Shown piece by piece: positions 1 to 35,651 of a DNA stretch of 35,651 nt (positions are counted from its first letter, which is position 1; each line of letters opens with the position of its first letter). The position numbers and the translations under genes are program-made. The notes below the pieces were generated by a model. It was given only the letters and a program-made list of their open reading frames with translations, was not told the origin of the DNA and searched no databases. Location: contig CAIWHK010000052.1 of NCBI GenBank assembly GCA_903912525.1, positions 1-35,651 of the forward strand, in the 5' to 3' direction. Source of the DNA: an uncultured bacterium. GTDB lineage: Bacteria > Krumholzibacteriota > Krumholzibacteriia > LZORAL124-64-63.

Positions 1-1700
1 ACCATCCGCTGCAGCCCTTCATAGGCCCCTGAGCGCAGCCGGTAGAAGTAGATGCCCGACGGCACCCGCTGCCCGGCCTCATCGGTGCCGTCCCAGGCCA
101 CGCTGTGATCGCCTGCGGCCAGGCTGCCCGCGACCAGCCGCTTGATGTTGTTGCCGCGCACGTCGAACACCTGCAGCTCCGTGTCGCCGCCGTCGGCCAG
201 CGTGAAGCGGATGGTGGTCGACGGGTTGAACGGGTTCGGCGTGTTCTGCGCCAGCAGCGTGCGCAGCGCGGGCGTCGGCGCCGGCGCCGGCGCGTCGGCG
301 AACCAGCCGAGGTCGTGGAACACCGACAGGGCCAGGTCGACACCGTCGGGGTCGAGGTCGCTGTTGATCGCCGGCTCCATCAGCAGGTTGGGCATCGCGC
401 TGGTGTCGAAGTGCGACACCGACGAGCCCGACTGCAGCGGGTTGGGCGTGTAGACCAGCGGCCGGCCCAGCGGGTCGGCGCCGGCGCGCTTGGTCGCGCT
501 CGAGTGGATGGTCGCGGTCAGGCCCGAGGCCAGCGCCGCCTTCAGCGTGACGCCGTCGGCCTGGCTGATCATCACCGACGGGATGGTGACTGCCGGGCCG
601 GAGCCGCCCATCGAGGACGCCGGGCCGGCCACATTGTTGACGACGATGACGCCGATGGCGCCGGCGTCCTGCGCCGCCTGCACCTTCATGGCGAAGGCGC
701 ACGTGCCGCGGTCGACCATGGCGATCTTGCCGCTCAGCGCGGCAGCGTTCTGCAGGGCGCTGCAGGCATCGGACGTGGGGGCCGTGTCGTCGATGGCCAG
801 CACGACCTGGCCGGTGACCGGGGTCGAGGCGACCGTGGGGCCGAAGCCCGCATCGCCCACGTTGTAGCTGCCCACGACGCCGGCCGGCGCCGAGACGAGG
901 AGCTCGGACGCATAGCCCAGCCAGTTGCCCGCGTTCCACGTGGCGAACTGGCCGGTGAAGGCGACGTTGCCCGGGTTGATGGCCGAGGCCACGCGCTGCG
1001 TGCTCGTCATGTTGGGCCACTGCAGGCCGACGGTATTGTCGTAGAGGAAGTTCGAGAACACGTCGCGCTTGGCGTTGAACAGCGCGCCGGTGCTGCTGTT
1101 CACCAGGCTGATGAAGCCCAGGCCGTGGCCGAACTCGTGCATCAGCACCACGACCAGGTTGATGCCGGAACCCGCGTTGCCGTCCAGGCCCAGGTACCAG
1201 CCGCTGCCGGGCAGGCAGGTCGCGCCGCCGAGGCTCACGTTGAACTGCGCGCGGAGGTCGTCGGCCGCCGAGTTCATCGCGCCCGGATTGAGGTCGACGC
1301 CCGACAGCTTGTTGGCCAGCGCCGCGGGATACCACGTCGCCGCCAGGGGCGCGTTCGCGAAGTCGGCGTTGTAGGACCGCGGTCCGGCCGAGCCGAGCAC
1401 CGCAGTCGTGGTCGTGCAGGTCAGCGGGTCGAAAGACGCGGTGACGCGGATCTCGACAGCGCTCGGCAACAGGGCGCCCCACACGTCGGCCGCGAACTGG
1501 AACGCGATCAGCCGCTGCTGCCCCAGCGTCGTGCCGGTGTTGCCGCCGACGGGCAGGACGGGCGTCGGGTCATTGAAGCCCTCGCCGGCCCCGTCGGCAT
1601 TGACGATCGTGATGGTCGCGGCGTTCGCTGCGCCGCTGCCCGCCAGCAGCAGGGCGCCGGTGGCGACGGCCAGGCAGGCTTTCCGGATGAAGTTCTTCAT
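1..1700 (-). CDS. Secreted PA-domain zinc metalloprotease with FlgD-Ig-like C-terminal tail (3' end cut by window)
   Basis: About 566 codons are visible and the C-terminus runs off the left edge. Residues 1-27 form a signal peptide ending ANA. The zinc motif HEFGHGLGF has H188, E189 and H192. The position where classical metzincins carry their third ligand (198) is Ser, so the third ligand must lie elsewhere; a later SHFDTSAMPNLLMEP stretch resembles a Met-turn. A protease-associated (PA) domain lies between these elements (about residues 300-410, with IAMVDRGTCAF and AIGVIVVNN). The tail has NTPNPFNPSTTIRF and SGIYFYRLRSG, the FlgD-Ig-like fold that in FCB-type bacteria often ends secreted proteins. 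The start is ATG with GGAGG nine bases upstream, one base after the stop of the preceding small gene, so the two are co-transcribed. The protease assignment rests on the motif; the substrate is unknown. Confidence 0.88.
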   Translation of the reverse strand, partial: MKNFIRKACLAVATGALLLAGSGAANAATITIVNADGAGEGFNDPTPVLPVGGNTGTTLGQQRLIAFQFAADVWGALLPSAVEIRVTASFDPLTCTTTTAVLGSAGPRSYNADFANAPLAATWYPAALANKLSGVDLNPGAMNSAADDLRAQFNVSLGGATCLPGSGWYLGLDGNAGSGINLVVVLMHEFGHGLGFISLVNSSTGALFNAKRDVFSNFLYDNTVGLQWPNMTSTQRVASAINPGNVAFTGQFATWNAGNWLGYASELLVSAPAGVVGSYNVGDAGFGPTVASTPVTGQVVLAIDDTAPTSDACSALQNAAALSGKIAMVDRGTCAFAMKVQAAQDAGAIGVIVVNNVAGPASSMGGSGPAVTIPSVMISQADGVTLKAALASGLTATIHSSATKRAGADPLGRPLVYTPNPLQSGSSVSHFDTSAMPNLLMEPAINSDLDPDGVDLALSVFHDLGWFADAPAPAPTPALRTLLAQNTPNPFNPSTTIRFTLADGGDTELQVFDVRGNNIKRLVAGSLAAGDHSVAWDGTDEAGQRVPSGIYFYRLRSGAYEGLQRM

Positions 1701-1701
1701 G

Positions 1702-2073
1702 TCAGCGCACCTCCGGGCCGGTCTGGGTGGGGTCGGCCAGGAAGAAGGCGTCGTATTCCTCACGGCTGTGGACGCAGCCGATGATGAGCTTACCGTCGGG
1801 CCCGAGGCGCGCGACGTTCACCGACAGGAAGCTGTCGTCGGCCATCGCCAGGCTGGAACCGTCGGCATTCAGGATGACGGTCCCGGCGTTGTCGTCGCGC
1901 GCGGGGATCGGATTGGCGGCCACCTGCGCGGCGGCGTCCGCGGCGGCCTGCGCGGCAGGCACGGGGGAGGCGATAGGGGCTGCGGCGCGCGCAGCCGGGT
2001 CGTCGGCGGCCATCGCCGCTGACGCGGACAGGCAAAGCCCGAGCAGGGCCAGGCGGTGGGTTCGCTTCTTCAT
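1702..2073 (-). CDS. Small secreted protein paired with the metalloprotease
   Basis: The product has 123 residues. A lysine-rich start and hydrophobic stretch end at AMA (about residue 22), a good signal peptide. The mature part is Ala/Pro-rich and then has a compact segment (TVILNADGSS, LGPDGKLIIGCVHSREEYDAFF) holding its only mature cysteine, in GCVHS. It lies directly upstream of the metalloprotease gene; the stop is followed by one base and then the protease ATG. I do not recognise a characterised family with confidence. The one-gene pairing suggests a partner, chaperone or inhibitor of the protease, but this is inference. Upstream ATG-like starts were rejected because they would put the signal peptide inside the protein. 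Confidence 0.75.
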   Translation of the reverse strand: MKKRTHRLALLGLCLSASAAMAADDPAARAAAPIASPVPAAQAAADAAAQVAANPIPARDDNAGTVILNADGSSLAMADDSFLSVNVARLGPDGKLIIGCVHSREEYDAFFLADPTQTGPEVR

Positions 2074-2149
2074 GGCTCGATTCTCTCCTGGGCGCGGGGG
2101 CGACCGACACCGGGCGGGTGCGATGCGGCCATGGCGGACACAACGTACT

Positions 2150-2178
2150 ATTCTACAATATCTGGCATCGGGTTGCAA
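2150..2178 (-). promoter_or_regulatory. Sigma70-like promoter for the small protein/metalloprotease pair
   Basis: Read on the minus strand this is TTGCAA, 17 bases, then TAGAAT. Transcription would begin near 2143, about 70 bases before the small-protein start. The region is clearly AT-richer than the flanking genes. Confidence 0.6.
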
Positions 2179-2234
2179 TCGACAAATCAGTACTTTTGCG
2201 GTAGACAATGGATGTTCAGGGTGTGTTCTGTGGG

Positions 2235-2250
2235 TGGGGAATTTTCCCCA
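2235..2250. promoter_or_regulatory. Perfect inverted repeat, operator candidate
   Basis: TGGGGAATTTTCCCCA is a 7-2-7 perfect inverted repeat between the divergent protease pair and the VTC operon, about 105 bases before the VTC start. Length and symmetry fit a dimeric regulator site; no regulator is encoded nearby. The rest of 2179-2356 holds no gene. GTATTACAT at about 2317-2325 could be a weak -10 for the plus-strand operon. Confidence 0.35.
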
Positions 2251-2356
2251 GATTGCCCACCGAGAGGTCGGCGCACTCGGCAACCGGGCGCGGGGGTTTC
2301 CATACCCGGTGCGATCGTATTACATTGGCCCCATGAACCATGCACGGAGTGCGGCA

Positions 2357-3148
2357 ATGCCCACCCCGCTCCCGGAGGCTCCCTTGGCCGCATCCAAGAC
2401 CACGTTTCGGCGCTACGAGTGCAAGTATGCCATCGACGAGGCCCAGGCAGCCGCTGTGCGTCAGGCGATCGGACCCTATGTGGAGCCCGATCCTCACGCC
2501 CGCAAACGCCCCGATGGCTGCTATGATATCCAGAGCGCCTATCTGGACTCGCCCAACCTGCGCCTCTACCAGGAGACCCGGGACGGGAACGTGAACCGCC
2601 TGAAGCTGCGGGTGCGGGAGTACCCGGGCAGCGGGGCCGACGCCCCGGTATTTGCGGAAATCAAAAGGCGTTACGACCGTCTCGTGCTCAAGTCCCGCGC
2701 CAGGATGTCGAGACCTATGGCAGTCGACATGCTGGCCGGCGTCACGGACAAGATCCCCGGATTGTCCCAGGACGAGCAGGCGTGCCACGACGAGTTCGTG
2801 GGCTGGCTGCTGAAGTGGCAGGCCCGACCCGTCGTGTGGGTCGGCTATACGCGCGAAGCGTATGTCGGCATCTACCAGGAGGACCTGCGCATCACGTTCG
2901 ATCGACGGCTGCGCTGTGCGCCGGCGGAAAGCCTGGAGCGGCCGGAGGAAACCGACTGGCGCGAGATGGAACCGTGCCGCGTCGTCCTGGAACTGAAGTT
3001 CGACGCGTCGTACCCCGACTGGATGCAGCAGTTGGTGGCTCGCCATGAGTTGAGGCAGGAATCGTTTTCGAAATACGCCAAGGCGGTCGAGCGGGGGCTT
3101 GACCATTGGCGACTGCCGTCCGGCTTCGTGTTCGGCAGCGACGGTTGA
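2357..3148 (+). CDS. VTC-domain protein, polyphosphate polymerase-like
   Basis: The product has 263 residues. It shows the triphosphate-tunnel pattern of VTC domains: alternating charged beta-strands FRRYECKYAI (E21, K23), RLKLRVREY (K83, R85, R87), EIKRRYD (E101, K103) and VVLELKFD near the C-terminus. In yeast Vtc4 such residues line the tunnel that makes polyphosphate from ATP. Bacterial homologues share the fold and are often next to DUF4956 genes, as here; their reaction is less well shown. I chose ATG 2357 because GGAG lies eight bases upstream; an in-frame ATG at 2333 has no ribosome site. It is the first gene of a tight operon with DUF4956 and HlyD-like genes. There is no signal peptide, so the domain is cytoplasmic. 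Confidence 0.85.
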   Translation: MPTPLPEAPLAASKTTFRRYECKYAIDEAQAAAVRQAIGPYVEPDPHARKRPDGCYDIQSAYLDSPNLRLYQETRDGNVNRLKLRVREYPGSGADAPVFAEIKRRYDRLVLKSRARMSRPMAVDMLAGVTDKIPGLSQDEQACHDEFVGWLLKWQARPVVWVGYTREAYVGIYQEDLRITFDRRLRCAPAESLERPEETDWREMEPCRVVLELKFDASYPDWMQQLVARHELRQESFSKYAKAVERGLDHWRLPSGFVFGSDG

Positions 3149-3161
3149 GGGGAAAGGGATC

Positions 3162-3848
3162 ATGCCCGAGGCGTTGACGACATTGCTGGGAGCATCCGAC
3201 GGCGCCTCGTCCCTGACGCTGGACGGGTTTTTGCTGCGCCTGCTCTCGGCGCTCGTGTTCGGCCAGGTGATCGCCTGGATCTACATCGGCACGCGCCGCG
3301 GCGTCAGCTACACGGCCACCGTGGCGCAGGCCGCGATCATCATGGCGCTGATCGTGACCTTGGTCATGTCGGTGGTCGGCAACAGCCTCGCCCGCGCCTT
3401 CGGCCTGTTCGGCGCCCTGGCGCTGATCCGCTTCCGCACCCCCGTCAAGGATGCGCGCGACACCGTCTTCCTGTTCTTCGCCGTCGCCATCGGCATCGCC
3501 TGCGGCACCGGCAACCTGCTGGGGGCACTGGCCGGCACCGTCGTGATCGGCGGCGTCCTGTGGTACCTGTCGTCGTCACGGTTCGGCTCGCGGTCCGGCC
3601 ATGACGGGTTGCTGCGCCTGCGCATGCCGAGCGTGGCCGAGGCCGCGGTCAAGGCCGTGCTGGACGCCCACTGCGCCTGGTCGCGGATCATGCACATGCG
3701 CGAACTGAGCGACGGCAGCGTCGAATATGCCTACCAGTTCGGCCTGCAGGACCTGGCCGCGGCGCCGCGGCTGTTGGCCGACGTGCGCGCGGTGCAGGGC
3801 GCGGCCGGGGTTTCGGTCCTGATGCAGGACGCGGAGGAATTGCCGTGA
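3162..3848 (+). CDS. DUF4956 membrane protein
   Basis: The product has 228 residues. Several hydrophobic helices lie between about residues 22 and 137, with the family signature ALIRFRTPVKDARDTVFLFFA (positions 87-107, written here without gaps in two parts: ALIRFRTPVK, then DARDTVFLFFA), then a soluble C-terminal domain. DUF4956 proteins have no established function but recur beside VTC-domain genes, so a shared membrane polyphosphate or transport process is plausible. The start is ATG with GAGGGGAAAGGG just upstream, 13 bases after the VTC stop. The C-terminus overlaps the next gene. Confidence 0.88.
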   Translation: MPEALTTLLGASDGASSLTLDGFLLRLLSALVFGQVIAWIYIGTRRGVSYTATVAQAAIIMALIVTLVMSVVGNSLARAFGLFGALALIRFRTPVKDARDTVFLFFAVAIGIACGTGNLLGALAGTVVIGGVLWYLSSSRFGSRSGHDGLLRLRMPSVAEAAVKAVLDAHCAWSRIMHMRELSDGSVEYAYQFGLQDLAAAPRLLADVRAVQGAAGVSVLMQDAEELP

Positions 3849-4969
3849 TGGCGTTCAACGGCGGCAACGGCAACGGCAACGGCAACGGCCACCTGCGCCT
3901 GAGGCGCCGCGACTTCCCCGGCCTGTGGCTGTGGTGCGCGGCCGTCCTGGCGGTCGTGGCGTTGTACGCGCGGCAGGAGCGCGGCGCGGTCCTGGCCGGC
4001 TATGCGCAGGAAACCGTGGCGCAGGTCGCCGCCGAGGCGCCCGGCAGGCTGCGCGATGTCGTCGTCGCCCCCGACCAGAAGGTCGCGGCCGGCCAGGTCG
4101 TGGCCTGGCTGGACGACACGCAACTGAAGCTCGAACTCGCCATGGCGTCCGCCGAACTGCGTCGCCTGCGCAGTGAGACCGAGCGCGAGACAGCAGCTTG
4201 GGCGCTCAGCCTGGAGTCGGACCGGCGACGCTTCGCGGGCGACTACGAGACCGCGCGCCTGGAATTCCTGGGCGCCCGGGCAGAACTGGCCTCGGCGCGC
4301 GTCGAGTTGCAGGGCCTCGAAGCCGTGCTGGCGCGCTCGCGCGCGCTGGCGGCGCAGACCCTGACCTCGCAGGCGACGCTCGAGGCCGACAGCACCGCCT
4401 GCCAGGCGCAGCGCGAGCTGGTGACCGGTCGCGAAGAGGTCGTCACGGCGCTGGCCGAGCGCTATCGCCAGTCCCAGGCGCGGCAGGCGCGGATGGAAGG
4501 CGCGGCAGGCGCGCCGTCCGCCTCGGCGCTGCCGGCGGCGCTGGCCGCGGCGGTCGAGGTGCAGGAGACACGACTGCAGCTGGCCGAACTGGCGCAGGCG
4601 CGCTGCGCGCTGCACGCGCCGTCGGCAGGCGTGGTCGGCGAGGTGCTGCGGCGTCCCGGCGAAGTCGTGGCTGCGGGTGAGCCCGTGCTGACGGTGGTCG
4701 GCGAACGCGCGATCGAGGTCGTGGCGTATGCGACGGAGGAACAGTCGGTGAGCGTGGCGGTCGGTGATCCCGTGCGCCTTCGGCGGTCGGCCCGCGGCAG
4801 CGCGCCCATCGACGCCGTGGTCACGTCGGTCGGGGCCGCGATGTCGGCGCTGCCGCTGCGGGTCGAGCCGTTCGCGCAGACGCCCATGTGGGGCCAGGCC
4901 ATTCGCATCCGCCTGCCCGAGGGCAGCGACGTCAAGCCGGGTGAATCATTCCGGCTCAGCTTCCGCTAG
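3845..4969 (+). CDS. HlyD-like membrane fusion (adaptor) protein
   Basis: The product has 374 residues. After a short Gly/Asn repeat (residues 6-15) and basic stretch there is one transmembrane helix (about 25-42). The first half of a lipoyl-like domain follows (about 60-92, APGRLRDVVVAPDQKVAAGQ), then a long helical hairpin rich in Ala, Glu and Arg (about 95-270), the second lipoyl half (about 275-315, APSAGVVGEVLRRPGEVVAAG) and a beta-barrel end. This is the layout of HlyD/EmrA adaptors linking an inner-membrane pump to the outside. No pump gene is adjacent; the neighbours are VTC and DUF4956, so the adaptor may act with DUF4956. The GTG start overlaps the previous stop (GTGA) with GGAGG seven bases before it; the next codon, ATG 3848, is equally possible. 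Confidence 0.85.
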   Translation: MMAFNGGNGNGNGNGHLRLRRRDFPGLWLWCAAVLAVVALYARQERGAVLAGYAQETVAQVAAEAPGRLRDVVVAPDQKVAAGQVVAWLDDTQLKLELAMASAELRRLRSETERETAAWALSLESDRRRFAGDYETARLEFLGARAELASARVELQGLEAVLARSRALAAQTLTSQATLEADSTACQAQRELVTGREEVVTALAERYRQSQARQARMEGAAGAPSASALPAALAAAVEVQETRLQLAELAQARCALHAPSAGVVGEVLRRPGEVVAAGEPVLTVVGERAIEVVAYATEEQSVSVAVGDPVRLRRSARGSAPIDAVVTSVGAAMSALPLRVEPFAQTPMWGQAIRIRLPEGSDVKPGESFRLSFR

Positions 4970-4987
4970 CCGGGAAGCGGACGGGGA

Positions 4988-5251
4988 TCAGCGCGTGCGG
5001 CGGTTGCCCTGGGGCGGCCGCCGTTCGCCTTTCCACCAGCAGACGGCGACGAACAGCATCGTCAACACGACGGCAATGCCGGCGAATCCCAGCGTCCATT
5101 TGACCACCTGCGCCAGGCCGACCATCAGGCCGATGTAGGCCGCCATCACGACGCGCCCCTGCCAGGCCGTCGGGAAGCCCCAGCCCATCCCGTCCGCCTT
5201 CGCGGGGAACCAGTACCTCGGCTGTTCGGGCGTCTCGTCCAGGTTGCTCAT
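4988..5251 (-). CDS. Small two-helix membrane protein
   Basis: The product has 87 residues. An acidic N-terminus is followed by PRYWFPAKADGMGWGFPTAW and then two hydrophobic helices (about 33-51 and 54-72) and a basic tail ending NRRTR. The WFPAK..GWGFP..WQG pattern recurs in small membrane proteins I have no function for. Its ATG overlaps the stop of the alkaline phosphatase gene by four bases (ATGA), so it is translationally coupled as the last gene of the C69 peptidase-phosphatase operon. Glycine-rich aromatic motif and helices suggest an inner-membrane location. Confidence 0.75.
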   Translation of the reverse strand: MSNLDETPEQPRYWFPAKADGMGWGFPTAWQGRVVMAAYIGLMVGLAQVVKWTLGFAGIAVVLTMLFVAVCWWKGERRPPQGNRRTR

Positions 5252-6609
5252 TTGCGCACCGCCATTTCCTGCAGCACCGAACCGATGTCGGTATTGTCCA
5301 GATAGGGTCCCCGCACCGGGTCGCGGCCGACGGCGCGCGCCGCCAGCGCCTCGCTGCCGGGACCGGCGGCGAACAGGGGGACCAGTGAATTCGTGTGGCT
5401 CTTCCCGTTGAGCACCATGCCGGGCATACGGCCCTTGCCGCGGGCCTCGAGCGGCACCTTCATGCGGCAGGCAGGCCAGGCGCCGTCGGCCGGCGCGGGC
5501 CCGGTCAGGTAGCCCGTCTCGTGGTCGGCCGTGATCACCAGCAGGTTCTCCTGCCAGCCGCCGTGCGCCATGATCCAGCCCCGCACCGCGGCCACCGCGT
5601 CGGCGAACGCGCACACTTCCTCGACCAACCGGCCCGGCTCGCCGTCGTGCGCCGCCCAGTCGACGGCGCCGCCCTCGACCATCAGGAAGAACCCGTCGGG
5701 ATCGGCGTCCAGCACGTTGATCGCGCCGAGGGCCATGTCCTTCAGCGCGGGCACCGTAGCCAGCGGCGGCACGGTGAACGCGTCGGCCGTGACGTCGCCG
5801 TCCCGCTGTTCCTGCAGCGTCTCGCGCACGCGCGCCAGGCCCAGCACGCGGGCCGGCGTTTCGCCGTCGGTCAGCTTCGCGAAGTCGGCCGGGTCCTGGA
5901 TCAGGGTCCACGGGTCGGGCCACGCATCGCCGTTCGCGTCGCCGCCCACCGCGCCGGCCAGCAGGCCCTTCCAGGTGTCCTCGCCGCCCACCCACCGGTA
6001 GTTCGGCGTGGCGTCGGGAGCGCCGTTGCGGTCGTAGAGTGGATGGCCGCAGCCCATCAGGACGTCCAACGGGGTGGCGGTCAGCAGGTCGAGCGCGATC
6101 TCCACGTAGCGCCCGCGGTCCTCGTTGTGGATGGCGCAGCCGGCCGGCGTCGCGTGCGCGAACGGCACCGACGTCACCAGCCCGGTCGCGCGCCCGCCGC
6201 GCTCCATGGCCTCGACGATGGTCAGCAGCGGCTTCCCGTCGGGCCCGACGCCCAGCCAGCCGTTGTGCGTCTTGTACCCGGTCGAGAGCGCGGTGGCCGC
6301 CGCCGCCGAGTCGGTGGCGGGCTGTCCCAGCGGGCCGTCGGCCCAGAACGCGGCCGGATCGTAGCCGTTGCCGTCGGCGAACGTGCTGACGGCCAGCTTC
6401 ACCGGCAGGTCCTGCCAGGATGGGAACAGGTCGGCGTCGTCACGCCACAGTGAGGCGGCGCGCAGGTGGTTGAAGCCGCAGCCGTCGGCGATCATCAGGA
6501 TGACGTTGCGCGGGCGCGGGGCGCTGTCTTCCGGCGCGCCGACGGCGATGCCCGCCGCCAGCAGGACCAGCATCGCCAGCGACCGCGCCGTTGTTCTCGT
6601 TGCCGTCAC
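5248..6609 (-). CDS. Alkaline phosphatase, PhoA family, exported
   Basis: The product has 453 residues, near the family's usual size. A signal peptide covers about residues 1-24. All expected metal and catalytic residues are visible: D42 in MIADG, nucleophile S101 in ATDSAAAATAL, E312, D317 and H321 in VEGGAVDWAAH, D362 and H363 in TADHET, and H405 in SHTNS. The enzyme hydrolyses phosphate monoesters outside the cytoplasm. The start is GTG, directly after the TAG of the upstream peptidase gene, with AAGGA seven bases before it. It is the middle gene of a three-gene operon. Phosphate release would fit the neighbouring VTC/DUF4956 operon, but the two are convergent and not demonstrably linked. 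Confidence 0.95.
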   Translation of the reverse strand: MTATRTTARSLAMLVLLAAGIAVGAPEDSAPRPRNVILMIADGCGFNHLRAASLWRDDADLFPSWQDLPVKLAVSTFADGNGYDPAAFWADGPLGQPATDSAAAATALSTGYKTHNGWLGVGPDGKPLLTIVEAMERGGRATGLVTSVPFAHATPAGCAIHNEDRGRYVEIALDLLTATPLDVLMGCGHPLYDRNGAPDATPNYRWVGGEDTWKGLLAGAVGGDANGDAWPDPWTLIQDPADFAKLTDGETPARVLGLARVRETLQEQRDGDVTADAFTVPPLATVPALKDMALGAINVLDADPDGFFLMVEGGAVDWAAHDGEPGRLVEEVCAFADAVAAVRGWIMAHGGWQENLLVITADHETGYLTGPAPADGAWPACRMKVPLEARGKGRMPGMVLNGKSHTNSLVPLFAAGPGSEALAARAVGRDPVRGPYLDNTDIGSVLQEMAVRK

Positions 6610-8259
6610 CTAGTAGTCCTTCGGTTCGGCCGCCGGCTTCGCCTCGACCGGCAGCTTCAGCTTCCCGGGGTGCCGCCTGACCACTTCGCGCAGCCAGCTT
6701 TCGGGGTAGCCCACTTCCTGCGGGCTTCCCTTCTCGTCCTGGATGTAGCCGTCGTTGTACTTCGTCAGCAGCAGCTCGCCGAGCGCGCGCCAGCGGCGCA
6801 CCACTTCCTCGGCGTGCAGCACCGAGTAGTCGGTCAGCCATCGCGTCGCCAGTTCCGGGTCGGTGCGGTACAGGACAGCGGTAGCCTGCTCGAAAGTCGG
6901 TTGCACGGCCAGATAATCGCCCTCGATGGCGTGCTGCACCAGGCGCACATCGGCAATCATCGGCTCGTAGCGCAGCGCCGCGTAGTTGGACACGAAGTTG
7001 AAGACCCAGAACGCCGAGTCCCAGCTGAACTTCTGCAACGTGCCCGCTGCGTACGAGGCCGGGATGTCCGTGATGCCGCAGTACAGCGGCGTGTAGCAGG
7101 TGAAATCCGTGTCGTCCAGTCCGTACCAGGTGATGCCGCCGATGGCGTCGGGCATCCCGCGTCGCGCCTGCGTCACCATCGAGAACCCGGTCTGCTGCGT
7201 CGAGATGGGACGCTCCCAGGTGTAGGCGGTATCGCCGAGCGCAAAGCCCATCGGCCGCGTGCGCAGCGGATAGCCGAACGGGCCGGCATCCATGCCCTTG
7301 GTCATGTCGTAGTCGGTGCCCTCGTAGTGGTCGCGCATCAGCGCGAAGACCTCGTCCAGCGACAGCTTCTCGTCGGGCTTGACGAACAGAGGGTACGGCT
7401 CGGCGCCGGCCACGCCGCGGTGGTAGTCGGGGCTCAGGCCCAGCGACGGCGCGGCGCGCCGGAAGATGCTCCACACGCGCGCGGCGGTGTAGCGCTTCTG
7501 CTGCGCGGTCAGCGGATGGAACGCGGCGCTCCAGTCGAAGGCGCCGTCGGCGGGCTTCCACCAGCCGTGCTCCTTCGCGAAGTCCTCCATGCCGGGCGAG
7601 AACAGGCAGTTCTGCGGGTCGTTCTTCGGGAACGTCGTGATGCGGCCGCCGTTGGCGAACGCGCTGATGTAGCCGTCGGGGACGCGGATGGCGACCCAGT
7701 GAGCGCCAGGACCTTTGCCAGCTTGGCCGCCCTTGCCCGGCCCGACCATCTCCATCACCCAGGCTTCCTTCGGGTCGCCGATGCAGTACGACTCGCCGCT
7801 GCTGCGATAGCCGTGCGTCGCGACCAGCCGACCCATCTCCTCGACGCATTCGCGCGCCGTGGTCGAGCGCTGCAGCGCCAGCCGCATCAGCGTCCAGTAG
7901 TGCAGCAGCCCCTCGTCGTTGGTCAGTTCGTCGCGCCCGCCGGTCGTCGTCTCGGCGATGGAGACCTGCTTCTCGTTCTGCAGGTTCACCACGGCCCACG
8001 TGTGCGCCGGGTAGGGCACCTGGCCGACCACCTGCCCGCTCCAGTTCCTGATGTCCTGCATCTCGCCGGGCTTGTGGTCGCCGGCGGGGATCCGCTCGAG
8101 CGTGGGATGGAACTCGCCGTCGCAGGTGTAGGTGACGAAGATCGATCCGTCGGTGGTGGCGCCGGGGCTGCAGACCAGGTTGGTGCAGGCCAGGGCGGCG
8201 GGGGCAGCGGCGACCAGGAGCAGCAGCGCGGCGATGGCGCGGGCGGACAAGCGGGACAT
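6610..8259 (-). CDS. C69-family dipeptidase-like Ntn hydrolase, exported
   Basis: The product has 549 residues. A signal peptide (residues 1-24, ending ALA) is followed directly by C25 in ACTNLVCSPGATTDGS, matching the C69 pattern in which an exposed N-terminal cysteine is the nucleophile. Later motifs such as ESYCIGDPKEAWVMEMVG and NGGRITTFP fit this family. Such enzymes cleave dipeptides or other amide bonds. I chose ATG 8259 because it places the signal peptide at the N-terminus and has GGGAAGG five bases upstream. It is the first gene of the operon with the phosphatase and a small membrane protein, which touch without gaps. The real substrate is unknown. Confidence 0.9.
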   Translation of the reverse strand: MSRLSARAIAALLLLVAAAPAALACTNLVCSPGATTDGSIFVTYTCDGEFHPTLERIPAGDHKPGEMQDIRNWSGQVVGQVPYPAHTWAVVNLQNEKQVSIAETTTGGRDELTNDEGLLHYWTLMRLALQRSTTARECVEEMGRLVATHGYRSSGESYCIGDPKEAWVMEMVGPGKGGQAGKGPGAHWVAIRVPDGYISAFANGGRITTFPKNDPQNCLFSPGMEDFAKEHGWWKPADGAFDWSAAFHPLTAQQKRYTAARVWSIFRRAAPSLGLSPDYHRGVAGAEPYPLFVKPDEKLSLDEVFALMRDHYEGTDYDMTKGMDAGPFGYPLRTRPMGFALGDTAYTWERPISTQQTGFSMVTQARRGMPDAIGGITWYGLDDTDFTCYTPLYCGITDIPASYAAGTLQKFSWDSAFWVFNFVSNYAALRYEPMIADVRLVQHAIEGDYLAVQPTFEQATAVLYRTDPELATRWLTDYSVLHAEEVVRRWRALGELLLTKYNDGYIQDEKGSPQEVGYPESWLREVVRRHPGKLKLPVEAKPAAEPKDY

Positions 8260-8293
8260 CGGGACCTTCCCGGGTTGGGGGTGGAGTGGGGGA

Positions 8294-8322
8294 ACCGTAG
8301 CATCCGGATGAGTGGGGGGCAA
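8294..8322 (-). promoter_or_regulatory. Possible promoter of the C69-phosphatase operon
   Basis: On the minus strand TTGCCC is followed after 17 bases by TACGGT, 35 bases upstream of the C69 start. The match to sigma70 consensus is moderate. The 18-bp palindrome at 8341-8358 lies 18 bases upstream of the -35 box. Confidence 0.3.
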
Positions 8323-8340
8323 CGGGCGGGGTGGTGAGCG

Positions 8341-8358
8341 ACTTGCGCCGGCGCAAGT
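8341..8358. repeat. Dispersed palindrome, copy 1 (perfect)
   Basis: ACTTGCGCCGGCGCAAGT is a perfect 18-bp palindrome with no central gap. It sits between the divergent C69 operon and a small secreted-protein gene. A second perfect copy is at 16749 and a near copy at 10569. The rest of 8260-8554 shows no gene and no terminator. Confidence 0.85.
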
Positions 8359-8554
8359 GGCGGCCGGACGGCCTCGCCCCTCACCTCGACGCGGGATTGG
8401 GCCTCACACCGTCGAATTGTGGATCGTGCCGGGGTTACACCCGACTCTTGCCTGTTTTTCATGCGTGCAACTGGCTTCCGGTGGTACATTCGTCGGATGG
8501 ATCTGCCGGAGGCATGCATGCCGGATGGGTGCTTATCGTGAGGAAGGGAATGAA

Positions 8555-9154
8555 ATGATAAAACGGTACCTCTTGGCCTTGGTTGCGGGGATCATTCTTG
8601 TCGCGATTGCAGGTGGGCCGGCCGCTGCCGGTAAGGTGGCTCCCATTCCGGAGGGGGGGCTCGTCGGCGCCACTTGGGTCACGAACATTGCGGCCGGCCA
8701 ATATTTCGGCCTGACGATCTTCAAGTTGCGCCCGCGTCAGGCGGGCTGGTTCATCGAGGGCAAATTTGGGCGCCGGATGACATATGAAAGTTCGGACTAC
8801 TACGAGAATATCTCGATCAGCGAGGCAGAGGGCTGGGGAGACTCATTCCTCAAGGAGGACGAGTCATACGACACGTTCGATGTCGGACTGACGTTCGCCT
8901 ACACCAATGCCTTCGCGTTGTACCTCGGGATCGGCCTGAGCGAAGTCGACAGCTACCGGCAGTACCACGACGATTTCGGGATTCTTGGCGACAACGGTGA
9001 CTATTGGATCGACGGAAGCATGAACGGGACGAAAATGAACACGGTCGGCGGTGCCATCATCCGTACCTCCGACACGGTGCTCCTGCAGATCGGCTGCGAT
9101 TCGCAACCGAAGGGGCTCAATATCGGCGTGGGCATCACCACAAACTGGCCGTGA
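8555..9154 (+). CDS. Secreted protein of unknown function, possibly a small beta-barrel
   Basis: The product has 199 residues. Residues 1-25 form a signal peptide ending AAA. The mature part alternates hydrophobic and polar residues in strand-like segments (TFDVGLTFAYT, FALYLGIGLSEVD, LNIGVGITTNW near the end), which suggests a small outer-membrane barrel, though there is no terminal aromatic. I do not recognise a family. The start is ATG with AGGAAGGG just upstream; an in-frame ATG at 8525 lacks a ribosome site. The stop overlaps a possible start of the next gene by one base. Codon use looks less GC-biased than in neighbouring housekeeping genes. Confidence 0.7.
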   Translation: MIKRYLLALVAGIILVAIAGGPAAAGKVAPIPEGGLVGATWVTNIAAGQYFGLTIFKLRPRQAGWFIEGKFGRRMTYESSDYYENISISEAEGWGDSFLKEDESYDTFDVGLTFAYTNAFALYLGIGLSEVDSYRQYHDDFGILGDNGDYWIDGSMNGTKMNTVGGAIIRTSDTVLLQIGCDSQPKGLNIGVGITTNWP

Positions 9155-9177
9155 TGGTCGAAAATGGATGGTGGACA

Positions 9178-9579
9178 ATGGCAATTACAAAGGAGCCCGG
9201 CAAGCTAGGGATGCCCTGGCGGCATACAGCGGCGATGCTTTTCGTCATCCTGATCGCTTCAGGCTGGGCGAGCAGCGCCCTGGCGGGTTACAAGCAGACA
9301 TTCGTCGCGCTAATGAACGAGAACTACGGGCGAATTTGCCACCTGAAGCTCGAGGGATGGGGCGGCCGCACCCTGCGGGTGGACTGGACGGCAGAGACCG
9401 TAAAGCTACACATCCTGAGAGTCATGGCTGAAATCGGCGAGGCTAAGGAGGAGCTTTACGGCGATGGTGTCCGATATCTCAAGTTCCCGAACGACGTCGG
9501 CGGCTATAATGTAGTGGATTGGCAAACGGGGGAAAAGAAGTCGGTCGATGAACGGGCCCCTTATTACTTCCCTGATTGA
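9178..9579 (+). CDS. Small secreted protein of unknown function
   Basis: The product has 133 residues from this start. A hydrophobic signal segment (about residues 15-36, ending ALA) precedes a mature domain of about 97 residues with CHLKLEGWGGRTLRVDW, a helical stretch and a charged end (ERAPYYFPD). No family was recognised. The start is uncertain: ATG 9154 overlaps the upstream stop (TGATG), ATG 9178 gives this version, and ATG 9211 gives the cleanest signal peptide but AAGGAG lies 15 bases away. It follows the barrel-like gene on the same strand and is probably co-transcribed. GC content is lower than in flanking genes. Confidence 0.6.
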   Translation: MAITKEPGKLGMPWRHTAAMLFVILIASGWASSALAGYKQTFVALMNENYGRICHLKLEGWGGRTLRVDWTAETVKLHILRVMAEIGEAKEELYGDGVRYLKFPNDVGGYNVVDWQTGEKKSVDERAPYYFPD

Positions 9580-9651
9580 AGGCTTGGGGTGCCACGCGAG
9601 GTCCCGACACGCGGTGGCTCGCCGTCCCGGCGCGCAGGAGGGTTATAGCTC

Positions 9652-10536
9652 ATGAACCGGGAATTGGTCGATACCCACGTCCACCTGAACCACCCGCCCC
9701 TGAGCGACGACCCGGCCGCGGTTCTGGCCCGCGCCGCCGCCGCCGGCGTGACCCGCGTTGTCGTCCCGGCCTACGACGCCCCATGTTGGGAAGACCTCGA
9801 TAACCTGGCAAAGCACGCCGGTGTTTCCATCGCCCTCGGCCTGCATCCCTGGCTGGCCCATGACCTGGCCGGCCAGGTGGCGGGGCTGCAGGGTTCGCCC
9901 CCGGCCAAGCCCGCCGCGGGCGCCATCATGCCCATGGAACCGATGCCCGGCGCCGGGTCGGCCGCGCCCACGGGAGCCGAGCTGGACCGGTTCATCTACC
10001 AGCTGGCCTCGCGCGTGGCGGCGTCGCGGCCGGTGGCGATCGGCGAGATCGGCCTCGACACGAAGATCAACGCCAGCGGCCTGGTGCAGCAGATGCCGCT
10101 GTTCGAGCGGCAACTGGCCCTGGCGGTCGATCTCGACCTGCCGGTGATCCTGCACTGCCGCGGCGCCTTCGAGGAGATGCTGGCGGCGGTGGCGAAGCAT
10201 CGCGGACGCCTGCGCGGGGTGTTGCACGCGTTCTCGCGCGGGCCCGAGCTGGCCGAGCGGTTCATTGACGCCGGATTGCACATCGCGCTCGGCGGCGCCG
10301 CCACGCGGGTGCGGGCGACGCAGGTGCGGCGGGCGGTGCAGAAGGCCCCGCTGGAGCGGCTGGTGCTGGAGACCGATGCGCCGTCGATCGGGCTCGAGGG
10401 CATCAACCCCGAACAAACCGAACCGCGTCACGTCCACGACGTGGCCGTGGCCGTGGCGGCGCTGCGCGGAATGACGATCGAAGCGCTCGCCGAGGCGACG
10501 ACGGCCAACGCGCGCGTGCTGTTCAACCTGCCCTGA
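9652..10536 (+). CDS. tatD: TatD-family metal-dependent hydrolase/DNase
   Basis: The product has 294 residues, slightly longer than the usual 260. Metal-site motifs are present: DTHVHL (H9, H11), IGEIGLD (E132), ILHCRG (H168), LHAFSRG (H192) and ETDAPS (D242). TatD enzymes are cytoplasmic metal-dependent 3'-5' nucleases linked to DNA and RNA turnover. An unusual Pro/Ala/Met-rich stretch (about residues 80-108) is inserted between GLHPW and the IGEIGLD strand and accounts for the extra length. The start is ATG with GGAGGG about 11 bases upstream. It lies alone between unknown secreted genes and hflK. Confidence 0.92.
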   Translation: MNRELVDTHVHLNHPPLSDDPAAVLARAAAAGVTRVVVPAYDAPCWEDLDNLAKHAGVSIALGLHPWLAHDLAGQVAGLQGSPPAKPAAGAIMPMEPMPGAGSAAPTGAELDRFIYQLASRVAASRPVAIGEIGLDTKINASGLVQQMPLFERQLALAVDLDLPVILHCRGAFEEMLAAVAKHRGRLRGVLHAFSRGPELAERFIDAGLHIALGGAATRVRATQVRRAVQKAPLERLVLETDAPSIGLEGINPEQTEPRHVHDVAVAVAALRGMTIEALAEATTANARVLFNLP

Positions 10537-10568
10537 GGCATCCGTCGGCGGTGCCGGTTCGCCGAGGC

Positions 10569-10586
10569 ACTTGCGCCGGCGCAACT
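10569..10586. repeat. Dispersed palindrome, copy 2 (imperfect)
   Basis: ACTTGCGCCGGCGCAACT keeps the 14-bp perfect core TTGCGCCGGCGCAA (10571-10584) and the left flank; the right flank differs at the penultimate base. It lies in the 194-base gap between tatD and hflK, about 145 bases before hflK. Confidence 0.75.
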
Positions 10587-10730
10587 TGCCGGGCCCTGAA
10601 TAATCCCGTGCCCCCCCGGTTACTTCCCGGTACACTCACGGTCGCTTCCCCGGCGCGGGGGACGGCGGCCGCAAACTGGGGGGCGCCGCCGACCGCTGCG
10701 CCCTCCGTCCGCGCCAAGGAGATGTCTGCC

Positions 10731-11768
10731 ATGGACCAGAACGACGGTTTCCACGATTCCGCGCAGGACAACGCCGGCGCCTTCGGGCGTCCGCCCCTGC
10801 GGCCGATCAAGGTGCCGCGCTTCCGCCTGCCCAACCTGAAGCCGCGGCTGGTGCTGCGGGTGCTGGGCGCCTTCGTGGCGGCGATGGTGCTGCTGTCGGG
10901 CTTCTACACGATCGGGCCGGAAGAGGCGGGCCTGGTGCTGCGCTTCGGGCGCTACGTGCGCACCGCCGAGCCGGGGCTGCACTTCAAGGCGCCGCTGGGT
11001 GTCGAAGTCGTGCGCAAGGTGCCCATCCAGCGGCAGTTGAAGGAGGAGTTCGGGTTCCGCACCGTGCGGGCCGGCGTCAACACCGAGTACTCGACCGAAT
11101 CCTACCTCGACGAGTCCAGCATGCTGACCGGCGACCTGAACGCCGCCGTGGTCGAGTGGGTGGTGCAGTACCGCATCCGCGATCCGTACAAGTTCCTGTT
11201 CGAGGTGCGCAACGTCGAGGAGACCCTGCGCGACATGAGCGAGGCCGTCATGCGCCGCGCCGTCGGCGACCGCACCGTGAACGAGGTGCTGACGATCGGC
11301 CGCGCCGAGGTGGCGGCCAGGGTGCAGGTCGACCTCCAGGAACTGGTGAACGAGTACCAGATGGGCATCAGTGTCGACCAGATCGTGTTGCAGGACATCA
11401 ACCCGCCCGATCCGGTCAAGCCCTCCTTCAACGCCGTCAACGAGGCGCAGCAGGAGCGCGAGAAGCTGATCAACCAGGCACAGTCCGAGTACAACCGCGA
11501 GATTCCGCGCGCCAGCGGCGAGGCCGAGCAGACCATCCAGGAGGCCGAGGGCTACGCGCTGAACCGCGTCAACCGCGCCGAGGGCGATGCGTCGGCGTTC
11601 AACGCGCTGTACGACGAGTACCGCAAGGCGCCCGAGGTGACGCGCCGCCGCATGTACCTCGAGACCATGTCGCAGGTGCTGCCGCAGGTGCGCAGCAAGG
11701 TCATCGTCGACGACAAGGTGCGCGGGGTGCTGCCGCTGCTGAACCTCGACGGCAAGGGAGGCAAGTAA
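10731..11768 (+). CDS. hflK: HflK, SPFH/prohibitin-family membrane protein
   Basis: The product has 345 residues. A proline-rich cytoplasmic N-terminus is followed by one transmembrane helix (about residues 40-60) and an SPFH/band-7 domain (GPEEAGLVLRFGRYVRTAEPGLHFKAP begins it at about 64, given in parts GPEEAGLVLRFGRY and AEPGLHFKAP), then a helical Gln/Glu-rich segment (NEAQQEREKLINQAQSEYN, about 240-258). HflK and HflC form a complex around the FtsH protease and limit its attack on membrane proteins. ATG 10731 was chosen because AAGGAG sits nine bases upstream; ATG 10722 directly abuts that site. hflC follows after one base. Confidence 0.95.
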   Translation: MDQNDGFHDSAQDNAGAFGRPPLRPIKVPRFRLPNLKPRLVLRVLGAFVAAMVLLSGFYTIGPEEAGLVLRFGRYVRTAEPGLHFKAPLGVEVVRKVPIQRQLKEEFGFRTVRAGVNTEYSTESYLDESSMLTGDLNAAVVEWVVQYRIRDPYKFLFEVRNVEETLRDMSEAVMRRAVGDRTVNEVLTIGRAEVAARVQVDLQELVNEYQMGISVDQIVLQDINPPDPVKPSFNAVNEAQQEREKLINQAQSEYNREIPRASGEAEQTIQEAEGYALNRVNRAEGDASAFNALYDEYRKAPEVTRRRMYLETMSQVLPQVRSKVIVDDKVRGVLPLLNLDGKGGK

Positions 11769-11769
11769 G

Positions 11770-12705
11770 ATGAAGAAGATCATCATCGCCGCCGGCGTCC
11801 TTGTCGTCCTGCTCGTGTTGATGTCGGCGTACATCGTGCAGGAGCCCGAGCAGGTCGTCGTCACCCAGTTCGGCAAGCCCGTGGGCCGGCCCATCACGAC
11901 GCCGGGCCTGAAGTTTCGCACGCCACTGATCCAGACCGTGCACCGCTTCGAGAAGCGGTTCATGGAGTGGGACGGCGACCCCAACCAGCTGCCGACGCGC
12001 GACAAGCGCTTCATCTGGGTGGACACGTATGCGCGCTGGCGCATCACCGACCCGCTGCTGTTCTACCAGCGCCTGCACAACGAGCGCGGGGCGCACACGC
12101 GGCTGGACGACATCCTGGACGGCGAGACGCGCAACGCCATCGCCAAGTACGACCTGGTGCAACTCGTCCGGACGTCGAACCGGCTCGCCGAGCGCACGGA
12201 GGTCGCCGTCGGCGACGAGACCGAGCTCGTCCAGATCGACAAGGGCCGCAACGACATCCGCCTGGAGATCCTGGCCAATGCCCGGCTGCGCGCGTCCGAC
12301 CTGGGCCTGGAGATCCTGGACATCGAGTTCAAGCGCATCAACTACGTGGACGAGGTGCAGCGGAAGGTCTACGAGCGGATGATTGCCGAACGCCAGCGCA
12401 TCGCCGACCGCTTCCGCAGCGAGGGCCAGGGCGAGGCGTCCCGCATCAAGGGCGAGAAGGACCGCGAGCTGGCGCGCATCCGTTCGGAGGCCTACCGGCG
12501 GGCCCAGGAGATCAAGGGCGCCGCCGACGGCCGCGCCACGGCGATCTACGCCAGCGCCTACAACCGTTCGGCCGACTCGAAGAACTTCTACGAGTTCGTG
12601 CGCACCATGCAGGCCTACGTGACGACGATGGACAGCACCTCAACGATGGTGATGTCCACGGATGGCGACTTCTACCGCTTCCTCAAGAGTAGCTCCGGCA
12701 AGTAG
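11770..12705 (+). CDS. hflC: HflC, SPFH/prohibitin-family partner of HflK
   Basis: The product has 311 residues, the usual size. An N-terminal transmembrane helix (about residues 3-23) leads into a band-7 domain (EPEQVVVTQFGKPVGRPI), then ERMIAERQRIADRFRSEG and GEKDRELARIRSEAYRRAQ, the conserved helical region, and a C-terminal FYEFVRTMQAY segment. With HflK it forms the periplasm-facing HflKC complex that regulates FtsH. It starts one base after the hflK stop, with AAGGGAGG upstream, and is followed by a strong terminator, so hflKC is a two-gene transcript. Confidence 0.96.
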   Translation: MKKIIIAAGVLVVLLVLMSAYIVQEPEQVVVTQFGKPVGRPITTPGLKFRTPLIQTVHRFEKRFMEWDGDPNQLPTRDKRFIWVDTYARWRITDPLLFYQRLHNERGAHTRLDDILDGETRNAIAKYDLVQLVRTSNRLAERTEVAVGDETELVQIDKGRNDIRLEILANARLRASDLGLEILDIEFKRINYVDEVQRKVYERMIAERQRIADRFRSEGQGEASRIKGEKDRELARIRSEAYRRAQEIKGAADGRATAIYASAYNRSADSKNFYEFVRTMQAYVTTMDSTSTMVMSTDGDFYRFLKSSSGK

Positions 12706-12723
12706 CGCCAGGGGCCGTGACGC

Positions 12724-12771
12724 AAAAGAGCGAGGGGTGATCGCGTCGTAGCGATCACCCCTCGCTCTTTT
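12724..12771. terminator. Bidirectional rho-independent terminator
   Basis: A perfect 21-bp stem (left arm 12724-12744, right arm 12751-12771) encloses the six-base loop GTCGTA. The left arm begins AAAAGAGCGAGGGG and the right arm ends in a T-run, so it can end both hflC (plus) and the response regulator (minus), which converge here. Confidence 0.92.
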
Positions 12772-12789
12772 CGCCCACGCCCCCCGGCG

Positions 12790-13470
12790 CTATGGCTGGA
12801 TGCCCGACTGCCGCAGCCACTCGTAAGCGGCCTGGAAGATATCCGTGCTGGTGCGCAGGCCCAGCTTCTTCTTGATGTGGGAGCGGTGGACTTCGACCGT
12901 CCGCGGGCTGATCTGCATCATCTCGGCGATCTCGGCGATCTCCTTGCCCTGGCCGGTCAGCTGGAAGAGTTCCAGTTCGCGGTTGCTCAGGACTTCGACC
13001 GGCGAGGCGACGCCCGGCGCGCGGCCGGTGCCCAGCTGCTCGACGGCGGACTGCGTCATCTTCTCGCTCAGGTAGATGCCGCCCTCGAGCACGCAACGGA
13101 TGGCGTCGCGGATGCGCTCGGTGCCGGCCTGCTTCATGATGTAGCCCTTGGCGCCGGCCTTCAGGCAACGCACGGCGTAGGTGTACTCGTCGTGCATCGA
13201 GACGGCCAGCGTCAGGATGTCCGGGTACCGCGTCTGCAGTTCCTTCAGGAGCGTCAGGCCGCTGCTGTTCTTCAGCGTGATGTCGATCAGGACCAGCTGC
13301 GGGCGGTCGCGCTCGACCATCTCGAGCGCCTGTTCCAGCGTCTCGGCCTCGCCGCACACTTCGAGGTCGGGCTCGAGCTGCAGGATGGCGCGGATGCCTG
13401 AGCGCACCAGAGGATGGTCATCGACGATGAGCAAGCGGTGCTTTGTGTTCGGAGCGGCGGCGTTGGCCAA
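12790..13470 (-). CDS. NarL/LuxR-family response regulator, orphan
   Basis: The product has 226 residues from a TTG start. The receiver domain (about 10-125) has the acidic pair D17/D18, phosphorylation site D63 in LIDITL, S91 and K113 in YIMK. The C-terminal LuxR-type helix-turn-helix (about 155-215) contains LSNRELELFQLTGQGKEIAE and SPRTVEVHRSHIKKKLG. It is a DNA-binding transcription regulator activated by phosphotransfer. TTG 13470 is preferred because GGGAG lies seven bases upstream and no ATG or GTG precedes the receiver; a TTG at 13533 is an alternative. No histidine kinase is adjacent, and its target genes cannot be told from the sequence. Confidence 0.93.
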   Translation of the reverse strand: MANAAAPNTKHRLLIVDDHPLVRSGIRAILQLEPDLEVCGEAETLEQALEMVERDRPQLVLIDITLKNSSGLTLLKELQTRYPDILTLAVSMHDEYTYAVRCLKAGAKGYIMKQAGTERIRDAIRCVLEGGIYLSEKMTQSAVEQLGTGRAPGVASPVEVLSNRELELFQLTGQGKEIAEIAEMMQISPRTVEVHRSHIKKKLGLRTSTDIFQAAYEWLRQSGIQP

Positions 13471-13616
13471 CGTGGATCTCCCGGAAACTCTGGGCGGCCC
13501 GGTTGGGCGATCGGAACGCCGGGCCGGCGTCAAAAGGCTGATTTTCCGATCCCCCGTATGTTAACAGTTCAGATCCGCTTGGAAAACCACGAACCGGACA
13601 TTTTTCGCCAATTTTC

Positions 13617-14249
13617 TCAATATCCCAGACTCACAAAGGACTTCATGAGGCTCCGCGACAGGCCCTCCTGCACGTCCCGGGCGCTGCCGGCCCAGCCGGC
13701 GTCCCGCAGCGTCGTGACGAAATCGCGATGGGTTCGCCCGGCCCGGTAGTCCGGCTCGCGCGGCGGGTGCTGCAGGTACCGGTCCAGCAGCGCCAGGTCG
13801 GGATCCACCAGCAGGGTGGTGGTGTAGTGGGCCAGGCCGCGCTCGCGGCGCAGGCACGAACCACCCAGCTTGCGGTCGCCCAGCGCCAGGTCCGAGACGC
13901 CGCGCTGCGTCACGCCCGCCACGCCGCACGCGGCCAGCGCGTTGATGACGAGGTCGGACGCCAGCTTGAACGCCGCCGGGATACCGCCCAGCCCCGGCAG
14001 CGGCAACACCAACGCGACGATGACGTTGCCCGGGTCCAGCACCACGGCGCCGCCGCCGCCCGGGCGCCGGTACACGGGAACGCCGTCGGCGGCGATGGCC
14101 GCCTCGTGCAGCTCGCGCGCCGCATTGCCGCCGCGCCCGATCACGACCGCCACTTCGTCAGGCCGGTACACGCGGCAAAGCGCGCGCCCGGTGGCGCGCG
14201 CTTCGGCGACCAGATCGTCCTCCTGGTCGTAGGGGAGGATGCCTTCCAC
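13617..14249 (-). CDS. Lipoate-protein ligase A-type (BPL/LPL catalytic domain)
   Basis: The product has 210 residues, a single catalytic domain. Motifs are YRRPGGGGAVVLDPGN (residues 60-75), equivalent to the lipoate-binding RRxTGGGxVxHD loop, and SDLALGDRKLGGSCLRR with K127, the lysine expected to contact lipoyl-AMP. The family attaches lipoate or octanoate to E2 and H proteins; no separate C-terminal domain is present. The GTG start lies four bases after the stop of the E3 gene, so it is the last gene of the 2-oxo acid dehydrogenase operon, and its natural target is probably K42 of the E2 encoded there. GSCLRR replaces the usual GSAQ, so octanoyl transfer versus ligation cannot be decided. 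Confidence 0.87.
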   Translation of the reverse strand: MEGILPYDQEDDLVAEARATGRALCRVYRPDEVAVVIGRGGNAARELHEAAIAADGVPVYRRPGGGGAVVLDPGNVIVALVLPLPGLGGIPAAFKLASDLVINALAACGVAGVTQRGVSDLALGDRKLGGSCLRRERGLAHYTTTLLVDPDLALLDRYLQHPPREPDYRAGRTHRDFVTTLRDAGWAGSARDVQEGLSRSLMKSFVSLGY

Positions 14250-14253
14250 GCCG

Positions 14254-15678
14254 CTACCGGACCTTGCGCGGCGGGTTGATGTGCACCGCCTCGCCGGCCG
14301 CGACCTCGGCCGCCTCCATGAGCGCCTCGGACAGCGTCGGGTGCGGATGGATCGTCACCATGAGGTCCTCCAGCGTGGCGCCCATCTCGACCGCGAGGGT
14401 GGCCTCGGCGATCAGTTCGCTGGCCATCGGCCCGACGATGCCCACGCCCAGGATGAGCCCCGTGTCCGGCTCGGCGATCATCTTCACCAGGCCGTCGGTG
14501 CGGCCCAGCGTGCGCGCGCGGCCCAGCGCCGACAGCGGGAAGCGACCGATGTTCACGGCGATGCCCTGTTCTTCGGCCTCGCGCTCGGTCAGGCCCGTCC
14601 AGGCGATCTCCGGGTCGGTGAAGACGACGGCCGGGATGGCGCGGTTGTCGAAGACGGCGTCGCCCTTGCCGATGACCTCGGCCGCGACCTTGCCCTCGCG
14701 GCTGGCCTTGTGCGCCAGCATGGGGCCGGTGGCGGCATCGCCGATGGCGAAGATGTTCGGCTCGTCGGTGCGGCAGTCGGGGCCCGTCAGGATGAAGCCC
14801 TTGTCGTCGGTCTTCACCCGCGTGTTCTCGAGGCCGATGTCGTCGGTGTTCGGCCGCCGGCCGATCGCCACCAGCACCTGCGCGTAGTGCTTCTCGATCG
14901 TCTGGCCGCCGTGTTCGATGCGCACGTCGAAGCCGCCGCCGCCTGCTTCAGCGATCGACAGCACCTTCGAGTCGACCATGATCTCTTCCAGGCGCTCGGT
15001 GACCTGCTTCACCATCACGTCCACCAGGTCGAAGTCGGCGCCCATGAGCAGGCGCGGGAAGAATTCGACCACCGACACCTTCGAGCCCAGGCCCTGGTAG
15101 ACCAGGCCCATCTCCAGCCCGATGTAGCCGCCGCCCACCACGAGCAGGCTCTCCGGCACGCAGGGCAGCTTCAGCGCATCGGCGCTCGACCACACCGACT
15201 GCACGATGCCCGCCGGCAGCCGGTTCAGGCTCGATCCGGTGGCGATGATGGCCTGCTTGAAGTCGACGCCCGAAACTTCGCCGCCCTCGAGCGACAGGGA
15301 GGTGGGCGAGGTGAACCGCGCATGGCCGCGCAGCACGGTCACGCCGCGCCGCTTCAGCAGCCCCTTGATGCCGTCGCTGAGCCCCTGCACGATGCCGTCG
15401 GTCCACTCGCGCAGCTTCACCGGGTCGATCTTCACGTTGTCGAACGTCAGGCCGAACTCGGCCGCGCGGCGCGCCGTCTCCTGGATCTCGACCGTGTGGA
15501 TCAGCGCCTTCGAGGGGATGCAGCCCTCCAGCAGGCAGGTGCCGCCGGGGCGTTCGCGGCTCTCGACCAGCAGCACGTTCTCGCCGAGGTCGGCCAGGCG
15601 CAGCGCCGCGACGTAGCCGCCGGGGCCGCTGCCGATGACGACGACGTCGGTCTCTTCACGCAGGCTTCCCATCACCAT
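14254..15678 (-). CDS. lpdA: Dihydrolipoamide dehydrogenase (E3)
   Basis: The product has 474 residues, full length. It has the FAD-binding motif VVVIGSGPGGYVAALR (about 12-27), the redox-active cysteines C48 and C53 in GGTCLLEGCIPSKAL, the NAD-binding loop VVGGGYIGLEMG, a second FAD motif IFAIGDA and the C-terminal HPHPTLSEAL with the active-site base. E3 reoxidises the lipoyl groups of E2, reducing NAD. ATG 15678 has TAGGAG seven bases upstream; ATG 15672 is in frame nearby. It follows the E2 gene by 37 bases and precedes the lipoate ligase by four. Confidence 0.97.
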   Translation of the reverse strand: MVMGSLREETDVVVIGSGPGGYVAALRLADLGENVLLVESRERPGGTCLLEGCIPSKALIHTVEIQETARRAAEFGLTFDNVKIDPVKLREWTDGIVQGLSDGIKGLLKRRGVTVLRGHARFTSPTSLSLEGGEVSGVDFKQAIIATGSSLNRLPAGIVQSVWSSADALKLPCVPESLLVVGGGYIGLEMGLVYQGLGSKVSVVEFFPRLLMGADFDLVDVMVKQVTERLEEIMVDSKVLSIAEAGGGGFDVRIEHGGQTIEKHYAQVLVAIGRRPNTDDIGLENTRVKTDDKGFILTGPDCRTDEPNIFAIGDAATGPMLAHKASREGKVAAEVIGKGDAVFDNRAIPAVVFTDPEIAWTGLTEREAEEQGIAVNIGRFPLSALGRARTLGRTDGLVKMIAEPDTGLILGVGIVGPMASELIAEATLAVEMGATLEDLMVTIHPHPTLSEALMEAAEVAAGEAVHINPPRKVR

Positions 15679-15715
15679 GTGCGGTCTCCTACCATGTCCG
15701 GTCTTCTTGGTAAGC

Positions 15716-17065
15716 TCACGTCTCGAGCAGCAGCAGGTTCGGGTCCGACAGCTGGCGCGCCAGCTCGGCCACGAAGCGGGCGGCGTCGGCGCCGTCGGCC
15801 ACGCGGTGGTCAAACGCCAGCGTCAGCGGCAGGATCTTGCGGATGACGATCTGCCCGTCGCGCACCACCGGCTTTTCCTGCACGCGGCCCATGCCGAGGA
15901 TGGCTACCTCGGGATAGTTGATGGTCGCCAGCAGCGCCGTGCCGCCCAGCGGCCCCACGTTCGTGATCGTGAAGGTGCCGCCGCGCATCTCGTCGGCCGG
16001 CAGCGTGCCTTCGCGGGCGCGCATCGCCTTGTCGGCGATGGCGTCGGCCAGCTGCACGATGCTCTTGGTGTCGGTGCCGTGGATGACCGGCACCACCAGG
16101 CCGCGGCCCGTGTCCGCCGCGAAGCCGATGTTGTAGTACTTCTTGTAGACGATCTCCTCGCGGAACGGGTCCAGGCTGGCGTTGAACGCCGGCGTGGCCC
16201 GCAGGCCCGCGGTGACGGCCTTGATGACGAACGCCATCAGCGTCATGCGGCTGCCCGCGCCGCCCTGGCGACGTTCGCGCTCGCGCAGGCGGAAGGCCTC
16301 CAGGTCGGTGACGTCCGCGTCGTCCATGTGCGCCACGTGCGGCACCAGCGCCATGCTGGTCACCATCTTGCGCGCCACCTTGCGGCGGATCGAGCGCAGC
16401 GGCTCGACGACGACCGGGCCCTCGTGGCTGAAGTCCGGCATCGGCTCGATCTCCAGGAACGGGATCGTGGCCGAGGCATGCGCGGCGAACTCGGCGAACG
16501 CCGTGTCGTCGCGCACCGCGCGGGCGGCGATGTGGTCGGGCGGGGTGGGGGCGTGCGCGGCCGGCACGGGTGCTTGCACAACGGGAGCCGGGGCGCCCGA
16601 CGCGAAGCGGTGCACGTCCTCGGGCGTCACGCGGCCGGCCGGGCCGGAGGCGGGCACGACGTTGATGTCGACCTTCAGTTCACGGGCGAGGCGGCGTGTG
16701 GCGGGAGCGGCAGGAACGGGGCGCTGCGGGCCGCCCGGCGCGACCGGCACTTGCGCCGGCGCAAGTGCGGCGGCCGGGGCCGACGTCGGGGCGGAAGCGG
16801 TCTTCGCCGGCGCCTTCGCCTCGGCTGCCGCCCCGTCATCGATCACCACCACGACCGCGCCCACGTTCACCGTGTCGCCCACCTTGCCCCGCAGCGACGC
16901 GATGCGCCCGCCGCGCGGCGAGGGGATGGTGACGGCGGCCTTGTCGGTCTCGACATCGACCAGCGGCGCGTCCTCCAGGACGGTGCCGCCCTCGGTCACG
17001 TGCCACTTGAGGATCTCGCCCTCGGCGATGCCTTCACCAAGGTCGGGCAGCTTGAACTCGAACAA
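15716..17065 (-). CDS. Dihydrolipoamide acyltransferase (E2) of a 2-oxo acid dehydrogenase
   Basis: The product has 449 residues. One lipoyl domain (1-77) carries K42 in VDVETDKAAV. A Pro/Ala-rich linker (about 78-120) leads to a peripheral-subunit-binding domain (about 122-155, ATRRLARELKVDINVVPASG). A second linker leads to the acyltransferase domain with the catalytic DHRVADG (H420, D424). The enzyme takes the acyl group from E1 and passes it to CoA. Start is TTG 17065 with AGGAGG five bases before it; no ATG fits. Whether the complex uses pyruvate or branched-chain acids is unclear; the split E1 and single lipoyl domain allow both. The linker contains the dispersed palindrome. Confidence 0.95.
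   Translation of the reverse strand: MFEFKLPDLGEGIAEGEILKWHVTEGGTVLEDAPLVDVETDKAAVTIPSPRGGRIASLRGKVGDTVNVGAVVVVIDDGAAAEAKAPAKTASAPTSAPAAALAPAQVPVAPGGPQRPVPAAPATRRLARELKVDINVVPASGPAGRVTPEDVHRFASGAPAPVVQAPVPAAHAPTPPDHIAARAVRDDTAFAEFAAHASATIPFLEIEPMPDFSHEGPVVVEPLRSIRRKVARKMVTSMALVPHVAHMDDADVTDLEAFRLRERERRQGGAGSRMTLMAFVIKAVTAGLRATPAFNASLDPFREEIVYKKYYNIGFAADTGRGLVVPVIHGTDTKSIVQLADAIADKAMRAREGTLPADEMRGGTFTITNVGPLGGTALLATINYPEVAILGMGRVQEKPVVRDGQIVIRKILPLTLAFDHRVADGADAARFVAELARQLSDPNLLLLET
16749..16766. repeat. Dispersed palindrome, copy 3 (perfect), inside the E2 linker
   Basis: ACTTGCGCCGGCGCAAGT is identical to copy 1, and symmetry extends to 22 bp (16747-16768). Read in the E2 frame it encodes LAPAQV (about residues 101-106), using the CTT and CAA codons that are scarce in this GC-rich gene. 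The flexible linker tolerates it. Confidence 0.85.
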
Positions 17066-17098
17066 GGCAGCCTCCTGCCGGCGCGGGGCCGGTCGGCG

Positions 17099-18079
17099 TC
17101 AGAAATCCAGCGTCGCCTCGAGCGCGCGGGCCACGCGGCCGGCGCCGGGGATGTAGTGCTTCTCGCGGCCGAAATACGGCGTCACCACGTCGTAGCCCGT
17201 CACGCGCGCGACCGGCGCCTCGAGGTAGAGGAACGCCTTGTCGTTGATCAGCGCGGTGATCTCGCTGCTGGGCCCGAAGCTGCGCGGCGCCTCCTGCACG
17301 ACGACGCAGCGGCCGGTCTTGCGCACCGAGTCGGTGATCGTCTGCGCGTCCAGGGGCGCAATCGACAGCAGGTCGATGACCTCGATGCTGACGCCGCGCT
17401 TCTCGGTGATCTCGGCCGCGGCCTTCAGCGTCGGCCGCATCATCGCGCCCCACGAGACCAGCGTCACGTCCGTGCCCGACTGCACCACCTGGGCCTTGCC
17501 GATGGGCATGACCTCGGGCTCGTCGGGCACTTCCTCGCGGAACGCGCGGTACGAGTGCTTCGGCTCCATGAACACGACCGGGTCCGGGTCGCGGATGGCC
17601 GCCGCCAGCAGGGCGCGCGCGTTGCGCGGCCCGCTCGGCAGCACGACCTTCGCGCCCGGCAGGTGGGCCCAGATGGCCTCGCGGCTCTCGCTGTGGTGCT
17701 CCAGCGCGCGCACGCCGCCGCCGTAGGGCATCCGCACCACCAACGGCAGCGTGATCTGCCCGTGCGTGCGGGCGCGCATGCGCGTGGCGTGGGCCTCGAA
17801 CTGGCCCATCATCAGGTAGCTGAAGCCGCAGAACTGCATCTCGCAGACGGGCCTGAGGCCGGCCATCGCCATGCCGATCGACGTGCCGAGGATGGCGCTC
17901 TCGGCCAGCGGCGTGTCCAGCACGCGCACGGGGCCGAACTTCTCGAGCAGGCCGTCGGTCAGGCGGAACACGCCGCCGTCCTGGGCCACGTCCTCGCCCA
18001 GCACCAGCACGCTCGGGTCGCGCTCCATTTCCTGCGTCAGCGCCAGGTTGATGGCCTGCACCATCGTGAGCTTAGCCAT
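17099..18079 (-). CDS. 2-oxo acid dehydrogenase E1 component, beta subunit
   Basis: The product has 326 residues, the usual size for split E1 beta chains. Family motifs are VLGEDVAQDGGVFR (near 26), VLDTPLAESAILG, MQFCGFSYLMMGQ, PYGGGVRALEHHSES and EAPRSFG with HYIPGAGRVARAL at the end. With E1 alpha it decarboxylates the 2-oxo acid using thiamine diphosphate and acylates the E2 lipoyl group. Its ATG lies inside the end of the alpha gene (eight-base overlap) with AAGGAGG six bases upstream, which couples the two chains. E2 follows after 33 bases. Confidence 0.96.
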   Translation of the reverse strand: MAKLTMVQAINLALTQEMERDPSVLVLGEDVAQDGGVFRLTDGLLEKFGPVRVLDTPLAESAILGTSIGMAMAGLRPVCEMQFCGFSYLMMGQFEAHATRMRARTHGQITLPLVVRMPYGGGVRALEHHSESREAIWAHLPGAKVVLPSGPRNARALLAAAIRDPDPVVFMEPKHSYRAFREEVPDEPEVMPIGKAQVVQSGTDVTLVSWGAMMRPTLKAAAEITEKRGVSIEVIDLLSIAPLDAQTITDSVRKTGRCVVVQEAPRSFGPSSEITALINDKAFLYLEAPVARVTGYDVVTPYFGREKHYIPGAGRVARALEATLDF

Positions 18080-19175
18080 GGTCGGCCTCCTTGCCGCCGT
18101 CGAAGCGCACGTTGGCCAGGAACTCGGCGCGCTGCTCGTGCAGGTGCGGGTGGTCGGTGCCGTACACGTGGTCGAAGGCCGTGTCCTGCGCCCAGTCGAC
18201 CGGGGCCTCGAAGGCGCGCACGGCCTGGTCGACCTGCTCCTTCACCTCGGCGATGAGCGCCTCGTCCTTCGCGTCGTCCCACAGGCCGCGCGCGGCCAGG
18301 TAGGCGCGGAACCGGATCAGCGGCTCCTTCTCCCAGGCGCATTTTTCCTCGGCCTCGCCGCGGTACTTCTTCGGGTCGTCGGCCGTCGTGTGCATCATCA
18401 GGCGGTAGGTGACCGCCTCGATCAGGTAGGGGCCCTTGCCACTGCGCGCGTGCTCGAGCGCCTCGTTGATGGCCACCCACATCGCCAGCGCGTCGTTGCC
18501 GTCCACCTGCAGGCAGGGGATGCCGAAGGCGATGGCCTTCTGCGCCATCGTCTGGCTGGCGGTCTGCGCCGAGCGGGGGATGGAGATGGCCCACTGGTTG
18601 TTCTGCACGATGCAGACGACCGGCGCCTTCCAGACCGACGCGAAGTTCAGGCCCTCGTGGAAGTCGCCCTCGCTGGTGCCGCCGTCGCCGATGAAGCAGA
18701 CGGCCGCCGCGTCCTCGCCCTGGTAGCGGCTGGCGAACGCCAGGCCCACGGCGTGGGGGACCTGGCAGCCGATCACGACGCTGATCGGGGTGATGCGCAG
18801 CGCGGGGTCGGGAAGGATGTTGCCCTCTTCCCAGCCGTTGTAGTAGTAGAGGGGCGAGGTCAGCGGCTCGCCGCGGACCAGGCGGCCGCCCGTCTCGCGG
18901 AAGGCGCCCACGAACCAGTCCTTCGGACCCATCGCCATCGCCACGGGGATGCTGACGGCCTCGTGGCCGGTGTTGGGAGGGAAGGTGCCGAGGCGGCCCT
19001 GGCGCTGGAGCTTGAGCATGCGCTCGTCCAGCTCGCGCGCCAGGCGCATCCAGCGGTACATTTCCAGCAGGCGTTCGTCGGGCAGCTTCGGGTCGAGCTT
19101 CGCGTCGACCACGCCCTGCTCGTCGAGCACTTGCAGGTGGTCGATGGCGAATTTCGCGACGGACTTTCTCGGCAT
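18072..19175 (-). CDS. 2-oxo acid dehydrogenase E1 component, alpha subunit
   Basis: The product has 367 residues. The thiamine-diphosphate motif runs from GDG (163-165) to NN (192-193): FIGDGGTSEGDFHEGLN, then VCIVQNNQWAISIP. Also seen are GQEA-like NTGHEAVSI (68-76) and the phosphorylation-loop-like YRLMMHTTADDPKKYR. The GTSEGDFHEGLNFAS form and VDGND point to the pyruvate/branched-chain E1 alpha group; substrate cannot be fixed. ATG 19175 has AAAGGA six bases upstream. It is the first gene of a five-gene operon (E1alpha, E1beta, E2, E3, lipoate ligase). Confidence 0.96.
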   Translation of the reverse strand: MPRKSVAKFAIDHLQVLDEQGVVDAKLDPKLPDERLLEMYRWMRLARELDERMLKLQRQGRLGTFPPNTGHEAVSIPVAMAMGPKDWFVGAFRETGGRLVRGEPLTSPLYYYNGWEEGNILPDPALRITPISVVIGCQVPHAVGLAFASRYQGEDAAAVCFIGDGGTSEGDFHEGLNFASVWKAPVVCIVQNNQWAISIPRSAQTASQTMAQKAIAFGIPCLQVDGNDALAMWVAINEALEHARSGKGPYLIEAVTYRLMMHTTADDPKKYRGEAEEKCAWEKEPLIRFRAYLAARGLWDDAKDEALIAEVKEQVDQAVRAFEAPVDWAQDTAFDHVYGTDHPHLHEQRAEFLANVRFDGGKEADHG

Positions 19176-19221
19176 TCGCGATCCTTTGCGCGGCGCGACC
19201 TCCCGGAGGCGGGCGCGGCAG

Positions 19222-19276
19222 GGTGTCGGGCGCTGAGGGGGGCTTCCAGGAAGGGGCCAGGTGCGCCCCCGACACC
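19222..19276 (-). promoter_or_regulatory. Hairpin in the dehydrogenase operon leader
   Basis: In the transcript the arm at 19276-19263 (GGTGTCGGGGGCGC) pairs with the arm at 19233-19222 (GCGCCCGACACC): twelve base pairs with a two-base bulge and a 29-base loop that has its own small complementarity. It lies about 45 bases before the E1 alpha start inside a leader of about 135 bases. No T-tract follows, so it is not a plain terminator. Confidence 0.4.
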
Positions 19277-19316
19277 GCCTTGCGGCGGGGAGGGCCGGCC
19301 CCGGAGGAACGGCGAC

Positions 19317-19345
19317 ATGATAGCAGGCGGACCCCGGATCGCCAA
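19317..19345 (-). promoter_or_regulatory. Sigma70-like promoter of the 2-oxo acid dehydrogenase operon
   Basis: On the minus strand TTGGCG, 17 bases, TATCAT. Transcription would start near 19310 and give a leader of about 135 bases. The ferritin gene diverges from here. Confidence 0.6.
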
Positions 19346-19435
19346 TCCCGAGGCTGGTCGGCCGCCGGACCTCCTGTTATCTTGTCGGCAAGTCGAAAAC
19401 ACCCTGTCCAGACCCAACCACAAGGAGGCCCACCC

Positions 19436-19951
19436 ATGCTGAAAGCCAATCTCCTGGCTGCCCTGAACCAGCAGATCAACGAGGAGTACTACTCCAGTTA
19501 CATCTATCAGTCGATGGTGGCCTATTTCGCCGACAACCACCTGGATGGCTGCGCGCACTGGATGCGCCTGCAGGCGCAGGAGGAACACGACCACGCCCTG
19601 AAGATCTTCGACTACGTGATCAGCCGCGGCGGCCGCGTCGTGCTGGCCGATGTGAAGGCGCCGCCGAAGGAATGGGCGACCCCGCAGGCCGCCTTCGAGG
19701 CCGCGCTGGCCCACGAGAAGCTGATGACGACCAACATCACGAAGCTGGCCGACCTGGCGCAGTCCGAGAAGGACCACGCCACCAACAACCTGATGCAGTG
19801 GTACGTCACCGAGCAGGTCGAGGAAGAGGCCAACGTCGACGACATCCTCAGCAAGCTGAAGCTGGTCGGCGGCGACGGCGCCGGGCTGTTCCTGATCGAC
19901 CGCGAACTGAAGACCCGCACAGCGGCTGCGCCGGCGGGCGGGGCTGCGTAG
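19436..19951 (+). CDS. Ferritin, non-heme iron storage
   Basis: The product has 171 residues. The four-helix ferritin pattern has E16/E17 in NEEYYSSYIYQ, E50 and H53 in QEEHDHALKIFDY, and EQVEEEANV in the fourth helix, which together give the ferroxidase site expected from FtnA-type ferritins. A short Ala/Gly-rich tail follows. It oxidises and stores iron in a 24-subunit cytoplasmic shell. The start is ATG with AAGGAGG about seven bases upstream. It is divergent from the dehydrogenase operon and ends in its own terminator. A possible -10 (TATCTT) lies near 19378; no iron-box was recognised. Confidence 0.95.
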   Translation: MLKANLLAALNQQINEEYYSSYIYQSMVAYFADNHLDGCAHWMRLQAQEEHDHALKIFDYVISRGGRVVLADVKAPPKEWATPQAAFEAALAHEKLMTTNITKLADLAQSEKDHATNNLMQWYVTEQVEEEANVDDILSKLKLVGGDGAGLFLIDRELKTRTAAAPAGGAA

Positions 19952-19973
19952 GGCAGCAACCCGCGATGATGCG

Positions 19974-20011
19974 AAAAGGGAGCGGCCGGGTGGCCGCTCC
20001 CTTCGCTTTTT
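19974..20011 (+). terminator. Rho-independent terminator after ferritin
   Basis: A ten-base stem GGGAGCGGCC/GGCCGCTCCC (19978-20001) closes the loop GGGT and is followed by TTCGCTTTTT. AAAA precedes it, so it may also serve the convergent minus-strand gene ending at 20030. Confidence 0.85.
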
Positions 20012-20029
20012 CCCCGGGACGCCGGGTCG

Positions 20030-21787
20030 TCAGCGCTGCGGCTGGATCGCGCCCTGCGCCGCCAGCGCCCGCGCCAGCGACAGCAGGTCGTCGCGCCGCA
20101 CCGTGAACGTGCCGCTGAAGCCGCCTTCCCAGGCCGACATCGTCATCTCGCAGGGCAGCGGGTCCAGGCCCGACAGCGCCGGCAGCGCCGGGCCGCCCTC
20201 GACGTCGCCGGCCATGCCCGCGAACCAGCGCCACATCGAGGTCAGGTCGCCGGCGATCACTTCCTGCACGTGGCCGTCGCCGCGCAGGGCGGCCGCGGCC
20301 GGGCGCGGGTCGACCGGGCCGCGGCGGTCCTCGTCGCGGCAGGCGGTGATCATCGCGGCCATCGCGCCGCGGTCCTCATCGGCGCTGGCCAGCAGGTAGC
20401 GGCCGGTGCGGGCCAGGCGGATCTCGGGGATCAGTCGGCCGAACAGGTCCGCCACCTGCGCGATTTGCGCCACCTGTGGCGAGTCGGCGCCGGGCACCGG
20501 GGCCAGCAGGGAGCGCGTGTCCAGGGTGACGTGGTAGGCGCGCACTTCGGCGCCGGGGAAGCCCTCGTCGGCCAGGGGCTCCAGGCGCACGGGCACCGGC
20601 AGCGTCGACAGGCGATCGAGCAGGCCGGTCACGCGCTTGAAATCGGCGTCCGCGTCGCGCGCCTTCATCACCACGTGCACCACCGCGCCGGCGTCGGTCA
20701 CGTGCAGGCCGGCGGCGACCGGTTGTGCGGTCAGCGGCACCAGGCCCAGGTACTCGCCGTACCAGGCGGCGAAGTCGGCGGCGGCCGCCGGCGGCAACTG
20801 CGAGGCGGTGCGGCGCATGTCGGCCTGGTACAGCGGCTCGAACACGGCGAACGGCCGGGTCAGGTCCATCGACGCCACCTGCACCAGGTCCGAGCCAGGG
20901 GGCAGGATGGCCGTCAGCTGCGCGGCATCCCTGAACGGGGCCTGCGGGCCGGGGGCCAGCTCGGAGCCGGGCGCCAGCGACAGGCGATCCATGGTCAGGT
21001 AGCGGTCGCCGTCGCGGCGGATGGCGAGGTCCAGGCGCGACACCGACCGGGCCACCGTGCGCAGCGCGCCGAGAACGCCGTCGAGGTCTTCCGGCGCGAT
21101 GAGCGGCGGGTGCACGACGCCCAGGCTGTCGGTGGTGGCCACCGCGAGCTGGCGCATGCCCATCTCGAGCAGGGGCAGGCCCAGCTTCAGCGACGTGCCC
21201 AGGTCGACCGTGGCCGACAGCAGGCCGTGCGGCAGCGTCACGGGCGTGGGGGTGGGCATGGGGCGGAACCACGTGGCGCTGGTCAGGGCCGCGTAGCCGC
21301 CGCACTGCTGCAGGTTCTTGAACGGGCTGCCCTTGCCGCCGTACTCGAGGGTGCCCAGATCGCCCGTGAACGGAAACACGAAGGTCAGGTCGAGCGGGCC
21401 GCCCATCACCAGGCTGTTGATGCCGATGGCCACCAGCAGCGGGCGGTCGTGCGCGACCAGCCCGGCAAAGCCCGGCAGGCCGTCGCCGAACGTTGTCAGC
21501 AGCGAGTAGTCCTTGTCGGTGGGGCGGCTGCCGAACGCCGCGGCCAGGCCTTGCCACTCGACCTCGGCGGCCTCCAGCGAGGCGATGCCCAGTACCAGCG
21601 CCGATCCGGGCGGGACCAGGCGCGCGGCATCGTCGGGCACGGGGAAGGTCGCCTCCGCGGGCGGCGGGGCCGTCGCGGCGGTGGCGCCGTCGGTCGTCGC
21701 CAGCAGGGCCAGCACGGCCAGCGTGGCGACTGCGGCCAGCGGGGCGAGCGGAAGCGTGTGCGGCCGCAACGATCGGCCAGCGTTCAT
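20030..21787 (-). CDS. Large secreted protein of unknown function
   Basis: The product has 585 residues. A signal peptide or N-terminal helix covers about residues 1-40. The mature protein starts ATFPVPDDAARLVPPGSALVLGI, which recalls secreted proteins whose repeats open with a 'levels of P-D-A' phrase, then has long alpha/beta-like stretches without cysteine motifs or catalytic signatures that I recognise. Some repeats of the style LTxAILPPGSDLVQVASMDL suggest two related halves. The start is ATG 21787 with AAGGA seven bases upstream. It diverges from dienelactone hydrolase and converges with ferritin. It could be an envelope-associated protein; no function is claimed. Confidence 0.8.
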   Translation of the reverse strand: MNAGRSLRPHTLPLAPLAAVATLAVLALLATTDGATAATAPPPAEATFPVPDDAARLVPPGSALVLGIASLEAAEVEWQGLAAAFGSRPTDKDYSLLTTFGDGLPGFAGLVAHDRPLLVAIGINSLVMGGPLDLTFVFPFTGDLGTLEYGGKGSPFKNLQQCGGYAALTSATWFRPMPTPTPVTLPHGLLSATVDLGTSLKLGLPLLEMGMRQLAVATTDSLGVVHPPLIAPEDLDGVLGALRTVARSVSRLDLAIRRDGDRYLTMDRLSLAPGSELAPGPQAPFRDAAQLTAILPPGSDLVQVASMDLTRPFAVFEPLYQADMRRTASQLPPAAAADFAAWYGEYLGLVPLTAQPVAAGLHVTDAGAVVHVVMKARDADADFKRVTGLLDRLSTLPVPVRLEPLADEGFPGAEVRAYHVTLDTRSLLAPVPGADSPQVAQIAQVADLFGRLIPEIRLARTGRYLLASADEDRGAMAAMITACRDEDRRGPVDPRPAAAALRGDGHVQEVIAGDLTSMWRWFAGMAGDVEGGPALPALSGLDPLPCEMTMSAWEGGFSGTFTVRRDDLLSLARALAAQGAIQPQR

Positions 21788-21830
21788 GCCGGTTCCTTCC
21801 GAGGGACAGTCGCGGGAGTGCATCGGCTCC

Positions 21831-21836
21831 ATTATA
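21831..21836 (-). promoter_or_regulatory. -10 box of the large secreted protein gene
   Basis: TATAAT on the minus strand, a perfect consensus, about 44 bases before the start at 21787. The -35 region (CTGGCC-like) is weak. The same AT-rich patch may serve the divergent hydrolase gene. Confidence 0.45.
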
Positions 21837-21898
21837 CATGTTCGCCGGCGCGGGGCCAGCCTCGCGCGATGCAAACGCCGAGCCACAGGGGGAATTCC

Positions 21899-22696
21899 AT
21901 GCGACTCCTTGCCACGAGCCTGACCGCAGCCGTCGCGCTGCTTGCCCTGATCGGCGCCGCCCGCCCGGCCGCCGCCGCCATCCAGACCCGGACCGTCACC
22001 TGGGACCAGGGCGGCGTCACCTGCGAGGGCTACCTGGCGTGGGACGACGCCTTGTCCGGCCCGCGCCCGGGGGTGCTGGTCGTCCACCAGTGGATGGGCC
22101 TGACCGACAACGAGCGCATGCGCGCCCGCATGCTGGCCGAGCTGGGCTACGTGGCCCTGGCCTGCGACGTCTACGGCCAGGGCGTGCGCCCGGCCGACCA
22201 GGCCGGCGCCGCCAAGGAGGCCGGCAAGTACTACGGAGACCGCGCCCTGCTGCGCGCCCGCGTGGCTGCCGGGCTGGACACGCTGAAAAAGCAGCCCGGG
22301 GTCGACGCCGCGCGCTGCGCCGCGATCGGCTACTGCTTCGGAGGCGGCGCCGTGCTGGAACTGGCGCGCTCGGGCGCCGACCTGCGCGGGGTGGTCAGCT
22401 TCCACGGCAGCCTGGACACGCCGCTGCCGGCGCAGACGGGCCAGGTCAAGGCCAAGGTGCTGGTCTGCCACGGGGCGGTCGACCCCTACGTCAAGCCGGA
22501 GGCCGTGCAAGGTTTCCTGAAGGAGATGGAGGGTGCGGGCGTCGACTACCAGCTGGTGATGTACGCCGGCGCGGTGCACGCCTTCACGCAGAAAGAGGCG
22601 GGCGACGACCCGGCGCGCGGGGCCGCCTACCAGGCGACGGCCGACCGGCGCTCGTGGGTGGCGATGAAGGAGTTCCTGGCCGAGGCGCTGCAGTAG
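21899..22696 (+). CDS. Dienelactone hydrolase family protein, exported
   Basis: The product has 265 residues. A signal peptide covers residues 1-27 (ending AAA). The alpha/beta-hydrolase core has VLVVHQWMGLTDNER, the nucleophile elbow GYCFGGG with C146, D195 in HGAVDPYV and H227 in AGAVHAFT, the Cys-Asp-His triad of dienelactone hydrolases. The family opens lactone or ester bonds; exported members are of unknown substrate. ATG 21899 was chosen because AGGGGG lies seven bases upstream and the signal peptide starts there. It is a single-gene transcript ended by the terminator at 22713. Confidence 0.94.
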   Translation: MRLLATSLTAAVALLALIGAARPAAAAIQTRTVTWDQGGVTCEGYLAWDDALSGPRPGVLVVHQWMGLTDNERMRARMLAELGYVALACDVYGQGVRPADQAGAAKEAGKYYGDRALLRARVAAGLDTLKKQPGVDAARCAAIGYCFGGGAVLELARSGADLRGVVSFHGSLDTPLPAQTGQVKAKVLVCHGAVDPYVKPEAVQGFLKEMEGAGVDYQLVMYAGAVHAFTQKEAGDDPARGAAYQATADRRSWVAMKEFLAEALQ

Positions 22697-22712
22697 CCCA
22701 AACGGCACACGC

Positions 22713-22750
22713 AAGAGGAAGGGGCGGCGCCGTGCGCCGCCCCTTCTCTT
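22713..22750. terminator. Bidirectional terminator-like hairpin
   Basis: AAGGGGCGGCGC (22719-22730) and GCGCCGCCCCTT (22734-22745) form a perfect 12-bp stem with loop CGT, extended by AAGAGG/TCTCTT with a bulge. The flanking A- and T-rich ends suit the two convergent genes. Confidence 0.75.
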
Positions 22751-22775
22751 GTCCCGCCTCGCGCCGCGGCCGCCG

Positions 22776-23384
22776 TCAGCCGTCCAGCGTGCGTTCGATC
22801 TCCGCCGCCGTCAGCAGGTCAATGGGAGCGCCGCGCTCACGCAGCTTCTCGACGAAGATCCGGCGGATGCGCGCCGGCTCGTTCTGGCCGAACTTCGCCT
22901 TGCCCGTCCACGCCTCGTTCACGACGCGGAAGACGCCCACCTTCTGCAGCGCGCCCCGGTACATGGGCAGCGTGTGGTCCAGCGGTACGTAGCCGCCCTC
23001 GGGCTGCATCTTCTGCATCAGGGCCTGCAGCGCCCGCGCCTTGTCCGCCGGGTCGTCGACCACCACGGCGCGGCCGCGGATCTCCACCGACTTGAAGAAG
23101 TGCGTGGCGGGGCAGGCGTGGTCCGGCGCGCTCCAGGTGCTGGGGATGAAGCTGTATTCCTTGACCATCGTGAACCCGGCGCGCGGGCCCGCCTGCATCA
23201 GCGTGAACTTCTCGCCGCCGAGCGCGCCGTGGAAGACGATGTCCCCGTCCAGTTCGGCGAAGTTCAGCGCGACCGAGCGCGGCTGGCCGTCGGCCGTCAC
23301 CAGCGTCAGGTAGCCGACGGCGCAGTCGCGGGCCACTTCGCTGAAGAAGGCCGGGCCTTCGGCCGTCAGTTCGGCGCGCCGCAT
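22776..23384 (-). CDS. Pyridoxamine 5'-phosphate oxidase-like flavoprotein (NimA-like)
   Basis: The product has 202 residues. The split-barrel flavin fold is suggested by CAVGYLTLVTADGQPRSVAL (about 22-41), DGDIVFHGALGGEKF and the later FFKSVEIRGRAVVVDD strand pair, as in NimA-type proteins. These bind FMN or related flavins; the reaction is unknown. The start is ATG 23384; the preceding codon is GTG 23387 and is also possible. It lies five to eight bases after the lipoprotein gene's stop, so the two are co-transcribed. Convergent with the dienelactone hydrolase gene. Confidence 0.85.
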   Translation of the reverse strand: MRRAELTAEGPAFFSEVARDCAVGYLTLVTADGQPRSVALNFAELDGDIVFHGALGGEKFTLMQAGPRAGFTMVKEYSFIPSTWSAPDHACPATHFFKSVEIRGRAVVVDDPADKARALQALMQKMQPEGGYVPLDHTLPMYRGALQKVGVFRVVNEAWTGKAKFGQNEPARIRRIFVEKLRERGAPIDLLTAAEIERTLDG

Positions 23385-23391
23385 CACCGGG

Positions 23392-24117
23392 CTACTTCGC
23401 CGCCGTCGGCAGGGTCAGGCCCTTGCTCGAGAACACGATTTCGGGCGCGACTTCCTGCTGCGCCATCATGTTCGCGGCGTTGATCGTCCAGATGGAGGTG
23501 CGGCCCTCGACCTTCGGCGCGTTGCTGCGCACGACGTCGCCCGGCACGGACAGCTTGACGACGATGTCCAGCTCGTTGATGGCGCCCATCAGCGTGGCGG
23601 CCAGTTCGCTCTGGCGCTGCATCTGCTCGGGCGTCGGCGCCGGCGGCGGGGTCGTCTTCGCCGGCGTGGCCGGGAAGTTGTACTGTTTCGTGCGCAGCAC
23701 GAAGTTGCCGTCGGGCGTCTTCGCCACGCCGAGACCGGCGCCGCCAAGTGCGCCCGAGACATCGTTGAGCACCCACGAGATGCCCTTGAGGTCGGTGAAC
23801 GACAGCGTGCAGGCGAGCGTCTTGCGGCCGGCGGCCTCGCCCTTGTCGAACGTGTTGATCGTCACACCGTGGCCGGCGGCGCGCTTCTCGAGATAGCCGC
23901 GCGTCACGGTGTCGTAGTCGGGCAGGTCCATGCCCATGGCGCCGCCCATGCTCATCATGTCGGCGCGGGCCTTCAGGACGTCGGTGGCCACCGACATCTT
24001 CACGGTCGCCGTGCCGCCGCCCTTGCCGTCGATGGCGACGTCGGAGTGGAACTGCACGCAGCCGGACATCGCCAGCAGCGCGGCGGCGACCATCAGGACG
24101 AGGAACGAAGCACGCAT
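23392..24117 (-). CDS. LppM-like lipoprotein
   Basis: The product has 241 residues. The N-terminus MRASFLVLMVAAALLAMSGC is a lipoprotein signal with the acylated cysteine at 20. The mature start VQFHSDVAIDGKGGGTATVKM matches the beta-strand opening of LppM-type domains (a repeated V.I...G.G.....). The middle is a Pro-rich segment (TPPPAPTP). The function of this family is not established; it probably faces the periplasm. ATG 24117 has GGGAGA about eight bases upstream. It is the first gene of a pair with the flavoprotein gene and divergent from phosphomannomutase. Confidence 0.72.
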   Translation of the reverse strand: MRASFLVLMVAAALLAMSGCVQFHSDVAIDGKGGGTATVKMSVATDVLKARADMMSMGGAMGMDLPDYDTVTRGYLEKRAAGHGVTINTFDKGEAAGRKTLACTLSFTDLKGISWVLNDVSGALGGAGLGVAKTPDGNFVLRTKQYNFPATPAKTTPPPAPTPEQMQRQSELAATLMGAINELDIVVKLSVPGDVVRSNAPKVEGRTSIWTINAANMMAQQEVAPEIVFSSKGLTLPTAAK

Positions 24118-24266
24118 CGGCAGGTCTCCCGTGTCGCGGCGGGCGCCCGTCCCGGCTTGCCCATGGCCGCTTTTCGTGTTAGTGAAAAGGTGCGCGCCGG
24201 CCCCATGGGCCGCCGCCGCGCCACATGATCGCGCCCTTGCACCGCCGCGCCAAGGAGAATCGCCTG

Positions 24267-25628
24267 ATGAGCGCACGTCCGGCCAAGCCTGCCTGCTTCA
24301 AAGCCTACGACATCCGCGGCCGTGTGCCTTCCGAGCTCGATCCCGACCTGGCCTACCGCATCGGCCTGTCGACCGCGCGCTACCTGAAGGCCGGGACCGT
24401 GGCGGTCGGGCGCGACTGCCGCCTCAGCAGCCTCGAACTGGCCACCGCGCTGTCGCGCGGCCTGACCGACGCCGGCGCCGACGTGCTGGACATCGGCCAG
24501 TGCGGCACCGAGATGGTCTACCACGCCACGTATGCGCGCGAACTGGCCGGCGGCATCATGGTCACGGCCAGCCATAACCCGATGGATCATAACGGGATGA
24601 AGCTGGTCAGGGACGGGGCGCGCCCGATCAGCGGCGACAGCGGGCTGGACGAGATCGGCGCCGGGGCCATCGACTGCGACCTGACACCCTCGGCCAAGCG
24701 CGGCAAGGTCGTCCTGGCCGATACCCTGCCAGAATACATCGAGTTCCTGGTGTCCCTGACCGACACCACTGGGTGGAAGCCGCTGCGCATCGTGGCCAAC
24801 GCGGGTAACGGCTGCGCGGGGCCCATCGTGGCCGCCCTGGCAGGCCGCCTGCCGGTCGAGATCATCCCGGTGTTCGCCGAGCCCGACGGAACCTTCCCGA
24901 ACGGCATCCCCAACCCGCTGCTGCCGGAGAACCGGGGCGCCACGGCCGAGGCCGTGCGGGCCCACAAGGCGGACCTGGGCCTGGCCTGGGACGGCGATTT
25001 CGACCGCTGCTTCTTCTTCGACGAGACGGGCGCCTTCATCGAGGGCTACTACCTGGTCGGCCTGCTGGCGGTGGCCAGCCTGCGCACGCATCCGGGCGGG
25101 CGCATCGTCCACGACCCGCGCCTGACCTGGAACACCATCGACATGGTCACGCGCGCCGGCGGCGTGCCGCTGATGAACAAGACCGGCCATGCGTTCATGA
25201 AGGAGCGCATGCGCGCCGAGGACGCCGTCTACGGCGGCGAGATGTCGGCCCACCACTACTTCCGCGAGTTCGCCTACTGCGACAGCGGCATGATCTCCTG
25301 GCTGCGCGTGGTGGAGGAGATGTCGACGACCGGGCGCAAGCTGTCCGACCTGGTCAGCGCGATGCAGGCCGCCTACCCGGCCAGCGGCGAGATCAACCGC
25401 CGCCTGCAGGACCCCGACGGGGCGATGCGCCGGGTCGAGGAGCGCTACCGGCCGGCCGCCATCGCGCTCGACCGCGTCGACGGCCTGTCGCTGGACATGG
25501 GCGCCTGGCGCTTCAACCTGCGGCAGAGCAACACCGAGCCGGTGATCCGCCTGAACGTGGAATCGCGGGGCGACCACGCGTTGATGGAGCAGAAGACGGC
25601 CGAGATTCTGGCGATGCTCGACGGCTGA
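24267..25628 (+). CDS. Phosphomannomutase/phosphoglucomutase
   Basis: The product has 453 residues, the normal size. The catalytic phosphoserine motif TASHNP has S102, the metal loop DGDFDR has D242, D244 and D246, the sugar-binding motif GEMSAHHYF is at 324-332, and the phosphate-binding motif RQSNTEP lies near the end. GEMSAHHY is the form seen in AlgC/ManB-type enzymes that use both glucose and mannose phosphates. The enzyme interconverts 1- and 6-phosphates for polysaccharide and nucleotide-sugar synthesis. ATG 24267 has AAGGAG about nine bases upstream. Confidence 0.96.
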   Translation: MSARPAKPACFKAYDIRGRVPSELDPDLAYRIGLSTARYLKAGTVAVGRDCRLSSLELATALSRGLTDAGADVLDIGQCGTEMVYHATYARELAGGIMVTASHNPMDHNGMKLVRDGARPISGDSGLDEIGAGAIDCDLTPSAKRGKVVLADTLPEYIEFLVSLTDTTGWKPLRIVANAGNGCAGPIVAALAGRLPVEIIPVFAEPDGTFPNGIPNPLLPENRGATAEAVRAHKADLGLAWDGDFDRCFFFDETGAFIEGYYLVGLLAVASLRTHPGGRIVHDPRLTWNTIDMVTRAGGVPLMNKTGHAFMKERMRAEDAVYGGEMSAHHYFREFAYCDSGMISWLRVVEEMSTTGRKLSDLVSAMQAAYPASGEINRRLQDPDGAMRRVEERYRPAAIALDRVDGLSLDMGAWRFNLRQSNTEPVIRLNVESRGDHALMEQKTAEILAMLDG

Positions 25629-25634
25629 CCCCTC

Positions 25635-26525
25635 TTACAATCCCCGCCGTGATTCCGGGCGCAGCGTCCGCGGGTTCCGCTGCGCCAGCAGCGTGTCCAG
25701 CGTCTGCAGCGCGCCGTCGCGATCGGTCGGCAGGTTCAGGCTGAGCGGCACGTAGTTGCTGGCGTGGTTGGCGTGGAAGCGGCAGCGCGTGAACGTGCTG
25801 TCGGCCACCAGCGTGCGCAGCTCCTCGAGCATCCCCCACGGATCAGGCAGCGTGAACTTCCCGGCCTCGGCCTCGGCCGCCAGCGGCGTGCCCGGCACCA
25901 GCGTCGTGACCAGCGCGCCGACGAACGGCGGGTCCATCGCCGTCAGCAGGCGCGCGGTGGCCGCGGCGTGCTCGCGTGACCGTTCGCTGCCGCCCAGTCC
26001 CAGCATCACCATCACCGAATGGCGGATGCCCGCGCGCTTCAGCTTGGCCGCCGCGCCCACGGCGTCGTCGGCCGTCGAGCCCTTGTCCACGCGCAGCAGT
26101 ACTTCGTCGTCGCCGCTCTCGGCGCCGTGGTAGACGATGCCCAGCCCCGCTTCGCGCAGCGCCAGCAGTTCGTCGTCGCCCTTGCGCAGGATGGTGCGCG
26201 CATCGCCGTAGATGCCCACGCGCCGGGCCTGGGGCAGCTTCGCGCGGATCTGCCCGAGGATCTCCAGCAGGCGGTCGGTCGACAGCACCAGCGCGTCGCC
26301 GTCACACAGGAAGACGCGGCGGATCGGCTCGACGTCGCGGCTGTAGGCGGCGGCCTGGTCGAGGTCGGCGGTGACCGTCTCGCGCGGCTTGACGCGGAAG
26401 CGCTGCACCGGGTCGCGGTACATGCCGCAGTACGTGCACCCGTTGTGGCTGCAGCCGATGGTCACCTGCAGCAGCAGGCTCTCCGCTTCGCTGGGCGGGC
26501 GGAAGATGTGGCCGATGTAGTCCAT
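25635..26525 (-). CDS. Radical SAM protein with a CX4CX2C cluster motif
   Basis: The product has 296 residues. The cluster motif IGCSHNGCTYCGMYR has C25, C30 and C33; spacing is CX4CX2C rather than the common CX3CX2C. FLCDGDALVL, GIYGDARTILRKG, YHGAESGDDEVL and GSERSREHAA are SAM-barrel motifs of the Elp3/MiaB-like group. Its substrate is not known. ATG 26525 was preferred to an upstream TTG because GGGAAAGG lies about ten bases before it. It ends seven bases after the convergent phosphomannomutase, with no obvious terminator between. Confidence 0.9.
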   Translation of the reverse strand: MDYIGHIFRPPSEAESLLLQVTIGCSHNGCTYCGMYRDPVQRFRVKPRETVTADLDQAAAYSRDVEPIRRVFLCDGDALVLSTDRLLEILGQIRAKLPQARRVGIYGDARTILRKGDDELLALREAGLGIVYHGAESGDDEVLLRVDKGSTADDAVGAAAKLKRAGIRHSVMVMLGLGGSERSREHAAATARLLTAMDPPFVGALVTTLVPGTPLAAEAEAGKFTLPDPWGMLEELRTLVADSTFTRCRFHANHASNYVPLSLNLPTDRDGALQTLDTLLAQRNPRTLRPESRRGL

Positions 26526-26607
26526 CGCGCGGGCGCCTTTCCCTGGCCGGCTGGCCAATCAGGACGAATTCGGTGGCCAAAACGAACGAAAATATCCAAA
26601 ATTCAGC

Positions 26608-26635
26608 TTGCAGTGTTTAAAGAATTCTCTAAAGT
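26608..26635 (+). promoter_or_regulatory. Candidate promoter for an unannotated small RNA
   Basis: TTGCAG, 16 bases, TAAAGT in a clearly AT-rich stretch (26576-26640) with no gene on the plus strand. A transcript would start near 26642. Not tested by expression. Confidence 0.35.
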
Positions 26636-26641
26636 GCAGTA

Positions 26642-26770
26642 CAGAAGCAGCCGATGATACCTGCACAACGGCGCTGGGGTAGACGAGCTGACGGTATGGC
26701 CGGGGTCACAAACACCAGAATGACTTAGGGCGAGAGTCATTCATCGGTGGACCCCGGCCCCCCTTTTTTT
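26642..26770 (+). ncRNA. Putative small RNA between the radical SAM and M29-like genes
   Basis: Inferred from a promoter-like sequence at 26608-26635 and the structured T-tract terminator. The length would be about 125-130 bases. No homology to known RNA families was recognised. The remaining bases of 26526-26815 contain no coding frame that looks real. Confidence 0.3.
26698..26770 (+). terminator. Long structured hairpin with T-tract, end of a possible small RNA
   Basis: A nested stem: GGCCGGGGTC/GACCCCGGCC (26698-26707 with 26750-26759), CACC/GGTG (26713-26716 with 26746-26749) and AATGACT/AGTCATT (26719-26725 with 26735-26741), with a nine-base tip. CCCC and seven T follow (26764-26770). 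On the other strand no T-tract is present, so it ends plus-strand transcription, yet no plus-strand gene precedes it within 1 kb. It could instead be a short mobile repeat, or a REP-type remnant. Confidence 0.6.
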
Positions 26771-26815
26771 ACCCCGGTCCGAATCCCTCCGGCGATCACT
26801 CACCTGGTGGACCTG

Positions 26816-27967
26816 TCACAATTCCGTGAACCTGTCGTCGACGATGACCGGCCGGTCCAGGCCCGGTCCCAGCAGCCGCACCTCGCGCACGCGCACTCGC
26901 GGCTGGGTGGCCGGGATGTAGACGCGGTCGAGGTGGATGACCGCCTCGGGCCCCGAGAAATCCTTCGGTCCGATGATGCCCCCGAAATGATCACTGCGCC
27001 CGAACGCCACGTGCAGGCCCAGCTTCTCGTCCAGCAGGATGCTGCCGCACGGTTGCACGCCGAAGTCGCCCAGCACGCCCAGGCCCAGCTCGGCCAGGTT
27101 GGCGTAGGCCGGCTCAGCGGCCAGGTGGGCGGCCTCGCGCCGCGCCTCGGGGCCGTCGCTCGTCACGCGGGCGCGGTTGGCCTCGACGGCAAACATCACC
27201 AGTTCGTCGCCGATCTGCACCGGCAGCACGCCGCAGGACCGGCTGGGATCGCCGGGGTGCTCGCCCTCGTAGGGAACGATGTAGGCTTCGCCGGAGGGCA
27301 GGTTGCCGGCCACGCCGTTGGCGGGGAACAGGCCGCCCGAGGCGTGCCCCTGGCGGTGCCTCAGGTCGAGCACCAGCCGGCAGGGGGCGCCGTCGGCTTC
27401 GAAGAGCAGGTGCGCCTCTTCCGCCGCGTCGAGCCAGGTCTTGAGCAGTTCGACCCGCCGGCTGATCTCCTGGTAGTCCAGGCGCAGCGCGGGGATCATC
27501 CCGGGCAGGAAGCCGGGCATGGTGGCGGCCCGGAAGCCGCCGGTGCGGGACGCGACCTTCAGGGGCGCTGTGGTCGACAGTTCGGTCGGGGCGATGATGA
27601 TGGAATGCCCCTGCAGGACGTCGGCCATGGCGATGGTGGGACAGGCCGCGAGGGTGTCGGCGTCGTCGGGGACCATGCCGCCGATCGCCTCGTGCGTCCA
27701 GCCGGTGGCCGGCAGGTCGGCATTGTTGCCGCCCACGTTGCGGTACCAGGCCAGGGTGACGCGCTCGAGGCCCAGCTCGCCGGCGGCCGCGCGAAGGCCG
27801 TCGTACCAGCCGGCGGCCAGGCGGCGGCGTTCAGCCCACTCGTCGTTGTCGGGCAGCTTGGCGTCCGGGACGTCGACGATCAGGGCCAGGCCCTTGTCGG
27901 CGGCCGTGGGAGAGAACACCCGGCGCACCAGTTGCGCCAGTTCGGCCGAAGACAGCGTTTCACCCAT
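26816..27967 (-). CDS. M29-like aminopeptidase
   Basis: The product has 383 residues. The C-terminal half carries features of M29 metallo-aminopeptidases: NLPSGEAYIVPYEGE with its metal-binding glutamate, LAELGLGV, LLDEKLGLHVAFGRSDHFGG and VIHLDRVY with a late histidine and aspartate. The N-terminal half is more divergent than in typical members. M29 enzymes remove N-terminal amino acids using two metal ions, in the cytoplasm. ATG 27967 has AAGGTG about nine bases upstream. It stands alone, divergent from the NYN gene. Confidence is high for a metallo-enzyme of this fold and moderate for the exact activity. Confidence 0.78.
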   Translation of the reverse strand: MGETLSSAELAQLVRRVFSPTAADKGLALIVDVPDAKLPDNDEWAERRRLAAGWYDGLRAAAGELGLERVTLAWYRNVGGNNADLPATGWTHEAIGGMVPDDADTLAACPTIAMADVLQGHSIIIAPTELSTTAPLKVASRTGGFRAATMPGFLPGMIPALRLDYQEISRRVELLKTWLDAAEEAHLLFEADGAPCRLVLDLRHRQGHASGGLFPANGVAGNLPSGEAYIVPYEGEHPGDPSRSCGVLPVQIGDELVMFAVEANRARVTSDGPEARREAAHLAAEPAYANLAELGLGVLGDFGVQPCGSILLDEKLGLHVAFGRSDHFGGIIGPKDFSGPEAVIHLDRVYIPATQPRVRVREVRLLGPGLDRPVIVDDRFTEL

Positions 27968-28072
27968 CGCGTGTCACCTTTCACCCGGGTCGCGGACGCT
28001 TTCGTTTCTGGTCCCTATCCACAATATCGCTTATCGTGCCGAGGTACCTGCAACCAAAATCGGGAGGCCCGC

Positions 28073-29449
28073 ATGACGCAGCCGCGTGAGACCAACCTCG
28101 CGCTCTTCATCGATTTCGACAACCTTGCGATCGGCGCGCGCGACGCCCGCCAGCGGCTGGACATCCGGCTGCTCATCCAGCGCATTCTGGAAAAAGGCAA
28201 GATCATCGTCAAGCGCGCCTATGCGGATTGGCATCATCACAAGGAACACATGACGGCGCTGCACGAGTCCGCCATCGACCTGATCGAGGTCCCGGCGCCC
28301 CGCATCTCGGGCAAGAACAGCGCGGACATCCGCATGGTCGTCGACGCGATGGACCTGTGCTACGCCAAGGAGCACATCGACACGTTCGTGATCTGCTCCG
28401 GCGACTCGGACTTCTCGCCGCTGGTCTCCAAGCTGCGCGAGAACAACAAGCGCGTCATCGGCGTCGGCATGAAGAACTCCAGCAGCCACCTGCTGATCGG
28501 CAACTGCGACGAGTTCATCTTCTACGACGACATCTACCGGCAGAACCAGGTGCATGCGCCCGTGTCGGGCGCCAACGTGCCGCTGGACAAGCGCGAGATG
28601 TTCGACTTCCTGGTGCAGACCGTGCAGAGCCTGCTGCAGGAGGAGAGCCGCGGCGTGCTCTTCTCGTCGCTGATCAAGGACACGATGACGCGCAAGCAGC
28701 CGCACTTCAGCGAGCGCGCGCTGGGCTACGGCACCTTCGGCGACGTGCTCGAGGAAGCGCGCAACCTGGGCTTGCTGCAGGTCGAGCGCGACGCGCGCTC
28801 GGGCGGCACCTGGGTCGTGCGCGGCCTGGGCGCCGGCACCACGGCCGAGGCCGCGGCTTCCGGAGCGCTGCCGGCCCTGCCTGCGACGGTGGCGGCGGCC
28901 GCGGCCCCCGTGTCCGCAACCGCTCCGGCGCCCGCAGCCGGTGGGCGATCCTCGCGTCGCCGTCGTCGTTCCGGTCGCGGTGGCAGCAGTGCGCGTGCGG
29001 GCGGCGAGGGAAACGCCGCCGAGAATGCCGCTCCGACGGGCGAGGCTGCCGCGGCGCCGGCCAAGCCGGCTCAGGGGAGGGCGGCCCAGGGCAAGCCCGC
29101 GCATGACAAGGCCGCACACGACAAACCCAGCCACGAAAAACCCAGCCAGCCCCGCGCCGCGTCCGCCAAGCCCCCCATCGGCAACGCGGCCGCCGGCAAC
29201 GCGGCCGCCAAGCCGTCGCGCCGCCGCACGGCGACGCCCAAGGCCGACCCGGGGTCGGAGATCCGCTTCGAGGGCAAGCCGACGGGCAAGCCGGCCTCGC
29301 GCCGCGCCGAACCCGCGCCGACGACGACGACGGCCGCGCCGGCGACGAAGAAGGTCGTGCGCAAGAAGGCCCCGACGGCCGGCGCGACTCCGACGACCAG
29401 CGCCGTGAAGAAGGCCACCGGCGCGACCCGGAAGAAGACGTCCGGCTAG
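28073..29449 (+). CDS. NYN-domain RNase-like protein with LOTUS/OST-HTH domain and long basic tail
   Basis: The product has 458 residues. The NYN (PIN-like) domain (about 1-155) has the acidic catalytic set D14, D16, N17 in IDFDNLAI, D85 and D91 in SADIRMVVDAMD, and D111 and D113 in GDSDFSPLV. An OST-HTH/LOTUS domain (about 172-250, LDKREMFDFLVQTVQSLL, FGDVLEEARNLGLL) follows. The rest (about 251-458) is Ala/Pro/Lys/Arg-rich low-complexity sequence, including RSSRRRRRSGRGG, that probably binds RNA. NYN proteins are nucleases acting on RNA; LOTUS domains bind RNA. ATG 28073 has GGGAGG five bases upstream. Single-gene transcript with its own terminator. Confidence 0.9.
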   Translation: MTQPRETNLALFIDFDNLAIGARDARQRLDIRLLIQRILEKGKIIVKRAYADWHHHKEHMTALHESAIDLIEVPAPRISGKNSADIRMVVDAMDLCYAKEHIDTFVICSGDSDFSPLVSKLRENNKRVIGVGMKNSSSHLLIGNCDEFIFYDDIYRQNQVHAPVSGANVPLDKREMFDFLVQTVQSLLQEESRGVLFSSLIKDTMTRKQPHFSERALGYGTFGDVLEEARNLGLLQVERDARSGGTWVVRGLGAGTTAEAAASGALPALPATVAAAAAPVSATAPAPAAGGRSSRRRRRSGRGGSSARAGGEGNAAENAAPTGEAAAAPAKPAQGRAAQGKPAHDKAAHDKPSHEKPSQPRAASAKPPIGNAAAGNAAAKPSRRRTATPKADPGSEIRFEGKPTGKPASRRAEPAPTTTTAAPATKKVVRKKAPTAGATPTTSAVKKATGATRKKTSG

Positions 29450-29477
29450 AGGGCCTGATCCCTGCCGGTTCCGTGCT

Positions 29478-29522
29478 GCGGGACCCTGCCACCCCCCGGG
29501 GAGGCAGGGTCCTGCGTTTTTT
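29478..29522 (+). terminator. Rho-independent terminator after the NYN gene
   Basis: GCGGGACCCTGCC (29478-29490) pairs with GGCAGGGTCCTGC (29503-29515): 13 positions with one wobble. The loop is itself C/G-rich and self-complementary. Six T follow. Confidence 0.85.
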
Positions 29523-29619
29523 CCTTAACCGACCCTGCGGCCTGTCGATATGCCGTGGGCACCAACCTCTGGGGGAATGAGCCGCGCGGGAGCGGACCAT
29601 GGGAAACAGGAGACGGGAC

Positions 29620-30006
29620 ATGAAACAAGACATCGCCGAGATCGACCGTGTCATGAATCTGGCCGAAGCCATGGGCAACATGGACGGCGATGCCGAGCTG
29701 CTGCAGGAGATCGTCGGCATCTTCATGCAGACCGGGGCCGAGCAGATGGCCTCGCTGACCCATGCCCTGGATGCGGGCGATGTGCGTGACGTGGCGCTGA
29801 AGGCCCACGGCATGAAGGGCGGCGCCTCGAACTTCTGCGCGCGGAAGTTCGTCGCTGCGGCGCTCAAGCTGGAGATGCTGGCGAAGTCCGGCACCCTCGA
29901 TGGCGCCACCGTACTCCTGGAAGAAATGAAGGCGAGCTTCGCCGAGCTCGAGGAACTCACCGTCCTGATCAACTGGGACGAGGTCGCGCAGAACTGGTCC
30001 CGCTAG
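29620..30006 (+). CDS. Histidine phosphotransfer (Hpt) domain protein
   Basis: The product has 128 residues and is a single Hpt helical bundle. The phospho-accepting histidine is H63 in KAHGMKGGASNFCARKF, matching the AHxLKGxxxxxGA pattern of Hpt domains. It would pass phosphate between a hybrid histidine kinase and a response regulator. No kinase or regulator is adjacent; the nearest regulator is the NarL-type protein at 12790. ATG 29620 has AGGAG seven bases upstream; ATG 29599 with GGGAG is an alternative that adds seven residues. It ends before a strong hairpin. Confidence 0.9.
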   Translation: MKQDIAEIDRVMNLAEAMGNMDGDAELLQEIVGIFMQTGAEQMASLTHALDAGDVRDVALKAHGMKGGASNFCARKFVAAALKLEMLAKSGTLDGATVLLEEMKASFAELEELTVLINWDEVAQNWSR

Positions 30007-30032
30007 GCGACCACCAACGGCGCGACGATGTG

Positions 30033-30064
30033 CGAAGCGGCGGCCCCGAGGGGCCGCCGCTTCG
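30033..30064. terminator. Hairpin between convergent Hpt and SppA genes
   Basis: CGAAGCGGCGGCCCC (30033-30047) and GGGGCCGCCGCTTCG (30050-30064) form a perfect 15-bp inverted repeat separated by GA. Only a weak T-rich stretch follows, so termination is likely but less certain. Confidence 0.6.
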
Positions 30065-30091
30065 TCTTCATGTCAGGGGGCTGCCGCGGCG

Positions 30092-32710
30092 CTACTCGAC
30101 CAGCCGCCAGCCTTCGGGCAGCTCGTCGGGGTGGATGACCGTCCGCGCGCGGCCCGGTTCGCGGCCGAACGGCGCCAGCCACTGCAGTTCGAGCGCACCC
30201 AGTCCGGTCCCGTCGGGCAGGCTCGCACCAGCCTGCGCGGCGACGCCCGCGCTTGCGGGCTCGACGCCGCTGACCGCCGCCAGCGCGCCAAGGGCCGCCT
30301 CATCGAGCAGGCGTCCGGCCAGCCCCAGGCCGCTCCACACGCCCAGCCGCGGCCCCAGCGGCGGCAGCTTCAGCAGCGGCCGCGGCGGGTACTCGAAGAC
30401 CTCGACGTCGCGATCGGCCGGGATGCCGGCCAGCTTCCGCGCTTCGGCGATGGCGTCGCCCAGGCCGCCGAACCTGTCGCACAGGCGGCGCTCGATGGCG
30501 TCGCCGCCCATCCACACGCGACCCTGCGCGATGGAGTCGACCGCCGCCGGATCCAGCCCGCGCCCGTTCGCGACGGCCTGCACGAACTGCGTGTACATGC
30601 CGCGGATGACGTGCTCGGTGCGCGCGAGCTCGTCGTCGTTCATCGGCCGGCGCGGGATGGCGCCGACCATCGGCAGGCCGATCTGGCTGTAGAGGTCGGC
30701 GTGGCGGCCGCGCTGCACGGCCTCGGCCGTGACGCCCGCCTTGGCGGCGATGCCGTCGTCCCACAACCAGCCGCTGATGACGCCGATCGAACCGGTGATC
30801 GTCACCGGGGTGGTCAGGATGGTCGAGCCATCCATGCTGATCCAGTAGCCGCCGCTGGCCGCGACGTCGCCCTGGCTGACCACGACGGGCTTGCCGGCCG
30901 CCTTCAGGGCGCGCACGGCCTCGGCCACCAGGTCGCTGGGCAGCGGGTCGCCGCCCGGCGAGTCGGCGCGCAGCACCACGGCCTTGACCGACTTGTCGTT
31001 GATCAGCCCGCGCAGCCAGGCGCTCGAGCGCCGGCCGTTGATGCCCGAGTCCATCGCGCAGTCGCCCACCAGGAAGACCACCGGGATGCGCGGGGGCTGG
31101 CCCCACTGCTCGTCCCACCAGGTGCGGCGCAGTTCCTGCGGCCAGAGGCCGGGACGCGCGCCGCCGTCGCGCAGCGACTTGATCAAGGCGTCCCAGCGGC
31201 CCACCTCGTCGATATAGCCTGCGGCCAGCGCTTCTCCCGGCGTCAGGTAGGCCAGGCTGTCGACGACAGCATCGACGGCGGCCACGGACTTGCCGCGCCC
31301 CTGCGCGATGCCGCCCCGCCAGGTCTCGTAGGCGACATCGATCACGCGCTGCCGCTGCTCGCGGTCGGCGTCGCTCATCGAGTCGCGGCTGAGCGTCTCG
31401 GCCGCACTCTTGTACTTGTAGTAGCGGTGCTCCTGGAACCCGAGGCCCACCTTCGCCAGCGTGCCCTTCAGGTAGCTGCGCGACAGGGCCAGGCCCGGCA
31501 GCGAGACATCGCCCTGCGGGTCCAGCACCAGGCGGTCGGCGACCGCGGCCAGGTACATCGTGCCCAGGCCGAGGCGGTCGGCGTAGATGACGACGCGCTT
31601 GCCGGCATCACGCACCTCCTGCAGCTTCTGCCGCATCTCCCAGATAAGCGACGGGCGTCCCGTGAAGCCGGCCAGGTTCAGCGCCAGGATGTCCAGGCGC
31701 GGGTCGTCGCGCACGGCGTCCAGCTGCGCCATCAGGTCCAGCCAGGCGACGTTCTTCTCGTCGAGCCAGCGGTGCTTCTGGTAGGTGAGCAGCTTGTTCT
31801 GCAGGTCGAGCATCACGTACGTGTCGTGGCGGGCGAAGATGGCGTCGACGTCGCGGCCGGCGAACGGCGGTTCGCTGCGCGACAGCCAGCTGGTCATCAC
31901 CGCGTCGCCGTCGCCGTCCAGCAGCGACTGCGAGGCCATGTGGCCCATGGCGCCGCTGATGCCGATCATCACCGACAGGTCGGCGTCGGCGCCGTCCTGG
32001 CGCTGCCGCCCGCGCAGGCCCAGGTGCAGGCCGCGCGTCGGGCGCACCTCGACGCCGGCGCCCCACTGGCCGCGTTCGAAGGGCGTGCCGTCGTTGACGG
32101 TCCAGTCGCCGAACACGGTCAGCCAGGGCGTCGCCAGCGGGCGCAGGCCCAGGTCGAAGAGGTTCTGCGCGGCGTCGGCCTCGAGGCTCTGGGCGCGGCT
32201 GGCGCCCCAGGTGAGCCAGCGCGCCGGCCGGCTGACCAGGCCCAGCACCAGCGCGCGGTCACGTACGTCGGCCGCCGGCGCGCCACCGGCCCAGCGGTAG
32301 GCCAGGCCTACGGCCCCGGCGCGCGTGCCGCCGGCCAGGCCCAGCTGCCAGTCGTTGACCGCGGCGCGGCCGCCGCTCCAATCGGCCAGCGAGCGGTTCA
32401 TCGCCAGGTTCAGCCGCCGTCCGGTGGCGAAGCCGAAGTGGTCGAACGACAGATGGCCGTCGCGATCGTCCACCCACAGGTCGGTGCCGGCGCGGTCGCT
32501 CAGCGCGAACGCGGCGGGGTTGAACAACCCGCCCGCGGGGCCCGCCGTCACGCCGGGCGTCTGCGGCAGGAACCAGCTTTCGGTGCGGTAGTCCAGCAGG
32601 GCGGGCGGTTCGGCCACGGCCGGAAAGGTTGCCGCGAGGCACAACAGCACCGGCAGCGCGGTGCGGAGCACAATGGCCGCGTGCGCGCGGGAGGGGCGGA
32701 AAACGGGCAT
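30092..32710 (-). CDS. SppA-type S49 signal peptide peptidase with barrel-like N-terminal extension
   Basis: The product has 872 residues, against about 620 in E. coli SppA. A signal peptide covers residues 1-33. Residues about 40-280 are not peptidase: the stretch NPAAFALSDRAGTDLWVDDR and repeated beta-like segments (WQLGLAGG, AGAVGLAYRW, LTVFGDWTV, LHLGLRGR) look like an outer-membrane or PorV-like barrel domain. The two S49 repeats follow (about 285-510 and 540-790) with K434 in KYKSAAE and S619 in GDVAASGGYW, the Lys/Ser pair of SppA. SppA degrades leftover signal peptides. ATG 32710 has GGAGG seven bases upstream. The fusion is unusual; it may place the protease in the outer membrane or bind a substrate. 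Confidence 0.9.
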   Translation of the reverse strand: MPVFRPSRAHAAIVLRTALPVLLCLAATFPAVAEPPALLDYRTESWFLPQTPGVTAGPAGGLFNPAAFALSDRAGTDLWVDDRDGHLSFDHFGFATGRRLNLAMNRSLADWSGGRAAVNDWQLGLAGGTRAGAVGLAYRWAGGAPAADVRDRALVLGLVSRPARWLTWGASRAQSLEADAAQNLFDLGLRPLATPWLTVFGDWTVNDGTPFERGQWGAGVEVRPTRGLHLGLRGRQRQDGADADLSVMIGISGAMGHMASQSLLDGDGDAVMTSWLSRSEPPFAGRDVDAIFARHDTYVMLDLQNKLLTYQKHRWLDEKNVAWLDLMAQLDAVRDDPRLDILALNLAGFTGRPSLIWEMRQKLQEVRDAGKRVVIYADRLGLGTMYLAAVADRLVLDPQGDVSLPGLALSRSYLKGTLAKVGLGFQEHRYYKYKSAAETLSRDSMSDADREQRQRVIDVAYETWRGGIAQGRGKSVAAVDAVVDSLAYLTPGEALAAGYIDEVGRWDALIKSLRDGGARPGLWPQELRRTWWDEQWGQPPRIPVVFLVGDCAMDSGINGRRSSAWLRGLINDKSVKAVVLRADSPGGDPLPSDLVAEAVRALKAAGKPVVVSQGDVAASGGYWISMDGSTILTTPVTITGSIGVISGWLWDDGIAAKAGVTAEAVQRGRHADLYSQIGLPMVGAIPRRPMNDDELARTEHVIRGMYTQFVQAVANGRGLDPAAVDSIAQGRVWMGGDAIERRLCDRFGGLGDAIAEARKLAGIPADRDVEVFEYPPRPLLKLPPLGPRLGVWSGLGLAGRLLDEAALGALAAVSGVEPASAGVAAQAGASLPDGTGLGALELQWLAPFGREPGRARTVIHPDELPEGWRLVE

Positions 32711-32862
32711 GGAGGGACCTCCGGTGCGTCGAATGGGTTGCCGGGAGAATGGATCGCCGGGCACGGGCGTGACAACCGTAATTCCAAGCTGGTCAATCCG
32801 CCGTCCATGGATTACAACAGAACGCCGACAGGACAGGATGGCCCAGGGACGGAGACCGCACC

Positions 32863-33042
32863 ATGAACCGCTACCGTGACAAACGAGCCGCATTCGTCTT
32901 GGCACTCCTGCTGGTCCTTGTGTTTGTCTTCGGCCAGGCGCGCCGCGCCGACGCTGACCGCCATGTCGGCACTGACCCGGCCGTGGACGGCGGCCTGATC
33001 GCGGGCAGCGCCAACAGCGCTTCCTGCGCCGTCCATGACTGA
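32863..33042 (+). CDS. Small membrane or secreted protein, 59 residues
   Basis: The product has 59 residues. A basic start (NRYRDKR) and hydrophobic core (AAFVLALLLVLVFVFG, about 9-24) form a signal anchor, followed by a polar tail with one cysteine (SASCAVHD). ATG has GGAG eight bases upstream. The stop overlaps the start of the next gene by eight bases (ATGACTGA), typical of translational coupling. No family was recognised; the operon position next to a CPBP-like membrane protein is the only clue. It is too short for most gene-length thresholds. Confidence 0.6.
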   Translation: MNRYRDKRAAFVLALLLVLVFVFGQARRADADRHVGTDPAVDGGLIAGSANSASCAVHD

Positions 33043-33946
33043 CGCCCAGGTTCGTTCCTGCCCGACTGCTGCTCCCTGTCGCACAGCCGTTACCGCCACG
33101 TCCGCCGCCGCGCCGGCGATCCGCCGCGCCAGCCTGTGGCTCATCGCGGCGGCCATGGCGCTGGTCATCGGCCTGAAGTCGCACGCCTCGCCCTGGCCCG
33201 CCGTGCCGTGGCATGTGCCCGGCTGGGTCGCGCTGGCCGCCGGCGTGGGGCTGGCCTGGCGCAGCGAGCCGAACTCGCGCTGGGCCAAGACCACGGTGCT
33301 GCTGGCCTGGACCATCGTGCTGCTTTTCTTTACGCGCATCGACGGCGAGACGACGAACGCACACGTCGTGGAACTGGCGCTGAAGCTGGGCGTGGGCGTG
33401 CTGGTGGTGCCGGCGCTGGCCGCGAAGTGGTGGCTGAAGGAGCCGCTCGACTACCGCTGGCTGAACGGACGCTGGTCGCTGCGCATGTGGGTGTGGCTGC
33501 CGTGCGGGTTCCTGCTCGCCTTCGCGTTCATGTGGCTGTACTTCTACATCCTGACCCCGAACCTGCACCACAGCTGGCCCCTGCCGTTGACCGGCGATCG
33601 CAGCGAGGCGATGTGGCGCCTGTTCTGGGGCTGCAACTTCGTCGGCATCTGGGACGAGCTGGCCTTCATCAACTTCGTCTTCGTGCTGCTGTGCCGGTCG
33701 TTCCCGTTCCGCGAGGCGAACCTGGCCCAGGCCGTGTTCTTCGCCTCGTTCCTGCACGAGATGGCGTTCGTGGGGTGGGGGCCGCTGGTCATCTTCGCCT
33801 TCGCGCTGGTGCAGGGGCTGACCTACCGCCGGACCGGCTCGCTGCTCTACATCGTGGGGCTGCACCTGATGGTCGATTCGGTGCTGTTCTACATGATCGC
33901 CAACCGCTGGTACCCGGGCTGGGGCTGGCATCCCTGGGGCTTTTGA
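33035..33946 (+). CDS. CPBP/CAAX-protease-like integral membrane protein, divergent
   Basis: The product has 303 residues with about seven hydrophobic segments. Motifs that resemble CPBP intramembrane proteases are D207-E208 in GIWDELAFINF (the family has EE followed by R), H241 in FASFLHEM and H277 with D281 in GLHLMVDS. The first glutamate is aspartate and the arginine of the first motif is not present at the usual position, so catalytic activity is doubtful. The gene overlaps the 59-residue gene by eight bases and has no ribosome site of its own. Such proteins cleave prenylated or other peptides in membranes, or act in immunity and bacteriocin systems; none is shown here. Confidence 0.72.
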   Translation: MTDAQVRSCPTAAPCRTAVTATSAAAPAIRRASLWLIAAAMALVIGLKSHASPWPAVPWHVPGWVALAAGVGLAWRSEPNSRWAKTTVLLAWTIVLLFFTRIDGETTNAHVVELALKLGVGVLVVPALAAKWWLKEPLDYRWLNGRWSLRMWVWLPCGFLLAFAFMWLYFYILTPNLHHSWPLPLTGDRSEAMWRLFWGCNFVGIWDELAFINFVFVLLCRSFPFREANLAQAVFFASFLHEMAFVGWGPLVIFAFALVQGLTYRRTGSLLYIVGLHLMVDSVLFYMIANRWYPGWGWHPWGF

Positions 33947-34032
33947 GGTCCTTTAGCTTTATTTGATCACAAAATAATCATAAAAATACCGTGCAAAATG
34001 CAATTGACGGCAAAATGTAACGCCGCGTCGCG

Positions 34033-34048
34033 AAAATTGCTCAATTTT
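34033..34048. promoter_or_regulatory. Perfect inverted repeat, operator candidate upstream of glnA
   Basis: AAAATTGCTCAATTTT is a 7-2-7 perfect inverted repeat ending four bases before the -35 box and overlapping the -24 element. Direct repeats of GCAAAATG occur at 33993 and 34010, 17 bases apart. A DNA-binding regulator could act here. The region 33947-34134 holds no gene. Confidence 0.4.
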
Positions 34049-34062
34049 GGCTTAACTTTGGC
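34047..34062 (+). promoter_or_regulatory. Possible sigma54 element (-24/-12)
   Basis: TTGGCTTAACTTTGGC contains the invariant GG-N10-GC spacing. TTGGC is perfect for -24; TGGC replaces TTGC at -12. It overlaps the sigma70-like promoter. Confidence 0.35.
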
Positions 34063-34080
34063 GAAGATAACTGATATCAT
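34052..34080 (+). promoter_or_regulatory. Sigma70-like promoter for glnA
   Basis: TTAACT, 17 bases, TATCAT. Transcription would begin near 34087 and leave a leader of about 48 bases. This is a better match than the sigma54 element. Confidence 0.6.
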
Positions 34081-34134
34081 AGTCCCGCGAAGAACAAGTC
34101 GACCCTGTTCCCCTCAACGAAAAGAGAGTGACCC

Positions 34135-35580
34135 ATGGACGTGTCCAAGGCCCCGCTGCGCGAGTTCCTGGAGATCCCCTACGAGAAGCTCGAAGAGCTG
34201 AACCTCCAGTCCAAGGCGTACCAGGAGCAGTGGGTGCCCATGGAGAAGGCCGAGGCCGAGCGCCGCGCCTACCTGGAGCAGGAGAAGCGCATCAAGGCCG
34301 TGACGGTCTGCTTCACCGACCTCGAGGGCCGGCTGCACATGCTGGACTACGACAAGAAGTTCCTGCTGAAGGCCGACGCGCTGACGTTCGACGGGTCGTC
34401 GATCCGCGGCTTCTCGCGCATCGCCGAGAGCGACCTGCGCCTGGGCATCGACTGGCGCGCCTTCTACTGGATGCCGGCCGACGTGTTCGGGCCCGGCAAG
34501 GTGCTGGTCTTCGGGCAGGTGCTGGACCAGGACGGCACGCCGTACGCGGCGGACTTCCGCGGCCGGCTGATGCAGTACACCGAGGAGCTGTACAAGAAAG
34601 ACAAGACCGTCGTGAACGTGTCCGCGGAGATCGAGGGCTTCCTCTTCGCGCACCGCGACGCCGAACGCGGCTACCTCGAGCGCGGCAAGTTCGAGCTGAT
34701 CTCGACCGGCGGCTACTACCACAGCCTGCCGCAGGATCCGCTGCGCCAGTTCATCGACGCCGCGGCCGAGGTGCAGCGCGCGATGGGCTTCGAGAACGAG
34801 AAGGACCATCCCGAGGTGGGCCCCTCGCAGTTCGAGATGAACTTCAAGTACGCCTCGGCGCTGATCGCCGCCGACCGCATCCAGCTGTACAAGCTGCTGT
34901 GCCGCCAGGTGGCGCAGACGATGGGCATGACGGCCAGCTTCCTGCCCAAGCCCATCACCGGCATCAACGGCAGCGGCATGCACACGAACATGAGCGTGGC
35001 GCGCGGCGGCGAGAACCTGTTCTGGGACGGCAACGGCAAGGACAACACGTCCGAGCTGGGCAACCAGTTCATCCGCCGCATCCTGCACAGCGCCGAAGAC
35101 CTGTGCCTGATCCTGAACGCCAGCGTGAACGCGTACCGCCGGCTGGACCCCCACTTCGAGGCGCCGAACGAGATCACGTCGAGCCCGATCAACCGCTCGA
35201 GCATGATCCGTATTCCCCTGGCGGGCAAGGGTGGCCAGCGCATCGAGGTGCGCTCGGTGGCCCCGGACGCCAACCCGTACCTGGCCATCTACGCCCTGCT
35301 GCGCACCGGCTTCGAGGGTCCCGAGCCGGACGCCGACGCGCCCGCGCCCAAGCGCATCCGCAAGCGCGTGCTGCCCGGCAACATCTACGAGGCCATCGGC
35401 AGCCACCGTCGCAGCACCTGGGTGCGTGACATGCTGGGCGAGGACTCGCAGGTCAAGTACAGCGAACTGAAGGAAATGGCGGCGCATCGCTGCCCGCGCG
35501 AGATGGGCAACCTGATCAAGCGGTCGGAGATCATGTTCCACCATGAGGTTACTAATCAGATGCTTTGGAATACGTTCTAG
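34135..35580 (+). CDS. glnA: Glutamine synthetase, atypical C-terminus
   Basis: The product has 481 residues. GS motifs are complete: FDGSSIRGF, EIEGFLFA, EVGPSQFEMNF, FLPKPITGINGSGMHTNMS, SSPINRSSMIRIP and RIEVRSVAPDANPYLAI. It makes glutamine from glutamate, ammonia and ATP. The C-terminal part differs from common GSI: the NLYDLPPEE segment that carries the adenylylated tyrosine in enteric enzymes is absent and is replaced by PAPKRIRKRVLPGNIYEAIG and a basic end (EVTNQMLWNTF). Control by adenylylation is therefore unlikely, and regulation may instead be transcriptional, as the upstream repeats suggest. ATG 34135 has AAGAGAGTG just upstream. The window ends 71 bases after the stop, too soon to see the terminator. 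Confidence 0.94.
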   Translation: MDVSKAPLREFLEIPYEKLEELNLQSKAYQEQWVPMEKAEAERRAYLEQEKRIKAVTVCFTDLEGRLHMLDYDKKFLLKADALTFDGSSIRGFSRIAESDLRLGIDWRAFYWMPADVFGPGKVLVFGQVLDQDGTPYAADFRGRLMQYTEELYKKDKTVVNVSAEIEGFLFAHRDAERGYLERGKFELISTGGYYHSLPQDPLRQFIDAAAEVQRAMGFENEKDHPEVGPSQFEMNFKYASALIAADRIQLYKLLCRQVAQTMGMTASFLPKPITGINGSGMHTNMSVARGGENLFWDGNGKDNTSELGNQFIRRILHSAEDLCLILNASVNAYRRLDPHFEAPNEITSSPINRSSMIRIPLAGKGGQRIEVRSVAPDANPYLAIYALLRTGFEGPEPDADAPAPKRIRKRVLPGNIYEAIGSHRRSTWVRDMLGEDSQVKYSELKEMAAHRCPREMGNLIKRSEIMFHHEVTNQMLWNTF

Positions 35581-35651
35581 GGCGGGTGCGCAGGCGCACT
35601 CACACACGACGGTGGCGGGCAGTCCTCGGGCCTTCGGCCCTGCGGATAGCC

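Follow-up and report, generated by a model that had tools for sequence, protein, structure and literature searches.

Introduction

The closest described counterpart of the sequence analysed here is the REP/REPIN system with its RAYT (TnpA-REP) enzyme, in which high-copy, lineage-specific, mostly extragenic palindromes are tied to a nuclease gene flanked by them (PMC3116915, PMC2817692, PMC8049555). Fixed-spacing doublets and long persistence are further features that REP/REPIN sequences share with it, and the 34-bp doublets reported below resemble REPIN doublets. Cyanobacterial HIP1 and the other HIPs are likewise perfect palindromes over-represented genome-wide and replaced by others in some lineages; HIP1 is 8 bp long and occurs roughly 500-2500 times per Mb (PMC4390886). 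The DNA uptake sequences (DUS) of Neisseriaceae and Pasteurellaceae are exact iterated motifs with genus dialects (PMC3630211), and small repeats, among them the Rickettsia palindromic elements (RPEs) and small intragenic repeats, can lie both inside open reading frames and between genes (PMC2229807). We compared with these systems a palindrome that recurs in a window of 35,651 nucleotides, the whole stretch of DNA analysed, from an uncultured bacterium.

Results

Palindrome copies in the window

The 14-bp core TTGCGCCGGCGCAA lies at 8343-8356, 10571-10584 and 16751-16764, and a scan of the window found no further site at 0 or 1 mismatch. The 18-mer around it was exact at 8341 and 16749 and differed by one base at 10569, just as the initial annotation had described, and Pfam matches agreed with its naming of the neighbouring genes as Peptidase_C69, TatD, HflK-type and E2 genes (Table 1). 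Copy 2 is separated by 146 bp from the downstream Band_7/HflK-type gene. The peptide encoded by copy 3 lies in the stretch of E2 that separates the lipoyl domain, at aa 3-75, from the E3-binding domain, at aa 117-151, and its CTT and CAA codons, already remarked on as unusual, are rare here (2.8% of Leu and 6.6% of Gln codons). At the orthologous places in the genus (genomes G000 to G003), copy 1 had one change in the sister species G002 (TTGTGCCGGCGCAA); copy 2 was exact in G001, had a small left-edge deletion in G002 and was missing from the diverged spacer of G003; and copy 3 kept its exact core in G001 and G003.

Table 1. Palindrome copies and neighbouring genes in the window, and HNH-linker palindromes of other genera
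Feature	Position or genome	Strand	Description
Palindrome copy 1	8341..8358	.	ACTTGCGCCGGCGCAAGT; intergenic, divergent gap, 83 bp to Peptidase_C69 gene start
Palindrome copy 2	10569..10586	.	ACTTGCGCCGGCGCAACT, 14-bp core exact; 34 bp 3' of TatD stop codon
Palindrome copy 3	16749..16766	.	ACTTGCGCCGGCGCAAGT; codes LAPAQV, E2 linker
Peptidase_C69 gene, copy 1 upstream	6610..8259	-	Pfam Peptidase_C69 6e-70
TatD-type DNase gene, copy 2 at 3' end	9652..10536	+	Pfam TatD_DNase 7e-57
Band_7 (HflK-type) gene	10731..11768	+	Pfam
E2 2-oxoacid dehydrogenase acyltransferase gene, host of copy 3	15716..17065	-	Pfam 2-oxoacid_dh 3e-78, Biotin_lipoyl, E3_binding
HNH-linker palindrome	G013/G022		TTCCCCACGTGGGGAA
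HNH-linker palindromes	G007		GGTCCCCGGGGACC, CCAGCCGGCTGG
HNH-linker palindrome	G005		TCCAGACGTCTGGA
HNH-linker palindrome	G049		GTACACGTGTAC
HNH-linker palindrome	G009		GCGGAACGTTCCGC

Iteration and placement in the genome

The 4.29-Mb genome contained 296 copies of the core and no copy of the reversed control, and 420 kb held 64 copies against 0.022 expected under an order-4 Markov model. Chance or composition as the origin is ruled out by this control and this expectation, and the iteration first suspected from three copies proved real and larger than claimed. All four genomes in the genus showed amplification of the core (296, 224, 141 and 176 copies), which was nearly missing from the phylum's 76 other genomes, at 0-6 copies each. 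The consensus around it was SASTTGCGCCGGCGCAASTS, with a flank preference of SAS/STS; directly beyond 20 bp the flanks were unrelated. We found no GTAG/CGTC tag, a REP feature (PMC3733652), at the end of the repeat, which is a perfect palindrome with these SAS/STS flanks.

A 1.19-Mb sample yielded 150 exact copies and 17 with one mismatch, two-mismatch sites being near background. Most of the exact copies (121 of 150) were intergenic, and copies were enriched in convergent gene gaps and 10-30 bp 3' of stop codons; the enrichment that the initial annotation had proposed to look for near promoters was found at gene 3' ends instead. Copies were patchily distributed: contig C6 had none over 140 kb and contig C40 had 44 over 188 kb. 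Doublets at 34 bp made up 10 of 34 close pairs. Nine scattered viral contigs held the 18-mer motif, in one copy apiece; carriage by viruses was rejected on this single-copy occurrence, the HNH protein described below being without a viral relative found.

Conservation between sister species

The exact core was kept in the sister species at 12 of 15 aligned intergenic sites, at 84.7% column identity, where about 10% would be expected per aligned site (binomial p 3e-10). Differences between sister sites were mostly point changes, and in about 30 comparisons between G000 and G001 no clean pair of empty and filled sites was found, diverged spacers being unalignable; spreading was therefore not seen directly. 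At loci chosen independently of the motif, G002 had 6 exact copies versus 5 with one change.

HNH-endonuclease genes

By far the densest coding location of the palindrome was a multicopy HNH-endonuclease family, in which 5 genes held 14 copies (2.7/kb versus 0.115/kb). The exact core occupied identical LAPAQV codons in 15 of 16 diverged HNH genes of the window's genus, a codon choice with a probability of 2e-4 per gene; this conserved copy lies directly after the CPDC motif, away from the linker used in other genera. We rejected an insertion in the LAPAQV block, as a gap-free alignment matches the encoded peptide with ordinary residues in homologs that have no palindrome. This gapless alignment, and the presence of point changes rather than empty sites between sister species, leave unsupported the earlier proposal that the element arrived as a unit.

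The C-terminal domain of the HNH protein matched PF01844 (1e-10; 42 bits against a cut-off of 21.4), identifying an endonuclease HNH domain, and by sequence the HNH stretch matched HNH chains in the PDB, for example HfmIscB and McrA. Likeness to HNH nucleases (the IscB HNH domain, McrA-type) was confined to this stretch: outside it, the N-terminal helical region included, there was no Pfam match, plasmids gave partial matches confined to the HNH region, and a defence library gave weak matches in the same region. The AlphaFold model was of poor confidence (mean pLDDT 60), and its low-confidence stretches at 140-168, 202-226 and 327-344 coincide with palindrome locations. The link to HNH nuclease genes lay beyond what could be seen when the window was first annotated.

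HNH-linker palindromes in other genera

The HNH genes of other genera carried different perfect palindromes of 14-30 bp in one homologous linker and a single reading frame. A perfect palindrome of at least 14 bp was present in 18 of 26 such genes (17% in control windows; synonymous permutation mean 5.7, maximum 11) and one of at least 16 in 13 of them (permutation mean 2.1, maximum 6); in 8 of the 26 no long palindrome was found. Most had their centre at query aa 208-230 and shared a single frame, the centre falling between C and G inside an Arg codon.

Genome-wide counts covered C6G6, one C5G5-type palindrome and the core of the window's genus. The commonest linker palindrome, CCCCCCGGGGGG, had 30 copies in G004, 60 in G006, 54 in G010, 35 in G019, 66 in G027, 40 in G017, 22 in G023, 11 in G014 and 5-7 in G020, G028 and G011, and 0-3 in genera with another HNH palindrome (control, 0-1). 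It was thus amplified (5-66 copies) in most genera holding it in the HNH gene, and not elsewhere (rank test p 7e-6). In G012 the gene holds C6G6 with only 2 genomic copies, G021 of the same genus having 3. A different palindrome, CGCCCCCGGGGGCG, had 56 copies in G049, which carries its 30-bp palindrome in an HNH linker; unlike in the window's genus, most of the sampled copies were in coding sequence (12, against 4 intergenic). In genus g13, which belongs to the same family, 6 copies were counted in two genomes, and an HNH linker carries the same palindrome. HNH genes were multicopy also in genera outside the iteration counts.

Discussion

The palindrome is iterated, restricted to one genus, conserved in its exact core between sister species and concentrated in HNH genes; the palindromes of other genera lie at one HNH linker position, and CCCCCCGGGGGG is iterated in most genomes that carry it in the HNH gene. 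We give an even chance to the reading that TTGCGCCGGCGCAA is the lineage-specific iterated palindrome of a two-part system with the multicopy HNH-endonuclease family. Such a system, with the palindrome inside the HNH genes and scattered through the genome, is by analogy best read as working like REP/RAYT with another enzyme. We infer both the identity of the palindrome-binding protein and the origin of the copies: the HNH protein would recognise the palindrome of its own lineage as a symmetric site, and its binding or nicking there would maintain, and occasionally spread, exact copies, by way of repair or gene conversion or through a rare copying event, comparable to the role presumed for RAYT with REP. 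Copies would persist mostly where they are harmless, at 3' gene ends, in convergent gaps, in linkers and in signal peptides. We propose that where the enzyme of a lineage changed specificity a new palindrome would displace the old one, giving rise to genus-specific "dialects". The finding of different repeated palindromes at a fixed spot in HNH genes points to a nuclease-linked system of repeats that has not been described; that an HNH system, selfish or domesticated and hitherto undescribed, extends across the class, recognises the palindrome in its own gene, keeps or spreads exact copies through the genome and has repeatedly switched specificity from genus to genus is a possibility that we advance more tentatively.

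Several observations would also suit a conserved site for an unlinked chromosomal protein (a nucleoid, segregation or transcription-end factor; cf. Noc, SlmA), the HNH genes being merely rich in sites: the exact core is kept between species with no visible insertion, the SAS/STS flanks and the symmetry of the palindrome agree with binding by a dimer, and the distribution is patchy. We consider such a site unlikely because it leaves unexplained both the different HNH palindromes at one homologous place in many genera and the pairing of the HNH-gene palindrome with the iterated one, and because the near-zero tolerance of single mismatches would be unusual. Less probable again is a REP/MITE-like miniature element, mobile now or in the past, that an unknown transposase inserted many times and that is now decaying. 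In its favour are the large number of copies, the restriction to one genus, the preference for extragenic sites, the fixed 34-bp spacing of doublets and the variation of copy number and decay by lineage, as in G002, but clean empty sites are absent, most differences between sister sites are point changes, flanks are unrelated right beyond 20 bp, and old shared copies are still exact. Moreover, the Y1/HUH transposase (PF01797) had no match in G000, G001 and G003 and matched in G002 a single fragment of 62 positions that contains a stop, and a RAYT/Y1 transposase was on these grounds rejected as the partner.

Known DUS are non-palindromic and far denser than the palindrome here, and a fixed HNH linker position with changing sequence, or long copy-free stretches, would not be predicted for a DNA uptake sequence, that is, a tag for self-recognition whose exactness is maintained by biased uptake during natural transformation, with the HNH genes as selfish genes bearing extra tags. 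We regard this explanation as improbable, even though genus dialects are known for DUS (PMC3630211) and the exactness, the gains by point mutation rather than insertion, the 3'-end location and the copies in coding sequence would agree with it. The least probable of the explanations is a factor-independent transcription terminator or mRNA 3'-end hairpin: the RNA of the palindrome folds into a stem of 7-8 bp capped by a CCGG loop, and copies are enriched past stop codons and in convergent gaps, but none of 72 3'-end copies had at least 5 T in the next 10 bases, so that an intrinsic terminator, a G+C hairpin with a U-run, was rejected; a hairpin would also permit compensatory changes, yet the sequence is fixed, and copies occur in coding and divergent regions as well. 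Hardly more probable is a HIP-like site maintained by methylation-directed repair bias, as the usual methyltransferase sites are shorter than the 14-bp core and the linked gene is a nuclease. A perfect palindrome with lineage-specific alternatives does match the proposal made for HIP1 and the palindromes that replace it (PMC4390886). The likeness to HIP1 put forward in the initial annotation holds for the iterated perfect palindrome, whereas the fit is otherwise loose, at about 69 copies per Mb versus 500-2500 for HIPs and a 14-bp site versus 8 bp.

Should the HNH protein read its own palindrome, the specificity of each enzyme would be revealed by the palindrome that its gene carries, and the many natural gene-palindrome pairs available across genera would form a ready-made table of HNH nucleases evolving long palindromic recognition sites. 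The two-part system would also be a testable case for the persistence and spread of very short sequences in bacterial genomes.

Compared with the known systems, the palindrome shares with HIPs its genome-wide over-representation and perfect symmetry, but it is much rarer, longer and tied to HNH genes, whereas the relation of HIPs is to DNA methyltransferases. RPEs are insertions of much greater length; the unit here measures 14-20 bp, and no insertion was observed. The nearest likeness is to REP/RAYT, a familiar pairing of a palindrome population with a resident nuclease: more than 100 copies of a mostly extragenic palindrome are present, and a nuclease gene carries the palindrome of the lineage, with an HNH gene in place of RAYT. 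It differs from REP/RAYT in that the enzyme is of another class, an HNH-domain protein and not a Y1/HUH enzyme; in that the palindromes are shorter, perfect, about 14-20 bp long and inside the gene; and in that sister sites show conservation with no insertion visible.

Iteration of the palindrome in the genome and phylum

The 14-bp palindrome core TTGCGCCGGCGCAA, noticed at three window sites in the initial annotation, was borne out by pattern search at all three (see the table) and is iterated throughout the window's genome, G000. That annotation had proposed a whole-genome count, a Markov comparison and a count in relatives, and all three agreed with an iterated element. G000 (4,288,311 bases in 72 contigs, the window being C52) contained 296 copies, relative to none of a control with the letters reversed; in 420 kb of it, 64 copies were observed with 0.022 expected (order-4 Markov), and of 65 occurrences of TGCGCCGGCGCA, all but one were the full 14-mer. 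The element is also lineage-restricted: the three further genomes of the genus, G001 to G003, which are metagenome bins, gave 224, 141 and 176 copies, and the other 76 genomes of the phylum gave 0 or 1 each, except two of g13, another genus of the family (6 copies). The core extended weakly to SASTTGCGCCGGCGCAASTS, with A at position −2 and C or G at position −1, each in 95%; among the copies compared, flanks shared no relatedness past about 3 bases from the motif.

Exactness and placement were assayed in a 1.19-Mb sample of G000 that was 85% coding, according to gene calls from our own gene finder (codon log-odds), used without curated annotation. Exact copies numbered 150 and single-mismatch copies 17; the 21 copies with two mismatches were near the background of scrambled palindromes. 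Of the exact copies, 121 were intergenic and 29 coding. Convergent gaps held 25 copies versus 5.8 expected, divergent gaps 10 versus 16, and positions 10–20 bp 3' of a stop codon 22 versus 6.5; no T run was found after the 3'-end copies. The spread was uneven, from 44 copies in 188 kb of contig C40 to 0 in 140 kb of C6. The peptide encoded by the palindrome resembles a signal-peptidase site.

Coordinates of palindrome copies and other features (C, contig; L, examined locus)
Feature	Location	Remarks
TTGCGCCGGCGCAA core	window 8343, 10571, 16751	pattern search
Imperfect inverted repeat, ~90 bp	window 12703-12792	directly 3' of second Band_7 gene; 82% self-match on opposite strand
Stretch similar to this repeat	sister genome G001, C342:165-235	
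Coding copies in apparent signal peptides	G000, C40 24071; C65 2454	MVVLALAPAQA, MVLLALAIVAPAQA
Palindrome-free stretches, 140 kb	G000, C6 1-80000 and 110001-170000	yet 7 copies at 90000-109999
Palindrome clusters	L024 6559-6686; L034 12052-12108	
GCGGAACGTTCCGC on both sides of HNH gene	G009, L195 13264 and 14594	outside coding sequence
Three palindrome copies, 42-bp spacing	G049, L225 1504-1598	tandem units within long reading frame

Comparison with the sister species

Between G000 and G001 the core was exact at 12 of 15 alignable intergenic sites (p 3e-10), where about 10% each was predicted from the 84.7% column identity; the G001 loci were picked irrespective of motif content, and the figure is somewhat optimistic because the palindrome can anchor alignments itself. 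One of the three remaining sites was an exact core mis-gapped by the alignment. Over all loci, 25 of 32 were exact and 3 had one change. Differences were mainly single substitutions or small deletions, and no clean empty orthologous site was found among the aligned sites, a pattern of conservation without visible insertion that lends no support to the earlier suggestion that a copy had probably arrived as a unit. G002 had the fewest copies of the genus and the most one-off copies.

Coupling to HNH genes

The palindrome is coupled to a gene family, reached via orthology searches, with 5–16 matches per genome in the genus and a C-terminal HNH endonuclease domain (PF01844). Five HNH genes of the 1.19-Mb sample contained 14 copies, a density of 2.7 per kb versus 0.115 elsewhere. 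In 15 of 16 diverged HNH genes the exact core lay at identical LAPAQV codons, directly 3' of the CPDC motif. Under genomic codon usage, a gene would have this set of five codons with a probability of 2e-4, and therefore selection or conversion acts at the DNA level. Homologs from other genera aligned here without a gap (LSTAQA, LSKAES, LTNAEA and others); the stretch is therefore native, and an insertion origin was ruled out. The first linker, in the LRRRK frame, and the stretch following the HNH domain contained additional copies. A structure model of the protein was too poor for use.

HNH genes of genera lacking TTGCGCCGGCGCAA contained perfect palindromes of their own, among them GATGCCCCCCGGGGGGCATC, GGCCCCCCGGGGGGCC, CGAAGGTCCCCGGGGACCTTCG, TTCCCCACGTGGGGAA, AGTCCAGACGTCTGGACT, GTCCACCCGGGTGGAC and TTTACACGTGTAAA. 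In 26 such genes, one or two per genus, palindromes of at least 14 bp occurred in 18 (control windows, 17%; synonymous-codon permutation, mean 5.7 genes, maximum 11) and of at least 16 bp in 13 (control windows, 8%; permutation, mean 2.1, maximum 6). Centres lay mostly at query residues 208–230, the linker preceding VQIHVHECPxC, and most linker palindromes shared one reading frame, with the centre C|G within an Arg codon (PRG, TRV, RRL, SRL). The g13 linker carries the window's palindrome (GAG TTG CGC CGG CGC AAC TC). The flanking GCGGAACGTTCCGC may be the palindrome of the G009 lineage, placed outside rather than within the gene.

Genome-wide counts were made for TTGCGCCGGCGCAA, CCCCCCGGGGGG and CGCCCCCGGGGGCG. 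Identity of the HNH palindrome with the iterated one predicts amplification of CCCCCCGGGGGG in genera whose HNH gene contains it. Counts were 30 in G004, 60 in G006, 54 in G010, 35 in G019, 66 in G027 and 40 in G017 (classed as a holder on the 10-bp CCCCCGGGGG), and lower in G023 (22), G014 (11) and G020, G028 and G011 (5–7); exceptions were G012 (2) and G021 (3). Genera with a different HNH palindrome had 0–3, and the reversed-letter control 0–1 in every genome. Amplification followed the presence of CCCCCCGGGGGG in the HNH gene with p 7e-6, a value for which genera were entered several times and some genomes assigned by genus. G049, from another family, had 56 copies of CGCCCCCGGGGGCG, which three other genomes of that family lacked, and one of its HNH genes contained a 30-bp palindrome built on CGCCCCCGGGGGCG.

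Proposed mechanism and known systems

We infer that the HNH protein recognizes the palindrome; binding or nicking by it would keep copies exact and might occasionally spread them. Function as a DNA uptake sequence remains a rival explanation, as such sequences also have dialects and exactness (PMC3630211). Our literature search, which left most subscription papers outside its coverage, found no paper linking iterated palindromes to HNH genes.

The nearest analogue is REP/RAYT, in which a nuclease gene has its own palindrome population (PMC3116915, PMC2817692). The likeness includes doublets at fixed spacing: 10 of 34 close pairs, in four genomes, lay exactly 34 bp apart. Several 34-bp doublets had a partly shared interior (..CGTGAGA[GC]). 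Membership was ruled out, because the defining Y1 transposase was missing in three of the four genomes of the genus (one fragment in the fourth) and the palindrome, unlike REP, is perfect and intragenic. HIP1 likewise is replaced between lineages; in contrast to the palindrome described here, it occurs at a much higher density and has a relation to methyltransferases (PMC4390886).
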